In this document: positions 1 to 64,000 of the stretch, one piece after another
Position numbering within the stretch: the first letter of the stretch is position 1
Layout of the letters: each line of letters opens with the position of its first letter
Source: Streptomyces sp. NBC_01255
Lineage (GTDB): Bacteria > Actinomycetota > Actinomycetes > Streptomycetales > Streptomycetaceae
Assembly (NCBI RefSeq): GCF_036226445.1
Contig: NZ_CP108474.1
Span: 4,154,001-4,218,000 of the forward strand
Length of the DNA stretch: 64,000 nt
Direction of reading: 5' to 3'
Notes under the pieces: generated by a model
What the model was told of the DNA's origin: nothing
Database searches by the model: none
What the model saw: the letters and a program-made list of their open reading frames with translations, nothing else
Position numbers and translations under genes: made by a program

Positions 1-77
1 TCCTTGAGGCCGAGCTCCTTCCAGGGCTGCTCGCTGTCCGGCGTCTCGCTCGCGTGCTTGACGGTGTCGAGGCTCAT
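1..77 (-). CDS. purL: Phosphoribosylformylglycinamidine synthase subunit PurL, N-terminal fragment
   Basis: Only the first 25 codons are inside the window. The readable N-terminus starts [19 protein letters not shown], which is the start I know for Streptomyces PurL, the large FGAM synthase subunit that converts FGAR to FGAM with ATP and ammonia supplied by PurQ. The ATG overlaps the purQ stop codon by one base (TGATG), so translation is probably coupled. The identification rests on this short stretch plus its position directly after purS and purQ; the rest of the gene lies off the left edge. Confidence 0.9.
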   Translation of the reverse strand, partial: MSLDTVKHASETPDSEQPWKELGLK

Positions 78-757
78 CAGGCGTTGACCAGCTTCTTGAG
101 GATCGAGGTGAAGAAACCGAGGCCGTCCGTCTTGCCGGTGCCGATCAGCGGCTCGACGGCGTGCTCCGGGTGCGGCATGAGGCCGACCACGTTGCCCGCG
201 GCGTTGGTGATGCCCGCGATGTCGCGCAGCGAGCCGTTGGGGTTCATGTCCAGGTAGCGGAAGGCCACCCGCCCCTCGGCCTCGAGCTCGTCGAGCACGC
301 GCTCGTCGGCGACGTACCGGCCGTCCATGTTCTTGAGCGGGACCTCGATCTCCTGGCCCCGCTCGTAGTCGGACGTCCAGGCGGTCTCCGCGTTCTCCAC
401 CCGCAGCTTCTGGTCGCGGCAGATGAAGTGGAGGTGGTTGTTGCGCAGCATCGCGCCCGGCAGCAGATGGGCCTCGGTGAGGATCTGGAAGCCGTTGCAG
501 ATGCCGAGGACGGGCATGCCCGCCTTGGCCTGCTCGATGATGCTCTCCATCACCGGCGAGAAGCGGGAGATGGCTCCGGCCCGCAGGTAGTCGCCGTAGG
601 AGAAACCGCCGGCCAGAACCACGGCGTCGACCTGCTTGAGGTCCTTGTCGCGGTGCCAGAGCGAAACGGGCTCGGCGCCCGCGAGGCGGGCCGCGCGCAG
701 CGCGTCCTGGTCGTCGAGCGTTCCGGGGAACGTGACGACGCCGATGCGTGCGGTCAC
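77..757 (-). CDS. purQ: Phosphoribosylformylglycinamidine synthase subunit PurQ (glutamine amidotransferase)
   Basis: A 226-residue class I glutamine amidotransferase that makes the ammonia used by PurL in step 4 of de novo purine synthesis. The nucleophile elbow GICNGFQ places the catalytic Cys at residue 87, and the His/Glu pair lies in MPHPEH (His195, Glu197). [13 protein letters not shown] near residues 49-61 is the usual oxyanion-region motif. The length is normal for the family. The GTG start overlaps the last four bases of purS (GTGA), and the stop overlaps the purL ATG, so purS, purQ and purL form one translationally coupled operon. Nothing is unusual apart from the GTG start. Confidence 0.97.
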
Positions 758-1005
758 GACTCGACCTTCACGACGAAGTCTTCGATCACGGTGTTGGCAA
801 GGAAGGTTTCGGCCATCTCATGGATGCGGGCGAGGGCGGCGTCGTCGACCGGCCCCTCCACCTCCAGCTCGAAGCGCTTCCCCTGACGGACGTCGGCGAT
901 TCCGGCGAATCCCAGGCGAGGCAGTGCACGCTGCACCGCCTGCCCCTGAGGGTCCAGAATCTCCGGCTTGAGCATGACGTCGACTACGACGCGTGCCACT
1001 GGCAC
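754..1005 (-). CDS. purS: Phosphoribosylformylglycinamidine synthase subunit PurS
   Basis: An 83-residue PurS, the small subunit that bridges PurL and PurQ in the three-part FGAM synthase of Gram-positive bacteria. Recognisable stretches are [19 protein letters not shown] at the N-terminus and [10 protein letters not shown] in the middle. The start is GTG, preceded by a modest GGGAG element. This is the first gene of the operon visible here, and it overlaps purQ by four bases. The promoter should lie in the spacer shared with the divergent lsrL gene. Confidence 0.95.
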
Positions 1006-1378
1006 TCCCGGTGGTGTGTTGCGTGGGCGGTTCCCTCAGCGTACCTGCCTCCAAATTCTACGCGGGTAGAGATCTGAAGGATCCTCCAAAGAGATCCACC
1101 AAAGACTCGTGAACGGACCACGAACGGACCGCGAACACCACCTACCGCCCACACGCACACTCACGCCCAAATTTCCAGCGAAATATTGCGTCCCCCAATC
1201 CGCCGGGACACGCTGAAACAATTGCCGGGGCTTCACAATGCGACGTCCACCGCTGTACAAAGGAATGCAGAGGAAAACAGCATTGTCCCGGCACAGCCGA
1301 ACGGTCGGCATCGTCGCACGTCAGAGACGTCACAAGCGTCGTTCAGACCCCGGCGGCCGCAGGAAAGGACCGATATCC
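1006..1378. promoter_or_regulatory. Divergent spacer between purS and lsrL (373 bp, no gene)
   Basis: No convincing gene lies here. An open frame continues upstream of lsrL but has no Lsr2-like residues before the GTG at 1379. Reading toward purS, TAGAAT (complement of 1055-1060) and TACGCT closer to the gene are possible -10 elements; no good -35 was seen for either. A short direct repeat CGAACGGACC occurs around 1111-1135. The stretch 1140-1270 is less G/C-rich than the coding regions around it, as expected of a promoter. No convincing PurR-type operator was recognised. Confidence 0.5.
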
Positions 1379-1726
1379 GTGGCTCAGCGTGTGGTGGTCA
1401 CTCTCTCCGATGACATCGACGGCGGAGAAGCTGCTGAGACGGTCGCGTTCGGCCTCGACGGGAAGACGTACGAGATCGACCTGAATGCTGCCAATGCAAA
1501 GAAACTCCGCAAGACCCTCGCCCCCTACCTCGCCGCCGGCCGCAAGCAGCCGGCCGGAGCGAAGGCCGGGACGAGGGAGCGGGCGGGCGTCGAGACCTAC
1601 ACCCGGACCGCGCTCGCGCCCGACCCGGCGGCGGTCCGCGCCTGGGCGCAGTCCAACAAGATGGACGTGCCCGCCAGGGGCCGCATCCCGAAGAAGGTCT
1701 ACGAGGCGTTCCACGCCGCGAGCTGA
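1379..1726 (+). CDS. lsrL: Lsr2-family nucleoid-associated protein (LsrL position)
   Basis: A 115-residue Lsr2-type xenogeneic silencer, the actinobacterial counterpart of H-NS. The N-terminal oligomerisation half begins MAQRVVVTLSDDIDGG, and the C-terminal half carries the minor-groove RGR hook (residues 100-102) inside VPARGRIPKKVYEAF. The GTG at 1379 is chosen over earlier in-frame starts because it gives the canonical N-terminus and follows AGGAAAGGA by a suitable distance. Residues 51-80 form a basic linker. Streptomyces encode two paralogues, Lsr2 and LsrL; I use lsrL because, as I recall, that paralogue sits next to purS/purQ. It diverges from purS and precedes the tRNA-Gly genes. Confidence 0.93.
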   Translation: MAQRVVVTLSDDIDGGEAAETVAFGLDGKTYEIDLNAANAKKLRKTLAPYLAAGRKQPAGAKAGTRERAGVETYTRTALAPDPAAVRAWAQSNKMDVPARGRIPKKVYEAFHAAS

Positions 1727-1824
1727 CGCGAGCCGGGAGCGGATTTGCATTCCACCCCCCATGATCCGCTAGAGTCTGGAACACGCCGAGGGGCGAGGCC
1801 GCAGGGCCGAACCTCACGCAGCGT

Positions 1825-1896
1825 GCGGGTGTAGTTCAGTAGTAGAACATCCCCCTTCCAGGGGGAAGGCGCAGTGTGCAATTCCTGTCACCCGCT
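1825..1896 (+). tRNA. tRNA-Gly, anticodon TCC, with non-canonical T-arm and D-loop
   Basis: The acceptor arms GCGGGTG and CACCCGC pair perfectly, the discriminator is T, and CCA is not encoded. The anticodon arm is TCCCC-CTTCCAG-GGGGA, giving anticodon TCC at 1857-1859 (reads GGA). The D-stem GTTC/GAAC is intact, but its loop is AGTAGTA, with AG where the near-invariant G18-G19 belongs. The T-stem pairs GCAG (1871-1874) with CTGT (1885-1888), but the loop region is TGTGCAATTC, one base longer than normal. It can be drawn as a bulged T1875, a closing G1876-C1884 pair, and a loop TGCAATT in place of TTCAATT. Position 55 is therefore G instead of U. The rest of the molecule folds well, so it looks functional rather than decayed. 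Confidence 0.93.
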
Positions 1897-1975
1897 CTGC
1901 ATCGCATTACCAAGCACTCCGGTGCATCAGGTAGAGTGGTGCTCGCGCCGCCCAGTGAAAGCTGGTCGGAGGCAT

Positions 1976-2048
1976 GCGGACGTGGCTCAGTTGGTAGAGC
2001 ATCACCTTGCCAAGGTGAGGGTCGCGAGTTCGAATCTCGTCGTCCGCT
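1976..2048 (+). tRNA. tRNA-Gly, anticodon GCC (copy 1)
   Basis: A canonical 73-nt tRNA: acceptor GCGGACG/CGTCCGC, D-loop with GG, anticodon arm TCACC-TTGCCAA-GGTGA (anticodon GCC), T-arm GCGAG-TTCGAAT-CTCGT, discriminator T, no encoded CCA. It is identical base for base to the copy at 5821-5893 and lies 79 bp after tRNA-Gly(TCC), probably in the same transcript. A strong terminator follows directly. Confidence 0.98.
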
Positions 2049-2056
2049 CAGGAAGT

Positions 2057-2090
2057 CGAAGGCCCCGGTTCTCAGGAACCGGGGCCTTCG
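2057..2090 (+). terminator. Terminator of the tRNA-Gly pair
   Basis: A perfect 15-bp inverted repeat, CGAAGGCCCCGGTTC with its complement, closes over a TCAG loop just after the tRNA. There is no T-run beyond a few Ts, as is usual for high-G+C actinomycete terminators. Confidence 0.85.
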
Positions 2091-2191
2091 TCGTGTCCCC
2101 GTCCCGCGCACCGGTCCCCATGACATTTGTCAGAAGCCCGCGATGACAGCGCGCACTGCCGGACGGCCCCGGCCGCCGCGAGGCTGGTCAC

Positions 2192-3142
2192 ATGACCAAC
2201 GCGATCGAAGCGGAAGGCCTGCGCCGCGCCTACTCCGGCGGCTTCGAGGCCGTGCGCGGCATCTCCTTCACCGTCCCCCACGGCGAGATCTTCGCCCTGC
2301 TCGGCACCAACGGCGCCGGCAAGACCTCCACCGTCGAACTCCTGGAGGGCCTCGCCGCCCCCAGCGCCGGAACCGCCCGCGTCCTCGGCCACGACCCGTA
2401 CCGCGAACGGGCCGCCGTCCGGCCGCGGATCGGGGTGATGCTCCAGGAGGGCGGCTTCCCCAGCGATCTCACCGTGGCCGAAACCGTACGGATGTGGGCG
2501 GGCTGCACCACCGGCGCCCGGCCCGCCGGCGAGGCGCTGGAGGCCGTCGGACTCGGCTCCCGCGACAGGGTCCGGATCAAGCAGCTCTCCGGCGGCGAGC
2601 GGCGGCGCCTCGACCTCGCCCTCGCGCTCCTCGGCCGCCCCGAGGTCCTCTTCCTCGACGAGCCGACCACCGGACTCGACGCGGAAGGGCGGCACGACAC
2701 CTGGGAACTGGTGCGGGCGCTGCGCGACGAGGGGACGACCGTGCTCCTCACCACGCACTACCTGGAGGAGGCCGAGTCCCTGGCCGACCGGCTCGCGATC
2801 ATGCACCGGGGGCGGATCGTGCTCTCCGGCACCCCGGCCGAGGTCACCGCCGCCCGGCCCGCCCGGATCCGCTTCGCCCTCCCCGAGGGAGTCGCGCCCG
2901 CCCGGCTGCCGCTCGCGCTGAAGGCCGCCGCTCACGGCCCGCGCGTGGAGATCCGTACGCACGCGTTGCAGGACGACCTCGCCACGCTCCTCGGCTGGGC
3001 CCGGGAGAACGGCGTACGCCTCGACGGGCTCGACGCGCGGTCCGCCTCCCTCGAAGAGGCGTTCCTGGAGATCGCCTCCCGCGCCGACGACGCCCTGGAC
3101 CTGGACATGGACCGGAACGTGGACCTGGAGACCGCCCGATGA
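2192..3142 (+). CDS. ABC transporter ATP-binding protein, DrrA/CcmA type
   Basis: A 316-residue nucleotide-binding subunit of an ABC-2 type exporter. Walker A is GTNGAGKT (residues 38-45), the signature LSGGE is at 132-136, Walker B with its catalytic Glu is VLFLDEP near 152-158, and the switch His is at 189. The roughly 100 residues after the ATPase core form the C-terminal extension usual in DrrA-like proteins. The stop overlaps the ATG of the permease (ATGA), and the two-component system follows in the same direction, so the exporter is likely induced by, or reports to, that system. The substrate cannot be read from sequence; drug or cell-envelope stress export is typical of this arrangement. 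Confidence 0.93.
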   Translation: MTNAIEAEGLRRAYSGGFEAVRGISFTVPHGEIFALLGTNGAGKTSTVELLEGLAAPSAGTARVLGHDPYRERAAVRPRIGVMLQEGGFPSDLTVAETVRMWAGCTTGARPAGEALEAVGLGSRDRVRIKQLSGGERRRLDLALALLGRPEVLFLDEPTTGLDAEGRHDTWELVRALRDEGTTVLLTTHYLEEAESLADRLAIMHRGRIVLSGTPAEVTAARPARIRFALPEGVAPARLPLALKAAAHGPRVEIRTHALQDDLATLLGWARENGVRLDGLDARSASLEEAFLEIASRADDALDLDMDRNVDLETAR

Positions 3143-3903
3143 ACGCGACCGCACGCCGGATGACCTCGCTCGGACGGGCCGAGCTGACCCTCCTCGGGCG
3201 GAACAAGAACAATCTCTTCATCGCCCTCCTGATGCCGCTGATGATGATCTTCGTGCTGCGGTCCTCGCTCGGGCAGATGAGTACGGACGAGCTGCCCGGC
3301 GGCATGGCGGGAACCACCGTCATCGGCGGGACGGGGCTTGTCCTCGTCCTCGTCGTCTACATGGGCCTCGTCTCCGCGCTCGTGGCCCGGCGCGAGGAGC
3401 TCGTCCTCAAGCGGCTGCGCACGGGCGAGGCGACCGACCTGGAGATCCTCGGCGGCGCCGCGCTCCCGTCCGCCGCCATCGCGCTCGTCCAGTGCGCCGT
3501 CCTCGCCGTCGGCGGCGTCCTCGTCCTCGACGTCCCCGCGCCCCGGCGGCCGGACCTGCTCGTGCTCGGCCTGCTCGCCGCGATCCTGATGCTCGCCGGA
3601 CTGGCCGCCGCGACCACCGCCATCACGCGGAACGTCGAGAGCGCGGGCCTCACCACCCTGCCGTTCTTCCTGATCTCGGCCATGGGCTCGGGGCTGATGG
3701 TCCCGCTCGACGTCCTTCCGGACCCGGCCGCGAACATCGCCCGACTGCTGCCGTTCAGCGGAGTCATGGAGTTCGTCCGGGCCGGGTGGCTCGGCGTCGG
3801 CGACACCAAGGACCTCATGACCGCCGCGCTCACCACACTGGCCTGGGGCGTCCTCACCGTGTTTGCTGTCCGCAGGTGGTTCCGCTGGGAACCCCGCAGG
3901 TGA
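3139..3903 (+). CDS. ABC-2 type transporter permease
   Basis: A 254-residue integral membrane protein, partner of the preceding ATPase. Six hydrophobic segments are visible: around LFIALLMPLMMIFVL; the VIGGTGLVLVLVVYMGLVS stretch; ALPSAAIALVQCAVLAVGG; LLVLGLLAAILMLAGLAAA; LTTLPFFLISAMGSGLMV; and a C-terminal LAWGVLTVFAV. The start ATG overlaps the ATPase stop (ATGA), indicating coupled translation. The same frame stays open far upstream, but only this start gives an ABC-2 membrane protein. It ends 27 bp before the sensor kinase gene. Confidence 0.92.
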   Translation: MNATARRMTSLGRAELTLLGRNKNNLFIALLMPLMMIFVLRSSLGQMSTDELPGGMAGTTVIGGTGLVLVLVVYMGLVSALVARREELVLKRLRTGEATDLEILGGAALPSAAIALVQCAVLAVGGVLVLDVPAPRRPDLLVLGLLAAILMLAGLAAATTAITRNVESAGLTTLPFFLISAMGSGLMVPLDVLPDPAANIARLLPFSGVMEFVRAGWLGVGDTKDLMTAALTTLAWGVLTVFAVRRWFRWEPRR

Positions 3904-3930
3904 ATCAGGGGCGGAAGGGGGGCCGGGCGC

Positions 3931-5187
3931 GTGTCCAGGCTGACGGGGTGGTGGAGCGGGCGCGGCAGTGCGGCCAAGGTCGAGCTGTACACCCGGTGGA
4001 GCTTCCACTTCTTCCTGGTGATCGAGATCGCCGCCATCGGCCTGGTACCGGTCGCGGACTCCCGGTACAACCCGCTCGTCACCCCCCTCGGGCTCGCCCT
4101 GACACTGCTGGTCTGCGCGCACGCCGTGCTGAACGCCGTGCTCTCCTCACGCGCCCTGGACTGGGCCCTGGACCGGCGTGACCGGCCGGTCGGGCTCGCG
4201 ACCGCGATGATCCTCCTGACCGCGAGCGGTTCGCTGACGGTGCTCGCGCTGCGGGCCACGGGCGTGCTGGACGACCCCTCGGTCGTCGCCGCCGTCGTCA
4301 CCGGCCTGGTCACCTTCGCCATGGGCGGCCTCGTGCTCTGCGCGCGCCGGCCCCGGCGCATGCTGTACGTCGTCCCGGCCGCCGGGCTCGCGACCGGCAC
4401 CGCGGTCGTGGCGATGGGCGCCCACCCGGGCGAAGGCCTCGGCTACGTGATCGGGATCACCCTGGGCGGTGGCGGCCTCGCCGCCGCCTGCGGATTCTCC
4501 GCCTGGCTGATGAAGATCGTCTGGGAGCTGGAGCGCTCCCGGGACGTGCAGGCCCGGCTCGCCGTCGCCGAGGAGCGGCTGCGGTTCGGGCGGGACCTGC
4601 ACGACATCCTCGGCCGGAACCTGTCCGTGATCGCCCTCAAGAGCGAGCTCGCCGTGCAGCTCGCGCGGCGGGAACGGCCGGAGGCCGTCGACCAGATGAT
4701 CGAGGTGCAGCGCATCGCCCGGGAGTCCCAGCGGGAAGTGCGGGACGTCGTACGCGGCTACCGCGAGGCGGACCTGCGCGTGGAGCTGGAGGGCGCGCGG
4801 GGTGTCCTCGACGCGGCCGGGATCGACTGTGACGTCCGGTCCCCCTTCCGCTCCTCCGCCGGTTCCTCCGGGCTCGTGCTGCCCGGTGACGTGCAGTCGG
4901 CGCTCGGGTGGGTGGTCCGGGAGGCCACGACGAACGTACTGAGACACGGGGACGCGCGGCGCTGCGCGATCGCCGTCCGCGAGAAGGAGGGTGCGGTGCT
5001 GCTGACGGTGGAGAACGACGGGGTGGGGAGCCCTTCCGGGCCCGGCGGCGCGCCCGGTTCGGGGCTCGCCGGGCTCCGGGAGCGGCTCGCTGCCGTCGGC
5101 GGGACCCTGGAGGCCGGGCCCGGCGACGGCGGTACGTTCCGGGTGACGGCCCGGGTGCCCGTGCCCCGTACGGAGGTGACCGGGTGA
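3931..5187 (+). CDS. Two-component sensor histidine kinase, NarL-partner (HisKA_3) type
   Basis: A 418-residue membrane sensor. Residues 1-195 contain about six hydrophobic segments with little extracytoplasmic sequence, so the signal is probably sensed in the membrane. The dimerisation/phosphoacceptor motif FGRDLHDILGRNLSVI places the phosphorylated His at 224. The HATPase domain shows the N-box REATTNVLRHGDA, then ENDGVG and GSGLAGLRERL. The GTG start follows a G-rich purine stretch. The stop overlaps the response regulator start (GTGA). The gene order ATPase, permease, kinase, regulator is a common actinobacterial module in which the pair controls its own exporter. Confidence 0.93.
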   Translation: MSRLTGWWSGRGSAAKVELYTRWSFHFFLVIEIAAIGLVPVADSRYNPLVTPLGLALTLLVCAHAVLNAVLSSRALDWALDRRDRPVGLATAMILLTASGSLTVLALRATGVLDDPSVVAAVVTGLVTFAMGGLVLCARRPRRMLYVVPAAGLATGTAVVAMGAHPGEGLGYVIGITLGGGGLAAACGFSAWLMKIVWELERSRDVQARLAVAEERLRFGRDLHDILGRNLSVIALKSELAVQLARRERPEAVDQMIEVQRIARESQREVRDVVRGYREADLRVELEGARGVLDAAGIDCDVRSPFRSSAGSSGLVLPGDVQSALGWVVREATTNVLRHGDARRCAIAVREKEGAVLLTVENDGVGSPSGPGGAPGSGLAGLRERLAAVGGTLEAGPGDGGTFRVTARVPVPRTEVTG

Positions 5188-5798
5188 CCCCGCCCGTACG
5201 TCTCCTGCTCGCCGACGACGAGCATCTGATCCGCGGCGCGCTCGCCGCGCTGCTCGGCCTGGAGGACGACCTCGTCGTCGTCGCCGAGGCCGCGACCGGG
5301 CCCGAGGCACTCGCCATGGCCCGCGCCCACCGGCCCGACGTCGCCGTGCTCGACCTGCAGATGCCGGGCGCGGACGGTGTGACGGTCGCCACGGTCCTGC
5401 GGGACGAACTGCCCGGCTGCCGCACCATGATCGTGACCGGTCACGGCCGTCCGGGACACCTCAAGCGGGCCCTCTCCGCCGGCGTCCGGGGCTTCGTCCC
5501 GAAGACCGTCAGCGCCCAGCGGCTCGCCGAGATCATCCGTACCGTGCACGCCGGAAACCGTTACGTGGACCCCGAGTTGGCGTCCGACGCGATCGCCGCC
5601 GGGGACTCCCCGCTGACCGCCCGGGAGGCCGAGGTCCTCGAATTCTCCGCCGACGGAGCCCCCGTCGCGGAGATCGCCCGGCGCGCCTCCCTCTCCCCCG
5701 GAACCGTCCGGAACTACCTCTCCTCGGCCGCCGCGAAGCTCGGTGCCGAGAACCGTCACACGGCCGTGCGTCTCGCGCAGGCGAAAGGATGGGTATAG
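5184..5798 (+). CDS. NarL/FixJ-family response regulator
   Basis: A 204-residue response regulator. The receiver has the acidic pair DD (11-12), phosphoacceptor Asp57 in VLDLQMPG, a Thr at 85 and Lys107 in FVPKT. The C-terminal LuxR-type helix-turn-helix is SPLTAREAEVLEF through SPGTVRNYLSSAAAKLGAEN. GTG is chosen because it overlaps the kinase stop by four bases and leaves a complete receiver. The partner is the upstream kinase, and the likely target is the ABC exporter promoter in the spacer at 2091-2191. A tRNA-Gly(GCC) gene starts 22 bp after the stop. Confidence 0.94.
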   Translation: MTPPVRLLLADDEHLIRGALAALLGLEDDLVVVAEAATGPEALAMARAHRPDVAVLDLQMPGADGVTVATVLRDELPGCRTMIVTGHGRPGHLKRALSAGVRGFVPKTVSAQRLAEIIRTVHAGNRYVDPELASDAIAAGDSPLTAREAEVLEFSADGAPVAEIARRASLSPGTVRNYLSSAAAKLGAENRHTAVRLAQAKGWV

Positions 5799-5820
5799 TT
5801 AGCCCCGCGCTACGGCGCAT

Positions 5821-5893
5821 GCGGACGTGGCTCAGTTGGTAGAGCATCACCTTGCCAAGGTGAGGGTCGCGAGTTCGAATCTCGTCGTCCGCT
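5821..5893 (+). tRNA. tRNA-Gly, anticodon GCC (copy 2)
   Basis: Identical in all 73 positions to the tRNA-Gly(GCC) at 1976-2048, with the same ATGC immediately upstream (GCAT followed by the tRNA). It has complete acceptor, D, anticodon (GCC) and T arms. It lies just after the response regulator and may be read through from that operon as well as from its own promoter. Confidence 0.98.
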
Positions 5894-5901
5894 CCATGAA
5901 G

Positions 5902-5932
5902 AAGCCCCCCGGTCGATCCGACCGGGGGGCTT
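5902..5932. terminator. Bidirectional terminator between tRNA-Gly and purC
   Basis: A 14-bp perfect stem, AAGCCCCCCGGTCG with its complement, closes over ATC. On the plus side it is followed by TTTCTCGT. The converging tRNA and purC both end within 10 bp, so it probably serves both strands. Confidence 0.85.
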
Positions 5933-5940
5933 TCTCGTGC

Positions 5941-6861
5941 CTAGAAGCTGTCGGACCAGGTCTTGCCGGTCAGCAGCTCGTACGCCTCCAGGTACTTGGC
6001 GCGCGTCGCGTCGACGATCTCCTGCGGGAGCGGCGGCGGCGGCGTCTCGCTCTTGCGGTCCCAGCCCGAGGCCGGGGACGTCAGCCAGTTCCGCACGAAC
6101 TGCTTGTCGTACGAGGGCTGGGTGCGGCCCGGCTGCCACTGGTCGGCCGGCCAGAAGCGCGAGGAGTCCGGGGTCAGGACCTCGTCGGCGAGGACGAGCC
6201 GGTCGCCGTCCGGGGTGCTCTCGAAGCCGAACTCGAACTTGGTGTCGGCCAGGATGAGTCCGCGCTCGCGGGCGATGTCCCGGGCTCGGGAGTACACGGC
6301 GAGGGTCGTCCGGCGCAGCTCCGCCGCTGTCTCGGCGCCGACCTGGCGGGCGACCTCCTCGTACGAGACGTTCTCGTCGTGGTCGCCGACCGCGGCCTTG
6401 GTGGCCGGGGTGAAGATCGGGGCGGGCAGCTCGGAGCCGTCGCTGAGGCCCTCGGGGAGCGCGACGCCGCAGACCGTGCGGGACTCGTTGTACTCGACGA
6501 GGCCGGAGCCGGTGAGGTAGCCGCGGGCGACGCACTCGACCGGGACCATGTTCAGCGACTTGCAGACCGTGGTGCGGCCCGCCCAGTCGGCGGGGGCGCC
6601 GGCCGGCAGCTCGGTGGAGAGGACGTGGTGCGGGACCAGGTCGGAGAGCTGGTCGAACCACCACAGGGAGAGCTGGGTGAGGACCCGGCCCTTGTCGGGG
6701 ATCTCGCTGGGCAGGACCCAGTCGTACGCGGACATGCGGTCGCTCGCCACCATGACGAGGTCGCCTGCCTCGTTCCGGTACAGGTCGCGGACCTTGCCCG
6801 TGTGGAGATGGGTGAGGCCCGGGACCTGCACAGGCTCGGGCTTTTCTACGAATCCGGACAC
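5941..6861 (-). CDS. purC: Phosphoribosylaminoimidazole-succinocarboxamide synthase (SAICAR synthetase)
   Basis: A 306-residue PurC that ligates aspartate to CAIR with ATP. Family motifs are HTGKVRDLYRN (ATP loop), ASDRMSAYDWVLPSEIPDKG, VECVARGYLTGSG, LADTKFEFG and LADEVLTPDSSRFWP. The GTG start (GTGTCCGGATTC) follows a strong GGAGGAA; longer in-frame extensions upstream have no PurC character. The gene stands alone on the minus strand, separated from purSQL by the tRNA/ABC block. The converging terminator at 5902-5932 marks its end. Confidence 0.97.
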   Translation of the reverse strand: MSGFVEKPEPVQVPGLTHLHTGKVRDLYRNEAGDLVMVASDRMSAYDWVLPSEIPDKGRVLTQLSLWWFDQLSDLVPHHVLSTELPAGAPADWAGRTTVCKSLNMVPVECVARGYLTGSGLVEYNESRTVCGVALPEGLSDGSELPAPIFTPATKAAVGDHDENVSYEEVARQVGAETAAELRRTTLAVYSRARDIARERGLILADTKFEFGFESTPDGDRLVLADEVLTPDSSRFWPADQWQPGRTQPSYDKQFVRNWLTSPASGWDRKSETPPPPLPQEIVDATRAKYLEAYELLTGKTWSDSF

Positions 6862-6949
6862 GGTTCCTCCGCGTAGGTTGATCCAGGAGCGAGTCCGATT
6901 CTCTCGCACATCCGGGCGGCCCCGGCCGCCAGGCCCTGTGACTCCCCGC

Positions 6950-8410
6950 TCAGTCCCTCTTGCAGATCCGGTCGAGGAGGTTCGCGGTGGCGCGCTGGAC
7001 CCGGGCGTCGACATGGCCCGGACGGTCGAGCGCCGGAGACCAGGCGAAGGTGCCGGAGGCGAAGACCCAGGCACCGGAGGGCGCCTTGTAGAGCGAGGTC
7101 TCCTGGTGGCGGACCGCTCCGTCGCCGTCCCGGTAGGGAGAGTGGGCCAGCAGGATGCGGCCCTGGTGCTCGGGGAGCGCGGTGCGCGGGAAGTAGCGGT
7201 CGGCCTCGCCCGCGACCAGGCCGGGGAGCTCGTCGCCGTCGCCGGCGCCGGTGGCCTCCCAGAGCCAGTGCTCGGCGTTCCGTACGATCAGCGGGTGCGG
7301 TTCGGGCACCCGGCCCGCGTACTGGATGCCGAGGAGCCGCTGCTCGGGCCGGTCGACCTCGCGCCAGAGGGCGGGGCGGCCCGGGCCGCGCCGCTTGCGG
7401 CAGGTGAGGAGGCGGTCCGGCACCCCCGACGGGGACGGGCCCAGCTCCACCTGCCAGTACATGGTGTTGGCGGAGAGGAAGACGAGGGACGTGCCCTGGT
7501 CGCGGGCCAGTTCGGCGGTCCGCCGCATCGGCGCCGACCAGTACTCGTCGTGGCCCGGGAAGACCAGGCCCCGGTAGCGGCTGGGGTCGACCCGGCCCGC
7601 GTGCAGGTCACGGGTCTCCGCGTAGGCGAGGTCGTAGCCGTACCGCTCGGCCCAGCGGATGAAGTCGTAGGCGTGGCCGACGTGGAGGGGCAGGCCCGCG
7701 CCCGCGTACGGGCGGTCGAAGGAGACGGTGACGGCCGCGTCCTCCTCGCCGAGCAGCCGGCCCTCCTCGTCCCAGGCGTGGTAGAGGCTGGCGCCGGTGC
7801 GACCGTCCTCCGGATAGAGGTTGTACGCCTGCCAGGTCACGTCCGGGAGGACGAGGAGAAGGTCCGCCGGGTGACTGTCGCGGACCGTGAAGGGGATGTG
7901 GGAGCGGTAGCCGTCGGCGGTGGTGAGGACGGCGACGTACGCGCCGATCGACCAGTACGACGGGACCTGGAGCCGCCAGGACTGCCACCAGTGGTGACAG
8001 GAGACCGTGCGGTCGGCGGTGAGCGGGGCCGGCTGGACGATCCCCGAGAGCCGCGGGCTCGTGGTGATCTTCGCGGCGCCGTCGCCGCCGTAGTGGCCGA
8101 TCCGGTAGACGTCGACCAGGAACTGCTGCGGCGGGTCCACGGTGATGTGGAAGTCGATCGACTCGCCCGGCGCCACGGCCCCGGTCGAGGCGAAGCCCTT
8201 GATCTGCCGCCGGACGTCGTCGGCCGTGCGCGGGCCGCCGCTGCGGCCGCGGGCCAGGATCTCGTCCGCGTACCAGGGGACCATCTGGCCCGTGTCGTCG
8301 AAGTAGTTCTCCGAACCGCGGAGCCAGGGCAGCGGGCCCTGTCCGAAGGGATCGCTCACGGCGTGCGCCAGCGCGCCGGACTCCCACCGTCTGATCTGCT
8401 CGGCCCCCAT
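6950..8410 (-). CDS. N,N-dimethylformamidase beta-subunit-like protein
   Basis: A 486-residue protein resembling the C-terminal part of the large subunit of N,N-dimethylformamidase, an iron-dependent amidohydrolase. Diagnostic stretches are WQAYNLYP (193-200), FDRPY (231-235), PGHDEYWS (285-292) and SANTMYWQ (313-320), plus an N-terminal beta-rich domain with VDVYRIGHYGGDGA. No small alpha subunit gene is nearby and no signal peptide is visible, so activity on formamides is not implied; the family is broad and mostly uncharacterised. The ATG follows a purine-rich GAGGGG. It lies between the purine genes purC and purD on the same strand, with spacers of 88 and 207 bp. Confidence 0.8.
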   Translation of the reverse strand: MGAEQIRRWESGALAHAVSDPFGQGPLPWLRGSENYFDDTGQMVPWYADEILARGRSGGPRTADDVRRQIKGFASTGAVAPGESIDFHITVDPPQQFLVDVYRIGHYGGDGAAKITTSPRLSGIVQPAPLTADRTVSCHHWWQSWRLQVPSYWSIGAYVAVLTTADGYRSHIPFTVRDSHPADLLLVLPDVTWQAYNLYPEDGRTGASLYHAWDEEGRLLGEEDAAVTVSFDRPYAGAGLPLHVGHAYDFIRWAERYGYDLAYAETRDLHAGRVDPSRYRGLVFPGHDEYWSAPMRRTAELARDQGTSLVFLSANTMYWQVELGPSPSGVPDRLLTCRKRRGPGRPALWREVDRPEQRLLGIQYAGRVPEPHPLIVRNAEHWLWEATGAGDGDELPGLVAGEADRYFPRTALPEHQGRILLAHSPYRDGDGAVRHQETSLYKAPSGAWVFASGTFAWSPALDRPGHVDARVQRATANLLDRICKRD

Positions 8411-8617
8411 GCTGCGCCCCTCCCTCGACTCCCCCGGTCGGCTGGTCAGTGCCTCTGGTTCTTGCCTTTGTCAGTGACGGTCTCCAGCACATCACATAAC
8501 GCACGCACTCCGTCACCGTTCGTCGTGAATTGACGAGAGTGGAAGCCGGGCCTCCGGGACGGGGTGGTTCCGGGGGCGCATCCGGGGGGCGCGTCCGGAG
8601 GCGGTTCTCGGGGCCGT

Positions 8618-10507
8618 TCAGACCAGGCGCACGGGCTTCTCCGGGCGGACTCCGGTGCGGGCGAGCCAGGCGCGCAGGGGCTCCGGGTCGCCGTCCTCGA
8701 CGAGCGCGAGGACCCGGGGGCCGAGGTCCGCCGCGCGCTCGCCGCCGACGAGGAGGGCGGGGCCGTCGAGCCAGTCGAGGCCGGGGGTGGCCTCCGCGGT
8801 GTCGACGGCGGCGCAGCAGACCATCGCGGTCACGTGGTCGGCGAGCAGGTCGCGGCCGGAACGGGGCGGCTGGAGCGGGAAGAGCGGCAGGGGCCCGTCC
8901 GGGCCGCTGACGACCGCGTGCGGGGTGCCGGCGTTCGGGGCGGTCGCCGCCGCCTTCGCCGCCTCGGCGGCGGTGGCGGTCGCCCGGGCCTCGCGAGCGG
9001 CGTCCTCCCGCGCGAGGAGCGCGCTGAGCGCGGCGGCGAGGGCGTCGGCGGCGGGGTTGGCGTGCGGCTCGTCGTCGAGGTCGGGGAGGTCGGGAAGGTC
9101 GGGAAGGTCGGAGACCTCGTGGAGGTCGTCCGGGGCTGCGGGGTCGTGGCCGGGTTCGGGGTCGTGCCCGGGTTCGGGGTCCGCGACCTGCGGTGTGGTC
9201 GGGGGTGCGGTCGATGGCGTGGGGGGCTGCGGGGCGGACAGGTGGGCCATCACACGCGTCAGGGTCGGGCCGTCGGAGGCGGCCGGGGACCCGGCGGCCG
9301 CGGCGGCGACGCCCAGCCGGTCGAGGACCTCGTGGAGCCGGGCCGCGTCCGTACGCCACTTCCGGTCGACGACCTCTTCCGGGTACTGGCTCCACTCCAC
9401 CGGCGACCAGTCGGGGCCGGGCTCGGCCGGGCCGCCGTGGAAGAGGCGGGCGGCGAGCAGCGAGGTCGCCTCGTCGACCGCGCCCGGCTCCTCCAGGAGG
9501 TCGCAGGCCGGCCGCTCGCCGAGCCGGGAGGAGAAACCGTCCGCGAGCCGGTCGCGGCGGGAGAGCTCCGTCAGGGCGGAGACCACGCCCGCGTCGAGCT
9601 TGGCGGGCCAGCGGCCCATGCGCCAGGCGGGCAGCGCGACCCGGGTCAGGAGCCGGTCCCAGCCCGCGTAGGCCAGGCCCACCTGCTCCTGGGCGACGAT
9701 CCGTACGCCGTAGTCCACGCTCTGCGCGCGCTCCGAACCGGCGGAGGCGACACCGCGCTCCATCTCGGCGGCGTGCCCTCGGCAGGCGCGCAGCAGGACG
9801 CGGGCGACCTGCCCGACACCGTGGGCACCGAGCCTGCGGAAGGGATCGAGCCCGGGGGTCTCGGGGACGGCGACGGCGGCGTCGAGGCCGCGGACGAAGC
9901 GGCGGGCGGCGGCTATGTCGGGGTGGGCGGCCGGGCCCGTACCGGCGACGACCGGGGCGAGGACCGCGCGGAGCTCGGCGACCCGCATCCACCAGAGGAA
10001 GGGCGAGCCTATGACGAGGACGGGGGCCGCTCCGCCGTCGGACGTGTGGTGAGCGCTGCTTCCGTGCTTGCGGTGGGCCCGGTGGGTGCGGTCCTCCAGC
10101 CAGCTGTCGCAGTCCGGCGTCAGGGCTATCGCGGAGGGCGCGGGGACGTCGAGCCGGTCGGCCAGGTCCCGCACGAGCCGGTACAGATCGGGGGCCCCGG
10201 CCTCGGAGAGCTCCACGGTGGGCGTGGCGGCCGGCCGGGCGCGGGCGACGACGAGGGCGACGGCCGTGGCGGCGAGGGCGACGAGGACCGCGAGGACGGT
10301 CACCACCCAGCGGGCGGTGTCCCAGCCGGTCCCGGTGAAGTGGCCGGTGACCCCGCCCGCGTACAGGACGACGGCCACCGCGGCGGGGAGCACGGCGAGG
10401 CCGAGGGCCCTGCCTCGGACACGGAGGACGGCGAGGGCCCGGGAGCGCGCGGCGCGCGCACCCCACTCCTCGCCGACAACGGCACCGGTACCGGACACGC
10501 CGTCCAT
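8618..10507 (-). CDS. Membrane protein resembling an M48 peptidase without the zinc motif
   Basis: A 629-residue protein with two N-terminal membrane segments (about residues 35-57 and 69-92), followed by a domain laid out like M48 metallopeptidases: DLYRLVRDLADRLDVPAPS, then VLVIGSPFLWWMRVAELRAVLAP. Where M48 enzymes have ELRAVLAHELGH, this protein reads ELRAVLAPVVAGTG, so both zinc His and the catalytic Glu are absent. The later acidic-ligand region is also altered (PAKLDAGV). The C-terminal third has a Pro/Asp-rich linker with repeats (PEPGHDPEPGHDP; a run of DLP) before a conserved tail. The ATG at 10507 follows AGGAGGGGG and is preferred to an upstream start. Probable pseudo-enzyme; function unknown. 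Confidence 0.65.
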   Translation of the reverse strand: MDGVSGTGAVVGEEWGARAARSRALAVLRVRGRALGLAVLPAAVAVVLYAGGVTGHFTGTGWDTARWVVTVLAVLVALAATAVALVVARARPAATPTVELSEAGAPDLYRLVRDLADRLDVPAPSAIALTPDCDSWLEDRTHRAHRKHGSSAHHTSDGGAAPVLVIGSPFLWWMRVAELRAVLAPVVAGTGPAAHPDIAAARRFVRGLDAAVAVPETPGLDPFRRLGAHGVGQVARVLLRACRGHAAEMERGVASAGSERAQSVDYGVRIVAQEQVGLAYAGWDRLLTRVALPAWRMGRWPAKLDAGVVSALTELSRRDRLADGFSSRLGERPACDLLEEPGAVDEATSLLAARLFHGGPAEPGPDWSPVEWSQYPEEVVDRKWRTDAARLHEVLDRLGVAAAAAGSPAASDGPTLTRVMAHLSAPQPPTPSTAPPTTPQVADPEPGHDPEPGHDPAAPDDLHEVSDLPDLPDLPDLDDEPHANPAADALAAALSALLAREDAAREARATATAAEAAKAAATAPNAGTPHAVVSGPDGPLPLFPLQPPRSGRDLLADHVTAMVCCAAVDTAEATPGLDWLDGPALLVGGERAADLGPRVLALVEDGDPEPLRAWLARTGVRPEKPVRLV

Positions 10508-10722
10508 CACCCCCTCCTGCCCATGTCGGGACCGCCCATGTCGGGACTGCCTGTGGCGGTGTTGCTCACTCCCCCACTGTGGCACCCGCCCCTGACATCG
10601 CAATGCCGGTGGGCCAAGTGCCGGAACGCCTCCGCCGCACCCTAGTTGGGGCGGTGGCGGGCGTCATCCGGATGGCCGAGCCGTCACTCGATGGAATGGC
10701 TTTGGGCAAAGGTGATGGCGCT

Positions 10723-10756
10723 CGTGCGGCCGTACGGTTCACCGCACGGCCGCACG
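10723..10756 (-). terminator. Likely purD terminator
   Basis: Arms CGTGCGGCCGT and ACGGCCGCACG (11 bp, perfect) surround a 12-nt loop, 27 bp beyond the purD stop. The remainder of the 10508-10782 spacer shows no gene. Confidence 0.65.
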
Positions 10757-10782
10757 AAATAACGGCGTGTCGCCGCGGGGGA

Positions 10783-12033
10783 TCAGGCCTCGGCGGCCTT
10801 CCGCGCGATGTCCGTACGGTGCTGCGAGCCGTCGAGCCGGATACGGCCGACCGCCGCGTACGCGCGCTCGCGGGCCTGCGCCAGGTCCGTTCCGGTGGCG
10901 GTGACCGAGAGGACCCGGCCGCCCGCGCTGACGATCGCGTCGCCGTCCCGCTTCGTCCCCGCGTGGAGGACGTACGCGTGCGGGGCGTCCTGCTCCGCGA
11001 TCGCGTCCAGGCCCTCGATGGGGTCGCCGGTGCGCGGGGTCTCCGGGTAGTTGTGGGAGGCGACGACCACGGTGACGGCGGCGTCGTCGCTCCAGCTCAG
11101 CGGCGCCTGGTCGTCCAGGGTGCCGTTGGCGGAGTGCAGCAGGACGCCCGCGAGCGGGGTCTTCAGCCGGGCCAGGACGACCTGGGTCTCGGGGTCGCCG
11201 AAGCGCGCGTTGAACTCGATGACCCGGACGCCGCGGCTGGTGATCGCCAGGCCCGCGTACAGCAGACCGGAGAACGGCGTGCCGCGGCGGCGCAGTTCGT
11301 CGACCGTGGGCTGGAGGACGCTCTCCATGACCTCGTCGACGAGCTTGGGGTCGGCCCAGGGCAGCGGCGAGTAGGCGCCCATGCCGCCGGTGTTCGGGCC
11401 CTCGTCGCCGTCGAGCGCGCGCTTGAAGTCCTGCGCGGGCCGGAGCGGGAGGACGGTGACGCCGTCGGTGATCGCGAAGAGGGAGACCTCGGGGCCGTCG
11501 AGGTACTCCTCGATGACGACGCGGTCGCAGGCGAGGGCGTGCGCCCGGGCCTTCTCGACGTCCTCGGTGACGACGACGCCCTTGCCTGCGGCGAGGCCGT
11601 CGTCCTTGACGACGTACGGAGCGCCGAAGGCGTCGAGCGCCTCGTCGATCTCCTCGGGGGTGGTGCAGACGTAGCTGCGGGCGGTGGGCACGCCGGCGCC
11701 GGCCATGACGTCCTTGGCGAAGGCCTTGGAGCCCTCCAGCTGCGCCGCCTCCCGGGACGGGCCGAAGGCCGGGATGCCGACCGCGCGGACGGCGTCGGCG
11801 ACACCGGCGACCAGCGGGGCCTCCGGGCCGACGACGACCAGTTCGGCGCCGAGCTCGGTGGCGAGGCGCGCGACGGCTTCGCCGTCCAGCTGGTCGACGG
11901 GGTGGAGCTCGGCGACCTCCGCGATTCCGGCGTTGCCGGGCGCGCAGTGCAGAGCGGTGACGTCGGGATCGAGGGAGAGAGAGCGGCACAGGGCGTGTTC
12001 GCGGGCGCCGCCGCCGATGACGAGGACCTTCAC
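10783..12033 (-). CDS. purD: Phosphoribosylamine-glycine ligase (GAR synthetase)
   Basis: A 416-residue ATP-grasp enzyme for step 2 of purine synthesis, joining glycine to phosphoribosylamine. Motifs are MKVLVIGGGAREHALCRSL at the N-terminus, VKDDGLAAGKGVVV, GPEVSLFAI, NTGGMGAYSP and EFNARFGDPETQ. The GTG at 12033 is preferred because it gives the canonical N-terminus; the longer frame upstream is not PurD-like. TACCCT ends seven bases before this GTG and no Shine-Dalgarno sequence is visible, so the mRNA may be leaderless. It lies 61 bp downstream of dnaX on the same strand. Confidence 0.96.
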   Translation of the reverse strand: MKVLVIGGGAREHALCRSLSLDPDVTALHCAPGNAGIAEVAELHPVDQLDGEAVARLATELGAELVVVGPEAPLVAGVADAVRAVGIPAFGPSREAAQLEGSKAFAKDVMAGAGVPTARSYVCTTPEEIDEALDAFGAPYVVKDDGLAAGKGVVVTEDVEKARAHALACDRVVIEEYLDGPEVSLFAITDGVTVLPLRPAQDFKRALDGDEGPNTGGMGAYSPLPWADPKLVDEVMESVLQPTVDELRRRGTPFSGLLYAGLAITSRGVRVIEFNARFGDPETQVVLARLKTPLAGVLLHSANGTLDDQAPLSWSDDAAVTVVVASHNYPETPRTGDPIEGLDAIAEQDAPHAYVLHAGTKRDGDAIVSAGGRVLSVTATGTDLAQARERAYAAVGRIRLDGSQHRTDIARKAAEA

Positions 12034-12094
12034 GCCAGCCAGGGTAGCCCGCCGACCGGGGTGCCCCTTGTGCGGGCCACCGAGCGAGACGGCC

Positions 12095-14254
12095 CTAGTC
12101 GTTCGTGTATTCCTCCACAACGGTGGCTCCGAGCTCGCGCACGATCAGGTCGTGCCCGGAGAGGGCGGAGTCGACGAGGTCGGGATCGTCCTCCTCCGGC
12201 ACGTCGTCCTCGGGCGCCACGGGCTGCGGTGCGGGCGGCGCGTACGCGGGCTCGGGGGCCTGCGCGGGAGCGGGGGCGAAGCCGGGACCGGGGGCGGACG
12301 CCTGCGGGAAGGCCTGGGTGGGCTGCGCCTGTGCGGGGGCGGGCGGCGGGGCCTGCTGGAAGGCGGGGGCGGGGGCCTGGGGCCGGCCGCCGCCGAAGTT
12401 GGCCGCGGCGGGCGGCGGATTGGCACCGCCCGAGGGGTCGATGATCGCCTCGACCCGCCACTGCACGTTGAACTGCTCGGAGAGGGCCTGCTTCAGGACC
12501 TCCTCGCTGCCGCTGCTCGCGAAGTTGTCGCGGGCGCCGGCGTTGAGGAAGCCGAGCTGGAGGGTGGTGCCGTCGAAGCCGGCCACCTGCGCGTTCTGGC
12601 TGAGCAGGATCCAGGTGAAGCGGCGCTTGTTCTTGACGGCTTCGAGGATCTGCGGCCAGAGGTTCCGCACCTGCGCCGTGTCTCCGCCGCCGGCGCTTGC
12701 CGCGGGAGCCGGTGCCTGTGGCGCGGGCTGCGCGTGCACGGGGGCGGGGGCGGCCGGTGCGGGTGCCTGAGCGGCCGGGGCGGCGGGGGCTGCCGTACCG
12801 GGCCAGGCGCCGGGTGCACCGCTGCCGGGGGCGGCGGCCCCGGGCCACGCACCGGGCCGGGACGCGGGGGGCTGGTTCTGTACGGGGGCGGGCTCGGGGG
12901 CGGGCGCGTGCTGTACGGGCGCGTGCTGCGTCGGCGCGGGCTGCACGGGAGCGTGCTGCACCGGCTGCGCGGGGGCCGGGGCGGGCGGGAGCGGGGGCGG
13001 GGCCATCGGGGTGTGGGCCTCGGGCCCGGGCACGTACCCCATGGCGGGCGTGGGCGGCGCGGGCGTGTAGACGGGCGCGGGCCCGGATCCGACGGCCGCG
13101 CCCCGCTCCAGCCGGTCGAGGCGCGCCTGGAACGACCGCTCGTCGTCGAAGGCGGCGGGCAGCAGCACGCGCGCGCAGATCAGCTCCAGCTGGAGCCGGG
13201 GCGAGGTGGCGCCGCGCATCTCGGTCAGGCCGGTGTTGACCAGGTCGGCGGCCCTGCTGAGCTCGGCGGCTCCGAAGACGGAGGCCTGGGCCTGCATGCG
13301 CTCGATGACGTCGACCGGGGCGTCGATGAGCCCCTTCTCGGCGGCGTCGGGCACGGCGGCCAGGATCACCAGGTCGCGCAGCCGCTCCAGGAGGTCGGCG
13401 ACGAACCGCCGGGGGTCGTTGCCGCCCTCGATGACGCGGTCGACGACCTCGAACGCGGCGGCGCCGTCGCCGGACGCGAAGGCGTCCACCACCGAGTCGA
13501 GCAGGGACCCGTCCGTGTAACCGAGGAGAGAGGTCGCCATGGCGTACGTCACACCGTCGTCGGCGGCACCGGCGAGCAGCTGGTCCATGACGGACATCGA
13601 GTCACGGACGGAGCCGGCGCCGGCGCGCACGACGAGCGGCAGCACGCCGTCCTCGACGGAAGCGCCCTCCTGCCCGCAGACCTGGCCCAGGTACTCCCGC
13701 AGGGTGCCGGGCGGCACGAGCCGGAAGGGGTAGTGGTGGGTCCGCGACCGGATGGTGCCGATGACCTTCTCGGGCTCGGTCGTGGCGAAGATGAACTTGA
13801 GGTGCTCCGGCGGCTCCTCGACCACCTTCAGGAGGGCGTTGAAGCCCGCCGAGGTGACCATGTGCGCCTCGTCGATGATGTAGATCTTGTACCGGCTGGA
13901 CGCGGGCCCGAAGAAGGCCTTCTCCCGCAGGTCACGGGCGTCGTCCACACCACCGTGGGACGCGGCGTCGATCTCGATGACGTCGATCGACCCCGGTCCG
14001 TTCCGCGCGAGGTCGCGGCAGGACTGGCACTCGCCGCAGGGCGTCGGCGTCGGACCCTGCTCGCAGTTCAGGCACCGGGCCAGAATCCGCGCACTGGTCG
14101 TCTTTCCGCAGCCACGGGGCCCACTGAACAGGTACGCGTGATTGACCCGGTTGTTCCGCAGGGCCTGCTGCAACGGGTCGGTGACATGCTCCTGCCCGAT
14201 GACCTCGGCGAAGGACTCGGGGCGATAGCGGCGGTACAGCGCGAGAGACGACAC
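12095..14254 (-). CDS. dnaX: DNA polymerase III subunit gamma/tau
   Basis: A 719-residue clamp-loader ATPase. The N-terminus (SSLALYRRYRPESFAEVIGQ) is the Streptomyces DnaX start. Walker A is GPRGCGKT (45-52), the zinc-finger cysteines are 64, 73, 76 and 79, Walker B is IIDEAH (126-131), and the sensor region IFATTEPEKV follows. Domain III runs to about residue 395. A long Pro/Ala/Gln linker (about 400-540) leads to a conserved block (NLWPQILEAVKNKRRFTWILL) and a second Pro/Ala-rich tail ending in an acidic stretch. The GTG start lacks a clear ribosome site, and TATAAC lies nine bases upstream. No slippery A-run for a gamma frameshift was seen. The SRP RNA gene lies upstream on the same strand. 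Confidence 0.96.
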   Translation of the reverse strand: MSSLALYRRYRPESFAEVIGQEHVTDPLQQALRNNRVNHAYLFSGPRGCGKTTSARILARCLNCEQGPTPTPCGECQSCRDLARNGPGSIDVIEIDAASHGGVDDARDLREKAFFGPASSRYKIYIIDEAHMVTSAGFNALLKVVEEPPEHLKFIFATTEPEKVIGTIRSRTHHYPFRLVPPGTLREYLGQVCGQEGASVEDGVLPLVVRAGAGSVRDSMSVMDQLLAGAADDGVTYAMATSLLGYTDGSLLDSVVDAFASGDGAAAFEVVDRVIEGGNDPRRFVADLLERLRDLVILAAVPDAAEKGLIDAPVDVIERMQAQASVFGAAELSRAADLVNTGLTEMRGATSPRLQLELICARVLLPAAFDDERSFQARLDRLERGAAVGSGPAPVYTPAPPTPAMGYVPGPEAHTPMAPPPLPPAPAPAQPVQHAPVQPAPTQHAPVQHAPAPEPAPVQNQPPASRPGAWPGAAAPGSGAPGAWPGTAAPAAPAAQAPAPAAPAPVHAQPAPQAPAPAASAGGGDTAQVRNLWPQILEAVKNKRRFTWILLSQNAQVAGFDGTTLQLGFLNAGARDNFASSGSEEVLKQALSEQFNVQWRVEAIIDPSGGANPPPAAANFGGGRPQAPAPAFQQAPPPAPAQAQPTQAFPQASAPGPGFAPAPAQAPEPAYAPPAPQPVAPEDDVPEEDDPDLVDSALSGHDLIVRELGATVVEEYTND

Positions 14255-14363
14255 GTATACGAGGTTATAGGCGTCCACCGACAACCCGGGAAAAACCACC
14301 GGGCGGGACCCTGCCGCCACCACCTCCGGCACCCGGCGGAATCCACCGCGCCGGGGAACGCAA

Positions 14364-14454
14364 GCGCCCCCCACGCACCCGCCAGAGCCAACCTACCCTT
14401 GCTGCCTTCCGGCCCTGGGGGAGTTCAGTCAGATAGCGCCGCGTGAGGGGCTCC
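14364..14454 (-). ncRNA. ffs: Signal recognition particle RNA, small bacterial type
   Basis: Read on the minus strand, the centre is CAGGGCCGGAAGGCAGCAAGG, the universal SRP domain IV hairpin with its GGAA tetraloop and asymmetric internal loop that binds Ffh. The outer helix pairs GCCCCTCACGC near the 5' end with GCGTGGGGGGC near the 3' end. This gives an RNA of about 90 nt; the ends are approximate by a few bases. TACGCT (complement of about 14460-14465), six bases before the proposed 5' end, is a plausible -10. It lies just upstream of dnaX, its usual place in Streptomyces. Confidence 0.92.
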
Positions 14455-14780
14455 GCCCAGCGTACCCGATCCCGGCAGCCCCACGTCCCACTCCCCCTCA
14501 CACACCCTCCGCACCCCTCGAAACCTCCCGGGAAACCTCCCTCGAAACCTCCGGGGAACCTCCCTGGGGACCCCGCTCGACCACCCCTGACCTCGCCTCG
14601 ACCGCTCCACGACCTCCCGCGCCTCTCCCTCCACCTCCCCTCCGCCCCTCCCTCCGCCTCTCCTCCGATCACCTCTGATCACTTCCGCAGGACCTCCGCC
14701 GGACCTCGGCCCGACCCCGCTTCGACCCCTGATCGAATCGAGTTCGCGAGCACCCTCCTCGGTCATGTAATGTTCCGACC
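14455..14780. other. Pyrimidine-rich spacer between ffs and tRNA-Ser (326 bp, no gene)
   Basis: From about 14485 to 14700 the plus strand is overwhelmingly C and T, with small clusters of A and G. It includes a degenerate tandem array around CGAAACCTCC (14518-14565: three to four copies, some reading GGGAAACCTCC). Read from the minus strand this becomes repeated GGAGGTTTC. No credible coding frame was recognised. The promoters of ffs (left edge) and of tRNA-Ser (right edge) must lie at its ends. Confidence 0.6.
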
Positions 14781-14868
14781 GGAGGATTCGCCTAGTGGCC
14801 TAGGGCGCACGCTTGGAAAGCGTGTTGGGGGCAACCCCTCACGAGTTCGAATCTCGTATCCTCCGCCA
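14781..14868 (+). tRNA. tRNA-Ser, anticodon GGA
   Basis: Acceptor GGAGGAT/ATCCTCC, anticodon arm CACGC-TTGGAAA-GCGTG with anticodon GGA, the long variable arm typical of Ser tRNAs (TTGGGGG/CCCCT region), T-arm ACGAG-TTCGAAT-CTCGT, discriminator G and an encoded CCA. The encoded CCA differs from the other four tRNAs in the window, which lack it. Confidence 0.97.
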
Positions 14869-14871
14869 GTT

Positions 14872-14907
14872 CAGAGGGCCGGATCGCGTCAGCGATCCGG
14901 CCCTCTG
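14872..14907 (+). terminator. Terminator after tRNA-Ser(GGA)
   Basis: A 16-bp perfect stem (CAGAGGGCCGGATCGC with its complement) with loop GTCA begins three bases after the tRNA CCA. Its outer core AGAGGGCCGGA is shared with the terminator at 15242-15279. Confidence 0.85.
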
Positions 14908-14989
14908 GCGTTGCTTCGGAGCAGTTTGTGTCCCATTCGCAGTCGGACGACAGCCGCACACGGCGGCTCGCGGGCGCATACTGGTCGCA

Positions 14990-15211
14990 ATGACAAAGCC
15001 AGCAGCACCGAAGCGCTACTTGCCGACCAGTCCCTTCAAGGCCCCGGTCGCCCCTCCGCCCAAGGAGTTCGCCGTGGGCGACCAGGTCACACACGACATG
15101 TACGGCCTCGGCCGAGTGATCGGCATCGAGGACGGAGTCGCAGCACTTGTCGATTTCGGCTCGCTGCAGGAGCGGATCCTGAGCCCGTACAACAAGATGA
15201 GCAAGCTGTAG
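14990..15211 (+). CDS. Small CarD/Tudor-like protein
   Basis: A 73-residue protein. A Pro-rich N-terminal 28 residues precede FAVGDQVTHDMYGLGRVIGIEDGVAALVDFG, the beta-barrel pattern (GDxVxHxxyGxGxVxxvE) found in the CarD N-terminus, the TRCF RNA-polymerase-interacting domain and the UvrD C-terminal Tudor domain. Binding to RNA polymerase or DNA is therefore possible, but nothing beyond the fold is shown. The ATG is chosen because CATACT ends seven bases upstream and there is no Shine-Dalgarno sequence, suggesting a leaderless mRNA; the frame is open further upstream but overlaps the tRNA-Ser. It stands alone between two strong terminators. Confidence 0.8.
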   Translation: MTKPAAPKRYLPTSPFKAPVAPPPKEFAVGDQVTHDMYGLGRVIGIEDGVAALVDFGSLQERILSPYNKMSKL

Positions 15212-15241
15212 TACCGCTGTGTCGACCACGGCACGGCAGCC

Positions 15242-15279
15242 CCAGAGGGCCGGACCGCACCCGCGGTCCGGCCCTCTGG
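15242..15279. terminator. Strong bidirectional terminator
   Basis: A 17-bp perfect stem, CCAGAGGGCCGGACCGC with its complement, closes over ACCC and is followed by TATTTCC. It ends the CarD-like gene and could also stop the converging gene at 15344. Confidence 0.85.
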
Positions 15280-15343
15280 TATTTCCTGCGCCGCCCCGAA
15301 GGAGCCACACGGGGCCGGGGCCACACGGAGAGCTACATGAGAG

Positions 15344-15943
15344 CTACACGGGGCAGGGGCGGTACTCGAGGCTGAGCTCGCGGTCGACGGCGTAGCTCGT
15401 CCGCATGGAGGCGTCGATGACCTGCTGCCAGGAGCCGTACTTGGCGTACAGCTGATCGGCGTTCGGGCCGAGCGGGTTGCCGTACTTGGCGAGGTTCCGC
15501 TCCTCCAGGATGCGGACCTCCTCCGGGCTCATGCCCGCGCGGGTGATCTCCTTCGCCTGGTTCCGCATGTCGACCAGCTCCCTGGCGATCTCCTCGTCGG
15601 TGAAGCCCGCCTCGCGCATGTTGGCCTCGGTGCGGCGCATGTCCTCCAGGAGCCCGTGGTACCGCATCCGCGTCCGCTGGGCCTCGACCTTCTCGTCCAT
15701 CGGCAGGACGCGGATCCGGCACACGACCGGGTCCGTGCTGGGACAGGCCTCGTCGGCGGAGGCCGGCCGCGCGAGCGGGGCGGTGATGATCGATCCGCAC
15801 GACTCCGCCGCCGTGGCGACGGACGTGCCCGCCGTGCCCAGCAGGGCGACCGCGGCCACGAACGGGAGCAACGCGCGCCGCACGCGGCGCACGCGGAGAG
15901 CAGCAGAGGAGAAGGACGGGGAGGGAGGGAAGGGAAGGTGCAT
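15344..15943 (-). CDS. Secreted protein of unknown function
   Basis: A 199-residue protein starting MHLPFPPSPSFSS, with a basic stretch RVRRVRRA, a hydrophobic core LLPFVAAVALLGTAG and a likely cleavage site ATAA/ESCG, so it is probably exported by Sec. The mature part has cysteines in SCGS, EACPS, VVCRI and a final PCPV; the middle (about 85-160) is helical and charged (KVEAQRTRMRYHGLLEDMRRTEANM). This start is preferred because the residues upstream have no protein-like character, although the ribosome site is weak and an in-frame GTG three codons earlier is possible. I do not recognise the family. Confidence 0.7.
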   Translation of the reverse strand: MHLPFPPSPSFSSAALRVRRVRRALLPFVAAVALLGTAGTSVATAAESCGSIITAPLARPASADEACPSTDPVVCRIRVLPMDEKVEAQRTRMRYHGLLEDMRRTEANMREAGFTDEEIARELVDMRNQAKEITRAGMSPEEVRILEERNLAKYGNPLGPNADQLYAKYGSWQQVIDASMRTSYAVDRELSLEYRPCPV

Positions 15944-16158
15944 GCGCGCCACCCTGGCGAGAGCGCCGCACCCCTTCACGCAGGCGCACCGGTGATCACT
16001 CCTACGAGGAACCCGGATGTCCCGCCGACCCCTCACCTCCCTCACCCCACCCTCACCCCACCTCGCCCATATGCCCGAGATGCAGCATTCGTGATCACCG
16101 CATTTACTTAGGGCTACCTGTTGCCGAGCGCCGTTGGGCGATCTTCTGGAGGCTGGAC

Positions 16159-16644
16159 GTGGCCACGTTGACCGTGTGGAAATTCGATGCACCCGAGGGT
16201 GCGGGGGCCGTGGAGGACACCCTGCTCCAGCTGCAGAAGCAGGAGCTGATCAAGGTCATCGACGCGGCCACCGTCAGCTGGCCGGAGGAAGCGAGCAAGC
16301 CGAAGACCAAGCAGCTGAACAACCTCACCGGCGCCGGCGCGCTGTCCGGCACCTTCTGGGGCATGCTCTTCGGCCTCCTCTTCTTCATGCCGCTCCTCGG
16401 CGCGGCCGTCGGCGCGGCCGCCGGTGCGCTCGGCGGCAAGATGGCCGACGTCGGCATCGACGACGACTTCATCGACTCGGTCAAGTCAAAGGTCACGCCC
16501 GGCAGTTCCGCGCTGTTCCTGCTGTCGGCCGACGCCGTCGTCGACCGCGTGAAGGACGCCTTCCCGAACGGCCACGCCGAGCTGATCCAGTCCAACCTGG
16601 ACAGCGAGAAGGAGGCCAAGCTCCGCGAAGTCTTCGCGAGCTGA
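16159..16644 (+). CDS. DUF1269-family membrane protein
   Basis: A 161-residue protein that fits the DUF1269 family: an N-terminal beta/alpha part (TLTVWKFDAPEGAGAVEDTL), a central glycine-rich hydrophobic hairpin (FWGMLFGLLFFMPLLGAAVGAAAGALGG, about 66-94) and a C-terminal domain with SSALFLLSADAVVDRV. The GTG start follows TGGAGG. It begins a plus-strand run with the SAP-like and SulP genes (43-bp gap, then a 4-bp overlap), so the three are probably one membrane operon. The biochemical role of DUF1269 proteins is unknown. Confidence 0.8.
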   Translation: MATLTVWKFDAPEGAGAVEDTLLQLQKQELIKVIDAATVSWPEEASKPKTKQLNNLTGAGALSGTFWGMLFGLLFFMPLLGAAVGAAAGALGGKMADVGIDDDFIDSVKSKVTPGSSALFLLSADAVVDRVKDAFPNGHAELIQSNLDSEKEAKLREVFAS

Positions 16645-16687
16645 GCCGAGTTCACGCAAGCAAGACGGAGAAAGGGAAGGCTGTTCC

Positions 16688-17368
16688 ATGGGCGACGCCG
16701 TCGGACAGATGCTGGCCCCGGCCGTCGGCATCGCCATCAGCCCCATCCCTCTCATCGCGGTCGTCCTGATGCTGGCGACCCCACGCGGGCGCAGCAACGG
16801 CGTTGCCTTCACGGTGAGTTGGGTCGTCTCGCTCGCCGTCGTCGTGGCCGCCGTCGTCCTGCTCGGTTCGAGCGCGGGCGCGTCCGGTGACGACGGGCCC
16901 GCCGACTGGACGCTGTGGCTCAAGCTCGGGCTCGGCATCCTGTTCCTGCTCATGGGCGCCAAGCAGTGGAAGGACCGCCCGCGGGAGGGGCAGGAGCCCG
17001 AGCCGCCGGGCTGGATGAAGGCGATCGACCGGTTCACTCCCGGCAAGGCGGCCGGACTCGCGGCCGCCCTCGCGGTCGCCAACCCGAAGAACCTGGTCCT
17101 GGCGGTCGGCGGCGCCGTCTCCATCGCCGGCAGCGGGGCCTCGGCAGGCGGCAAGACCGTCGCCGCCGTCCTGATGGTGCTGATCGGCTCCCTCTGCACC
17201 CTGGCGCCGCTCACCGTCTACCTCCTCGGCGGCGAGCGGTCCGCGCAGACCCTGGGCGGCTGGAAGACCTGGATGTCCCGGCACAACGCGGCGATCATGA
17301 CGACGCTGCTCGTGGTCCTCGGGGCGAAGTACGTCGGCGACGCGCTGAGCGGGCTGGCGGCGGCGTGA
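16688..17368 (+). CDS. SAP/GAP-family (LysE-like) membrane protein
   Basis: A 226-residue integral membrane protein with six apparent helices. The opening AVGIAISPIPLIAVVLMLATPRG and the central GKAAGLAAALAVANPKNLVLAVGGA are the hallmarks of the actinobacterial SAP (sulfolipid-addressing) / GAP family, related to LysE exporters. The ATG follows AGGGAAGG. The gene overlaps the SulP start by four bases (GTGA), indicating coupled translation. Export of a small metabolite or lipid is plausible, but no substrate can be assigned. Confidence 0.8.
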   Translation: MGDAVGQMLAPAVGIAISPIPLIAVVLMLATPRGRSNGVAFTVSWVVSLAVVVAAVVLLGSSAGASGDDGPADWTLWLKLGLGILFLLMGAKQWKDRPREGQEPEPPGWMKAIDRFTPGKAAGLAAALAVANPKNLVLAVGGAVSIAGSGASAGGKTVAAVLMVLIGSLCTLAPLTVYLLGGERSAQTLGGWKTWMSRHNAAIMTTLLVVLGAKYVGDALSGLAAA

Positions 17369-19206
17369 CGGAACGGGGGCGGGTCGGTACGTCGGGGCGG
17401 GGCCGTGAGTCGGGGCAGGGCCGTGAGTCGGGGCAGGGCCGTGAGTCGGGGCAGGGCCGTGAGTCGGGGCAGGGCCGTGAGTCGGGGCGGGGCCGTAAAT
17501 CGTGGTGGCTCGGGCCACTCGGCCGGCTCGGGCGGCCCAAGCCCGCAGACGTGGGATCCGGCCTCGTCACCGGACTGTTCTCCATCCCCGAGGGCATGGC
17601 CTACGCCGCCATCGCCGGCTTCAACCCCGTCGCCGGTCTCTACGCCGGCGTCGTCCCCGCGATCGTCGACTCCCTCACCGCCCGTACCGTCCTCATGGTC
17701 ACCACCCTGACCAGCGCCATCGCCCTCACCTCCCAGAGCGTCCTGTCCGACGCGGGCCTCGACGCGAAGGACCCCGGCAACATCGCGACCCTCACGCTCC
17801 TCGCCGGGCTCGTCATGCTCCTCATGGGCGTGCTGCGGCTCGGTGCGGTGATGAGCTTCGTCTCGAACGCCGTCATGACCGGCTTCTCCACCGGCATCGC
17901 GCTCCAGATCGTCACCGGCGTACTGAAGGACGCCACCGGCTACAAGCCGCAGGGCCACAACCGTCTCTACCAACTCGGCGACTGGCTGGCCCACATCGCC
18001 GACTGGGCTCTCGGCGCCACCCTCGTCGCCGTCGCCACGATCGGCATCTGGGCCGCGACCCGGCTCGTGAAGCGTCTCGAACCCGTCGCGCTGCTCGTCG
18101 CGATGGTCCTGGCGAGCGTCGCCGTGGCCGTGCTCGGCACGGACGTGGAGCTCGTCCGGGACATCGCCCACATCCCGGCCGCGCTGCCCGGCTTCTCCGC
18201 GCCCGACCTGTCCGTCGTCCCCGAGCTGCTCGGCGGCTCGGTCGCCGTCGCCCTCGTCGCCCTCGCCCAGGCCGCGAGCATCGGCCCCTCCGTACCCAAC
18301 CCGGACGGCTCCCGCTCCTCCGTCAACGGCGACTTCGCCGCCCAGGGCCTCGCCAACCTCGCCGGCGGCCTCTTCCAGTCGCTGCCCGCGGGCGGCTCCC
18401 TCTCCCGTACGGGCGTCGCCGTCTCCGCCGGGGCCCGCACCCGCTGGGCCGGCGTCTTCTCCGGCGTCCTGCTCGCCGTCATCGTGCTGATCTGCGCCCC
18501 GCTCGCCGAACGCATCCCGATGCCCGTCATCGGCGGCCTGATCCTCGTCGTCGGCGGCGAACTGATCTGGGGCAAGCGCCGCGACATCCTGCTGGTGCTC
18601 CGCACCTCGCGCCTGTCGTCGGCGGCGATGATCCTGACGTTCCTCGCCACCACCCAACTCCCGCTCCAGCAGGCCATCGTGCTCGGCGCGGTCCTCTCCC
18701 TCCTCCTCTACTGCGCCCAGGCCGCCCGGCGCGCCCGCCTCGTCGCCTTCGTACGCGACGAGAAAGGCGGCTGGCACACGGCCGAACCGCCGAAGCACCT
18801 CACGGCGGGCGAGACCACCGTCCTCTATTACGACGGCATCGGCTTCTTCGCCGAACTCCCCCACATCGAGGCCACTCTGCCGCGCGCGGACGACGCTCCG
18901 GGAGCCGTGCTCGTCCTCGTCATGCGCGGCGTCCCGGACGTCCCGTCCTCGACCGTCGTCAAACTCCTCCGGCGGTACGTGACGGAGCTCCACCGGCACG
19001 GCGGCCGCCTCGTCATCGCGGGCGCGGAACCCGGTCTCGTACGCACCCTGAAGGCCACCGGCCTCGACGAGGACCTCGGCCCCGGCGGCATCATCCCGGC
19101 CGAGGGCACCCTCTTCGCCCCCCTGAACCGCGCCCTTGCCGAGGCGTCCCGGGGACGCCAGGACCCCGGACGACCTGTCCAGGAGACCCCGCCGGACACC
19201 CCCTAG
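17365..19206 (+). CDS. SulP-family anion transporter with STAS domain
   Basis: A 613-residue SulP/SLC26-type permease. After a 45-residue hydrophilic N-terminus come the signature GLVTGLFSIPEGMAYAAIAGF and about ten to twelve membrane segments, then LPAGGSLSRTGVAVSAGARTR, and a cytoplasmic STAS domain at about 505-590 (VLYYDGIGFFAELPHIE and HGGRLVIAGAE). Substrates of the family are sulfate, bicarbonate, dicarboxylates and similar anions; no fused or neighbouring carbonic anhydrase was seen, so none is assigned. The GTG start overlaps the preceding stop. Residues 13-42 are five copies of GRESGQ or GRESGR from a DNA minisatellite. The stop overlaps that of the converging gene (CTAG). Confidence 0.9.
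   Translation: MTERGRVGTSGRGRESGQGRESGQGRESGQGRESGQGRESGRGRKSWWLGPLGRLGRPKPADVGSGLVTGLFSIPEGMAYAAIAGFNPVAGLYAGVVPAIVDSLTARTVLMVTTLTSAIALTSQSVLSDAGLDAKDPGNIATLTLLAGLVMLLMGVLRLGAVMSFVSNAVMTGFSTGIALQIVTGVLKDATGYKPQGHNRLYQLGDWLAHIADWALGATLVAVATIGIWAATRLVKRLEPVALLVAMVLASVAVAVLGTDVELVRDIAHIPAALPGFSAPDLSVVPELLGGSVAVALVALAQAASIGPSVPNPDGSRSSVNGDFAAQGLANLAGGLFQSLPAGGSLSRTGVAVSAGARTRWAGVFSGVLLAVIVLICAPLAERIPMPVIGGLILVVGGELIWGKRRDILLVLRTSRLSSAAMILTFLATTQLPLQQAIVLGAVLSLLLYCAQAARRARLVAFVRDEKGGWHTAEPPKHLTAGETTVLYYDGIGFFAELPHIEATLPRADDAPGAVLVLVMRGVPDVPSSTVVKLLRRYVTELHRHGGRLVIAGAEPGLVRTLKATGLDEDLGPGGIIPAEGTLFAPLNRALAEASRGRQDPGRPVQETPPDTP
17401..17490 (+). repeat. In-frame minisatellite, five 18-bp units
   Basis: Five tandem copies of GGCCGTGAGTCGGGGCAG, the last with CGG at its end, encode repeated GRESGQ at the N-terminus of the SulP protein. 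Because 18 is a multiple of three, copy-number change keeps the frame. Confidence 0.95.
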
Positions 19207-19775
19207 CCCTCGCGTACGACACGGTGGCGGAGGAGGACGGAACGGCCGTCGAAGGTCCGGGACTCCACCGGCTCCAGCTGCGTACGACGCTCAGCGGGGT
19301 GGAAGGCCGGGGTGCCACCACCGAGGAGCACGGGGTGGACGACGACCTGGTACTCGTCGACGGCATCGTGCGCGCCGAGGTGGGCGGCCAACTCGGCGCC
19401 GCCGAAGAGCACCAGGGTCTTGCCGGCCTCCGCGAGCGCCGTCAGCTCCTCGGCGACGTTCTCGAAGACGACGGTGGTGTTCCAGCCGAGGTCCTGGCCG
19501 GCGAGGGTCCTGGAGACCACCACCTTCGGAGCCTCCCGCCAGACCGGCGCGAAGGTCAGGTCGTGCGGGTCCTGCGAGTACTGCTCGGCGTTCGGCCAGA
19601 AGCCGGACATCAGGTCCCAGACCTTGCGGCCGTAGAGGAAGACGGTGTCACCGGCGGTCAGCTCCGCGGTGTACGCGGAGAGCTCGGCGCCCATGGCCGG
19701 CCAGTCGAACTCGCCGTTCGGCCCGGCGATGAAGCCGTCGAGGGACTGGTGCACGAAGTGGATGATCCCGGCCAT
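19203..19775 (-). CDS. Dihydrofolate reductase-like (RibD C-terminal) protein
   Basis: A 190-residue single-domain protein of the RibD C-terminal/DHFR-like family common in actinomycetes. Signatures are HFVHQSLDGFIAGPNGEFDW at the N-terminus, VFLYGRKVWDLMSGFWP, KVVVSRTLAG and TLVLFGGAELAAHL with DEYQVVVHPVLLGGG. The fold binds NADPH, but these stand-alone members have no agreed substrate. The ATG is chosen where the conserved N-terminus begins; its ribosome site is weak. It converges on the SulP gene, and their stop codons overlap within CTAG. Confidence 0.88.
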   Translation of the reverse strand: MAGIIHFVHQSLDGFIAGPNGEFDWPAMGAELSAYTAELTAGDTVFLYGRKVWDLMSGFWPNAEQYSQDPHDLTFAPVWREAPKVVVSRTLAGQDLGWNTTVVFENVAEELTALAEAGKTLVLFGGAELAAHLGAHDAVDEYQVVVHPVLLGGGTPAFHPAERRTQLEPVESRTFDGRSVLLRHRVVREG

Positions 19776-19905
19776 GAGGGGTCCTGCCTTCAGGTGACGC
19801 GCACCGCCTCTGCGGCCCGCTCTCACCCATGGGTCGAGAGCGGGCCGACGCCGCTCGACATCCGAGAGGAGCCTATTTCGGCCAACTTGTTTCGGCCTGA
19901 GGGCC

Positions 19906-20013
19906 TGAGATCAGCCCGGGATCGGTCTGGGATCAGCCTGGGATCGGCCTGGGATCGGCCTGAGGTCGGCCTGAGTGGTCTGGGATCGGCCTGAGTGGTC
20001 TGGGATCAGCCTG
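19906..20013. repeat. Degenerate 11-bp tandem repeat at the end of the AraC gene
   Basis: About eight copies of GGATCRGCCTG with interspersed 9-bp variants (AGTGGTCTG). The array covers the last 27 codons of the AraC-type gene and continues past its stop at 19933 into the spacer. It is read in the protein as an irregular ADPRP/IPDHSGRP tail. Confidence 0.85.
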
Positions 20014-21000
20014 GGCTGCTGCCGGGACGACCTGGCCCCCGGAGCGGCGAACGGCCCGCCGGTAGCCGCCGGGCGCCGAGCCGTGGACGCGCTTGAAGGC
20101 AGCGGAGAAGGCGAACTCGGTGCCATACCCGACCTGTTCGGCGACGGTACGGAGCGGGGCGTCCGTCGTCCGGAGCAGCCGCTCGGCAAGGGTCATGCGC
20201 CACCAGGTGAGGTACGCGAGGGGCGGACGCCCGACGAGTGCGGCGAAGCGGCGGGCGAACGGGGCCCGCGAGAGCCCCGCCTCCGCGGCGAGGCGCTCCA
20301 CCGTCCAGGGGGCGCCCGGTGACCGGTGCATCGCGTGCAGAGCGGCCGTGACCACCGGGTCGCCGAGCGCGGCGGCCCAGCCGGAGGCCCCGGGCCCGGC
20401 CTGGGCGGCCTGTTCGGCGAACCAGATGCGGAGGATGTAGAGGAGCAGCGCGTCCAGGAGGGCGGGCACTGCCGCGTCCGTCCCCAGCCCGGGCCGCCGC
20501 AGCTCGGCGGCGAGCAGCTCCACGGCGGCGGCCAGCTCGGGCGGGCGACCGGGCCGGGCGGCCGGCAGATGGATCAGGTCGGGAAGGCCGTGCAGCAAGG
20601 GGTGCGTACGGGAGGGGTCGAGCTGGTACGTGCCGCAGAGCAGCTCGGTGACGGGGCCGCCTTGGCCGGTGGGGTCGACGCGGTCGGAGACGTAGGGGGA
20701 GGCCGAGGGGGTGGGGGCGCAGTCCTCGACGGCGGTCTCGCGGTATGCGTCCCCCGAGGCGCGGCAGTCGGCGAGGAGATGCCCGGTGCCGTGCGGCAGG
20801 AACACGACGTCACCGGCGGCCAGTTCGAGGTCCCCGGCGCTGGGGGACCGCAGTGCACAGGTGCCCTCCAGGACGACCTGGAACCCCGCCGATCCCGGAA
20901 CTGTGGCGAAACGCTGCGCCCAGGGCGCGTGCCAGCGGACGGAGGCGGAGCGGGGGCGACCGGACCGCATCACGGCGATCACATCGCTCAACACATCCAT
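19933..21000 (-). CDS. AraC-family regulator with cupin-like N-terminal domain
   Basis: A 355-residue regulator. Residues 1-110 form a cupin-type ligand pocket (SGRPRSASVRWHAPWAQRF; LELAAGDVVFLPHGTGHLL). Residues about 222-320 are the double helix-turn-helix, with PWTVERLAAEAGLSRAPFARRF and the second recognition region AEQVGYGTEFAFSAAFKRVHG. The last 27 residues are a low-complexity tail translated from the 11-bp repeat array and are absent from typical AraC proteins. Members of this cupin_6 group commonly control a divergent oxidoreductase; here the divergent gene is a quinone oxidoreductase, and the spacer holds a long inverted repeat. Confidence 0.92.
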   Translation of the reverse strand: MDVLSDVIAVMRSGRPRSASVRWHAPWAQRFATVPGSAGFQVVLEGTCALRSPSAGDLELAAGDVVFLPHGTGHLLADCRASGDAYRETAVEDCAPTPSASPYVSDRVDPTGQGGPVTELLCGTYQLDPSRTHPLLHGLPDLIHLPAARPGRPPELAAAVELLAAELRRPGLGTDAAVPALLDALLLYILRIWFAEQAAQAGPGASGWAAALGDPVVTAALHAMHRSPGAPWTVERLAAEAGLSRAPFARRFAALVGRPPLAYLTWWRMTLAERLLRTTDAPLRTVAEQVGYGTEFAFSAAFKRVHGSAPGGYRRAVRRSGGQVVPAAAQADPRPLRPIPDHSGRPQADPRPIPG

Positions 21001-21011
21001 GGGTGGAGCCT

Positions 21012-21063
21012 AGCGAGACGAACGCGCATGAAGAAGGCATCCAGGCACATGGATCGTCTCGCT
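21012..21063. promoter_or_regulatory. Inverted repeat in the AraC/oxidoreductase divergent promoter
   Basis: AGCGAGACGA (21012-21021) and its exact complement TCGTCTCGCT (21054-21063) are separated by 32 bp in an 84-bp divergent spacer. The arm centres are 42 bp apart, about four helical turns, so both face the same side of the DNA. This is a good candidate operator for the AraC-type protein. Confidence 0.6.
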
Positions 21064-21084
21064 CACCCTTCCTAGATTCACCTC

Positions 21085-22026
21085 ATGACGACAACAAGGC
21101 CGCTGATGAAGGCCACCCGAATCCACCAGTACGGCGACGCGGACGTGATCCGCTACGAGGACGCGCCGCTCCCCGGCCCGGCCGCGGACGAGGTGCTCGT
21201 ACGGGTCGCGGCGACCTCCTTCAACCCGACCGAGACGGCCCTGCGCGGGGGCCTGCTGCACGGCTTCCTGCCGGTGGACCTGCCGTTCACGCTCGGCTGG
21301 GACATGGCGGGGGTCGTCACCGAAGTGGGCGCGGCTGTACGGAACTTCACGATCGGCGACCGGGTCGTGGGCCGGCTGGACGGCGGGGCGGGAGCCGAGT
21401 ACGCGGTGGCGCCGGCGAGACTGCTGGCGGCCGCGCCGGCCTCCGTACCGCTCGCACACGCCGCCGCCCTGCCGGTGGCCGGCCTCACGGCATGGCAGGC
21501 GGTCTTCGAGCACGGGCGGGTGGGGGCAGGGCAGCGGGTCCTGGTGAACGGCGCGGGCGGCGGAGTCGGCGGCTTCGTCACCCAACTCGCCTCCCACGCG
21601 GGCGCGGACGTCACGGCCACGGCGAGCGCGCGCAGCGCGGCGACGGTGCGGCGGCAGGGGGCGCGGCGGGTCATCGACTACACGACGACCCCACTGCCGG
21701 AGGGCCTCCGGTCCCCGGTCGACCTGCTGCTGAACCTGGTCCCGATGCCGCCGGAGGACGCCGCGACGCTGCCCCGCCTGGTACGCCCGGGCGGCCACAT
21801 CGTCTCGATAGCGACCCCGATCCCGGCGGACCCGGGCAGGTCGGTGACGTCCCGGCACATGGTGGCCAGGAATGACGTGGCCCAGCTGAAGGAACTGATC
21901 GCCCTGGTGGACGGGGGTGCGGTGACCTTGGACATCACCGAGACGCGACCACTGGAGCACCTGGCGGAGGTCCACAGGTCGAGCGAGGCCGGGGGCGTGC
22001 GGGGGAAGGTGCTGCTCGTGCCGTGA
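21085..22026 (+). CDS. NADPH:quinone oxidoreductase-like MDR protein (zinc-free)
   Basis: A 313-residue medium-chain reductase without zinc-ligand cysteines. It shows SFNPTETALRGGL, LGWDMAGVVTEVGAAV, ALPVAGLTAWQAV and the nucleotide-binding VLVNGAGGGVGGFVTQLA. It probably reduces quinones or enones with NADPH. The first ATG is taken as the start because TAGATT ends six bases before it with no Shine-Dalgarno sequence, as in a leaderless mRNA; an ATG at codon 8 would also give a family-like N-terminus. The divergent AraC-type gene is the likely regulator. Confidence 0.9.
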   Translation: MTTTRPLMKATRIHQYGDADVIRYEDAPLPGPAADEVLVRVAATSFNPTETALRGGLLHGFLPVDLPFTLGWDMAGVVTEVGAAVRNFTIGDRVVGRLDGGAGAEYAVAPARLLAAAPASVPLAHAAALPVAGLTAWQAVFEHGRVGAGQRVLVNGAGGGVGGFVTQLASHAGADVTATASARSAATVRRQGARRVIDYTTTPLPEGLRSPVDLLLNLVPMPPEDAATLPRLVRPGGHIVSIATPIPADPGRSVTSRHMVARNDVAQLKELIALVDGGAVTLDITETRPLEHLAEVHRSSEAGGVRGKVLLVP

Positions 22027-22147
22027 GGGGTTCGTTCACCGGTTAGAGGGGTGCTGCGAGGGAGGGACGTTCCTGCGGTCACCGGTGTGTAGTGATGCCG
22101 ATACTTTCTGTGATGACCGATCCGGTTCGACCAAACAGGGGTTATCC

Positions 22148-22555
22148 ATGAGGAAGTTGGCGACTGCGGTGGTGGCTGCGGGGCTGTTCTTTGGGGGAAT
22201 GGGGGTGGCGGTGGCGGACTCGGAGCACAAGCTGATCATCACGGACCCAGGCGTTGTGTTCGCCGGCACGTACCAGTGGCAGCCCACGAGCAAGGTGCCC
22301 AGTGGGCTTCATGTGAAGGGCGAACTGAGGGACGACGACGGTGACGACGGGCACAACGTGTACCTCCGCTCAAGGGTTGAGGGCTATGCCTGGGGCCGTC
22401 TCACGGGCACCCAGAGGAGGAATGTCAAGGTCGACAAGGTCTTCGTCGACGGCGCGGTCCTGAAGACGAAGGAAGTCCGGCTGCAGGTGTGCCGCGACCG
22501 TGGCTCCCTGCGACCGGACAACTGCTCCCCTGAGCGGCTGATCTCGCGGCGATAG
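22148..22555 (+). CDS. Small secreted protein, unknown function
   Basis: A 135-residue protein with a clear Sec signal peptide (MRKLATAVVAAGLFFGGMG, probable cleavage after AVA before DSEH). The mature protein is about 110 residues with an acidic stretch ELRDDDGDDGH and only two cysteines (LQVCRDRGSLRPDNC), which could form a disulfide. The ATG follows AGGGG. Codon choice is less G/C-extreme than in neighbours. The ABC transporter genes start 57 bp downstream after a hairpin. I cannot name a function; it could be a substrate or accessory of that transporter. Confidence 0.7.
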   Translation: MRKLATAVVAAGLFFGGMGVAVADSEHKLIITDPGVVFAGTYQWQPTSKVPSGLHVKGELRDDDGDDGHNVYLRSRVEGYAWGRLTGTQRRNVKVDKVFVDGAVLKTKEVRLQVCRDRGSLRPDNCSPERLISRR

Positions 22556-22566
22556 TCAACGGTTCT

Positions 22567-22590
22567 GGGAGCCGCCGATGAGCGGCTCCC
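22567..22590 (+). terminator. Hairpin between the secreted-protein and ABC transporter genes
   Basis: GGGAGCCGC and GCGGCTCCC (9 bp, perfect) around CGATGA, 11 bp after the stop of the secreted protein. It may be a weak terminator or attenuator that lowers expression of the downstream transporter. Confidence 0.5.
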
Positions 22591-22612
22591 ACTCTGCAGG
22601 GAGCAGACCACG

Positions 22613-23287
22613 ATGGACGTCATCCTCCGCGCCGAGGGCGTGGATCTTTCTTACGGCACGCATCAGGCGGTCAGCGGTGCCGATTTCACGCTCAAGCGCG
22701 GCGAGGTAGCCGCCATCATGGGCAGCAGCGGGTCAGGGAAGTCTTCTCTGCTGTACTGCCTTGCCGGGGTTCTGCCTCCTTCCAGCGGCACGGTGACCTT
22801 CGACGGGGTCCAGCTCGGTTCTCTCCCCGACGGAGAGCTGAGTGCCCTGCGTCGCACTCGCTTGGGGTTCGTCTTCCAGTACGGGGAACTGTTGCCGGAG
22901 CTGACCGTGGAGGAGAACGCTGCGCTTCCCCTCCGGCTTGCCGGGATCAGTAAGACCCATGCTCATGCCATGGCTGGCCAAGTACTGGGGCGGCTAGGAA
23001 TGGGCGAGCTGGTCCGGCGAAGGACCTCGAAACTGTCGGGTGGCCAGAGTCAGCGCGTGGCGGTTGCGCGGGCTCTGGTCCACCGGCCGGACGTGGTGTT
23101 CGCGGATGAGCCGACCGGGGCCCTCGACAGCGCCAACGCCGCTGCGGTGTTGGAGGAGTTCCTCCAACTGGCTCGGAGACAGAAGACGGCCGTGGTTATC
23201 GTCACGCACGACGCCGACGTCGCGGCAAAGGCGGACACGCAATACACGATGTCGGACGGTCTGCTGACGCAGCGGGTGCCAGTGTGA
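22613..23287 (+). CDS. ABC transporter ATP-binding protein, MacB/LolD type
   Basis: A 224-residue ATPase. Walker A is GSSGSGKS (37-44), the Q-loop region is LGFVFQYGELLPELTVEEN, the signature is KLSGGQSQRVAVARAL and Walker B is DVVFADEPTGALD, with the switch His in IVTHDADVA. This set, including ELTVEEN and DEPTGALD, is typical of ATPases paired with FtsX-like permeases (MacB, LolD, BceA). The ATG follows AGGGAG. The stop overlaps the permease GTG by four bases. Base composition is closer to average than in the flanking core genes. Confidence 0.93.
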   Translation: MDVILRAEGVDLSYGTHQAVSGADFTLKRGEVAAIMGSSGSGKSSLLYCLAGVLPPSSGTVTFDGVQLGSLPDGELSALRRTRLGFVFQYGELLPELTVEENAALPLRLAGISKTHAHAMAGQVLGRLGMGELVRRRTSKLSGGQSQRVAVARALVHRPDVVFADEPTGALDSANAAAVLEEFLQLARRQKTAVVIVTHDADVAAKADTQYTMSDGLLTQRVPV

Positions 23288-25536
23288 ACGCGTTTCTCCT
23301 CGGGCTCCGCCTTCTCTGGGGAAGTGGGCGCAGGGGGCGGATTCGCTTCCTTTTGATGGCACTCGGATCCGCACTCGGGGTGGCCTGCCTTGCCGCAGTG
23401 CTGACCATTCCGTCGATCCTCACCGCGCACGACGCTCGCACGGCTGCCCGGGAGCCACGGCCAGGCGGTAGCAACGCCCTTTATCGTGAGTTCCGGGACC
23501 CGTACGGGTCGCAGCCACTCCATCGGGTCTTCGTTGCTCGCACAAACCCCGGGCCGACGCCAGTGCCACCCGGCATCGACGAACTTCCCGAGGCCGGTGA
23601 GGCGATCGTTTCGCCGAAACTGGTCGAGATCCTGGCAGCCAACCCGAGGGCAGCCGGTCTTATCCCTGGTCGCGTAACCGGCACCATCGCGCCGGCGGGA
23701 TTGGGCGACTCGGACGATCTGTACGCCTACATCGGCACCACTCCGGACGAGCTGAGCGGAGCAGAGCAGCTCGGTAGCTTCGGCACCGGCAGCTCGTGGC
23801 GGCAGATCATCGACCCCTCAACCCTCGACATCCTGCGCTTCACCCTCGGGTGCATCGTGCTCCTCCCCCTCGTCATTTTTCTCTCGGTCTGTGCACGGCT
23901 CTCTGGGGAGTCCCGTGCCCGACGCCTCGCCGCCCTTCGGCTCGTCGGGCTCAGTGTGAAGGACACACTGCGGGTCAATGCCGGGGAGAGCATGGTCGCC
24001 GCGTTCGTCGGAGCCGTGCTCGGTGTCGCCGGGTATCTCGGCGTCAACGAGGTCATGGCGCGGGTCGGGTTGCCGGGGCTGCACTGGTATCCGGCGGACG
24101 GGCGGCCCGAGGCGTCAACGATTGCCGTGTGTCTCCTCGGATGTCCGGCGCTCGCATGGGTCGTGGGCCAGTTCAGTGCGCGGCGGGCCGCTCTGTCGCC
24201 GATCAACGTCCGTCGGACCGGGGAACGCAAGCCGCCGAGGATCTACGGGACACTGCTGCTGATCCCAGGGGTCGGTGTCATCGGCGGGTACTGCGTGCTC
24301 AGTGTCATGGGGCGCGACCCCTCCGGGGGTTCTGCGAGTTCTGTACTCGTTCCTGCCGCCGTGTTGTTGACTGGTGCCGGTCTCGTCTTCGGTTTGGCTC
24401 CGATTACTGCGTGGCTCGCGAGGCGGGTGGCCGGGGCCGCGAAGTCGCTGCCGGTGGCGTTGGCGATGCGGCGTACGGAGGTCGATCCGGGGTCATCGTT
24501 GCGGGTTGCCACCGGTCTCGTGCTGCTGGTGTTCGGAGCCTCGCTCACTCAGGGAGTACTCGTCGAACTGGACCAGGTCAGCCGTCGGACTGCGCCCGTT
24601 CAGGAGTACAAGATCAACCTCAGTGATCTGAGCCCCAAGCAAAGGCAGCAGCTCACACTGGTCCCTGGTGTGCGGATGCAGGTGCCCGCGTACAGCTCAT
24701 GGGATCCGCTAGACGGCACCTTGCGGCCGCACGTCGACCTACTGGTCGCCACCTGTGCCCAACTCACCGCAACAACTCAGTGGGCAAGAGGCTGTGTGGA
24801 CGGAAGGATCATGCAGCTGCACGACGGCAACTCCGCGTACCCCGAGGACCCTCAGCCTGGTGACCGATTCCCCTTCGAGACACGCGACGGGCGAAAGATC
24901 ATTCTCACCGTTCCTCCTGAGCGGATCAGCATGAGGGCATACCAGCCGTCCGTCTTCCGCACGAGTGCCCTCCTCGTACCGCCCTCCCTCCTGCCCCCCG
25001 ACCTGGCCGACGCCGACGGCACTCTCACCCTCGTCAGCGCCGCCGACCCCGCCACCATCCGTTCCGTTCTCGACGGGGTCGGGGCCATCGCGCCCACCGC
25101 GTCCGTCGATCCCGTCGGGATCGTGATCGATTCGCTCGCGCAGCTCGCTGTGATCCGGAGTCTGCTGGCCGTCGGGATGGTGCTCGGGCTGGTGATCGGG
25201 GTCGCCGCGTTCGTCGTTTCCGTTGCCGATCGGGCCATGGAGCGGCGCGCGCAGGTGACCGCGCTCGCATTGTTGGGGGCTCGGGCCGGGACCTTGCGGG
25301 TGGTGCAGGTGTTGCAGGTCGGGTTGCCGCTGGTCGTGGGGTTGGGGGCGGCGATCGTCACCGGGTGGCTCGCCGAGTCCAGCTATCTGATCACCGGGGG
25401 TGGGGCCGTGCATTGGGACTGGGAGGGGCTGCCGCTGCTCTTCGCCTGTGCCCTGGGCGTCCTGTGCGCCGCTGCCCTCGCCTCCGTACCCATGGTCCGG
25501 CGGCACATCGATCCCGAACACATTCGGCGGGATTGA
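23284..25536 (+). CDS. FtsX-family ABC transporter permease
   Basis: A 750-residue permease, partner of the preceding ATPase. One N-terminal membrane segment (FLLMALGSALGVACLAAVL) is followed by about 130 extracytoplasmic residues, then the FtsX block with three helices (FTLGCIVLLPLVIFLSVC; NAGESMVAAFVGAVLGVAGYL; ICVLLG-like region). A further helix block and a second large outside domain with three or four Cys follow, and a C-terminal FtsX block (AVGMVLGLVIGVAAFVVSV to LPLLFACALGVLCAAALASV). This two-block layout resembles actinobacterial permeases of antimicrobial-peptide or lipoprotein transport. The C-terminal part is more G/C-rich than the rest. Confidence 0.88.
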   Translation: MNAFLLGLRLLWGSGRRGRIRFLLMALGSALGVACLAAVLTIPSILTAHDARTAAREPRPGGSNALYREFRDPYGSQPLHRVFVARTNPGPTPVPPGIDELPEAGEAIVSPKLVEILAANPRAAGLIPGRVTGTIAPAGLGDSDDLYAYIGTTPDELSGAEQLGSFGTGSSWRQIIDPSTLDILRFTLGCIVLLPLVIFLSVCARLSGESRARRLAALRLVGLSVKDTLRVNAGESMVAAFVGAVLGVAGYLGVNEVMARVGLPGLHWYPADGRPEASTIAVCLLGCPALAWVVGQFSARRAALSPINVRRTGERKPPRIYGTLLLIPGVGVIGGYCVLSVMGRDPSGGSASSVLVPAAVLLTGAGLVFGLAPITAWLARRVAGAAKSLPVALAMRRTEVDPGSSLRVATGLVLLVFGASLTQGVLVELDQVSRRTAPVQEYKINLSDLSPKQRQQLTLVPGVRMQVPAYSSWDPLDGTLRPHVDLLVATCAQLTATTQWARGCVDGRIMQLHDGNSAYPEDPQPGDRFPFETRDGRKIILTVPPERISMRAYQPSVFRTSALLVPPSLLPPDLADADGTLTLVSAADPATIRSVLDGVGAIAPTASVDPVGIVIDSLAQLAVIRSLLAVGMVLGLVIGVAAFVVSVADRAMERRAQVTALALLGARAGTLRVVQVLQVGLPLVVGLGAAIVTGWLAESSYLITGGGAVHWDWEGLPLLFACALGVLCAAALASVPMVRRHIDPEHIRRD

Positions 25537-25611
25537 TCTTGCGGTCGGCGATGAGTTCCGGGTGCAGTGGGGGTCTTACCTTCAGTTGCCCACTTCACCC
25601 AGGAGATCACC

Positions 25612-25821
25612 GTGGCCGAGAACACCCCCAAGGGTCCCGCCAGCTACTTCCCCTCCATCGAGAAGAAGTACGGGCGGCCCGTCGCCGAGTGGCAGGAGAT
25701 CATCCGGGCCTCGCCGCTCACCAAGCACATGGAGCTCGTCTCCTGGCTCAAGGCCGAGCACGGGCTCGGGCACGGCCACGCCAATGCCCTCGTCGCCCAT
25801 ACCCTCGCCGAGGGCAAGTAG
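25612..25821 (+). CDS. DUF4287-family small protein
   Basis: A 69-residue protein (MAENTPKGPASYFPSIEKK start) matching the small DUF4287 proteins of actinobacteria, with the conserved stretches YFPSIEKKYGRPVAEWQEII and LKAEHGLGHGHANALVAH. These are soluble helical proteins of unknown role, sometimes fused to DUF5655. The GTG start follows AGGAG with a six-base spacing. Its final codons GGC AAG TAG are the first unit of a downstream repeat array. Confidence 0.88.
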   Translation: MAENTPKGPASYFPSIEKKYGRPVAEWQEIIRASPLTKHMELVSWLKAEHGLGHGHANALVAHTLAEGK

Positions 25822-25871
25822 GGCAAGTAGGGCAAGTAGGGCAAGCAGGGCGAGTAGGGCGAGTGCGGGAC
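25812..25871 (+). repeat. Six 10-bp tandem units grown from a stop codon
   Basis: GGGCAAGTAG three times, then GGGCAAGCAG, GGGCGAGTAG and GGGCGAGTGC. The first unit is the end of the DUF4287 gene (Gly, Lys, stop), so the array looks like expansion of the 3' end. It finishes six bases before the stop of the converging MFS gene. Confidence 0.92.
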
Positions 25872-25877
25872 GCAGCC

Positions 25878-27089
25878 TCAGGCCGCCAGTTCGTGGGCCG
25901 TGCGGCGGTGGACGCGCGGCGCCAGCATCAGGGTCGCCACCGATGCCGCCGAGCCCGCCACCAGGGCCGTCCACCACAGGGCGCTCGGGCCCAGGGTCGT
26001 GTAGGCGGCGACGCCCACCGTGAGGGCCGCGAAGCGGGCCACGCCCCACGTCCAGCTGAAGGCGCCCTGGTAGCGGCCCCGGGCGTGCGCCGGGGCGAGG
26101 TTGGCGACGACTCCGGCGGCGATGCCGGCGACCACGACCTCGCCGAGGGACCAGACCACGACCGACACCGTGTAGCCGACGATCCCGTCGGCCAGGCCGG
26201 TGAGCGCGACGCCCACGGCGATCAGGGCACTGCCCGCGCTCTGCACCACGAGCTGCGGCAGCTTGGCCAGCCGGGCGGTCACGAAGGGCTGGAGGGCGAC
26301 CACCAGGACCGCGTTGACCGCCGCCATCGCCCCGTACACCGCCGGGGAGAGGCCGCTGTCGCGGACCGCGAGCGGCAGGGCGACCTCGGTCAGCGAGTAC
26401 ACGAAGAGCTGGATGCCGAAGAGGGGGAGGAGGAGCAGGGCCAGGCGGTCGCGGAGGATCACTCCGTAGCCGATGCCGTCCTTCTTCTCGTCCTTCTGCT
26501 CGCCATTGGTCTTCGGGGTCTTCGCTCGTGCCGGTTCCTTCAGGCGCGTCGCCACGACCACCGCGTACAGCAGCATCGAACCCGCGTCCACCGCGAACAG
26601 CAGCCAGTAGCCGTGGGCCGCGAGGTAGCCGCCCAGGACGCCCGCGACCGCGGTGCCGATGTTCACGCCCCAGCCGAAGAGGGCGTACGCGCGCTGGCGG
26701 CGTTCGCTGTCGACCGCGTCGGCCAGCAGCGCGTACGCCGCCGGCGACACCGTGCTGCCCGCCGTGCTGATCAGCAGCGACGCCGCCGCCATCGTCCACA
26801 CCCCCGGCGCCAGGAACAGCGCGCCCTGCGCCGCCGCCGCGCCGATCAGGCCGATCAGCATCGTCGGCCGGCGGCCGATGCGGTCGGCGAGGATGCCGCC
26901 GACGGCGGGGCCGATGAGGTTGCCCGCGCCGAGGGCGCCGAGGACGTACGAGGTGTCGGTGCCGGTCACTCCGCGCGCGGCGAGGAAGAAGACCAGGAAC
27001 GGCGTGACGAGGTAGCCGAGGCGGTTGACGATCGTTCCAGCGAAGATCGTCCAGACGATGGGCGGGAGACCGCGGAAGGTGGAGGGCAT
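25878..27089 (-). CDS. MFS transporter
   Basis: A 403-residue major facilitator with twelve predicted helices, the loop 2-3 motif GGILADRIGRRPTML and a charged central loop (ARAKTPKTNGEQKDEKKDG, about 190-210). It resembles the single-drug or sugar efflux groups of small MFS exporters. The ATG follows GGAGG-like purines. It diverges from an ArsR-like regulator gene across 94 bp, suggesting control by that protein. The substrate is unknown. Confidence 0.9.
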   Translation of the reverse strand: MPSTFRGLPPIVWTIFAGTIVNRLGYLVTPFLVFFLAARGVTGTDTSYVLGALGAGNLIGPAVGGILADRIGRRPTMLIGLIGAAAAQGALFLAPGVWTMAAASLLISTAGSTVSPAAYALLADAVDSERRQRAYALFGWGVNIGTAVAGVLGGYLAAHGYWLLFAVDAGSMLLYAVVVATRLKEPARAKTPKTNGEQKDEKKDGIGYGVILRDRLALLLLPLFGIQLFVYSLTEVALPLAVRDSGLSPAVYGAMAAVNAVLVVALQPFVTARLAKLPQLVVQSAGSALIAVGVALTGLADGIVGYTVSVVVWSLGEVVVAGIAAGVVANLAPAHARGRYQGAFSWTWGVARFAALTVGVAAYTTLGPSALWWTALVAGSAASVATLMLAPRVHRRTAHELAA

Positions 27090-27141
27090 GGGCTGATCTT
27101 GTGGGAGCCCCCGCTTCCCTCTCCAATGATTAAGCTCAGGA

Positions 27142-27153
27142 CGAATCCATTCG
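27142..27153. promoter_or_regulatory. Palindrome CGAATCCATTCG in the MFS/ArsR-like divergent spacer
   Basis: Five-base arms CGAAT and ATTCG around CC, in the A/T-richest part of the 94-bp spacer. This size and composition suits a winged-helix repressor dimer; it is a candidate operator for the ArsR-like regulator. Confidence 0.45.
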
Positions 27154-27183
27154 ATCCTTCATGATGAGCAGGGCGGTAACTCC

Positions 27184-28161
27184 ATGGAATCCGGGCTCCG
27201 TTTCTCCGCCGCCGACCTCGCCCAGACCCGCTTCGCCGTCTCCCCCATGTGGGAGGTCGTCACCAGCTTCCGTCTGCTCGTCCGGAACTCCGACACCTCC
27301 CCCCACCGCCGCTGGGCCGCCCAGGTCCGCCCCCGCCTCCTCCGGGCCGGGCTCGACCGCGGCTGGCTCGCCGCCCTCGTCCCCGCCCACGGCTACCTCG
27401 CCGACTTCCTCAACCCCACCCCCACCGGGCCCTTCCCCACCCTCGACGCCGAGCTCGACGCCATCCGCCGCACCCCTCCCGAGCAGGTACGCGACGACCT
27501 CGGGCGGCTCGGGGCGGAAGGCGGCGACGAGGCCCGGCGCCGGCTGCTGCACGAGGCTCCCGAGGCCGCCCTCCGCAAGGTCGCCGACGAGGTCGACACG
27601 TACTGGGAGATCAGCCTCGCGCCCTACTGGGCCCGCATCCAGAAGCTGCTGGAGGCCGACGTCTTCCACCGGGCCCGCCAGGTCGCCGAGCACGGTTCCG
27701 CCCGGGTCCTGAGCGAGCTCCACGAGACCGTACGGTGGGACGACGGCACCCTGCGGCTCGTACGCCGCCACTGCGCGCTCACCCGCGACGAGGCCGGCTC
27801 CGGGCTGCTGCTCATCCCCTCCGCCTTCGCCTGGCCCCAGGTCCTCACCCGGTCCGTCCACCCCGATCCGCCCCAACTCGCCTACCCCGCCCGGGGAATC
27901 GGCACCCTGTGGGAACCCCGTACCACCGCCGCCACGGACGCCGTCGCCGCCGTCCTCGGCCGCTCCCGCACCCTCCTGCTCACCGAGCTCGACACCCCTG
28001 CCTCCACCACCCAACTCGCCACGCACTGCGGCCTGTCCGCCGCCGGCGTCTCCCAGCACCTCATCGCCCTGCGGAACGCCGGCCTCGTCACCGCCCACCG
28101 CAGCGGGCGCTCCGTCCTCTACGCCCGCACCGCCGTCGCCGACCAGCTCCTCAATCCGTAG
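27184..28161 (+). CDS. ArsR-like regulator with DUF5937-type N-terminal region
   Basis: A 325-residue protein. The first 230 residues (RFSAADLAQTRFAVSPMWEVVTSFR and so on) match the large N-terminal domain often annotated DUF5937. The last 75 residues form an ArsR winged helix (ALLTELDTP-like start, STTQLATHCGLSAAGVSQHLIALRNAGLV, RSGRSVLYART). The ATG is adjacent to GGCGGTAA, a modest ribosome site. It diverges from the MFS gene and is followed after 22 bp by an alpha/beta hydrolase, which may be co-transcribed. The ligand is unknown; no metal-binding Cys set is visible. Confidence 0.87.
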   Translation: MESGLRFSAADLAQTRFAVSPMWEVVTSFRLLVRNSDTSPHRRWAAQVRPRLLRAGLDRGWLAALVPAHGYLADFLNPTPTGPFPTLDAELDAIRRTPPEQVRDDLGRLGAEGGDEARRRLLHEAPEAALRKVADEVDTYWEISLAPYWARIQKLLEADVFHRARQVAEHGSARVLSELHETVRWDDGTLRLVRRHCALTRDEAGSGLLLIPSAFAWPQVLTRSVHPDPPQLAYPARGIGTLWEPRTTAATDAVAAVLGRSRTLLLTELDTPASTTQLATHCGLSAAGVSQHLIALRNAGLVTAHRSGRSVLYARTAVADQLLNP

Positions 28162-28183
28162 CGAGGTCGGGGAGGATGTGGGG

Positions 28184-29014
28184 ATGACTGCTTCCTTGGG
28201 GTTCCGCTGGGCCGAGCGGGTCGTCGTGCGCGACCACGTGCGGCTGTCCTGTCGCGACTGGGGCGGCTCCGGGCCCGACGTACTCCTCCTCCACGGGCTC
28301 GCCGGGCACGCCGGGGAGTGGGACGCGACCGCCCGCGCCCTCCGGGACGCCGGATACCGGGTCGTCGCCCTCGACCAGCGCGGGCACGGCAGCAGCGAAC
28401 GGCGGCCCGCGGACGTCTCGCGCGCCGCGTACGTCGCCGACGTGGTGGCTGTCGTGAGCGAACTCGGGCTTCACCGGCCCGTGTTGATCGGCCAGTCCCT
28501 CGGCGGGCACACCGCACTGCTCACCGCCGCCGCCCACCCCGGGCTGCCGAGCGCCCTCGTCCTCGTCGAGGCCGGGCCCGGCGGGTCGAACCCCGGCGTG
28601 CAGGACGCCATCGGGGAGTGGTTCTCCGCGTGGCCCGCGCCCTTTCCGTCGCGGGAGGCGGCCGTCGCGTACCTCGGCGGCGGGAAGCGGGCCGTCGGGG
28701 AGGGGTGGGCGGACGGGCTCGAAGAGCGCGGCGACGGGCTGTGGCCGCGCTTCGACGCCGACGTCATGGTCCGGTCGCTCGACGAGAACGCCACCCGCAC
28801 CTTCTGGGGCGAGTGGGCGGCGGTCACCTGCCCCACCCTCGCCGTCCTCGGACAGGGCGAGCAGGGCGGGATCATCGGCGACGAGGAGTACGCGGAGATG
28901 GTCCGGCTCCGGCCCGGAGCCCTGCACGGGGTCAGCGTGCCCGGCGCGGGGCACGACGTGCATCTGGAGCGGCCCGAGGTGCTGCACGCGCTGGTGACGG
29001 GGTTTCTGGGCTGA
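28184..29014 (+). CDS. Alpha/beta hydrolase
   Basis: A 276-residue serine hydrolase fold. It has the oxyanion region LLLHGLAGHAGEW, nucleophile Ser105 in GQSLGG, a probable catalytic acid in the VLGQGEQG region and His in GAGHDVHLE. The ATG at 28184 is chosen over the GTG six bases earlier because GGAGG lies eight bases upstream of it. It follows the ArsR-like gene closely and converges on a LuxR-type gene. The substrate is not predictable. Confidence 0.9.
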   Translation: MTASLGFRWAERVVVRDHVRLSCRDWGGSGPDVLLLHGLAGHAGEWDATARALRDAGYRVVALDQRGHGSSERRPADVSRAAYVADVVAVVSELGLHRPVLIGQSLGGHTALLTAAAHPGLPSALVLVEAGPGGSNPGVQDAIGEWFSAWPAPFPSREAAVAYLGGGKRAVGEGWADGLEERGDGLWPRFDADVMVRSLDENATRTFWGEWAAVTCPTLAVLGQGEQGGIIGDEEYAEMVRLRPGALHGVSVPGAGHDVHLERPEVLHALVTGFLG

Positions 29015-29024
29015 GCCTGGCACC

Positions 29025-30131
29025 TCACACGGTCCGGTAGTGCTCGCCGAAGAGTCGTGCGACGAGTTCGCCCCGGCTGGACACCTCCGCCTTGCCGAAG
29101 ACGGCCTTGAGATGGTCCCGCACGGTGTGCGGGGAGATGAACAGTGTCGCGGCGATCTCAGCGGTGGGCAGCCCGCGCGCGATGAGCTGGGTGATCTCCA
29201 GCTCGCGCGGCGTCAGGCCGTACGCCTCGGCGATGAGGACCGCCCGGTCGGTGGCGGCCGCCGGCTCGATGACGAGTGCCACGGGACCGGGTCGTCCAGC
29301 GGGGCCGCTGAGACAGGAGGCGTGGCAGGTCAGCCAGCGGCCGTCGACGGTCCGGATGCGCGTCCTCGCGCCGCCCGCCCGGTCGCGGCCCCGGGCGATC
29401 GCCCGTGCCTGCAGTGCGGTGGCGACCACCCAGATCGGGAGCCTCAGGCCCAACTGCGAGGGGATGTAGGGGCCTTCAGGCAGTTGCGAGAGGTACTGCC
29501 GTGCCTCTTCGTTGATCGACGTCGGCTCGCCGGAGGGATCGAAGAGCACCAGTCCGGGCGCGGGCGCGTCGGATCCGCCGCCGGACGCGGACGGGCGGGC
29601 GAACCGGCGCACCCGGGAGGCCAGCGGAGCGGACAGACCGGCGAGCAGTGTGGTCTCGGCCGGTCCGAACGGGGCGCCACCGCCCATGCGGAACAGGCTC
29701 ACCACGGCCCAGGGCCGGTCGCCGACCCGCAGCACGGCCCGTAGCTCGTCGTCCACGCCCTGGCTCCCGAGGAGCCGGCGGAAGCGCGCGCTGCGCGCGG
29801 GCAGGTCGCCGGTGGCCGCACGCAGACCGGCCACTGGGACGGCGGCGCGGGCGAGGTCCCGAAACGGGAGGACGTTCTCCTCCAGGAGTTCACTTTCCCA
29901 GTACTCGGCGCAGCCCTCGCCGGAGCCGAGGTTCTCCACCAGCATCGGCGCGGTGATGAGACCGGTTTCCGGGTCGGTGGCCGCCCAGACGGCCGAGTCG
30001 AACGGAACGATCCGACACAGCTTGGCGGACACCCTGCTGAAGAGTTCGCGTGTGTCGGTGGCCCGATCGGCGTCCGACAGCACCTTGGCGTGACCTGACA
30101 GCACCTCGGCCTGGCGGCGCGCATCGGACAT
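29025..30131 (-). CDS. LuxR-family transcriptional regulator
   Basis: A 368-residue regulator. The N-terminal 170 residues look like a GAF-type sensor (RIVPFDSAVWAATDPETGLI), the centre resembles a PAS-like domain (LVLFDPSGEPTSINEEARQYL) and the C-terminal LuxR helix-turn-helix is YGLTPRELEITQLIARGLP with IAATLFISPHTVRDHLKAVFGKAEV. The ATG follows GGGAGGG; the long open frame further upstream overlaps the divergent gene and is not used. It diverges from a flavoprotein gene, its probable target. Confidence 0.92.
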   Translation of the reverse strand: MSDARRQAEVLSGHAKVLSDADRATDTRELFSRVSAKLCRIVPFDSAVWAATDPETGLITAPMLVENLGSGEGCAEYWESELLEENVLPFRDLARAAVPVAGLRAATGDLPARSARFRRLLGSQGVDDELRAVLRVGDRPWAVVSLFRMGGGAPFGPAETTLLAGLSAPLASRVRRFARPSASGGGSDAPAPGLVLFDPSGEPTSINEEARQYLSQLPEGPYIPSQLGLRLPIWVVATALQARAIARGRDRAGGARTRIRTVDGRWLTCHASCLSGPAGRPGPVALVIEPAAATDRAVLIAEAYGLTPRELEITQLIARGLPTAEIAATLFISPHTVRDHLKAVFGKAEVSSRGELVARLFGEHYRTV

Positions 30132-30189
30132 GGAGATCCCTCCCGTGGTCTGGACGCAGGCCAGCCTTCCCGCCCTCCCGTCCGGCACC

Positions 30190-30210
30190 AACCCCCCGTT
30201 TGAGGGGGTT
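30190..30210. promoter_or_regulatory. Inverted repeat in the LuxR/flavoprotein divergent spacer
   Basis: AACCCCC and GGGGGTT (7 bp, exact) around CGTTTGA in a 195-bp divergent spacer. It is a candidate LuxR-type operator; the loop length also allows a hairpin. Confidence 0.4.
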
Positions 30211-30326
30211 ATTTCCCACCGGTCACCCCTCGCGGGGGATGGGGCTCCGCACTGGGGGCGGCGAGTCTCGACGAGGCCGCGGTTCTTTCGGCGGCAGCCC
30301 GGAACGTGAAAGGAAGGACGAAGCAC

Positions 30327-31766
30327 ATGGACATCGCCATCGTCGGAGCGGGTGCTGCCGCGGTCGGTCTGCTGGACAGCCTGGCGGCCACCGCCGACAG
30401 CCCTGGGGCCATCACGGTGTTCGAGCCATCCCCGCATCTTTGGCGAGGCCGCCCGTACGGCCCTGACCTGGACACGGTGCTGGTCAACGCACCACCGGCC
30501 ATCATGTCGATCCGCCACCTGGACTTCGGGCACTACGCGGCCTGGCTGGGCACGCGTGCCCCGGCTCACCTCGACGAACGGCTGGGCCGGCCGCTGGTTC
30601 CGCGCGCGCTCTACGGCGAGTACCTGGCACACACCGCGGAGACGGCGTTGGACACCCTGCGCGAAGCCGGCCGGCGGGTGCGGGTCGTCACCGCCCGCGT
30701 CATCGGGGCAGCCCGGTCCGGGGCCGTCTGGTCGCTCCGCACCGAGGACGGACGTGGGCACGAGGCCGACCACGTGGCCTTGTGCGTGGGCGGGGGGACG
30801 CCGCAAGACCACTACGGTCTCGGCGGCGCCTCCGGTTTCGTCGACGATCCGTACCCGCTGGCCCGCAACCTCGACCGGGTCCCGCCCGGCAGCAACGTCG
30901 CGGTCATCGGGAGCGGTCTGACCGCGGTCGACGTCGTCGTGTCGCTCGCCGCGCGCGGGCACACCGGGCCGATCACGCTGCTGTCCCGCAGTGGTGTGCT
31001 GCCCCACGTCTGGCAGCGCCCGGTCGAGCACCGGCCGCAGCACGTGACCGCCGAGCGGGTGGCGGCACTGCACCGGCAGCACGGTGTCGTCACCCTTGAG
31101 GACCTCATCGGGCTGCTGCGGGCCGAACTGGCCGAGACCGGAGAGGACTTCGATGCCTTCGTGGCCGATCTGCTGGCGACCACGACCGAAGATCCGGTCC
31201 GGCGCCTGCGGGCGCAACTGGACGCCATCGACGACTACAGGATCGGCCGCCGGGTCCTCCAGGAGACAGCGCACAGCGTCGGCCCGTACGTGTGGCGGCT
31301 GCTGCCCGAGCCCGACCGTATGCGGCTGCGGCGCCACTTCCGCACGGCGACGAGCGTGGCCTCACCGATGGTCCCGGTGAACGCCGCCACCATGATGCGG
31401 CTGTTGGACTCCGGGCAACTCTCCGTCGCCGCGGGCGTCCGCAAGATCGAGGCGGCGGACGGGGTGTTCCGGGTAGGCCGCGACGAGGGCGAAACTACGT
31501 TCGACGCCGTCGTCAACGCCGTGAACCCGCCACCGCGGGCGATCCCTCGGGGGGCCGGGCAGTTGGTCGCGGCCTTGCTGGCCGACGGCTCCGCCGAGCT
31601 GCACCCGGCCGGTGGGCTGGTTCCGGCCGACCCGCGCCTGCACGTGGTGGGAGACCTCGCCGGGGGCGGTCCGTTCATCACGTCCAGCATCGCGGGCATA
31701 GCGGCCCAAGCGGCACGGGCCGCGCAGACGATCGTCGCGGCCGGCGATGGAGGAGCCACGCCTTGA
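30327..31766 (+). CDS. FAD/NAD(P)-binding protein (NAD_binding_9 type)
   Basis: A 479-residue flavoprotein. The N-terminal Rossmann motif is IAIVGAGAAAVGLL, a second nucleotide-binding motif is VAVIGSGLTAVDVVVSL (about 190-207) and a C-terminal VVGDLAGGGPFITSSIAGI matches the FAD-contacting end of the group. It fits the FAD-NAD(P)-binding family in which HcbF and hydroxyacylglutathione-like annotations are common but enzymology is scarce. The ATG follows AGGAAGGA. Its divergent LuxR-type neighbour is the likely controller. Confidence 0.85.
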   Translation: MDIAIVGAGAAAVGLLDSLAATADSPGAITVFEPSPHLWRGRPYGPDLDTVLVNAPPAIMSIRHLDFGHYAAWLGTRAPAHLDERLGRPLVPRALYGEYLAHTAETALDTLREAGRRVRVVTARVIGAARSGAVWSLRTEDGRGHEADHVALCVGGGTPQDHYGLGGASGFVDDPYPLARNLDRVPPGSNVAVIGSGLTAVDVVVSLAARGHTGPITLLSRSGVLPHVWQRPVEHRPQHVTAERVAALHRQHGVVTLEDLIGLLRAELAETGEDFDAFVADLLATTTEDPVRRLRAQLDAIDDYRIGRRVLQETAHSVGPYVWRLLPEPDRMRLRRHFRTATSVASPMVPVNAATMMRLLDSGQLSVAAGVRKIEAADGVFRVGRDEGETTFDAVVNAVNPPPRAIPRGAGQLVAALLADGSAELHPAGGLVPADPRLHVVGDLAGGGPFITSSIAGIAAQAARAAQTIVAAGDGGATP

Positions 31767-31849
31767 CCGGCCACTCACGCCGCTGGGACTGAGGGACGAA
31801 GGCCTGGGCTGAGACCTGGCCTGGGGCCTGGCCTGGGGCCGGTCAGGTC

Positions 31850-31880
31850 TTGCCTTCGAGTGCACTCCAATTCCTAGAGT
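31850..31880 (+). promoter_or_regulatory. Promoter of the aldo/keto reductase with a palindrome in the spacer
   Basis: TTGCCT (31850-31855) and TAGAGT (31875-31880) are 19 bp apart, and the ATG follows seven bases after TAGAGT, so transcription may start at the initiation codon. Between the two hexamers lies the perfect 10-bp palindrome GAGTGCACTC (31858-31867), well placed for a repressor. Confidence 0.55.
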
Positions 31881-31887
31881 GCGGCGC

Positions 31888-32946
31888 ATGCGCTATCGAA
31901 CACTCGGCGGGACCGGGATCGACGTCAGCACCTACTGCCTCGGCACCATGATGTTCGGGGCCGTCGGCAATCCGGACCACGAGGACTCCGTACGGATCAT
32001 CCATGCCGCCCTCGACCAGGGCATCAACTTCGTGGACACCGCCGACATGTACTCCGCCGGCGAGTCCGAGGAGATCGTCGGCAAGGCCCTGCGCGACCCC
32101 CGGCGCCGCGAGGAGACCGTCCTCGCCACCAAGGTGTACTTCCCGATGGGCGGCGAGGGCCCCAACAAGGGCGGCTCGTCCCGTCGTTGGATCACCCTCG
32201 CCGTCGAGAACAGCCTGCGGCGGCTCCAGACCGACTGGATCGACCTCTATCAGGTCCACCGGCCCGACCCCCGTACGGACATCGAGGAGACCCTCGACGT
32301 CCTCGGCGACCTCGTCACCCAGGGGAAGATCCGGGCGTTCGGCTGCTCCACCTTCCCCGCCGAGGAGATCGTCGAGGCGCACGCCGTCGCCGAGCGGCGC
32401 GGGCTGCGCCGCTTCCGCTCCGAGCAGCCGCCCTACTCGCTGCTCGCGCGGGGCGTGGAGGCATCCGTGCTGCCCGTGGCCCAGCGGTACGGGATGGGGG
32501 TGCTGACCTGGAGCCCGCTCGCGTCCGGCTTCCTCACCGGCCGGTACCGCAAGGGCGCGCCGATCGACCTGACCAGCGGGCGGGCCGCGCTCACCCCGCA
32601 CCGCTTCGACCCGTCGCTGCCCGTCAACGCCGCCAAGCTCGACGCCGTCGAGGAGCTCGTCGCGCTCGCGGACGAGATCGGGTGCAGCCTGCCCGAGCTG
32701 GCCCTGGCCTTCGTGACCGCGCACCCGGCCGTGACCTCCGTGATCATCGGGCCGCGCACGATGGAGCAGTTGGAGGGGCTGCTGAAGGGTGCGCCGGTCG
32801 TGCTCACGGACGAGGTCCTGGACCGGATCGACACGATCGTGCCGCCGGGGACGAACCTCTACCCGCCGGACGGCGTCTGGCGCCCCCGCGCCCTCACCGA
32901 ACCGGCTCTGCGGCGACGGCCGTTGGAGGAGCGCGCGGCGGGCTGA
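31888..32946 (+). CDS. Aldo/keto reductase
   Basis: A 352-residue NADPH-dependent reductase of the YajO/Gap-like subgroup. MRYRTLGGTGIDVSTYCLG, then NFVDTADMYSAGESEEIVGKAL (catalytic Asp and Tyr) and ATKVYF (Lys), WIDLYQVHRPDP (His), and a C-terminal cofactor site TSVIIGPRTMEQLEG. ATG is preferred to the GTG nine bases upstream, since it gives the usual N-terminus and lies seven bases after TAGAGT. No linked regulator is obvious; the XRE-type gene downstream converges on it. Confidence 0.93.
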   Translation: MRYRTLGGTGIDVSTYCLGTMMFGAVGNPDHEDSVRIIHAALDQGINFVDTADMYSAGESEEIVGKALRDPRRREETVLATKVYFPMGGEGPNKGGSSRRWITLAVENSLRRLQTDWIDLYQVHRPDPRTDIEETLDVLGDLVTQGKIRAFGCSTFPAEEIVEAHAVAERRGLRRFRSEQPPYSLLARGVEASVLPVAQRYGMGVLTWSPLASGFLTGRYRKGAPIDLTSGRAALTPHRFDPSLPVNAAKLDAVEELVALADEIGCSLPELALAFVTAHPAVTSVIIGPRTMEQLEGLLKGAPVVLTDEVLDRIDTIVPPGTNLYPPDGVWRPRALTEPALRRRPLEERAAG

Positions 32947-33016
32947 GTCGGTCGAGTGCGCGGGGCGGGGAGTGCGGCGGCGTGGGTCACGGGGTGCGTC
33001 GCGCGCCCGCCGTTTC

Positions 33017-33868
33017 CTACGCCGGCGCGAACTGCTCCCCGCCCACCACCCTGAGCAGCGCCAGCCGCTCCCCCGCGTCCGTGCCCGGCGGCGGCGTGTG
33101 GATCACGAGCCGCTGCTCGCCCTCCGGGGCCAGCAGCACCTGGCAGTCCAGGTCCACGGGGCCGATCACCGCGTGCACGACCCGCATCCGGCTGTGCCGC
33201 CGGACCCCCACCTCGTGCCGCGCCCACAGCTCCGCGAACTCCTCGCTCGCCCCGCGCAGTCGCTCCACCAGACGGACGCACGCCGGGTCGCCGGAGCGGC
33301 GGCCGACGGCCGCGCGCAGGTCGGCGACGTGGAGGCGGCTGTAGTACGCGTGCTCCTCGGCCGGGTACGCCGTACGGGCCTCGGGGTCGGCGAACCAGCG
33401 CCACACGACGTTCCGCCCGTGCTCGGACACCGTGCACACGCCGCCGAGCAGGGCGCGGGCCATCGCGTTCTGGGCGAGGACGTCCCCGAGGTCGCTCAGG
33501 ACCTGCGCCGGGGTCGTGTCCAGCTGGTCCAGGAGGTGCAGGAGGCCGGGTGAGACGTGGTCGCCGACGGTGGGCCCGGCGGGCGGGCGGTGGCCGGCGA
33601 GAAGGTGGAGGTGGTCCCGCCCGTCGGTGTCGAGGCGCAGCGCGCGGGCGAGCGCGGCCAGCATCTGGGGCGAGGGCTGCGGGCCGCGGGCCTGCTCCAG
33701 GCGGATGTAGTAGTCGGCCGACATGCCGGCGAGCTGGGCGACCTCTTCGCGGCGCAGCCCGGGCGTACGGCGGCGGGGGCCGGCCGGGAGGCCCGCGTCC
33801 TGCGGGCGGACCCGGTCGCGGGAGCGGCGCAGGAAGTCGGCGAGTTCGCGGCGGTCGATCGTCGTCAT
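33017..33868 (-). CDS. XRE-family regulator with MmyB-like ligand-binding domain
   Basis: A 283-residue regulator. Residues 1-85 form the helix-turn-helix (ELADFLRRSRDRV; PGLRREEVAQLAGMSADYYIRLEQARG), and the remainder matches the MmyB-like PAS-type domain seen in many actinobacterial regulators (VLAQNAMARALLG, WRWFADPEARTAYP, ASEEFAELWARHEVG). The start MTTIDRREL follows AGGATG. It diverges from an alpha/beta hydrolase, the usual type of partner for such regulators, across 151 bp. Confidence 0.93.
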   Translation of the reverse strand: MTTIDRRELADFLRRSRDRVRPQDAGLPAGPRRRTPGLRREEVAQLAGMSADYYIRLEQARGPQPSPQMLAALARALRLDTDGRDHLHLLAGHRPPAGPTVGDHVSPGLLHLLDQLDTTPAQVLSDLGDVLAQNAMARALLGGVCTVSEHGRNVVWRWFADPEARTAYPAEEHAYYSRLHVADLRAAVGRRSGDPACVRLVERLRGASEEFAELWARHEVGVRRHSRMRVVHAVIGPVDLDCQVLLAPEGEQRLVIHTPPPGTDAGERLALLRVVGGEQFAPA

Positions 33869-34019
33869 GTGGATCATCCTGCCGGAGGGGTGCCTGCCCA
33901 TCCAGGCCGTATCCAGGGACTGGCGATCCCAGGGTCGGAAGGGCTCTCCCGCCCGTTCCCGGCGGTCGGCAGAGTCCTCGGTGTCAGCCACTCACCCCCT
34001 TCCACCGGGAGCAGCGATC

Positions 34020-34832
34020 ATGGCCACCGTCACCGTCGGCACCGCCCGCGTCCACTACGACGTCGAGGGCTCGGGCGCCGGTCCCGCCCTTCTCCTCGTC
34101 CACGGCACCGGTTCGGGCGGCGCCGCCGTCAACTGGGGTCGGACCGCGCCCCGCTTCACCGGCGACCGTACGGTCGTCACCCTGGACCTGTCCGGCGCCG
34201 ACCGGACCGTCGACGACGGCGGGCCGCTGACCGTCGAGGCGCTCGCCGCGCAGGTGATCGCGGTGATCGAGGCGGCCGGCACCGGGCCGGTCGATCTGCT
34301 CGGTTTCTCGATGGGTTCCCCGATCTCGGCGACCGTCGCAGCGCTCCGCCCCGACCTGGTGAACAAGCTGGTCCTGGTGGCGGGTTGGGCGTACACGGAC
34401 GGCGACGAGTACCTGCGGAACCTGTTCACGCTGTGGCAGCGGCTCGGTACGTACGACCCGGCGGGCTTCGGGCGGAGCGTGACGATGACGGGGTTCAGCC
34501 GTGGTTTCCTCAACGGCATCGGCCGCGAGGGCGTCGAGGCGCTGATCCCGAACCTGCCGCCCACCCCCGGCACCCTGCGGCACGTGGCGCTCGACCTGGA
34601 GGTCGACATCCGGGAGCTGCTGCCCCGGATCACGGCGGAGACGCTGGTCGTGGGCTGCACGCAGGACGCGACCGCACCCGTGGAGAACAGCCGGGCGCTG
34701 CACGCGGCGATCGGCGGCAGCTCGTACGCGGAGATCGACGCCGGGCATGTCGTCTTCTTCGAGAAGGAGGACGAGTTCGTGAGGACGGTGACGGATTTCC
34801 TCGGTTCCCTCGTCGGTTCGGTCCGCGTCTGA
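34020..34832 (+). CDS. Alpha/beta hydrolase
   Basis: A 270-residue alpha/beta hydrolase beginning MATVTVGTARVHYDVEGSG. The oxyanion region is LLLVHGTGSGG, nucleophile Ser97 lies in GFSMGSP, an acid is in VVGCTQDATAP and the His in EIDAGHVVFFE. The start follows GGGAGCAG. The divergent XRE/MmyB-type gene is its probable regulator. The substrate is unknown. Confidence 0.92.
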   Translation: MATVTVGTARVHYDVEGSGAGPALLLVHGTGSGGAAVNWGRTAPRFTGDRTVVTLDLSGADRTVDDGGPLTVEALAAQVIAVIEAAGTGPVDLLGFSMGSPISATVAALRPDLVNKLVLVAGWAYTDGDEYLRNLFTLWQRLGTYDPAGFGRSVTMTGFSRGFLNGIGREGVEALIPNLPPTPGTLRHVALDLEVDIRELLPRITAETLVVGCTQDATAPVENSRALHAAIGGSSYAEIDAGHVVFFEKEDEFVRTVTDFLGSLVGSVRV

Positions 34833-34836
34833 AGCC

Positions 34837-36096
34837 ATGCTGGGAGGCATGGGTGAGACAAATACGCGTACGAGAACGATCGACGACGCCGAGCGCAGGG
34901 CCCGGCTCGCGGTCCGGCACCGGCTGGCCGGGGCCGCGCGGGCGGCGACGGCGGAGGAGGTCGGGGACTCCTTGGTGGCGCTGCACGGCACGGATCCGGC
35001 GAGCGTGTTCCTCGCGATGGGGGCGCGGCTGGCGGGCGGCGAAGGGCCGGTCGCGTCGGCCGAGCGGGCACTGTACGAGGAACGGTCCCTGATCCGGATG
35101 CACGGCATGCGGCACACGGTCTTCGTCTTCCCGTCCTCTCTCGCGCCCGCCGTGCAGTCCTCGACGACCCGCCCGGCCGCCGTGCGTGAACGGACGGTGC
35201 TCGTCCGCCACTTGGCGGAGGGGAGCTCCTTCGACGAGGCCTGGCTGGCGGAGACGGAGCGGCTGGTCCTGGCCGAGCTGGCCGTACGCGGGGAGGCGGC
35301 CGGCACCGAACTGGGCGCGGCCGTACCGAGGTTGCGGGAGACGTTCGTGTACGGGCCGGGCACCCGTCAGGAGGGCGTCCAGTCCGTCGCGAGCCGGGTG
35401 CTGCGGGTCCTCGGCATGGAGGGCCGGATCGTCCGGGGGCGGCCGCAGGGGACGTGGACGTCGAGCCGTTTCCGCTGGGCGCTCGCGGAGGAGCACCCGC
35501 CGGTGCCGGCGGCGGAGGCGCGGGCCGAGCTGATCGGGCGCTGGCTGGCGGCCTGCGGGCCGGCGACCGAGGCGGATCTGAAGTGGTGGACGGGGTGGAA
35601 GGTCACGGACGTGCGCGCGGCGCTCGCCGCGGTCGGGGCGGTGGCGGTGACGCTGGCCGGGGACGGGGACGGGGACAGGGCTGGGGCTGGGGCTGGGGCT
35701 GGGGCCGGGGCTGGGGCCGGGGGGACGGGTTTCGTCCTGCCGGACGACCTCGACCCCGTACCGGCGCCGGAGCCGTGGGCGGCGCTGCTGCCCGCGCTCG
35801 ACCCGACGGCGATGGGCTGGCAGGGCCGGGACTGGTACCAGGACCCCGGCCACCGGGCCGCGCTGTACGACCGCAGCGGGAACATCGCGCCGACGGTGTG
35901 GTGGGACGGCCGGATCGTCGGCGTCTGGGCGCAGCGGCCGGACGGCGGGATCGTCCACCGGCTCCTGACCGACGTGGGCGGGGACGCGGTGCGGGCGATC
36001 GGGGTGGAGGCGGCGCGACTGGCGGCCTGGGTGGGGGACGTACGGGTGACGCCCCGGTTCCGCACCCCGCTGGAACGGGAGCTCGCCGCGCCCTGA
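34837..36096 (+). CDS. Winged-helix DNA-binding domain protein (HTH_42/AlkX-like)
   Basis: A 419-residue protein of the HTH_42 family, which includes DNA glycosylases of the AlkX/YcaQ/AZL type. Recognised stretches are RHRLAGAARAATAEEVGDSLVALHG, MRHTVFVFP, RPQGTWTSSRFRW, WLAACGPATEADLKWWTGW and TVWWDGRIVGVWAQRPDG. A low-complexity insert (GDGDGDRAGAGAGAG) at about 274-295 comes from a GGGGCT hexanucleotide array. The start is uncertain: the ATG at 34837 has little ribosome site, while the ATG at 34849 has GGGAGG only one base away. Base-excision activity is inferred from the family only. Confidence 0.82.
   Translation: MLGGMGETNTRTRTIDDAERRARLAVRHRLAGAARAATAEEVGDSLVALHGTDPASVFLAMGARLAGGEGPVASAERALYEERSLIRMHGMRHTVFVFPSSLAPAVQSSTTRPAAVRERTVLVRHLAEGSSFDEAWLAETERLVLAELAVRGEAAGTELGAAVPRLRETFVYGPGTRQEGVQSVASRVLRVLGMEGRIVRGRPQGTWTSSRFRWALAEEHPPVPAAEARAELIGRWLAACGPATEADLKWWTGWKVTDVRAALAAVGAVAVTLAGDGDGDRAGAGAGAGAGAGAGGTGFVLPDDLDPVPAPEPWAALLPALDPTAMGWQGRDWYQDPGHRAALYDRSGNIAPTVWWDGRIVGVWAQRPDGGIVHRLLTDVGGDAVRAIGVEAARLAAWVGDVRVTPRFRTPLERELAAP
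35659..35718 (+). repeat. Hexanucleotide array (GGGGAC/GGGGCT/GGGGCC)
   Basis: Ten 6-bp units: three GGGGAC, one AGGGCT, then alternating GGGGCT and GGGGCC. They encode GDGDGD followed by alternating Ala-Gly within the HTH_42 protein. The G-runs could form G-quadruplexes in the coding strand. Confidence 0.92.
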
Positions 36097-36106
36097 TCAC
36101 CGGCAC

Positions 36107-36736
36107 CTACTCGCTCTCGCCGAGGCCGGGGACCCCCAGCTCGGCGAGGCCGTTGAGGACGAGGTCGACGCCGACCGCGGCGAGCAGCAGGCCCAGGAGC
36201 CGGCCGAGGAGCTCGATGGTGGTGCCCTGGGCGCGCCGCAGGACGCCGGCGAGGAGCAGCACGCAGGCCAGGTCGAGGGCGATGACCGCCGCGTACGCGA
36301 GGACGACGGTCGAGCGCCAGCCGAAGGAGTCCCCGGAGGCGCCTCCGATGAGGATCGCCGTCATGGCGAGCGGGCTCACGACGTACGGCGTGAGCAACTC
36401 GCGCACTCCGCTGACCAGGTCCGGGGAGTCCCGGTGCGTGCTGACGGGTCCGATGTGGAGGCCGAGGACGAGTCCGAGGGCGTAGAGGAAGAAGATGATG
36501 CCGCCCGCGAGCATGAGCGCGGGCGTGCTGATGTGGAAGAGCTCGAGCAGCCACGGGGCCGTGATGCCGGTGCCCAGACCGACGAGGACGGCCAGACCCG
36601 AGGAGACGAGGGCGATGGAGCGCAGCTGGCGGGCGGGGTGGATCTGGGCGAGCCCGGCGAACGACAGGAGCACCTTGGGCGGGCCGACGACGGAGAAGAA
36701 GGCGATGAAGGCGGTGGAGAAGCTGAGTGCGTGCAC
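36107..36736 (-). CDS. MarC-family integral membrane protein
   Basis: A 209-residue protein with six hydrophobic helices matching the MarC family: STAFIAFFSVVGPPKVLLSFAGL at the N-terminus, ITAPWLLELFHISTPALMLAGGIIFFLYAL, SPLAMTAILIGG and a C-terminal LLGLLLAAVGVDLVLNGL. Despite the name, MarC is not shown to be a drug exporter, and its function is unknown. The start is GTG. It lies 10 bp beyond the end of the converging HTH_42 gene. Confidence 0.9.
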   Translation of the reverse strand: MHALSFSTAFIAFFSVVGPPKVLLSFAGLAQIHPARQLRSIALVSSGLAVLVGLGTGITAPWLLELFHISTPALMLAGGIIFFLYALGLVLGLHIGPVSTHRDSPDLVSGVRELLTPYVVSPLAMTAILIGGASGDSFGWRSTVVLAYAAVIALDLACVLLLAGVLRRAQGTTIELLGRLLGLLLAAVGVDLVLNGLAELGVPGLGESE

Positions 36737-36867
36737 CCTGGAATCATGGGACGGCCGGGTGATTTCTCCCGTCTTTCCGGCCTTTGCCCGCGCGGTGTCG
36801 AGAATCGCCCGTCGGCTCCGATTCTCCTGCGAGAGGCAGAACCGGCCACGGATGTGAGGAGGACGTC

Positions 36868-37284
36868 ATGAAGTACCTGGTGATGGTGCAGGGCTCGCAG
36901 ATCGACTACGAGGCGATGGTGGGCCGCGGCTCCGCCGGGAGCCCTGCCTGGGACAAGGCGGACCTCAAGGCGATGTTCGAGCACATGAACGCGATCAACA
37001 CCGAGCTGACCGCCAGGGGCGAGATGCTCGACGGCCAGGGCCTCGCCGCCCCGGCCACGACTCGCTTCGTGACGGTGGACGGCGAGGGCAGGCCGGTCGT
37101 CACGGACGGCCCGTACGCGGAGACCAAGGAGGTCCTCGCGGGCTACTGGCTCCTCGACTGCGCCTCCCTGGACCGCGTCACGGAGATCGCCGCCCAGGTG
37201 GCCCGCTGCCCCGCCCCGGCCGGCTCCCCGGAGTACGCGGTGGTGATCCGCCCCGTCGACGAGTCCGGTCCGAGTCAGGACTGA
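36868..37284 (+). CDS. YCII-related (DGPF) domain protein
   Basis: A 138-residue protein, MKYLVMVQGSQIDYEAM at the start and VTDGPYAETKEVLAGYWLLDC in the middle, which is the DGPF motif of the YCII-related family. These proteins often accompany ECF sigma factors of the SigJ type; none is adjacent here. The ATG follows GAGGAGG. It converges on the MFS gene with only 21 bp between stops. Function unknown. Confidence 0.9.
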   Translation: MKYLVMVQGSQIDYEAMVGRGSAGSPAWDKADLKAMFEHMNAINTELTARGEMLDGQGLAAPATTRFVTVDGEGRPVVTDGPYAETKEVLAGYWLLDCASLDRVTEIAAQVARCPAPAGSPEYAVVIRPVDESGPSQD

Positions 37285-37305
37285 GCTCGCCGAGGCGCCC
37301 TTTCC

Positions 37306-38742
37306 TCAGTGCACCCCGTGGGGGCCGCCCGTGTGGCGGGGGGTGCCGCGGGGGATGAGGAAGGGGGCCGTCAGGGCCGCTGTGGCCGCTGTGGCCGTGC
37401 AGAGGGTGAAGGCCGCCGTGAAGCCCGTCGGCGTCGGGTCCGTGGTGGCGGTGAGGGCCAGGGTGGAGACGGCGGCGACGCCGATGGAGCCGCCGACCTC
37501 GTGGAAGGTGTTGACGATGCCGGAGGCGAGGCCGGCCTCGTGCGGGGCGATCAGGCCGAGGGACGTCGTGGTCGCCGCGACGAAGACCGCGCCGAGGCCG
37601 AAGGACGCCGTGGCGAGGGCGGGCAGGAGGGTCGCCCAGGGGTTGGCGCCGGGGGTCAGGAAGGTCAGCGGCAGGCAGCCCAGGGCCGCCAGGGCCAGGC
37701 CGCCGGTGGCGCAGGCGCGCGGGCCCGCCGTCGTCACGAGGCGCGAGCCCAGGTGGGCGCCGATCGCGGTCGTGAGGGCGATCGGGAGGAAGAGCAGTCC
37801 GGTGCGGAAGGCCCCGAGGCCGTACACGTGCTGGAGCTGCATCGAGCCCAGGAAGAAGAAGGAGATCAGGAGCGCGGTCGCGACCAGCATGAGCAGGGAG
37901 CCCGCGACGACCGGGCGCCGCGTCAGCATCCTGAGGTCCATCAGCGGGGCGGCGCTCGCCCGCTCGACCGCGACGAAGATCCCGTAGAGCGCGAGCGCGC
38001 CGAGCAGCGGCAGCAGGGTCGCGGCGGAGGCCCAGCCGGAGTCGCCCGCCTGGACGAGGCCGTAGACGAGCGCGCCGGTGGCGGTGGTCACGAGGAGTGC
38101 GCCGGGGGCGTCCAGGCGGGCGTTCGTGCGCCCGGGCCTGTTGTCCGGGAGGACCTTCGGGAGGGTGGCGAGGAGGGCCAGGCCCACCGGGACGTTGACG
38201 TAGAAGATCCAGGGCCAGCCCGGGCCCTCGGTGAGGGCTCCGCCGAGCAGGACGCCCACGGCCGAGCCGGTGCCGCCGATCGCCGCCCAGGCTCCGAGGG
38301 CCTTGGCCCGCTCGGCGCCGTGGAAGGCGGTCGTGACGAGGGCGAGCGCGGCCGGGGAGAGGAGCGCGGCGCCGATGCCCTGGGCGATGCGGCCGCCGAG
38401 CAGGACGGGGGCGTTCGCGGCGAGGCCGCAGACCAGGGAGGCGGTCGTGAAGAGCGCGAGGCCGGTCAGGAGGACGCGGCGGGCGCCGAGGGCGTCGGCG
38501 AGCCGGCCGCCGAGGAGCATGAGTCCGCCGAAGCAGAGGGTGTACGCGGTGACCACCCAGGTCAGGGCGGTGCGCCCCAGGTCGAGGTCGGCGGAGAGGG
38601 CGGGCAGGGCGAGGTTCACGACGGTGACGTCGAGGATCAGCATGAACTGGGCCGCGCAGATCAGCGCGAGGGCCGTCCAGCGGCGTGGGTGGGGTTGCGG
38701 GTGGGCATGGGTGTGGGCCGGCGCGTCGAGCTGAGGCTTCAT
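37306..38742 (-). CDS. MFS multidrug transporter, EmrB/QacA (DHA2) type
   Basis: A 478-residue exporter with fourteen predicted helices. Motif D1-like LDVTVVNLALPALSADL in helix 1, GGRLADALGARRVLL in loop 2-3, GRIAQGIGAALLSPAALALV in helix 4 and GTGSAVGVLLGGALTEGPGWPWIFYVNVPVG (motif C and the DHA2 signature) are visible. A His-rich start (THAHPQPHPRR) precedes helix 1. ATG is chosen because the divergent operator lies directly upstream. The TetR gene across a 64-bp spacer is the obvious repressor. Confidence 0.93.
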   Translation of the reverse strand: MKPQLDAPAHTHAHPQPHPRRWTALALICAAQFMLILDVTVVNLALPALSADLDLGRTALTWVVTAYTLCFGGLMLLGGRLADALGARRVLLTGLALFTTASLVCGLAANAPVLLGGRIAQGIGAALLSPAALALVTTAFHGAERAKALGAWAAIGGTGSAVGVLLGGALTEGPGWPWIFYVNVPVGLALLATLPKVLPDNRPGRTNARLDAPGALLVTTATGALVYGLVQAGDSGWASAATLLPLLGALALYGIFVAVERASAAPLMDLRMLTRRPVVAGSLLMLVATALLISFFFLGSMQLQHVYGLGAFRTGLLFLPIALTTAIGAHLGSRLVTTAGPRACATGGLALAALGCLPLTFLTPGANPWATLLPALATASFGLGAVFVAATTTSLGLIAPHEAGLASGIVNTFHEVGGSIGVAAVSTLALTATTDPTPTGFTAAFTLCTATAATAALTAPFLIPRGTPRHTGGPHGVH

Positions 38743-38746
38743 AACT

Positions 38747-38788
38747 GAACTGTACGGCACAGTACAGTTGAACTCAACGGTACAGTTC
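38747..38788. promoter_or_regulatory. TetR operator between the DHA2 exporter and its regulator
   Basis: GAACTGTAC (38747-38755) and its partner GTACAGTT (38762-38769) form an inverted repeat with a six-base spacer; a further half-site GTACAGTTC follows at 38780-38788. The array fills most of the 64-bp divergent spacer and would block both promoters. Confidence 0.75.
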
Positions 38789-38806
38789 GGTTGTAGGGTG
38801 ACGGGT

Positions 38807-39490
38807 ATGAACGCGCAGCCCCCGGACGTTCCCGCCGCCGTCGCCGCACCCAGGCCCGCACCCAGCGGCCCCCGCGCCGCCCGCAAGCGCCAGGCCGTCG
38901 TGCGGGCCGCCCGCGATCTCTTCCTCCGCGAGGGCTTCGGCGTCGGCATGGACGCCATCGCCGCCGAGGCGGGCGTCTCCAAGGTCACCGTCTACAACCA
39001 CTTCGGCAGCAAGGAAGCGCTCTTCACCGCCGTCGTCGCCGGCGCCCTCGACGAGCCCCTGGCCGGAGGGGAGGAGGCGGAAGGGCCGGACCTCGCGCTG
39101 CTCGTCGCCGCCGAGGGGCCCGACGCGCTCAAGGCCGCCCTCACCGACGCCGGCCGCGCCTGGGCCCGGGCCGTACGCGCCGACGACGAGGGCCGCGCGC
39201 TGCGCACCCTCGTCGCCACCGAACTCCACCGCTTCCCCGAGCTGGGCCGCGCCTGGCGCGCCCACGGCCCGGCCGGCCACCACCCCGCCGTCGCCGACGC
39301 GCTGCGCACCCTCGCCGACCGGGGCCTCCTGGAGATCCCCGACCTGGAGGTCGCGGTCCTCCAGCTCTACTCGCTGCTCGTCTTCCCGCAGATGGTCTTC
39401 GAGCAGTACGGGACGGAGCTCGCCGAGGAGCTGAGCGAGCGGCTCGTCACGGACGGGGTCGAGATGTTCCTCCGGCGTTACGCCGCCTGA
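38807..39490 (+). CDS. TetR-family regulator of the DHA2 exporter
   Basis: A 227-residue repressor. After a Pro/Ala-rich N-terminus comes the helix-turn-helix RQAVVRAARDLFLREGFGVGMDAIAAEAGVSKVTVYNHFGSKEALF. The C-terminal ligand domain resembles the TetR_C_14-like group (ALRTLVATELHRFPELGRAW). ATG at 38807 is chosen over an earlier in-frame ATG that would overlap the operator. TAGGGT ends seven bases before it with no Shine-Dalgarno sequence, so the mRNA may be leaderless. Confidence 0.93.
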   Translation: MNAQPPDVPAAVAAPRPAPSGPRAARKRQAVVRAARDLFLREGFGVGMDAIAAEAGVSKVTVYNHFGSKEALFTAVVAGALDEPLAGGEEAEGPDLALLVAAEGPDALKAALTDAGRAWARAVRADDEGRALRTLVATELHRFPELGRAWRAHGPAGHHPAVADALRTLADRGLLEIPDLEVAVLQLYSLLVFPQMVFEQYGTELAEELSERLVTDGVEMFLRRYAA

Positions 39491-39514
39491 GACGGCCGGC
39501 CGGCAGACGCGTCG

Positions 39515-40105
39515 CTACGCCTCCTGACGCAGGCGTGCGAGCGTCGCGTCGAGGGTCGGCCCGCCGTTCTTCGCCGCGCGGTTGTACGGGAGCTTCCCGA
39601 GCATCAGCGCCATGCCGCAGGTGTCGGTGAGCGCCGAGAAGACGAGCCCGCCCGCGACGCCCGCCGAGAGCAGCTGGAACGCGGGGTGGACGAGGAGACC
39701 CAGTGCGAGGCCGAGCAGGACGAGCGAGCCCGCCACGAGCCTGACCTGCCGGTCCATCGCCCAGACCGGCTTCGCCGGGGCGCCCACCGGGCGGTCGAGG
39801 CCGTGCCCGCGGGCCGCCCAGCCGCTCGTACCGCCCGCGAGGTCGATCGCGGCGACGCCGTGCGCGGCGAGCCGGGCGCAGGCGTCGGCCGAGCGGCCGC
39901 CCGACTGGCACACGACGAGCAGCCCGCCGCGGGCCGCCGCCTCCCGGAGCTCGGGCACGGCCCGGCCGAGCCGGTCGAGCGGGACGTTGAGGGCCCCGGG
40001 AACGTGCCCGGAGGCGTACTCGCCGGGTGTCCGCACGTCGACGACGGTCAGCTCGGCCAGCCGCTCACGGGCCTGGTCGGCGTCGAGCGAGAGGGGTTCG
40101 TTCAT
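39515..40105 (-). CDS. Rhodanese-DUF2892 membrane protein
   Basis: A 196-residue fusion resembling E. coli YgaP. An N-terminal rhodanese domain has VVDVRTPGEYASGHVPGALN and active-site Cys66 in CQSGGRS. A C-terminal DUF2892 domain has two membrane helices (about 121-140 and 145-168), with a further Cys163 in DTCGMALML. It likely carries sulfane sulfur at Cys66 on the cytoplasmic side of the membrane. The ATG at 40105 is preferred because AAGGATGA lies upstream. It diverges from a CstR-like repressor over a GC palindrome. Confidence 0.88.
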   Translation of the reverse strand: MNEPLSLDADQARERLAELTVVDVRTPGEYASGHVPGALNVPLDRLGRAVPELREAAARGGLLVVCQSGGRSADACARLAAHGVAAIDLAGGTSGWAARGHGLDRPVGAPAKPVWAMDRQVRLVAGSLVLLGLALGLLVHPAFQLLSAGVAGGLVFSALTDTCGMALMLGKLPYNRAAKNGGPTLDATLARLRQEA

Positions 40106-40162
40106 GGCAGGTGTCATCCTTGGTCTTCGGCGGACGGGCCCTAGCCCCGTGCTGGGGAGTAA

Positions 40163-40483
<321 letters not shown>

Positions 40484-40492
40484 GGGGCGCAG

Positions 40493-40538
40493 AAACGCCG
40501 AGCACCCCCGGGGATGTCCCCGGGGGTGCTCGGCGTTT
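40493..40538. terminator. Strong bidirectional terminator
   Basis: A 22-bp perfect inverted repeat, from AAACGCCGAGCACCCC to its complement, with a two-base centre (TG). It lies between the converging CstR-like and WrbA-like genes. It is the longest perfect hairpin I found in the window. Confidence 0.9.
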
Positions 40539-40552
40539 CGGGATCTCGCGCC

Positions 40553-41161
40553 TCAGTCGTCCGCGAGGCCCTTCAGGCGCTTCGCGATCCGCGTCAGACG
40601 CGCGCCCTGGTAGCGGGCGGCCTGGAGGACGCTCTCCTCCGGGGCGCCGTTGGCGCCGGGGTGCGAGGTGCCGTAGGGGTTGCCGCCGGCCGCGTAGACG
40701 CTCGGGTCGGTGAAGCCGGGCGAGACGATGACCGAGCCCCAGTGGTGGAAGGTGTTGTAGAGCGCGAGCAGCGTCGACTCGTTGCCGCCGTGGACGTTGT
40801 GGGCGCTGGTGAAGGCGGTCGCGGGCTTGTCCGCCATGACGCCGCGCTGCCACAGACCGCCCGAGGTGTCGACGTACTGCTTGAGCTGGGCGGCGACGTT
40901 TCCGAAGCGGGTCGGGGAACCCAGCGCGTACGCGTCGGCCCACTCCAGGTCGTCCAGCGTGGCGGTCTCCACGTCAGCGGTGGCGTCGACATGCGCACGC
41001 CAGGCCGGGTTCGCGTCGATCGCGGCGTCCGGGGCGAGCTCGGGCACCCTGCGCAGGCGCACGTAGGCGCCGGCCTTCGAGGCGCCCTCGGCGACGGCCT
41101 GGGCGAGCTGATGGACGGCGCCTGTGGACGAGTAGTAGATGACGGCGACCTTGACGGACAT
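40553..41161 (-). CDS. wrbA: NAD(P)H:quinone oxidoreductase, WrbA-like flavodoxin
   Basis: A 202-residue WrbA-type flavoprotein. The phosphate loop is VIYYSSTGAVHQLA, the central motif is GSPTRFGNVAAQLKQYVDTSGGLW, and FTSAHNVHGGNESTLLALYNTFHHWG with YGTSHPG completes the FMN site. It reduces quinones by two electrons with NAD(P)H. The ATG follows GAGGGAG. It diverges from a TetR-type gene, and two copies of a 14-bp near-palindrome lie in the spacer. Confidence 0.92.
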   Translation of the reverse strand: MSVKVAVIYYSSTGAVHQLAQAVAEGASKAGAYVRLRRVPELAPDAAIDANPAWRAHVDATADVETATLDDLEWADAYALGSPTRFGNVAAQLKQYVDTSGGLWQRGVMADKPATAFTSAHNVHGGNESTLLALYNTFHHWGSVIVSPGFTDPSVYAAGGNPYGTSHPGANGAPEESVLQAARYQGARLTRIAKRLKGLADD

Positions 41162-41177
41162 GACGAACTCCCTCAAC

Positions 41178-41226
41178 CGGATTACTTTCCGCTTCGATGC
41201 TCCGAGGTTAAACGGATGACTATCCG
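41178..41226. promoter_or_regulatory. Two TetR-type operators upstream of the WrbA-like gene
   Basis: CGGATTACTTTCCG (41178-41191) and CGGATGACTATCCG (41213-41226) are two versions of one 14-bp near-palindrome. Their centres are 35 bp apart, within the 168-bp divergent spacer and close to the WrbA-like start. Confidence 0.72.
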
Positions 41227-41329
41227 CTTTGCAAGGGCAGCGGGTATGCTCACATCGAGGAGCGATCGAGGGGGACGCGAGCACACGCGGGCGAGCACGG
41301 GCGAACGGACGAAGGACAGGAGTCGGCAG

Positions 41330-41980
41330 ATGAGCACGAGAGAACCGCGGGCCGGGGACACGGCCGCGGCGCCCGCCGCGCCGATGCTCAGCCTGCTCCC
41401 CACCGGCGGCGGCAGCCCCGCCCCCGAGCGCGCCGACGCCGCCCGCAACCGGCGGAAGATCCTCGACGCGGCCGCCCGGATCGTCGCCGAGGACGGCCCC
41501 GACGCCGTCACCATGAACCAGGTCGCCCACGCCAGCGGCATCGGCGTCGGCACCGTCTACCGCCGCTTCGGCGACGTCTCCCAGCTCCTGTGGGCCCTGC
41601 TCGACGACCGCGAGCGCCAGTTCCAGGAGGCGTACATGAGCGGCCCGCCGCCGCTCGGGCCCGGCGCTCCCGCCGCCGAGCGGCTCGACGCCTTCCTCGA
41701 CGCGCTCGTCGACCGGGTCGGCGAGCAGCGCGAGATCCTGCTCGCCGCCCACTCCGCCGCGCCCCGCGCCCGCTACCACAGCGGCGCGTACCGGGTGATG
41801 CACACCCATGTGACCCTGCTCATCGGCGAGTTGAGGCCCGGCTCCGACGCCGCCCTGCTCGCGCACCTGACGCTCGCGGCGTTCTCGCCGGACGTCATGC
41901 ACCATCTGACGGTCGAGCAGGAGCTGTCGGGCGAGCGCTTGAAGGCGGGCGTGCGGGAGCTGCTGACCCTGCGGGGCTGA
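41330..41980 (+). CDS. TetR-family regulator next to the WrbA-like gene
   Basis: A 216-residue repressor. A Pro/Ala-rich leader of about 35 residues is followed by RNRRKILDAAARIVAEDGPDAVTMNQVAHASGIGVGTVYRRFGDVSQLL. The C-terminal domain has a His/Met-rich end (YRVMHTHVTLLIGEL, DVMHHLTVEQELSG). The ATG follows AGGACAGGAG. It is divergent from the WrbA-like gene and tail-to-tail with another TetR gene 15 bp away. Confidence 0.93.
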   Translation: MSTREPRAGDTAAAPAAPMLSLLPTGGGSPAPERADAARNRRKILDAAARIVAEDGPDAVTMNQVAHASGIGVGTVYRRFGDVSQLLWALLDDRERQFQEAYMSGPPPLGPGAPAAERLDAFLDALVDRVGEQREILLAAHSAAPRARYHSGAYRVMHTHVTLLIGELRPGSDAALLAHLTLAAFSPDVMHHLTVEQELSGERLKAGVRELLTLRG

Positions 41981-41995
41981 GGCAGCACCCGGCGA

Positions 41996-42793
41996 TCAGG
42001 CTCCGGGCCCGCCCAGCGCCGCCAAGCCGTCCAGCGTCCGCGCGAGCCCGAAGGCGTACGCGTGCTCCGCGTCGTACACGCCGTCGTACGCGATCGCCGA
42101 CGCCTCCCCCACCCGCGCCGCCAGCGGGAACCTGGCCTCGTCGAAGACCCGGGCCAGCAGCGGCTCGTGGGTGTCCCACCACTCCGCGTCGGACATCGCG
42201 CTCTCCCGCTCCACGGCCCGCGCGTCCAGCTCCGCCCTCGCGCTCGCCTGGACGGAGCCGAGGAGGTACGTCAGCGCCGAGTCCCGCGCCACGTCGTCGA
42301 GCCCGAGCCCCTCGAAGGCCCCGAGCTCGTACTCGTACTTGGCCATCACCCCGGGCCCCAGCGGGGCGCGCACGACCCGCAGGTCGACCAGCCAGGGGTG
42401 GCGCAGATGCAGCGCCCGGTTCGCGTCGGCGACCGCCGTCACCCTGGCCCGCCAGGGCTCCTCCGGGGCGAACGGCGGCCGGTCCATCCGGAGGAAGGCG
42501 GCGTCCAGCATGAGGTCGATCAGCTCGGCCTTGCCGGGGACGTACGTGTAGAGCGTCATGGGGGTCACGCCGAGGCGCTGGGCGACCGCGCGCATGGTCA
42601 CCGCGTCGAGCCCGCCGCCGTCGGCGAGGCCGAGGGCCGTGTCGACCACCGCGTCGACCGTCAGGCCCTGCCGGGGGCCGCGCCGCCCTGCCGGGGCCCC
42701 CGGCAGGGCCTCGCGCCACAGCAGCTCCAGGGTGCGCGCCGGGTCGCCGGCGCCGCTGCGGCTCTTCCCCTTCGTCTCCGTCATGACGGCCAT
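41996..42793 (-). CDS. TetR-family regulator next to the UvrA paralogue
   Basis: A 265-residue repressor of the TetR_C (tetracycline-repressor-like C-terminus) group. The helix-turn-helix is VVDTALGLADGGGLDAVTMRAVAQRLGVTPMTLYTYVPGKAELIDLMLD. The C-terminal domain has HPWLVDLRVVRAPLGPGVMAKYEYELGAFEGLGLDD. The start could be this ATG or the one three codons later; neither has a strong ribosome site. It diverges from the UvrA-like gene across about 100 bp with an imperfect palindrome on the -10 region of that gene. Confidence 0.92.
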   Translation of the reverse strand: MAVMTETKGKSRSGAGDPARTLELLWREALPGAPAGRRGPRQGLTVDAVVDTALGLADGGGLDAVTMRAVAQRLGVTPMTLYTYVPGKAELIDLMLDAAFLRMDRPPFAPEEPWRARVTAVADANRALHLRHPWLVDLRVVRAPLGPGVMAKYEYELGAFEGLGLDDVARDSALTYLLGSVQASARAELDARAVERESAMSDAEWWDTHEPLLARVFDEARFPLAARVGEASAIAYDGVYDAEHAYAFGLARTLDGLAALGGPGA

Positions 42794-42821
42794 TCTCGCA
42801 GGTCAGTAACTGTTTTCCCTA

Positions 42822-42842
42822 ACTTTGTACGCTGTATAGAGT
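42822..42842 (+). promoter_or_regulatory. Operator and -10 region of the UvrA-like gene
   Basis: A 21-bp imperfect palindrome: left arm ACTTTGTAC, centre GCT, right arm GTATAGAGT, matching at seven of nine paired positions. TAGAGT at its right end is a good -10 hexamer, so a bound TetR dimer would occlude the promoter. Confidence 0.6.
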
Positions 42843-42896
42843 AACCTGTCCGGAGAGCATCGGAGAGCCATGGGACGATCGCCGGAGGGCATACGC

Positions 42897-45176
42897 ATGA
42901 ACCACCCCGTCGCAGCGGACAGCCACCACGTCATCCAGGTCCGCGGGGCCCGGGAGAACAACCTCAAGAACGTCGACGTCGACCTCCCCAAGCGCCGCCT
43001 CACCGTCTTCACCGGGGTCTCGGGCTCCGGGAAGTCCTCGCTCGTCTTCGGCACCATCGCCGCCGAGTCGCAGCGCCTGATCAACGAGACCTACAGCGCC
43101 TTCCTCCAGTCCTTCATGCCGTCCCTGTCCCGCCCGGACGTCGACGGCCTGCACAACCTGAGCGCGGCGATCGTCGTCGACCAGGAGCGGATGGGCGCCA
43201 ACTCCCGCTCCACCGTGGGCACCGCCACCGACGCGTACACGATGCTGCGGATCGTCTTCAGCCGCCTCGGCACCCCGCACGTCGGCACCTCGGGCGCCTT
43301 CTCCTTCAACCTGCCCGAGGGCATGTGCCCGCGCTGCGAGGGCGTCGGCCAGGTCTCCGACATCGACGTCGACGAGCTCGTCGACCGCACGAAGTCCCTC
43401 AACGAGGGCGCCCTCACCGTGCCGGGCTACGCCGTCGACTCCTGGATGTGGCAGATCATCGCCCACTCCGGTTTCTTCGACCCCGACAAGAAGCTCGCGG
43501 ACTTCACCGAGCAGGAGTGGGAGGACTTCCTCCACAAGCCGTCCTGCAAGGTGAAGGTCGGCAGCAACAACTTCACCTACGAGGGCCTCGTGGTGAAGCT
43601 CCAGCGCACGGTCCTCTCCAAGGACCGCGAGTCCATGCAGGCCCACATCCGCGCCTTCGTCGACCGGGCCGTCGTCTTCCGCACCTGCCCCGAGTGCGAG
43701 GGCACCCGGCTCACCCGGGCCGCGCTGTCCTCCCGTATCGAGGGGGTCAACATCGCCGAGTGCTCGGCGATGCAGATCAGCGACCTCGCCGCGTTCATCC
43801 GGAAGATCGAGGACCCCTCGGTCGCCCCGCTCCTCGCGAGCCTCCGCGAACTGCTCGACTCGCTCGTCGAGATCGGCCTCGGCTACCTCTCCCTCGACCG
43901 GTCCTCCGGCACGCTCTCCGGCGGCGAGGCCCAGCGCGTGAAGATGGTCCGCCACCTCGGCTCGCCCCTCACCGACGTCACGTACGTCTTCGACGAGCCG
44001 ACCACCGGGCTCCACCCGCACGACATCCAGCGGATGAACGACCTGCTCCTCCGCCTGCGCGACAAGGGCAACACCGTCCTCGTCGTCGAGCACAAGCCCG
44101 AGGTCGTCGAGATCGCCGACCACGTCGTGGACCTCGGGCCGCGCGCCGGGACCGCGGGCGGCGAGATCTGCTACAGCGGGAACGTGGCGGGCCTGCGCGG
44201 CTCCGGCACCCTCACCGGCGACCACCTCGCGCACCGGGCGAAGCTCCGCCCCGAGGTACGGACCGGGACCGGCTCCCTCACCATCACGGGCGCGAACCAG
44301 CACAACCTCAAGGACGTGAGCGTCGAGATCCCCACCGGGGTCCTGACCGTCGTCACGGGCGTGGCCGGCTCCGGCAAGTCCTCCCTGATCCACGGCAACC
44401 TGCCGGGCCGCGCAGGGGTCGTCGTCGCCGACCAGTCCCCCATCCGCGGCTCGCGCCGCTCGAACCCGGCGACGTACACCGGGCTCCTCGCCCCGATCCG
44501 TACGGCCTTCGCCAAGGCCAACGGCGTCAAGGCGGCGCTCTTCAGCGCCAACTCGGAAGGCGCCTGCCCGCACTGCAACGGCCTCGGGCTCGTCTACACC
44601 GACCTGGCGATCGCGGCGGGCGTGGCCTCGGTCTGCGAGGCGTGCGAGGGCAAGCGGTTCACCGCCGAGGTCCTCACGTACGAGCTGGACGGGAAGAACA
44701 TCCACGAGGTCCTGTCGATGTCGATCGAGGAGGCGTACGACTTCTTCACGGCCCTCGGGGCGAAGAGCCAGGCCCGCACGATCCTCGGCCGGCTGAAGGA
44801 CGTCGGCCTCGGCTACCTCCGCCTCGGCCAGCCCCTCAACACCCTCTCCGGCGGCGAGCGCCAGCGTCTCAAGCTCGCCATCCACATGGCGGAGAAGGCC
44901 GCCGTCTACGTCCTCGACGAGCCCACCACCGGCCTCCACCTGGCCGACGTCGACCAGCTCCTCGCGCTCCTCGACCGCCTCGTCGAGGCCGGCAACACGG
45001 TCGTCGTGATCGAGCACCACCAGGCGGTCATGGCCCACGCCGACTGGCTGATCGACCTCGGCCCGGGCGCGGGCCACGACGGCGGCCACATCGTCTTCGA
45101 GGGCACCCCCGGCCGGCTCGTCGAGAAGGGCGACACCCTGACCGCCCGCCACCTGCGGGAGTACGTGGGCGGCTGA
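42897..45176 (+). CDS. UvrA-like ABC ATPase without the UvrB-binding domain
   Basis: A 759-residue UvrA paralogue. Walker A motifs are GVSGSGKS (40-47) and GVAGSGKS in the second half, the two signatures are [14 protein letters not shown] and [14 protein letters not shown], and Walker B is [11 protein letters not shown] and [11 protein letters not shown]. Zinc-finger pairs CPRCEG, CPECEG, CPHCNG and CEACEG are kept. The protein is about 200 residues shorter than UvrA, as in class II proteins and the daunorubicin-resistance protein DrrC, and probably lacks the UvrB-interaction domain. The ATG at 42897 is preferred since GGAGGG lies eight bases upstream. The TetR pairing suggests drug-inducible protection. 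Confidence 0.92.
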
Positions 45177-45194
45177 GCACCCCCGTACGGGTCC

Positions 45195-45230
45195 GCCCGC
45201 TCCGTGGACGGTGGTGGACCGGGAGCGGGC
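45195..45230 (+). terminator. Terminator after the UvrA-like gene
   Basis: GCCCGCTCC and GGAGCGGGC (9 bp, exact) around an 18-nt loop, 18 bp after the stop. Confidence 0.5.
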
Positions 45231-45250
45231 CCCGGCCGCAGGATCGTGGC

Positions 45251-45841
45251 ATGACCACGTATCTGATCCTGCACGGCTTCCAGAACCACCGTCCGCCGGG
45301 TCACTGGCAGCACTGGCTCGCCGGGGAGCTGCGGGCGCGCGGGCACGAGGTGCGCTACCCGCAGCTGCCCGAGGCCGACGCGCCCGTCCTGGAGGACTGG
45401 CTCGCCGCCCTGGAGGAGCACGGTGAGCGGCCGGCCGACGGGGAGTTCGTGGTGCTCGCGCACAGCCTGTCCGTGCTGCTGTGGCTGCGGGCCGGGGAGC
45501 GGCGGCCGGACGCCGACCGGGTGCTGCTCGTCGCCCCGCCCTCACCGCCGGTGACCGCGTCGATCCCGGCGATCGCCGCGTTCGCCGACGGGCTCGACCT
45601 CGCGGAGAAGGGCCTGGCGGAGACGGGCCTGGCGGAGACGGGCGTACGGGCACGGCTCGTGTACGGGGACGGGGATCCGTACTGCCCCGAGGGCGCGGAC
45701 GTCCACTACGGCACCCCGCTCGGCCTCGACACGGACCACGTCCCGGGCGGCGCGCACCTCAACCCCGACTCGGGATACGGGGAATGGTCCTCGGTCCTGG
45801 AGTGGTGCGAGAACCCGGCGGCCCGCGTCAAGGGTCGGTAG
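45251..45841 (+). CDS. RBBP9/YdeN-type alpha/beta hydrolase
   Basis: A 196-residue small hydrolase, typical length for the RBBP9/YdeN family. The start [20 protein letters not shown] has the family's HG-xxN-xxxxW pattern, the nucleophile Ser72 is in [11 protein letters not shown], an Asp lies in [10 protein letters not shown] and a His in PGGAHLN. A short repeat [11 protein letters not shown] occurs at about 120-130. It begins a plus-strand set of two hydrolases and an HhH-GPD protein, but each has its own spacing and they need not be one operon. Confidence 0.9.
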
Positions 45842-45851
45842 CCTCGGCCGG

Positions 45852-46805
45852 ATGCACCCCGAGACCGCACCCTACGACCAGAGCCTGCTCGACGTGGGCG
45901 ACGGCAACCTCATCCACTGGGAGGTCTCCGGCAACCCGGCGGGCCGGCCCGCGCTCGTCGTGCACGGCGGGCCGGGCTCCGGGTCATCCCCGCACAACCG
46001 GCGGTTCTTCGACCCGGAGGCGTACCGGCTCGTCCTCTTCGACCAGCGCGGCTGCGGGCGCTCCACCCCGCACGCGAGCGACCCGGCCGCCGACATGTCC
46101 GTGAACACCACCGCGCACCTGGTCGCCGACATGGAGCGGCTGCGCGAGCACCTCGGGATCGACCGCTGGCTGCTGTTCGGCGGCTCCTGGGGCTCCACGC
46201 TGATCCTGGCGTACGCGGAGGCGCACCCCGAGCGCGTGACGGAGATCGTCATCACGGCCGTCACGACCACCCGCCGCTCCGAGATCGCCTGGCTGTACGA
46301 GGGCGCCGGCCGCTTCTTCCCGGAGGCCCACGACCGCTTCCGGGCCGGGGCCGACGGGGCGGAGGACCTGGTGAGGGCGGAGGACATGGTGGCCGCCTAC
46401 TCCGCCCTGATGAACCACCCCGAACGGGCCGTACGGGAGAAGGCCGCGGCCGACTGGTGCGCCTGGGAGGACACGGTGCTCTCCATGGAGGGCAAGGGCA
46501 CCCCGTACACCGACCGGGTCGACGACGCCCGGCTCGCCTTCGTCCGGATCTGCGCGCACTACTTCGCCCACGGCGGCTGGCTGCCGGAGGGCGCGCTGAT
46601 CCGCGACGCGCACCGGCTCGCCGGCATCCCCGGCGTCCTGGTCCACGGCCGGCTCGACATGGCAGGCCCGCCCACCACGGCCTGGGAACTGTCCCGCGCC
46701 TGGCCGGGCGCCGAACTGCACATGATCGAGGACGCCGGGCACCTGGGCGGCGAACGGACCCGGGACCTGATCCTTTCGGCCATGGACCGCTTCGCGAAGG
46801 GATGA
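45852..46805 (+). CDS. pip: Proline iminopeptidase (S33)
   Basis: A 317-residue peptidase that removes N-terminal proline. It has the oxyanion motif HGGPG (38-42), DQRGCGRSTPHA, nucleophile Ser112 in GGSWGSTL and a C-terminal GRLDMAGPPTTAWELSRAW with His in DAGHLGGE. The length and the DQRG-x-GRS motif are those of bacterial proline iminopeptidases. It is cytoplasmic, with no signal peptide. It starts 10 bp after the preceding hydrolase gene. Confidence 0.94.
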   Translation: MHPETAPYDQSLLDVGDGNLIHWEVSGNPAGRPALVVHGGPGSGSSPHNRRFFDPEAYRLVLFDQRGCGRSTPHASDPAADMSVNTTAHLVADMERLREHLGIDRWLLFGGSWGSTLILAYAEAHPERVTEIVITAVTTTRRSEIAWLYEGAGRFFPEAHDRFRAGADGAEDLVRAEDMVAAYSALMNHPERAVREKAAADWCAWEDTVLSMEGKGTPYTDRVDDARLAFVRICAHYFAHGGWLPEGALIRDAHRLAGIPGVLVHGRLDMAGPPTTAWELSRAWPGAELHMIEDAGHLGGERTRDLILSAMDRFAKG

Positions 46806-46847
46806 ACCCACCATGCGGGCGCCCGGCGGCGGCGGGATGATCGAAGC

Positions 46848-47474
46848 ATGAGTTCCCAGGCAAGGCCCGAGATCCATCTCGCCCAGCAGCCCGAGGCCGA
46901 CGCCCTGCTCGGGCGTTCGCCGCTCGCCGCGCTCGTCGGCATGCTCCTGGACCAGCAGGTCCCGATGGAGTGGGCGTTCTCCGGCCCGTACACGATCGCC
47001 TCGCGGCTCGGGGCGGACGATCTCGACGCACACGAGATCGCCGCCCGCGACCCGGAGGAGTTCGCCGCGCTGCTCTCCGAGAAGCCGGCCGTGCACCGGT
47101 TTCCCGGGTCGATGGCCCAGCGCGTGCAGCAGCTCTGCCGCTTCCTGGTCGAGGAGTACGGGGGCGACGCCGAGGCCGTCTGGGCGGACGCGGCGACCGG
47201 GAAGGAGCTGCTCGCGCGGCTCGAAGCGCTGCCGGGCTTCGGGAAGCAGAAGGCGCAGATCTTCCTGGCGCTGCTCGGCAAGCAGTACGGGGTGCGGCCC
47301 CCGGGCTGGCGGGAGGCGGCGGGGCCGTACGGCGAGCAGGGCGCGTACCGCTCGGCCGCCGACATCACCGGGCCGGAGTCGCTCGTGAAGGTGCGCGCGC
47401 ACAAGCAGGAGATGAAGGCGGCAGCGAAGGCGGCAAAAGCCGCCAAGGATCCCAAACCGTCCGGGAATCGATAA
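46848..47474 (+). CDS. HhH-GPD-type base-excision repair protein
   Basis: A 208-residue protein with the family opening PLAALVGMLLDQQVPMEWAFSGPYTIASRLG and the helix-hairpin-helix LEALPGFGKQKAQIFLALLGKQYG. Only one cysteine is present, so the iron-sulfur cluster of Nth/MutY is absent. The last 25 residues are Lys/Ala-rich (AAAKAAKAAKDPK), likely non-specific DNA contact. Annotated in actinomycetes as an HhH-GPD repair protein of unknown lesion specificity; no activity is proven by the sequence. Confidence 0.88.
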   Translation: MSSQARPEIHLAQQPEADALLGRSPLAALVGMLLDQQVPMEWAFSGPYTIASRLGADDLDAHEIAARDPEEFAALLSEKPAVHRFPGSMAQRVQQLCRFLVEEYGGDAEAVWADAATGKELLARLEALPGFGKQKAQIFLALLGKQYGVRPPGWREAAGPYGEQGAYRSAADITGPESLVKVRAHKQEMKAAAKAAKAAKDPKPSGNR

Positions 47475-47586
47475 TTCCAGATGTCAATCCTGCTCAAGGT
47501 GACAGGAATTGCGCAGAACCTGTTCACAGAACCCCCCACAGATCGCTAACTTCCCCTCAACCTCGTCCGTTTCGGGAAGGACTTCT

Positions 47587-49140
47587 GTGAACGCAACCCA
47601 GCGCCGTGCCGCGGCCATCCTGGCCGCTGCCGCCCTCGCCACCCCGCTGGTCCTCTCCTCTCCCGCCACCGCCGGCCAGGACCCCGCGGCCGCACCGGCC
47701 CGCGATGCCGCCAAGCTGGCGAAGAAGCTGGTCCGCGAGACGTCCGGCAAGGACGCCTTCAAGCACCTGCAGATGTTCCAGGCGATAGCCGACTCGTCCG
47801 GCGGCCACCGCGCGGCCGGCACGCTCGGGCACGACGCCTCCGCCGCGTACGTGTACACGCAGCTCAAGAAGGCCGGCTACAACGTCTCGTACCAGAAGTT
47901 CGAGTTCCTCTACACGCAGACGCTCGCCGAGAAGGGCTCCGTCGTCTCCCCGGCGCCCCGCACGCTCGACGTCAAGGCGATGACGTACACCAAGTCCACC
48001 CCGGTCGGCGGCATCACCGCGGCCCTCGCGGCCGTGCCCGTCGACGCCGACGGCACCACCGGCTGCGAGCCGGGCGACTACGCCTCCGGCACCTTCACCG
48101 GCAAGATCGCGCTGATCAAGCGCGGTGGCTGCTCCTTCGCGATCAAGCAGGAGCAGGCCGCCGCGGCCGGCGCCACCGCCGCCCTGGTCTACAACAACGT
48201 CGAAGGCGCCCTCTCCGGCACCCTCGGCGACCCGGCCGCCGGGAAGCTCCCGACCGGCGGTCTCACCCTGGCCGAGGGCACGGCGCTCGCCGCCGACCTC
48301 GCCAAGGGGCCGGTCTCGCTCTCCCTGGAGATCCGCCAGCTCCAGGAGAAGCGTTCCACCAACAACGTCATCGCGGAGACCAAGGGCGGCAACGCCGCCA
48401 ACACCGTGATGCTCGGCTCGCACCTCGACTCCGTCACCGCCGGCCCCGGCATCAACGACAACGGCTCGGGCTCCGCCGGTCTTCTCCAGACCGCCCTGGA
48501 GCTCGCCCAGTCGAAGGACAAGGTCCGCAACAAGGTCCGCTTCGCCTGGTGGTCCGCGGAGGAGAACGGCCTCCTCGGCTCCGACCACTACGTCAAGAAC
48601 CTCACCGCGCTCGACAAGAGCGAGATCAAGCTCTACCTCAACTTCGACATGATCGCCTCGCCGAACTACGGCCTCTTCGTCTACGACGGCGACAACTCGG
48701 ACAACGTCGGCGAGGGCGCGGGCCCCACGGGCTCCGCCCAGCTGGAGCGCGACATCACCGACTTCATGGACAAGAACGGGGTCCCGAACGAGGGCACCGA
48801 CTTCTCCGGCCGCTCCGACTACGGCCCGTTCATCAAGGTCGGCATCCCCTCCGGCGGCACCTTCACCGGCGCCGAGGGCATCAAGACCGCCGCCCAGGCC
48901 GCCAAGTTCGGCGGCACGGCGGGTGTCGCGTACGACGTGAACTACCACGCCAAGGGCGACGACCTGAAGAACGTCAACATGAAGGCCTTCGACGTGAACA
49001 TCGACGTCATCGCCAACGCCGTGGGCACGTACGCCCACGACATCTCCTCCCTGCGCAAGCCGGTCGTCTCCGTCCCGACCACCGGCGGCACGGGCAGCGG
49101 CGGCGGCCTGCACGACGACCACCACGAGGTCACCGAGTAA
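47587..49140 (+). CDS. Secreted M28 aminopeptidase with PA domain
   Basis: A 517-residue exported zinc peptidase like the Streptomyces griseus aminopeptidase. It has a signal peptide (RRAAAILAAAALATPLVLSS, cleavage after ATA at about 29), a protease-associated domain at about 130-255 (GKIALIKRGGCSFAIKQ) and the M28 catalytic domain. Zinc ligands and catalytic residues are His279 and Asp281 in GSHLDSV, Asp291 in INDNGSG, Glu325-326 in WWSAEENG, Asp354 in NFDMIAS and His454 in VNYHAKGDD. The GTG start follows GGAAGGA. It probably releases hydrophobic N-terminal residues from peptides outside the cell. Confidence 0.95.
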   Translation: MNATQRRAAAILAAAALATPLVLSSPATAGQDPAAAPARDAAKLAKKLVRETSGKDAFKHLQMFQAIADSSGGHRAAGTLGHDASAAYVYTQLKKAGYNVSYQKFEFLYTQTLAEKGSVVSPAPRTLDVKAMTYTKSTPVGGITAALAAVPVDADGTTGCEPGDYASGTFTGKIALIKRGGCSFAIKQEQAAAAGATAALVYNNVEGALSGTLGDPAAGKLPTGGLTLAEGTALAADLAKGPVSLSLEIRQLQEKRSTNNVIAETKGGNAANTVMLGSHLDSVTAGPGINDNGSGSAGLLQTALELAQSKDKVRNKVRFAWWSAEENGLLGSDHYVKNLTALDKSEIKLYLNFDMIASPNYGLFVYDGDNSDNVGEGAGPTGSAQLERDITDFMDKNGVPNEGTDFSGRSDYGPFIKVGIPSGGTFTGAEGIKTAAQAAKFGGTAGVAYDVNYHAKGDDLKNVNMKAFDVNIDVIANAVGTYAHDISSLRKPVVSVPTTGGTGSGGGLHDDHHEVTE

Positions 49141-49148
49141 GCCGGTAG

Positions 49149-50750
49149 TCACTTCCGGCGGCGGGCCGTGCCGAAGATCGAGCGGCTGATCTCCCGGCCC
49201 AGCTGAGTGCCGATCGACCGGGTGAGGGATTTGAAGATCCCACTGCCCACCACCTGTTCGGCGAGCGAGGGCTCCGGCTTCGGAGCCCTCGCTCCCTGCT
49301 GTCCGGAGGCCTTCTCGGCCTTCTCGGCCTCCTTCGCCGCCGCGGCCTCCAGGGCCGCCGCCTCCGCCGCCCGCTGCTCGGCCGTCAGCCGCTCGTACGC
49401 CGACTCCCGGTCCACCGCCTCCGCGTACCGCCCGTACAGCGGCGACCCCTTCACGGCGGCGTCCAGGGCGGCCGCGTCGATCGGGCCCATCAGCGACTCG
49501 GGGGCCCGCAGCCGGGTCGCCGCCACCGGGGTCGGGGCGCCCTTCTCGCTCAGTACGGTGACCACCGCCTCGCCCGTGCCGAGCCCCGTGAGCACTTCCT
49601 CCAGGTCGTACGCGGAGTTGGGGAAGGTCCGCACGGTCGCCTTGAGGGCCTTCGCGTCGTCCGGGGTGAAGGCGCGCAGCGCGTGCTGCACCCGGTTGCC
49701 CAGCTGGGCGAGCACGTCCGAGGGGACGTCCTTCGGCGTCTGGGTCACGAGGAAGATCCCGACGCCCTTCGAGCGGATCAGCCGGACCGTCTGCGTGATC
49801 GACTCCAGGAACGCCTTCGACGCCCCCTTGAACAGCAGGTGCGCCTCGTCGAAGAAGAAGACCAGCTTCGGCTTCTCCAGATCGCCGACCTCCGGCAGGT
49901 CGTCGAAGAGGTCCGCGAGCATCCACATGAGGAAGGTCGAGAAGAGCTGCGGCTTGTCCTGCACGGCCGGCAGCTCCAGGACCGAGACGATCCCGCGCCC
50001 GTCGGCCGCCGTCCGCAGGAACGCGGCCGTGTCGAACTCCGGCTCCCCGAAGAAACCGCCCGCGCCCTGCTGCTCGAAGGCCGTGATCGACCGCAGGATC
50101 ACCCCGGCCGTCACCGTCGACAGACCGCCGATCCCCTTCAGCTCGGCCTTCCCGGTGTCCGAGACCAGGAAGGCGACGACCGCCCGCAGGTCCTTGAGGT
50201 CGACCAGTTCGAGGCCCTTGGAGTCGGCGTAGTGGAAGATCAGGCCGAGCGACTGCTCCTGCGTCTGGTTGAGCTGGAGCACCTTCGAAAGGAGTACGGG
50301 GCCGAAGCCGGTCACCGTGGCGCGCACCGGGATGCCGGGGCCGATGCCCCCGAGCCCGTAGAACTCGCAGGGGAAGCCCGTCCCCCGCCACTCCTGGCCG
50401 ACCTGGGCGGCCCGCTCCCGCACCTTCTCGCCGTCCGCCCCGGGGGCCGAGATCCCGGAGACGTCCCCCTTGACGTCGGCGAGGAAGACCGGCACGCCGT
50501 GGGTCGAGAGCTGCTCCGCGATCAGCTGGAGCGTCTTCGTCTTGCCGGTGCCGGTGGCACCGGCGACCAGACCGTGGCGGTTGAGCATCGGCAGCGGGAT
50601 GCGGACCGGCGCGTCCGGGTGACACGCGCCGTCCCAGAGGAGCGCCCCCAGATCGAGTGCGGGTCCGTCGAAGGCGTACCCGGCGGCGATCTCGGCGGCG
50701 GGCCCCGCAAGGGGTGCGGGCGGCTGTGCGCTCTGCTCACTGACGCTCAT
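49149..50750 (-). CDS. HerA-like ATPase (DUF853)
   Basis: A 533-residue P-loop ATPase of the HerA/FtsK superfamily. Walker A is GATGTGKT (64-71), with FLADVKGDVSGIS following; Walker B is LVFFFDEAHLLF; the arginine-rich tail ends in a conserved RSIGTQLGREISRSIFG block. The Ala/Glu coiled stretch at about 445-490 separates the two. Stand-alone DUF853 proteins are common in actinobacteria; there is no NurA gene nearby, so a DNA-end-resection role is not implied. It converges on the aminopeptidase gene with eight bases between stops. Confidence 0.9.
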   Translation of the reverse strand: MSVSEQSAQPPAPLAGPAAEIAAGYAFDGPALDLGALLWDGACHPDAPVRIPLPMLNRHGLVAGATGTGKTKTLQLIAEQLSTHGVPVFLADVKGDVSGISAPGADGEKVRERAAQVGQEWRGTGFPCEFYGLGGIGPGIPVRATVTGFGPVLLSKVLQLNQTQEQSLGLIFHYADSKGLELVDLKDLRAVVAFLVSDTGKAELKGIGGLSTVTAGVILRSITAFEQQGAGGFFGEPEFDTAAFLRTAADGRGIVSVLELPAVQDKPQLFSTFLMWMLADLFDDLPEVGDLEKPKLVFFFDEAHLLFKGASKAFLESITQTVRLIRSKGVGIFLVTQTPKDVPSDVLAQLGNRVQHALRAFTPDDAKALKATVRTFPNSAYDLEEVLTGLGTGEAVVTVLSEKGAPTPVAATRLRAPESLMGPIDAAALDAAVKGSPLYGRYAEAVDRESAYERLTAEQRAAEAAALEAAAAKEAEKAEKASGQQGARAPKPEPSLAEQVVGSGIFKSLTRSIGTQLGREISRSIFGTARRRK

Positions 50751-50847
50751 GACGACACCTTGATTTCGCTTTTGTCACGGTTCGCACCAGCATCGCACCG
50801 CCCTTGCGTGGCTGCGCCGGGAGCCGCTTGCCCGGTAGGCTTTCCGT

Positions 50848-51144
50848 GTGATCTTCAAGCGCATCGGAAACGGAAAGCCGTATCCCGACCACGGCCGGGA
50901 AAGCACCCGGCAGTGGGCGGACGTCGCGCCGCGCCCGGTCCGCCTCGACCAGCTGGTCACCACCAAGGGCCAGCTGGACCTGGAGACGCTGCTCGCCGAG
51001 GACTCCACCTTCTACGGCGACCTCTTCGCGCACGTCGTGAAGTGGCGCGGCGACCTCTACCTCGAGGACGGACTGCACCGCGCCGTCCGCGCGGCACTGC
51101 AGCAGCGCCAGGTGCTGCACGCCCGCGTCCTGGAACTCGACTGA
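50848..51144 (+). CDS. Conserved actinobacterial protein, possibly ParB-like
   Basis: A 98-residue protein. The stretch VRLDQLVTTKGQLDL followed by LYLEDGLHRAVRAALQQRQVLHARVLEL is reminiscent of ParB/Srx-type folds (a residue list, then DGxHRxxAA and a closing strand), but the match is weak. I recall annotation of this family as a VapB-type antitoxin; no toxin gene is adjacent. The GTG start has TAGGCT ending six bases upstream and no Shine-Dalgarno sequence, so the mRNA may be leaderless. It diverges from the HerA-like gene across 97 bp. Confidence 0.7.
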   Translation: MIFKRIGNGKPYPDHGRESTRQWADVAPRPVRLDQLVTTKGQLDLETLLAEDSTFYGDLFAHVVKWRGDLYLEDGLHRAVRAALQQRQVLHARVLELD

Positions 51145-51156
51145 CGCTCCACCGCC

Positions 51157-51177
51157 ACTGACCCTTTCGGGGTCAGT
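51157..51177 (+). terminator. Short terminator hairpin
   Basis: ACTGACCC and GGGTCAGT (8 bp, exact) around TTTCG, 12 bp after the preceding stop. Confidence 0.55.
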
Positions 51178-51248
51178 TCGCCCCCATCCGGACGCGATCA
51201 CATGATCATCAAGTAGGCATCGCCGACGGGCGGTATTACGCTGCGTTC

Positions 51249-51878
51249 ATGAGCATGCTCACACCCCCCGGAATGGGCGGAAAGTACCGCATCACGGGGG
51301 ATGTCTACCCGCGCATGCGCCGCCCCCACCGCCGGCGCCGGATCATCCTCGCGGCCGCGGCCTCCGTGGTCGTGCTCGGCGCGGCCGGCTGGGGCACGCT
51401 CCAGCTCGTCGACGTCTTCTCCGGCGACGAGGGCACGAAGACGACCGCCGGGAAGCAGACCGACTGCAAACCCGTGGCCAAGGCGACGACCCCGCCCGTG
51501 GCCGCCCTCCCGAAGCCCGGCCAGATCACGGTCAACGTCTACAACGCGACCCCGCGCAGCGGGCTCGCCAAGACGACCGCGGACGAGCTCAAGAAGCGCG
51601 GCTTCAAGATCGGCAAGGTGGGGAACGCTCCCGCCGCCTTCGACAAGAAGGTCCCCGGCGCGGGGCTGCTGCTCGGCCCGCCCGCGGCCACGAAGGGCGC
51701 CTTCCCGGTCCTCGGCACCCAGCTCAAGGGCGCCACGACCAAGACGGACACCCGGGGCACGACGGACGTGGACCTGATCATCGGGACCGCGTTCAAGACG
51801 CTGTCCCCGAAGGCGACGGCGGACGCGGCCCTGGTCGCCCTGACCAAGCCCGCGCCCGTACCGACCGGAAAGTGCTGA
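51249..51878 (+). CDS. LytR C-terminal domain membrane protein
   Basis: A 209-residue protein with a basic N-terminus (RMRRPHRRRR), one membrane helix (IILAAAASVVVLGAAGWGTLQ, about 31-51) and an outside LytR_C domain (ITVNVYNATPRSGLAKTTADELKKRGFKIGKVGNAP). It has a type II membrane topology with the domain facing the wall. LytR_C domains accompany LCP wall-polymer ligases, but this protein has no LCP catalytic domain. TACGCT ends six bases before the ATG, again suggesting a leaderless mRNA. It converges on upp. Confidence 0.88.
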   Translation: MSMLTPPGMGGKYRITGDVYPRMRRPHRRRRIILAAAASVVVLGAAGWGTLQLVDVFSGDEGTKTTAGKQTDCKPVAKATTPPVAALPKPGQITVNVYNATPRSGLAKTTADELKKRGFKIGKVGNAPAAFDKKVPGAGLLLGPPAATKGAFPVLGTQLKGATTKTDTRGTTDVDLIIGTAFKTLSPKATADAALVALTKPAPVPTGKC

Positions 51879-51893
51879 GGTACTCCTGAGGAG

Positions 51894-51960
51894 CTACTCG
51901 GCAGAGCCGGCTGCGTCCTATTCGGCGGAGCCGGCTGGGTAATTACTCGGCAGAGCCGTA
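51894..51960 (-). repeat. Three copies of the upp 3' end
   Basis: The last codons and stop of upp (51943-51960, reading TACGGCTCTGCCGAGTAA on the minus strand) are followed by two further copies (51918-51937 and 51894-51913) with TAG stops, spaced 24-25 bp. The copies are not in frame with upp. Confidence 0.85.
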
Positions 51961-52578
51961 CATGCGGTCGCCCGCGTCGCCCAGGCCCGGGACGATGTAG
52001 CCGTTCTCGTTGAGCCGCTCGTCGACCGAGGCCGTCACGACGGTCACCGGCGTGCCCGCGAGCTCGCGCTCCATGATCTCGACGCCCTCCGGGGCGGCGA
52101 GGAGCACGACCGCGGTCACGTCGTCGGCGCCGCGCTTGATCAGCTCGCGGATCGCCGCGACCAGCGTGCCGCCGGTCGCCAGCATCGGGTCCAGGACGTA
52201 CACCTGGCGGCCCGAGAGGTCCTCCGGCATCCGCGTGGCGTAGGTCGACGCCTCCAGCGTCTCCTCGTTGCGGATCATGCCCAGGAAGCCGACCTCGGCC
52301 GTCGGGAGCAGACGGACCATGCCGTCGAGCATGCCGAGCCCGGCACGCAGGATCGGGACCACCAGCGGACGCGGGTACGAGAGCTTCACACCGGTCGTGG
52401 GAGTGACGGGGGTCTCGATGTCGACCTGCTCGGTCCGCACGTCCCTGGTGGCCTCGTAGGCGAGCAGGGTGACCAGCTCGTCGGAGAGACGACGGAAGGT
52501 CGCGGAGTCCGTGCGCTTGTCGCGCAGGGTGGTGAGCTTGTGGGCGACCAGAGGGTGGTCGACGACGTGGAGACGCAT
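51943..52578 (-). CDS. upp: Uracil phosphoribosyltransferase
   Basis: A 211-residue salvage enzyme making UMP from uracil and PRPP. It has the PRPP loop DPMLATGGT (130-138), the N-terminal [38 protein letters not shown] and the uracil-contacting end [18 protein letters not shown]. The length is standard. TACTGT ends six bases before the ATG with no Shine-Dalgarno sequence, so the transcript is probably leaderless. It is divergent from a small Arg-rich protein gene and converges on the LytR_C gene. Confidence 0.97.
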
Positions 52579-52670
52579 GACTCAACAGTAGCCCGCCGCG
52601 CACTGGCGTCGACCCACGCCGCTGGGGGAAGGTGGGGGCACAGGGACCCAGCGATGGGGTGGTGTGGCCG

Positions 52671-52880
52671 ATGCCCGACCTGGAAGAACCGGCCGAGGAA
52701 GCCGCCGAGGGGGCGGCCGACCAGCCGGCACCGGAGACCGACGCGCAGCGCCGCAGGCGCCGCGCCCAGTTCCTCCGCGAGCTGAACGAGGCGAAGGCGC
52801 TGCGCGAGCGCGTACAGCCGCGGCGCGCCCGGGCCGCACGGATGCGCCAGGCCATGCGTATGCGGACCTTCCGCTGGTGA
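52671..52880 (+). CDS. Small Arg-rich conserved protein
   Basis: A 69-residue protein with an acidic N-terminus (MPDLEEPAEEAAEGAADQP) and a strongly basic, helical C-terminus (AQRRRRRAQFLRELNEAK and ARAARMRQAMRMRTFRW). The charge split suggests a nucleic-acid or protein-binding helix. The ATG is the start that removes an improbable upstream extension. It lies 92 bp from upp, and I recall such a gene in this position in Streptomyces; no function is known to me. Confidence 0.65.
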   Translation: MPDLEEPAEEAAEGAADQPAPETDAQRRRRRAQFLRELNEAKALRERVQPRRARAARMRQAMRMRTFRW

Positions 52881-53084
52881 GAACACCCGGCGCGGCCCGC
52901 CGTGCGCCCCCTGTGTGCGCCGGGGTCGCACGCCCGCCCGATGGCGGTGCCCTTCAGACTGATGCACGACGCAAGAGCCGAAGACCTCTCCTGAGCGCCC
53001 TGTTTCTGTCACGATGCCGATTGGGCGGGGCATCGGAAGCGCGCCGCCGGAACGTCACACCTCTGATCAGTGGGAGAGAGTCAG

Positions 53085-53624
53085 GTGTACATCGCCGCAC
53101 TGCTCGCGCGCACCGAAGACGGGTGGGAAGCGAGCGACACGGAGCTCGACGACGTGGAGACCCTGTCGGATCTGGCCGAGCTCGCCCGTGAGGCCTCGGA
53201 CGACGACACGGTGATCGTCTACATCGAGCAGGAGGACGCGTGGTTCGGGATCGTCCGGATCGAGGGTGAGGAAGACCCTCGGATCTACGTCTCGGACGGC
53301 GCCGCCGCCGCCCGTTCCTCGTACGGGGAGATCCTCACCCGGGAGATCCTCGGCGACGACCTCGACGCCGAGCTCGACGAGCTGGAGTCGCTGGACCTGG
53401 ACGGCACGGAGGACGGGGAGCCCCTCGTCGACGATGCCGACGATGACGACGACGAGCGGGCCGGCGCGGCCGCGGAGGCCGTGCCGTCCGCTCCCGTGGG
53501 CGACGCGCTGGTCCTCGCGGACCTCGGCCTCTCGGAGCGGGAGCTCCGGGGGCTCGACAGCGACGCGCTCGCGGTGATCGCGGACGCGCTGGGCGCCGCG
53601 GAGGTCCTGGAGGCCGTCCGCTAG
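53085..53624 (+). CDS. tRNA adenosine deaminase-associated protein
   Basis: A 179-residue acidic protein, always found next to tadA in actinomycetes. The N-terminus YIAALLARTEDGWEASDTELDD and AWFGIVRIEGEEDPRIYVSDG are its usual features, followed by an acidic Asp-rich linker (ADDDDDERAG) and a helical C-terminus (LADLGLSERELRGLDSDALAVIADALG). The GTG at 53085 is preferred because GGGAGAGAG lies about five bases upstream. Its stop overlaps the tadA GTG by one base (TAGTG). The role is unknown beyond this linkage. Confidence 0.88.
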   Translation: MYIAALLARTEDGWEASDTELDDVETLSDLAELAREASDDDTVIVYIEQEDAWFGIVRIEGEEDPRIYVSDGAAAARSSYGEILTREILGDDLDAELDELESLDLDGTEDGEPLVDDADDDDDERAGAAAEAVPSAPVGDALVLADLGLSERELRGLDSDALAVIADALGAAEVLEAVR

Positions 53625-54202
53625 TGACCCACGCCGTACCTGTCCCCGACCCCGGCGCCGGCCCCGTACCGACGCCGGGTGCCGACCCCGTATCGACGCC
53701 GGGTGCCGATCCCGTATCGACGCCCGTCGCCGACCCCGTACGGGACCCCGTAAGGGACCCCTGGCGGGACGCCATGCGGCTCGCTCTCGCCGAGGCCGAC
53801 GCGGCCGCGCCCGCCGGTGACGTACCGGTCGGCGCGGTCGTGCTCGGCCCGGACGGCACGGTCCTCGCCCGCGCGCACAACGAACGGGAGGCGGCCGGCG
53901 ACCCGACCGCCCACGCCGAGGTCCTCGCCCTGCGGCGGGCGGCCGCGGCGACCGGGGAGTGGCGCCTGACGGGGTGCACGCTCGTCGTCACCCTGGAGCC
54001 GTGCGTGATGTGCGCGGGCGCCCTCGTCCAGTCGCGGGTCGAGCGGGTGGTGTTCGGCGCGCTCGACGAGAAGGCGGGCGCGGCGGGCTCGCTCTGGGAC
54101 CTCGTACGGGACCGGCGGCTCAACCACCGCCCCGAGGTGATCCACGGCGTGCTCGGCGAGGAGTGCGCGGAGCAGCTGACGGCCTTCTTCCGCACCCGCT
54201 GA
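53624..54202 (+). CDS. tadA: tRNA-specific adenosine deaminase (or related nucleoside deaminase)
   Basis: A 192-residue cytidine/deoxycytidylate-type deaminase that converts A34 to inosine in tRNA-Arg(ACG). The zinc site is HAE (97-99) and PCVMC (Cys127 and Cys130), and Glu99 is the proton shuttle. The catalytic domain starts near residue 47 (PWRDAMRLALAEA). The preceding 46 residues are a repeat-derived extension (GADPVSTP copies) absent from typical TadA. The GTG start is coupled to the preceding stop; an ATG at codon 51 could start a core-only protein but would lose the first helix. Confidence 0.92.
   Translation: MTHAVPVPDPGAGPVPTPGADPVSTPGADPVSTPVADPVRDPVRDPWRDAMRLALAEADAAAPAGDVPVGAVVLGPDGTVLARAHNEREAAGDPTAHAEVLALRRAAAATGEWRLTGCTLVVTLEPCVMCAGALVQSRVERVVFGALDEKAGAAGSLWDLVRDRRLNHRPEVIHGVLGEECAEQLTAFFRTR
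53647..53742 (+). repeat. In-frame 24-bp repeat in the tadA N-terminus
   Basis: Two near-perfect copies of GACGCCGGGTGCCGACCCCG plus TATC, flanked on each side by a more degenerate copy, encode TPGADPVS repeats. Confidence 0.88.
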
Positions 54203-54269
54203 CACCCCTCCTGACCTCGCCGGGGATACGGATTTCATCGCAGCGCCAGTTTCGGCTAAGCTCTCTCTC

Positions 54270-54354
54270 GGTAGCGTGTCCGAGCGGCCGAAGGAGCTCG
54301 CCTCGAAAGCGAGTGTGGCGCAAGTCACCGAGGGTTCAAATCCCTCCGCTACCG
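54270..54354 (+). tRNA. tRNA-Ser, anticodon CGA
   Basis: Acceptor GGTAGCG/CGCTACC, anticodon arm CTCGC-CTCGAAA-GCGAG with anticodon CGA (reads UCG), a long variable arm (TGTGGCGCAAGTCACC), T-arm GAGGG-TTCAAAT-CCCTC and discriminator G. CCA is not encoded. It lies after tadA with its own terminator downstream. Confidence 0.97.
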
Positions 54355-54362
54355 CTCTTGGG

Positions 54363-54408
54363 AACCGCCCCTGACCTGTGAAGAACAGGTCAGGGGCGGT
54401 TTCATTTT
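54363..54408. terminator. Terminator after tRNA-Ser(CGA)
   Basis: AACCGCCCCTGACCTGT and its complement (17 bp) around GAAGA, followed by TTCATTTT, one of the few terminators here with a real T-tract. It can also stop the converging gene at 54418. Confidence 0.9.
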
Positions 54409-54417
54409 GACGCGACG

Positions 54418-54864
54418 TCAGTGGGTCGGGTCCGGAGCGAATGCCTGGGCGACGGCGAGGCTGTCCTCGTAGACGTGGTGGCGGGTGACCAGGCCGTCCT
54501 CGACGGTGAGGTGCAGGGCGAAGCGGGCGCGGTACGGGCGTCCGGTGGTGCGGGCCGTCTGGCGGATCTCGCCGAGGACGATCGCGTCGTCGCCGTCGAC
54601 GAGGATGCGTTCGATCCGGGTGTCGGCGGCGCCGGGGACGTGGTGCTCGGCGATCTCGCGGTAGTGGGCGGCCGCGTCGGCGCGCGAGGACCGGTGGCGG
54701 ATCCACGGCGTGGCGGGTCGTCCGTGTTCGGCCTCCGGCCAGTCCAGCTTCCAGTCGCCGTGCTCCGCGTAGAGCTCGGCGATCTTCTCGGGATCGCCCT
54801 CCCCGATGCGGCGCAGCAGATCCTCCAGGACGGCACGGGTGGTCGCGGGCGCGGGTGTGGTCAT
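54418..54864 (-). CDS. NTF2-like/SnoaL-type protein
   Basis: A 148-residue protein with an NTF2-like cone fold signature: TRAVLEDLLRRIGEGDPEKIAELYAEHGDW at the start, then IERILVDGDDAIVLGEI and FALHLTVEDGLVTRHHVYEDSLAVAQAF. Such proteins are small isomerases, cyclases or ligand-binding proteins, and the sequence does not decide. ATG follows GAGGAG. It lies 37 bp after the quinone oxidoreductase gene on the same strand, so the two are probably one operon regulated by the divergent ArsR protein. Confidence 0.88.
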   Translation of the reverse strand: MTTPAPATTRAVLEDLLRRIGEGDPEKIAELYAEHGDWKLDWPEAEHGRPATPWIRHRSSRADAAAHYREIAEHHVPGAADTRIERILVDGDDAIVLGEIRQTARTTGRPYRARFALHLTVEDGLVTRHHVYEDSLAVAQAFAPDPTH

Positions 54865-54901
54865 CGTCTTCTCCTCGTGTGCACGGGTCCGGGGGTGGGG
54901 C

Positions 54902-55894
54902 TCAGGCACGGGCCGGGTGCTCGGCGATCCTGAGCAGGAGCTTTCCGGTGCTCGCCCGTGAGGCCATCAGCCGGTGCGCCTCGGCCGCCTCGGAGAGGGC
55001 GAACTCGGCGGTGACGGGCAGGGTGACCGTGCCGTCGGCGACCTTCGCGAACGCCCGCTCGGAGAGGGAGCGCAGGGCTTCGGGGGCGGTGCCGGCGAGC
55101 GCCAGGATCGAGAAGCCGCCGACCGAGATCCCTGCGGGGTAGAGCTCGGGCTGGCCCACGCTCCAGGGAGCGGCCGCGCCGGCGTTGCCGAAGGAGACCA
55201 AGCGGCCGAAGAGGGCGAGGGATGCCAGGGAAACCTTCAGGGTCGAGCCGCCGACGGGGTCGAGGGCGACGTCGACGCCGCGGCCGCCGGTCGCGGTGCG
55301 GACGCCGTCCTGGAAGTCGTCGCCGAGGAAGACGTCGTCGTAGCCGTGGGCGAGGGCGTGTGCGGCCTTGGCCCGCGACGACACGACGCCGTACACCGCG
55401 CTCATGCCCGCGTCCTTCGCCAACTGGCCCACCACGGTGCCGATTCCGCCGGCCGCGCCGTGGACGAGGAGTGTCTCGCCCGGCCGGACCCTGGCCACCT
55501 CGTGGAGCAGGGCGTAGGCCGTCGGGAGCACGGTGGGCAGGGTCGCGCCCGTGCGGAGGTCGACTCCGGACGGCAGGGGGAGGACGGTGGCCGCGTCGGT
55601 CACGACGACCTCCGCGTAGGCGCCGCCGTCGGTCAGCGCGGTCACCTCCTGGCCGACGGCGAGGCCGACGACGTCCGGGCCGAGCGCCCGCACACGGCCG
55701 GAGACCTCCAGACCGGGGCGGAAGGGCAGGGCCGGCACGCGGTAGCCCTCGGCCCGCGCCTTCAGGTCGGCGAAGTTCACGCCGGCGTAGGAGACGTCGA
55801 TGCTCACCTGGCCAGGGCCGGGTGCGGGAACGTCGGTCTCCACCACCTTGAGGACTTCGGGACCGCCGTACTCACCCAGTTCGATCGCGCGCAT
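54902..55894 (-). CDS. Zinc-free quinone oxidoreductase (MDR family)
   Basis: A 330-residue NADPH-dependent reductase: MRAIELGEYGGPEVLKVVE at the start, YAGVNFADLKARAEGY, LPFRPGLEVSGRVRALG, the cofactor motif LLVHGAAGGIGTVVGQLAK and FGNAGAAAPW. Zinc ligands are absent. The ATG follows GGGAGG. It diverges from an ArsR-type gene and leads the two-gene operon with the NTF2-like protein. The pairing of this reductase with ArsR and SnoaL-like proteins suggests detoxification of a small enone or quinone. Confidence 0.92.
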   Translation of the reverse strand: MRAIELGEYGGPEVLKVVETDVPAPGPGQVSIDVSYAGVNFADLKARAEGYRVPALPFRPGLEVSGRVRALGPDVVGLAVGQEVTALTDGGAYAEVVVTDAATVLPLPSGVDLRTGATLPTVLPTAYALLHEVARVRPGETLLVHGAAGGIGTVVGQLAKDAGMSAVYGVVSSRAKAAHALAHGYDDVFLGDDFQDGVRTATGGRGVDVALDPVGGSTLKVSLASLALFGRLVSFGNAGAAAPWSVGQPELYPAGISVGGFSILALAGTAPEALRSLSERAFAKVADGTVTLPVTAEFALSEAAEAHRLMASRASTGKLLLRIAEHPARA

Positions 55895-55915
55895 GCGTCA
55901 CACCTCCCGCTCGAC

Positions 55916-55966
55916 TGTTCAATGAAAAGCGAACACTCGGGACTGTATGATCTCCATCGAACACTC
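55916..55966. promoter_or_regulatory. ArsR operator candidates and promoter
   Basis: TGTTC (55916-55920) with GAACA (55931-55935) forms an inverted repeat with a 10-bp spacer. GAACACTC occurs twice in direct orientation (55931-55938 and 55959-55966). TATGAT (55946-55951) between them is a plausible -10 for the ArsR gene. Confidence 0.55.
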
Positions 55967-55997
55967 CGCAAGTCTCCTTTCCCCGACGGAGGGCACC

Positions 55998-56339
55998 ATG
56001 AGCGCGAGCAGCCACCGGACCGCCCCCCAGCACACGCACCCCGACGACGTTCCCCTGCTGACGGCCCTCGCCGCCCTCGCCGACCCCGTGCGCCTCACCC
56101 TCGTACGGGAGCTGGCCGGCTCCACCGACTGGGCGCGCACGTGCAGCAGCTTCGACGTACCCGTGGGCAAAGCGGCCCTCAGCCACCACTTCGCGGTGCT
56201 GCGCGCGGCCGGACTCGTCGAGAGCCGGGACGAGGGGCCTCGCCGGGTCAACCGCCTGCGCCGCACCGAGTTCGACCACCGGTTCCCCGGCCTTCTCGCC
56301 CTCGCCCTCCGCCTCGAAGACCCTCTCCCCCGGCGCTGA
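55998..56339 (+). CDS. ArsR-family regulator
   Basis: A 113-residue winged-helix repressor: ALAALADPVRLTLVRELAGS, a Cys-containing loop ARTCSSFDVPVGKAALSHHFAVLRAAGLVESRDEGPRRVN, and a short C-terminus. Only one Cys is present, so a classical arsenic or zinc Cys site is unlikely; it more resembles the quinone-linked ArsR-type repressors. ATG follows GGAGGG. It diverges from the quinone oxidoreductase operon. A tandem repeat and terminator follow its stop. Confidence 0.92.
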   Translation: MSASSHRTAPQHTHPDDVPLLTALAALADPVRLTLVRELAGSTDWARTCSSFDVPVGKAALSHHFAVLRAAGLVESRDEGPRRVNRLRRTEFDHRFPGLLALALRLEDPLPRR

Positions 56340-56358
56340 CGGGAGCCGGTCGCCACGT

Positions 56359-56423
56359 CGCACGGGAACGGCGTACGGGAACGGCGCAAGGGAACGGCGT
56401 ACGGCAAAGGCGCACGGGAAAGG
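56359..56423. repeat. Five 13-bp tandem units after the ArsR gene
   Basis: CGCACGGGAACGG, CGTACGGGAACGG, CGCAAGGGAACGG, CGTACGGCAAAGG and CGCACGGGAAAGG in direct succession, running straight into the terminator stem. The 413-bp spacer 56340-56752 otherwise holds two hairpin regions and, from 56511 to about 56680, nothing I can name. Confidence 0.93.
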
Positions 56424-56458
56424 CCCCGGTCCGCGCTCGGGGCGCGGGCCGGGGCCTT
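56420..56458 (+). terminator. ArsR gene terminator
   Basis: AAGGCCCCGGTCCGCG pairs with CGCGGGCCGGGGCCTT (16 bp, one G-U) over a seven-base loop, then TCTCC. It is fused to the last unit of the 13-bp repeat array. Confidence 0.75.
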
Positions 56459-56469
56459 CTCCGTAGGAC

Positions 56470-56510
56470 GGGGGGAACGGCATCGGGGGGACAAGCCGTT
56501 CCCCCCGATG
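56470..56510. other. Two mutually exclusive hairpins
   Basis: CCCCCC (56501-56506) can pair in two ways: GGGGGGAACGGC (56470-56481) with GCCGTTCCCCCC (56495-56506), or CATCGGGGGG (56481-56490) with CCCCCCGATG (56501-56510). Both are perfect stems of 12 and 10 bp. The layout resembles an attenuator, but no leader peptide or ligand motif was seen, and the next gene starts about 240 bp downstream. Confidence 0.6.
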
Positions 56511-56752
56511 AGAACCGGACCAACAAGTCCTGCGCCGCAGTCAGGGGGGAAGCTGGCGGCGCGGACCCCGCAGTGCGGGCCGGTTCCGGAAGCCCTTCGG
56601 ATTCCTGCCAGATCCTCCGGGCTCGACATCCATACTGCTCGCCCGTCACTCTTCCGGGGGGCGGCGAAAGGCCTCGATCTCCGGGTCCTTGGTCCATAAA
56701 GGCTCGGTTAGAGTGGCGCGATCGTACGGCGGGGACAGGGGAGGGCTGAGCA

Positions 56753-56917
56753 ATGGGGCAAGCGAGGAAGATCGCGCTGTACGCGGTCGCGGTCTTTGTG
56801 CTGTACACGATCATCAACTCCCCCGAGCGGGCGGCCGATCTCGTGGGAGTAGGGTTCGAAGGCATTGCCAGCGCTGCCCAGGGCGTCGGCGAGTTCATGA
56901 CCGAACTCATCAACTAG
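56753..56917 (+). CDS. 54-residue membrane protein
   Basis: A short gene: MGQARKIALYAVAVFVLYTII gives one membrane helix with a positive start (N-in), followed by NSPERAADLVGVGFEG and an amphipathic end GVGEFMTELIN. The ATG follows AGGGGAGGG. TAGAGT (56709-56714) is a possible -10, with a rather close TTGG upstream. The stop lies nine bases before the GTG of the Dabb gene, whose ribosome site AGGAG overlaps the stop, so the two are translated together. Function unknown. Confidence 0.7.
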   Translation: MGQARKIALYAVAVFVLYTIINSPERAADLVGVGFEGIASAAQGVGEFMTELIN

Positions 56918-56926
56918 GAGCCCTTC

Positions 56927-57220
56927 GTGATCCGCCATCTGGTCCTCTTCAAGCTCAACGAGGGCGTCAAGCGCGACGAGCCCCGTGTCGTCGCCGGTGT
57001 CGAGGCGTTCCGCGCGCTCGGCGAGCAGATCCCCGAGCTGAGGTTCTGGGAGTGCGACTGGAACATCACCGACCGGCCGATCGCGTACGACTTCGCCATC
57101 AATTCGGCCGTCGAGGACACGGACGCCCTCCAGCGCTACCTGGAGCACCCCGCACACCAGGCGGGTGTCGCCCAGTGGCGCGAGTTCGCCACCTGGGTGA
57201 TCGCCGACTACGCCTTCTAG
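56927..57220 (+). CDS. Dabb-family (stress-responsive A/B barrel) protein
   Basis: A 97-residue dimeric alpha/beta-barrel domain: MIRHLVLFKLNEGVKRDEP, RALGEQIPELRFWECDWN, YDFAINSAVEDTDALQRYLEHPAHQ and a terminal FATWVIADYAF. The pattern HxVxFK with LxxYxxHPxHxxV is diagnostic. Actinobacterial members have no assigned reaction. The GTG start is coupled to the 54-residue membrane protein. A strong terminator follows. Confidence 0.93.
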   Translation: MIRHLVLFKLNEGVKRDEPRVVAGVEAFRALGEQIPELRFWECDWNITDRPIAYDFAINSAVEDTDALQRYLEHPAHQAGVAQWREFATWVIADYAF

Positions 57221-57244
57221 CCACACCCGGAGCATTCGCGCCGC

Positions 57245-57277
57245 CGAGGCCCCCCGCCGTCATGGTGGGGGGCCTCG
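57245..57277 (+). terminator. Terminator after the Dabb gene
   Basis: CGAGGCCCCCC and GGGGGGCCTCG (11 bp, exact), extendable by three pairs inward, around GTCAT. It separates the Dabb gene from the sigma factor gene. Confidence 0.8.
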
Positions 57278-57436
57278 TGCGGTTCTGGCCTCCCCTTTTG
57301 CTCCACCATGCCCTCAACACGTAGCTATACGGTGCTTGCACACAGTGGACATGTCTTGTGATGCTATGACCGCTTTTGACGGATGAGTTGACCGTAGTTG
57401 ACCCAGTCGACCAGCAAGACCAGCCAAAGGGGTGGC

Positions 57437-58288
57437 GTGAACGTGCCGGCCAGTACAGCGCCTCAGGTCCCGCCCCAGCACGAGGCAGGTGGGGCGGAGA
57501 CCCCGCGCCCCCGCCCCCAGAGCACCCGCGGCGCCGACACCCGCGCCCTCACGCAGGTGCTCTTCGGGCAGCTCAAGCACCTGGAACCGGGCACTCCGGA
57601 GCACCACCGGGTGCGCGGGGCCCTCATCGAGGCCAACCTGCCGCTCGTGCGGTACGCGGCGGCCCGCTTCCGCTCCCGCAACGAGCCGATGGAGGACGTC
57701 GTCCAGGTCGGCACCATCGGCCTGATCAACGCCATCGACCGCTTCGACCCCGACCGGGGCGTGCAGTTCCCGACCTTCGCCATGCCCACGGTCGTCGGCG
57801 AGATCAAGCGGTACTTCCGCGACAACGTCCGGACCGTGCACGTGCCGCGCAGGCTGCACGAGCTGTGGGTCCAGGTGAACGGCGCCACGGAGGACCTGAC
57901 GACCGCCCACGGCCGCTCCCCCACGACCGCGGAGATCGCCGAGCGGCTGCGGATCGGCGAGGACGAGGTGCTCGCCTGCATCGAGGCCGGGCGCTCGTAC
58001 CACGCGACCTCCCTGGAGGCGGCGCAGGAGGGCGACGGGCTGCCCGGGCTGCTCGACCGGCTCGGCTACGAGGACCCCGCGCTCGCCGGCGTCGAGCACC
58101 GCGACCTCGTCCGGCACCTGCTCGTCCAGCTGCCCGAGCGCGAGCAGCGGATCCTGATGCTGCGCTACTACAGCAATTTGACCCAGTCTCAGATCAGTCA
58201 GGAACTCGGCGTCTCGCAGATGCACGTGTCAAGGCTCCTCGCCCGGAGCTTCGCGCGTTTGAGATCCGCAAACAGAATCGAGGCGTAA
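57437..58288 (+). CDS. sigF: RNA polymerase sigma factor, SigB/SigF group (SigF position)
   Basis: A 283-residue alternative sigma factor. An unstructured Pro/Ala/Thr start of about 45 residues precedes region 2 ([39 protein letters not shown], with [19 protein letters not shown]), region 3 ([13 protein letters not shown]) and region 4 ([40 protein letters not shown]). GTG at 57437 follows AAGGGG and is preferred to an upstream TTG in the same frame. I recall sigF (late sporulation) and sigN side by side near tadA in S. coelicolor, hence the symbol. No anti-sigma gene is adjacent. Confidence 0.88.
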
Positions 58289-58349
58289 CCGGAACGGGTA
58301 GACCGGTTCGGAGCAGTTCTACGGCGCCCCAAATGCCGTACACCCCTTG

Positions 58350-58385
58350 TTTCCTGCGGAAATGCACCGTCTGCTTGTCGACAAG
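58350..58385. promoter_or_regulatory. Palindromes in the sigF-sigN spacer
   Basis: TTTCC-TGC-GGAAA (58350-58362) and the perfect 12-bp palindrome CTTGTCGACAAG (58374-58385) lie 12 bp apart in the 235-bp spacer upstream of sigN. They are candidate operators; no promoter hexamers were assigned with confidence. Confidence 0.45.
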
Positions 58386-58523
58386 TCACTACAGCGTGTT
58401 GCCGACATGTGACATTCTGCTGGAACCGAGTTTGCCGCAGCCCCGCCGCCGGTATTCAGGTGGAGGCTGCGTTCCTCAGATGGTCGCGGCCACCGCGACC
58501 GTCCGCGACCTCAAGGGGGTGGC

Positions 58524-59489
58524 ATGTCCACAGAACTGGGCAGCTCGAAGGTGCTCACGCTCACGCCCGTTCCCGTGCCCACGCAGACGACGGCTCCGAC
58601 CGCGGCCGAAAGCTCCGCAGGGAGCTCCGCGGCGAGCTCCGCGGAAACCGCCGTCGTGAGCGTCGTCGACACCGTGGAGAGCACGGCTCCGCCGCTGCCC
58701 GCCACGCCCGGCGCCCTCGACACCCGCACCCTCTCGCGCTCCCTGTTCCTGCGGCTCCGCGCCCTCACCGACGAAGGCGCCGCCCCCGACAGCCCGGAGC
58801 GGACCTACGTCCGCGACACCCTCATCGAGCTCAACCTCCCCCTCGTGCGGTACGCGGCGGCCCGCTTCCGCTCCCGCAACGAGCCGATGGAGGACATCGT
58901 CCAGGTCGGCACCATCGGCCTGATCAAGGCGATCGACCGCTTCGACTGCGAACGGGGCGTGGAGTTCCCGACGTTCGCCATGCCCACGGTCGTCGGCGAG
59001 ATCAAGCGCTTCTTCCGCGACACGTCCTGGTCGGTGCGGGTGCCGCGCCGGCTCCAGGAGCTGCGGCTCGCCCTCACCAAGGCCAGCGACGAGCTCGCGC
59101 AGAAGCTCGACCGCTCCCCCACCGTCCCCGAACTCGCCGCCGTCCTCGGGGTGTCGGAGGAGGACGTCGTCGACGGCCTCGCCGTGGGCAACGCGTACAC
59201 CGCCTCCTCGCTCGACTCCCCCTCGCCCGAGGACGACGGCGGCGAGGGCTCCCTCGCCGACCGCCTCGGCTACGAGGACACCGCGCTCGAAGGCGTCGAG
59301 TACCGGGAGTCGCTCAAGCCCCTGCTCGCCAAACTGCCGCCCAGGGAGCGGCAGATCATCATGCTGCGCTTCTTCGCCAACATGACCCAGTCGCAGATCG
59401 GCGAAGAGGTCGGCATCTCCCAGATGCACGTCTCGCGGCTGCTCACCCGCACCCTCGCCCAGCTGCGCGAAGGCCTCATCTCCGACTGA
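58524..59489 (+). CDS. sigN: RNA polymerase sigma factor, SigB/SigF group (SigN position)
   Basis: A 321-residue alternative sigma factor, paralogue of the preceding one. The first 65 residues are a Ser/Thr/Ala-rich tail. Region 2 is [34 protein letters not shown] with [19 protein letters not shown], region 3 is [21 protein letters not shown], and region 4 is [39 protein letters not shown]. Compared with sigF it carries an extra acidic insert ([11 protein letters not shown]) between regions 3 and 4. ATG follows AGGGGG. The symbol rests on remembered gene order. Confidence 0.88.
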
Positions 59490-59522
59490 CCGAACGGGCG
59501 GACTTCTCGAAAACCACGCCTT

Positions 59523-59539
59523 GCTGACGATCCGTCAGC
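59523..59539. promoter_or_regulatory. Palindrome upstream of the lipoprotein gene
   Basis: GCTGACG-ATC-CGTCAGC, exact seven-base arms, ending 13 bp before the lipoprotein ATG. It is a candidate operator or a 5' hairpin; the spacing could also hide part of the ribosome site. Confidence 0.45.
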
Positions 59540-59552
59540 CAGACTGTGGTCC

Positions 59553-60422
59553 ATGAGGCGAAGGAAGCCGGGACTCGTGGCGGTGGCGCTCTGCCTCGGC
59601 GGGGCGCTGACCGCCTGTGGCGGCGGAGGAGACGACGAGGGGTACGCGGCGGTCGGCGCCGGCCCCTTCCCGAGGGGCGCGGTCGCCCCCTCGGGTGCGG
59701 TCACGCTGGTCCCCCTGGACAGCCCCACCGCGAGCGGGACAACGTCCAGTACGTCGTCCCCGGCGCCTGCGCCGTCGTCGCCGTGGTCATCGCCGCCATC
59801 GTCATCGTCGTCGTCGCCTTCGTCGTCATCGTCGGATGCGGCGGGTGGGAGCGCGGCGCCCTCCTCCGGCCCCGGGACCTCCGGTACGTCCGGCGGCTCG
59901 GGCTCTTCCGGTACGGAGTCGGGTACGGCTCCGGTGACCTCCGCGCCCGGCGGCTCCACCACCTCCGGTACGGCTCCTGGTACCGGCGGCGGCACCCCGC
60001 CCCGTACCCCCTCCAGCACTCCCGGGACCACGCCCGCGCCCGGCACCAGTGGCCCCGGCCCCTCCACGGCCCCGCCCACAACCCCCGGCCGCCCTTCGCC
60101 GTCCCCCACGCCCCCGCCCGCCCTGCTCACCGTCTCCGCGCCCGCCCTCGCGGACGCCGACCGGCGCTGGTGCGAGCAGGTGACCGTCACCTTCCGGAAC
60201 ACCGGTGGCACGGCGGCCCGTTCGGGCACGGTCACCTTCGCCACGCACGTCATCGGGGCCCTCGGCGTCGACTGGGCGACGGTCACCTCCAGCCAGGCCC
60301 TGCCCGCGCCGATCGCCGCCGGGACGGCGCGGACGCAGACGTACCGCGTGTGCGTGGACTCCTGGCGGGTGCCGCTGGGGATGCGGATCGACACCCAGCA
60401 GGTCACCGTCAGCTGGCAGTGA
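59553..60422 (+). CDS. Lipoprotein with Ser/Thr/Pro/Gly-rich linker
   Basis: A 289-residue protein with a lipobox LTAC (modified Cys22) after a basic, hydrophobic signal (RRRKPGLVAVALCLGGA). Residues about 55-190 are a Ser/Pro/Thr/Gly-rich spacer with long Ser runs, of the kind that crosses the wall. The final 90 residues form a beta-rich domain (LLTVSAPALADADRRWCEQVTVTFRNTGG, YRVCVDSWRVP) with two Cys that may form a disulfide, similar in outline to small secreted binding modules. It converges on the SDR gene and overlaps it by 14 bp. Ligand unknown. Confidence 0.82.
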   Translation: MRRRKPGLVAVALCLGGALTACGGGGDDEGYAAVGAGPFPRGAVAPSGAVTLVPLDSPTASGTTSSTSSPAPAPSSPWSSPPSSSSSSPSSSSSDAAGGSAAPSSGPGTSGTSGGSGSSGTESGTAPVTSAPGGSTTSGTAPGTGGGTPPRTPSSTPGTTPAPGTSGPGPSTAPPTTPGRPSPSPTPPPALLTVSAPALADADRRWCEQVTVTFRNTGGTAARSGTVTFATHVIGALGVDWATVTSSQALPAPIAAGTARTQTYRVCVDSWRVPLGMRIDTQQVTVSWQ

Positions 60423-61362
60423 CCGGGAAGCGCACCCCGGTCAGGCCCTCCGACACCTCCCACAGCCGGCGCCCCGTGCCGGCGTCGGCCGCCGCGTCCG
60501 AGAGACGCACGCGGGCCGGCGCGCCCCGCAGCTCGGCCGGACCGTCCGGGCCGATGAACTCGCCGCCCGTCACGTCCGGGGCGGTCGCCGCGTACAGCTG
60601 GGGCAGCGCGCCCCGCTCCGGGGGCTGGGCGAGCAACGGGTTGCCGATGCGCCCGAAGACCAGCCGCGTCAGACCGCGTGTGTCCCGGGTCTGGAGGCTC
60701 GTCGCGGAATAGCCGGGGTGGGCGAGCACGCTGCGGACCGGGCTCCCGGTCTCGGTCAGGCGGCGGTGGAGCTCCCGGCCGAAGACGGCGTTGGCGAACT
60801 TCGACTGGTTGTAAAAGGCCATGGGCGCGTAGCCGCGCTCGCCGCCGAGGTCGTCGAAACGAAGGCTGCCCTGCCGGTGGTTGATCGAGCTGACGGTGAC
60901 CACGCGGGGGTCCCGTCCGGCGGCGAGCAGGTCGAGGAGCAGCCCGGTGAGCGCGAAGTGGCCGAGGTGGTTGGTGGCGAACTGGAGCTCGTGGCCCTGG
61001 GCGCTCAGGGTGCGGGGCGGTGCCATCACGCCCGCGTTGTTGACGAGCACGTCGAGGTGGCGGTGCTCCTCGCGGAGGCGGGCGGCGAAGGCGCGTACCG
61101 AGTCGAGGTCGGCGAGGTCGAGCCGCCGTACGTCGAGCAGACGGGCGTCCAGGGGGAGGGCTCCTGACCCCGCTGCCATCAGGCCCTCGACGACCTCGCG
61201 GCCCTTCACCTCGTCCCGTACGGCGAGGATCACGCGCCCGCCCCGGTGGGCCAGCGCCCGGGTCGTCGCGAGGCCGAGGCCACTGGTGGCTCCGGTGACG
61301 ACGAAGACCCTTCCGGTCTGGTCCGGGATCCGGTCGGCGGTCCAGCTCTGCTTCTTGGTCAT
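60409..61362 (-). CDS. Short-chain dehydrogenase/reductase, retinol-dehydrogenase-like
   Basis: A 317-residue SDR: cofactor motif TGATSGLGLATTRAL, VNNAGVM, catalytic Ser in SSINHRQG and YxxxK in YNQSKFANAV (Tyr then Lys). AFYNQSKFAN and NHLGHFALTGLLL match the retinol-dehydrogenase-like group often called light-dependent protochlorophyllide-reductase-like in actinomycetes. ATG start (MTKKQSW). It diverges from a TetR gene whose spacer has repeated GTGTCA. The 3' end overlaps the converging lipoprotein gene. Confidence 0.93.
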   Translation of the reverse strand: MTKKQSWTADRIPDQTGRVFVVTGATSGLGLATTRALAHRGGRVILAVRDEVKGREVVEGLMAAGSGALPLDARLLDVRRLDLADLDSVRAFAARLREEHRHLDVLVNNAGVMAPPRTLSAQGHELQFATNHLGHFALTGLLLDLLAAGRDPRVVTVSSINHRQGSLRFDDLGGERGYAPMAFYNQSKFANAVFGRELHRRLTETGSPVRSVLAHPGYSATSLQTRDTRGLTRLVFGRIGNPLLAQPPERGALPQLYAATAPDVTGGEFIGPDGPAELRGAPARVRLSDAAADAGTGRRLWEVSEGLTGVRFPVTAS

Positions 61363-61364
61363 GC

Positions 61365-61416
61365 GACACACGCTGCCGCTAGTGTCACCGAGTGTCAAGC
61401 ATGCGCCCTGGTGTCA
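61365..61416. promoter_or_regulatory. GTGTCA repeats in the SDR/TetR divergent spacer
   Basis: GACAC (61365-61369) with GTGTC (61382-61386) forms an inverted repeat with a 12-bp gap. GTGTCA also occurs at 61392-61397 and 61411-61416. On the minus strand the second repeat includes TTGACA, a candidate -35 for the SDR gene. TACCAT (61432-61437) ends six bases before the TetR GTG. Confidence 0.55.
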
Positions 61417-61443
61417 TTGAGGGCACCGCGTTACCATCTCCCC

Positions 61444-62064
61444 GTGAGCCCTGTGAGCACCCGCCCCGACGTCACCCTGGCCCAGCGCAAACGACAGCTC
61501 GTCGCGACCGAGCTGACCGAGGCGGCGCTCCAGCTGCTCGCCCTCAGAGGCTTCGACGCGGTCACGGTCGACGAGATCGCGACCACCGCGGGCGTCTCCA
61601 AGCGCACGTTCTTCCGGTACTTCGCGTCGAAGGAGGACGTGGTCGTCCAGTTCCTGGCCGACATGGGCGCCGACATGCGCGCGGGACTCGCCGCCCGGCC
61701 CGCCGGGGAGCGCCCCTCCGAGGCGCTGCTGCACGCCGTCTCCGTACCCCTGTCCCTCTGCGGCGACCACGCCGAACGTGCGCTGCCGGTGGTCAGGCTG
61801 ATCCTGCGGACGCCCGCGCTGCTCGCCCGATTCCTGGAGCACGAGGCGCGGTGGCGGGAGGAGCTGACGGAGGAGCTCGCGGGGCGCCTGGGGCTCGACC
61901 CCGAGGCCGAGCTCTATCCGCGGCTGGCAGCGGGCATGGCCATCGCCGCGTTCGACACGGTGCTGCACCACTGGAGCGGCGACGGGGACACCGAGGACCC
62001 GACAGCGCTCATCGGCCGGGCCTTCACGCTGCTCGCGCCCACCCTGGACCGAGAGACACGGTGA
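61444..62064 (+). CDS. TetR-family regulator of the SDR gene
   Basis: A 206-residue repressor: LVATELTEAALQLLALRGFDAVTVDEIATTAGVSKRTFFRYFASKEDVVV, followed by a ligand domain with ALPVVRLILRTPALLARFLEHEARWREEL. The GTG start has TACCAT six bases upstream and no Shine-Dalgarno sequence. It is divergent from the SDR gene, which is its probable target. A strong hairpin follows at 62090. Confidence 0.93.
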   Translation: MSPVSTRPDVTLAQRKRQLVATELTEAALQLLALRGFDAVTVDEIATTAGVSKRTFFRYFASKEDVVVQFLADMGADMRAGLAARPAGERPSEALLHAVSVPLSLCGDHAERALPVVRLILRTPALLARFLEHEARWREELTEELAGRLGLDPEAELYPRLAAGMAIAAFDTVLHHWSGDGDTEDPTALIGRAFTLLAPTLDRETR

Positions 62065-62089
62065 CAGCATGAGACACGGCGAAAGCAAA

Positions 62090-62126
62090 GACGGGCCGGG
62101 TCCGCGTGATGCGGACCCGGCCCGTC
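62090..62126. terminator. Terminator after the TetR gene
   Basis: GACGGGCCGGGTCCGC and its complement (16 bp, exact) around GTGAT. It lies between two converging genes. Confidence 0.85.
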
Positions 62127-62151
62127 CGGGGTGTGCTGTAGGGACGAGCGG

Positions 62152-62400
62152 TCAGCCCAGGGCCAGCCAGGCGACGGCCGCCAGGACGGCGATCACCGCG
62201 ACGACGCCGACGATCAGGCCGACGCGCGGCCCGGCCGGGGCCGCCGCCGGGGCAGCGGCCTGCGGCTGCTGCCGCTGCGGAGCACCCTCGTCGACGAAGG
62301 CGCGGAACATCTGCGTGCTGCCGGCGGGGTCGTAGCCCTCGGGGCCCTGCCCCTGGGGTGCCTGGCCCTGGCCGTACGGTGCTTGGGGGTTGTGTGCCAT
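62152..62400 (-). CDS. Small tail-anchored membrane protein
   Basis: An 82-residue protein with a Gln/Gly/Pro-rich N-terminus (MAHNPQAPYGQGQAPQGQGPEG) and a single C-terminal membrane helix (VGLIVGVVAVIAVLAAVAWLALG) that ends the protein. The charge distribution predicts the N-terminus in the cytoplasm. A short conserved stretch TQMFRAFVDEGAP precedes the helix. It is not a known enzyme and its function is unknown. Confidence 0.75.
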   Translation of the reverse strand: MAHNPQAPYGQGQAPQGQGPEGYDPAGSTQMFRAFVDEGAPQRQQPQAAAPAAAPAGPRVGLIVGVVAVIAVLAAVAWLALG

Positions 62401-62529
62401 GAGCCAGGACCCTAGCGAAGTGCGGGTGGGGGGCCCAAGCCCGTCACCCTCCTCCGCGGCCTCGACCCCGCCGCGCCCCCGCCCCGGCCGCCCTTTGCCG
62501 ATTCTTTAGCGCCGTTTGACCGATTTAGT

Positions 62530-62571
62530 TTGCCTGAAGCAACCATCCATCTCTATCGTTGCCCTAAGCAA
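62530..62571 (+). promoter_or_regulatory. MarR-type twin operators on the marR-exporter promoter
   Basis: TTGCCTGAAGCAA (62530-62542) and TTGCCCTAAGCAA (62559-62571) are two versions of TTGC-N5-GCAA, centres 29 bp apart. TTGCCT of the first can serve as -35 and TATCGT (62554-62559) as -10 with an 18-bp spacer, so one site covers the -35 and the other the start region. Confidence 0.75.
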
Positions 62572-62591
62572 CAACATCTGTGGAGTGGCCG

Positions 62592-63062
62592 ATGGAACCG
62601 ACGGACCGGACGGATCCGATGGACAGAGGCAGGCGCTACGAGAACCTCGCCCGCCAGGTGAGCGCGATCGGAGCGGTGAAGCGCGGACTCGCGCGGACCC
62701 TGCCTGCCGAGTGCCCCGGCGGGTCCGCCATCGTCCTCGCCCTGCTCCACCACCACGGGGACATGCGGATCGGCCGCGTGTCCGAACTGATGGCCGTCGA
62801 CATGTCGGTCAGCAGCCGCCACGTGGCCCACACCGTGGACCGCGGCTGGGTCGAGCGACTGCCCGACCCAGCCGACAAGCGCTCCCGCATCCTGCACCTG
62901 ACCTCCGCGGGCGAGTCCATGCTCGCCGTCCTCGACCGACGGCTGACGGACATGCTCGCCCGCACCCTCGCCGAGTGGTCCGACGACGACGTCGAACTGC
63001 TCACCGACCTGCTTGCCCGCCTCCGCGACTCCTTCGGGGACTGCCGGGCCCACCACGCTTGA
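62592..63062 (+). CDS. MarR-family regulator
   Basis: A 156-residue winged-helix repressor: ALLHHHGDMRIGRVSELMAVDMSVSSRHVAHTVDRGWVERLPDPADKRSRILHLTSAGESML, with the DxRS/R wing motif intact. ATG follows GGAG. The gene lies 15 bp before the DHA2 exporter and shares its promoter with twin operators, so it most likely represses its own operon until a drug-like ligand binds. Confidence 0.93.
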   Translation: MEPTDRTDPMDRGRRYENLARQVSAIGAVKRGLARTLPAECPGGSAIVLALLHHHGDMRIGRVSELMAVDMSVSSRHVAHTVDRGWVERLPDPADKRSRILHLTSAGESMLAVLDRRLTDMLARTLAEWSDDDVELLTDLLARLRDSFGDCRAHHA

Positions 63063-63077
63063 GAACGAAGGAAGTTG

Positions 63078-64000
63078 ATGGCAACCACCACACCTGCCAC
63101 CGGTGTGCGCGGCGGGAGCGCCCGGCAAGAGGACACCGCCACCGGCGGCGCCCCGATGACTCACCGGCAGATCATGGAGGCGCTGTCCGGCCTGCTGCTC
63201 GGCATGTTCGTCGCCATCCTGTCCTCGACGATCGTCTCCAACGCCCTCCCCCAGATCATCACCGACCTGGGCGGCGGCCAGTCCGCCTACACCTGGGTGG
63301 TCACCGCCGCGCTCCTCTCGATGACCGCGACCACCCCGCTCTGGGGCAAGCTCGCGGACCTCTTCTCGAAGAAGCTGCTCGTCCAGATAGCCCTGATCAT
63401 CTACGTGGCGGGCTCGGTCGTCGCCGGTCTCTCCCAGAGCACCGGCATGCTCATCGCCTGCCGTGTCGTCCAGGGCATCGGCGTCGGTGGTCTGACCGCC
63501 CTCTCCCAGATCATCCTGGCCGCGATGATCGCCCCGCGTGAGCGCGGCCGGTACAGCGGCTACCTCGGCGCGACCTTCGCCGTCGCCACCGTCGGCGGCC
63601 CGCTGCTGGGCGGCGTCATCACCGACACCGACTGGCTCGGCTGGCGCTGGTGCTTCTACGTCGGCGTGCCCTTCGCGTTCATCGCGCTGGTCGTCCTGCA
63701 GAAGACCCTCAAGCTCCCCGTCGTGAAGCGCAAGGTCAAGGTCGACTGGGCGGGCGCCTTCTTCATCAGCGCCGCCGTCTCCCTGCTCCTCATCTGGGTC
63801 ACCTTCGCGGGCGACAAGTACGACTGGATGTCCTGGCAGACCGCCGCCATGGTGCTCGGTTCGATCGCGCTCGGCGGGATCTTCCTGCTCGTCGAGTCGA
63901 AGGCGAGCGAGCCGATCATCCCGCTCCGCCTCTTCCGCAACCGCACGATCACCCTGGCCTCGCTCGCCTCGCTCTTCGTGGGTGTCGCGATGTTCGCCGG
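63078..64000 (+). CDS. MFS multidrug transporter, DHA2/EmrB type (3' end beyond window)
   Basis: At least 307 residues, open to the right edge. The cytoplasmic start of about 30 residues leads to IMEALSGLLLGMFVAILSSTIVSNALPQIITDL, PLWGKLADLFSKKLLV, CRVVQGIGVGGLTALSQIILA and GATFAVATVGGPLLGGVITDTDWLGWRWCFYVGVP, the DHA2 motif C and motif D set of fourteen-helix exporters. ATG follows AAGGAAG. It is cotranscribed with marR. Confidence 0.92.
   Translation, partial: MATTTPATGVRGGSARQEDTATGGAPMTHRQIMEALSGLLLGMFVAILSSTIVSNALPQIITDLGGGQSAYTWVVTAALLSMTATTPLWGKLADLFSKKLLVQIALIIYVAGSVVAGLSQSTGMLIACRVVQGIGVGGLTALSQIILAAMIAPRERGRYSGYLGATFAVATVGGPLLGGVITDTDWLGWRWCFYVGVPFAFIALVVLQKTLKLPVVKRKVKVDWAGAFFISAAVSLLLIWVTFAGDKYDWMSWQTAAMVLGSIALGGIFLLVESKASEPIIPLRLFRNRTITLASLASLFVGVAMFA

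Follow-up and report, generated by a model that had tools for sequence, protein, structure and literature searches.

The window, a stretch of 64,000 nucleotides of Streptomyces sp. NBC_01255 DNA, carries an altered glycine tRNA gene with a UCC anticodon, preceded by a gene of the Lsr2 family and followed by canonical tRNA-Gly(GCC) genes (Table 1). The altered tRNA folds as a cloverleaf under Rfam model RF00005, scoring 53.5 bits (E 1e-9; gathering score 29) against 71.8 bits for the two adjoining GCC genes. ARAGORN called four further tRNAs in the window but not this one, while it does call some relatives of the altered tRNA in other genomes; in public genomes the gene is presumably annotated as an ordinary tRNA-Gly. 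Glycine identity resides in C35, C36, U73 and the pairs G1-C72 and C2-G71. UCC and U73 are present in all 63 distinct sequences obtained from the family Streptomycetaceae, with an acceptor stem that begins GCG/CGC in 54 and GCA/UGC in nine (the 237 fetched family copies include repeats, and all family counts refer to the 63 distinct sequences alone).

Table 1. Features at the altered tRNA locus, in window positions
Feature	Position	Strand	Evidence
Lsr2-family gene, GTG start, upstream of altered tRNA	1379..1726	+	Pfam PF11774, PF23359
-10-like hexamer TAGAGT	1770..1775	+	TANNGT nearby in 26/26 upstream regions (a selection; by eye)
Altered tRNA-Gly(UCC), 72 nt, U73 discriminator, CCA not encoded	1825..1896	+	Rfam RF00005 53.5 bits; R1 103.2 bits
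D-loop AGTAGTA, A18 at 1841, G19 at 1842	1838..1844	+	A18 in 59/63 distinct family sequences, G18 in 4
Anticodon TCC	1857..1859	+	63/63 distinct sequences
T-arm: GCAG, bulged T (1875), G, loop TGCAATT (G55 1878, C56 1879), CCTGT	1871..1888	+	Rfam alignment and family sequences
Pair 51-63 of altered tRNA, A-U	1873 with 1886	+	63/63 distinct sequences
Canonical tRNA-Gly(GCC), downstream of altered tRNA	1976..2048	+	ARAGORN, Rfam

An earlier note on this DNA had described a forward-strand tRNA-Gly(UCC) in which A18 replaces G18, G55 replaces U55, and G19 and C56 are kept, and this description holds. Its T-loop reads U54, G55, C56, A57, A58. The note had also counted the T region as one base longer than usual; the extra base is real, but the Rfam alignment places it not in the loop but in the T-stem, as a U bulged out between positions 52 and 53, so that the T-loop still comprises seven bases. 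Pair 49-65 is G49-U65, and pair 51-63 is A-U, compared with G-C in the canonical UCC, CCC and GCC tRNA-Gly of the same genome (by eye). The alteration is also specific, as the note had argued from the canonical GCC neighbours: the only other TCC gene counted in the genome is a canonical one.

That genome yields 68 tRNA matches, and its glycine set according to ARAGORN consists of one canonical UCC gene (L002, G000:C1:5751308-5751378), one CCC gene and three GCC genes; G18, G19, U55 and G51-C63 are present in every one (by eye). L002 shares with the altered tRNA its anticodon, the acceptor stem GCGGGTG/CACCCGC, U73 and G19-C56, but differs in having G18, U55, five T-stem pairs without a bulge, G51-C63 and an encoded CCA. 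A canonical UCC gene was likewise found at 20 of 20 places in other genomes of the family, these places being picked from listed hits. The altered tRNA is an extra isoacceptor beside the canonical UCC gene.

The gene is almost universal in Streptomyces. BLAST with the gene and its flanking sequence hit every one of 150 Streptomyces genomes, the window's own among them, and 70 loci from the matched genomes held 82 copies in 30 distinct sequences, with a D-loop of AGTAGYA and a T-arm that is invariant except at 57, at 60 and, once, at the bulge. A covariance model (R1), built from these 30 sequences with the window's own among them, recovered the altered tRNA in 391 of 392 Streptomyces genomes (E 1e-18), the one miss being G559. 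Three stems (acceptor, D and anticodon) show paired changes: 27 cells carry two-sided changes, a number reached by none of 500 shuffles, five pairs show such changes (equalled by 6 of 500 shuffles) and 99.5% of cells are paired, while one of the five covariation measures runs the opposite way (8 further pair types vs 9.1 in shuffles). The two-sided changes and the near-complete pairing argue that the altered tRNA is kept as a folded tRNA; the T-stem, being invariant in this set, contributes no covariation evidence. Some species carry two or three copies in tandem, and all tandem copies read have the altered T-arm. Three tandem copies lie behind lsr2 in the Streptomyces loci L100, L103, L104, L114, L314, L323, L329, L331, L349 and L353, among which L349 belongs to a record named Streptosporangium nondiastaticum that has a Streptomyces-type locus and is probably a mislabelled Streptomyces.

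Beyond Streptomyces, the distribution is confined to the family in the samples searched. With R1, which was run under the stricter filters of Infernal and models the window-type tRNA, such that a differently sequenced altered tRNA-Gly elsewhere would be invisible to it, all 31 Streptomyces of the class sample scored at least 97 bits, compared with none of 265 genomes from 40 other families (best score 73.7 bits). Twenty places among the best of these other hits were read and all proved to be canonical UCC or CCC genes. The possibility that this T-arm is general in actinomycete tRNA-Gly(UCC), which on the reasoning of the earlier note would undo a specialised role, is thereby rejected. The order sample gave 65 of 65 Streptomyces and 0 of 15 others; the phylum sample gave 20 of 396 genomes, all Streptomyces, in one of 245 genera, with the kinship of most of the 376 non-matching genomes being uncheckable. 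Within the family, 49 of 66 non-Streptomyces genomes carry the altered tRNA at 86.3 bits or more, and it is missing from 3/3 genomes of genus g115, 13/13 of g118 and 1/2 of g120. A plasmid collection contained no match, and spread on plasmids was rejected.

Across the 63 family sequences, the extra T-stem base and A51-U63 are constant, although the bulge is displaced by one place in one g114 sequence, and U8-A14, G19-C56, U54-A58, U73 and the UCC anticodon are fixed. Pair 49-65 is a strong G-U in 58 sequences and A49-U65 in five. Positions 18 and 55 vary only together: A18/G55 stands in 59 sequences, G18/U55 in four (g106 and g109) and a mixed combination in none, with G19 and C56 kept throughout. 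Their joint change suggests that 18 and 55 still touch, in another form, although the pattern may rest on a single event. The four g106/g109 sequences have the bulge and A51-U63 together with normal G18 and U55, and may represent intermediates that gained the bulge before any swap at the elbow.

The altered T-arm is predicted to be weak. Nearest-neighbour estimates, which leave out RNA modifications, give -1.3 kcal/mol for the T-arm of the window's tRNA vs -6.6 for the canonical UCC gene; the 63 family sequences range from -1.3 to -0.4 kcal/mol and 54 own-genome tRNA entries from -8.8 to -3.7, these entries being ARAGORN's list for own-genome loci, split by strand and ending, in which one tRNA may count twice and the window's two Ser tRNAs are absent. 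The predicted minimum-energy fold of the window's tRNA departs from the cloverleaf, which has a probability of 1.4e-5 vs 0.06 for the canonical UCC tRNA, and has a hairpin GCGC-AGU-GUGC in place of the T-arm.

An Lsr2-family gene lies directly upstream of the altered tRNA in G437, G440, G445 and G451 as well (two separate searches), and a canonical GCC gene lies downstream in 48 of the 51 named loci with this tRNA. A scan for the sigma-70 consensus returned no promoter for the altered tRNA; from the -10-like hexamer we infer that it probably has a promoter of its own. The 51 loci, which include Streptacidiphilus (4), Actinacidiphila (2) and Wenjunlia (1), come from 80 named loci fetched with a g118 Lsr2; the remaining 29, without the tRNA, are Peterkaempfera griseoplana and 28 records under the name Kitasatospora or Streptomyces whose Lsr2 shares 93–99% identity with the query. 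In g115 and g118 (the latter inferred to be Kitasatospora), 15 of 16 lsr2 loci have two GCC genes in tandem, the sixteenth leaving its contig, while in three Streptacidiphilus loci (L315, L316, L322) two GCC genes come after the altered tRNA. A tree of Lsr2 from 28 chosen rows (L276 dropped as no protein was found; 5 of 25 inner branches starred) joins Streptacidiphilus, which has the tRNA, to Kitasatospora and Peterkaempfera, which do not, at 97/98, leaving g106 and g109 unplaced. Given this grouping and the combination of tRNA and two GCC genes in Streptacidiphilus, the altered tRNA was most likely lost by deletion in Kitasatospora and Peterkaempfera. Replacement of the altered tRNA by a GCC gene in Kitasatospora was set aside, plain deletion being simpler given the same Streptacidiphilus arrangement. 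Kitasatospora walls are rich in meso-DAP, which might explain the loss. The altered tRNA is also missing from G462; its lsr2 neighbour is missing too (best Lsr2 match 52%), making an assembly gap likely there.

The closest known counterparts are in staphylococci, where non-proteinogenic tRNA-Gly has GUGC for GTTC. Such isoacceptors of Staphylococcus aureus were reportedly characterized by Giannouli and colleagues in 2009. Three of the five S. aureus tRNA-Gly are described as having A49-U65 and A51-U63 and as lacking GG18-19, in keeping with weak binding to EF-Tu (PMC4052509), and the affinity of EF-Tu is described as depending chiefly on pairs 49-65, 50-64 and 51-63 (PMC8219837). Like the non-proteinogenic tRNAs of S. 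aureus as described, the Streptomyces tRNA is additional to translating ones, is altered at position 18 and has A51-U63, and a FemX-type transferase is encoded in S. aureus and in the Streptomyces genome alike. Measured against the same descriptions, through which alone S. aureus enters the comparison, the Streptomyces tRNA differs in keeping G19 (63/63), in a pair 49-65 that is G-U in most sequences and in the additional base of its T-stem. A further contrast is that FemX occurs in relatives of Streptomyces without the altered tRNA. The altered tRNA is real, conserved and lineage-specific, and its likeness to the staphylococcal wall tRNAs is partial and apparently convergent.

The genome of the window has two FemAB-family genes, the first of which (called FemX) has matches among solved structures, under the names Lipid II:glycine glycyltransferase and FemX. 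Every one of the 37 family genomes tested, the window's own among them, has a FemX match (best-match identities of 67–100%), as do 7 of 7 genomes from other families of the order (44–66%), all of which are without the altered tRNA, and 6 of 28 class genomes, again without the tRNA, one of these matches being short. All 20 tested genomes with the altered tRNA (own and 19 others) have FemX, an association made uninformative by the presence of FemX in every family genome tested. Conversely, 17 of the 36 other family genomes lack the altered tRNA and all keep FemX, although one, G462, is the probable assembly gap noted above. Since FemX is present in these 17 and in the seven order genomes without the tRNA, it does not require the altered tRNA, and an obligate FemX donor is ruled out; the altered tRNA can at most be a preferred, not a needed, donor. 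The earlier note had suggested that this isoacceptor may be the preferred donor for the wall, or a dual-use tRNA. A specific, extra isoacceptor whose altered features are conserved and partly staphylococcus-like is supported; a tie to the glycine bridge is not, and the distribution of FemX weakens the wall-donor reading. The copy number of FemX was considered as a correlate and discarded: a single match is found in 13 of 13 g118 genomes, yet also in several genera bearing the tRNA. Directly behind femX in the same genome lies an alanine-racemase-like gene (L229:2642-3709), with matches well below the curated cut-offs. A glycine T-box was considered as a possible partner of the tRNA; this genome gave one sub-threshold T-box match of 66 bits vs a gathering score of 93.

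It is quite possible, if a little short of probable, that the altered tRNA is a working glycyl-tRNA set apart from ordinary decoding, weak on EF-Tu and destined for non-ribosomal use or for special conditions of translation. Such a tRNA would be charged by GlyRS through the retained identity positions (C35, C36, U73 and the first acceptor pairs) and would fold into an L with a remodelled elbow. It would be expected to bind EF-Tu poorly, as affinity depends on pairs 49-65, 50-64 and 51-63, which lie beside the bulge and at the A-U pair, and the poorly captured Gly-tRNA would then be open to enzymes outside the ribosome. The most general candidate user in Streptomycetaceae would be FemX, acting on the glycine bridge, as one possible user; the intact anticodon would suit translation too. 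Other Gly-tRNA users exist in the genus: DhpK and Orf11 of Streptomyces antibiotic pathways are described as FemABX-like enzymes that use Gly-tRNA (PMC12945691). The altered tRNA could supply enzymes of this type. To our knowledge, clusters of the DhpK/Orf11 type are not genus-wide in Streptomyces. A fuller scheme can be advanced as plausible though tentative, in which Streptomycetaceae evolved a dedicated EF-Tu-evading glycyl-tRNA independently of staphylococci, with the bulge as a new mark against EF-Tu and a joint A18/G55 swap, perhaps in that order, and later lost it in Kitasatospora and Peterkaempfera.

Alternatively, the altered tRNA may still translate, as a specialised GGA/GGG isodecoder with an altered elbow that makes its use slower or conditional (as during development or under stress) and with the 18-55 contact kept in another form. 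This is a credible but somewhat doubtful reading. It accords with the universal retention of UCC, U8-A14, G19-C56 and U54-A58, with the three tandem copies of some species and with positions 18 and 55 never having changed singly, which suggests a kept contact but may reflect one event. Against it stand the canonical UCC gene at all 21 places examined, the predicted T-arm, weaker than that of any of the 54 own-genome entries, and Kitasatospora, which manages without the altered tRNA.

That the gene's RNA has a role different from that of a charged tRNA, whether as a source of fragments, a processing signal of the lsr2 transcript or a switch based on the GCGC-AGU-GUGC hairpin, is unlikely. The gene does lie behind an Lsr2-family gene, and the hairpin, besides forming in the fold of lowest predicted energy for the window's tRNA, is possible in 55 of the 63 distinct sequences; it is nevertheless broken in the other eight and possible in none of the four G18/U55 forms, and no two-sided change within it was found among the 63. 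All arms, the anticodon and U73 are moreover kept and three stems covary, which is more than a signal needs, and the -10-like box would be the tRNA's own. In the window the hairpin occupies positions 1868-1879, GGCGCAGUGUGC, where it overlaps and competes with the T-arm.

It is highly improbable that the gene is a pseudogene of tRNA-Gly in the course of being lost, for although ARAGORN misses the window's copy and the gene is gone from Kitasatospora and Peterkaempfera, its retention in 391 of 392 Streptomyces genomes with compensatory changes argues that it has not decayed, and the T-arm is near-invariant and altered in every tandem copy read.

Outside staphylococci, little is known of the division of Gly-tRNA between the ribosome and the enzymes that make walls or antibiotics. 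This division becomes tractable in the main antibiotic-producing genus, where the altered gene is nearly genus-wide, mostly present as one copy and paired with a canonical gene for the same anticodon, and where the natural losses in Kitasatospora serve as ready controls; the A18/G55 co-change offers a clear-cut example from nature of tRNA elbow remodelling. In the open-access literature, none of the titles and abstract openings among the matches listed concerned an altered Streptomyces tRNA-Gly, subscription papers being outside this scope. A comparable case is the pseudo-tRNA tRNAOther of Bacillus cereus, which is described as likewise tRNA-like and outside translation, with a deletion that alters cell-wall morphology; by the same description it differs in its host and in its anticodon, CCA vs UCC (PMC3399842). 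Two Streptomyces papers that mention tRNA-Gly deal with an antisense RNA to the CCC gene and with binding of DasR to a tRNA-Gly gene upstream of SCO3679 (PMC8388888, PMC4398421).
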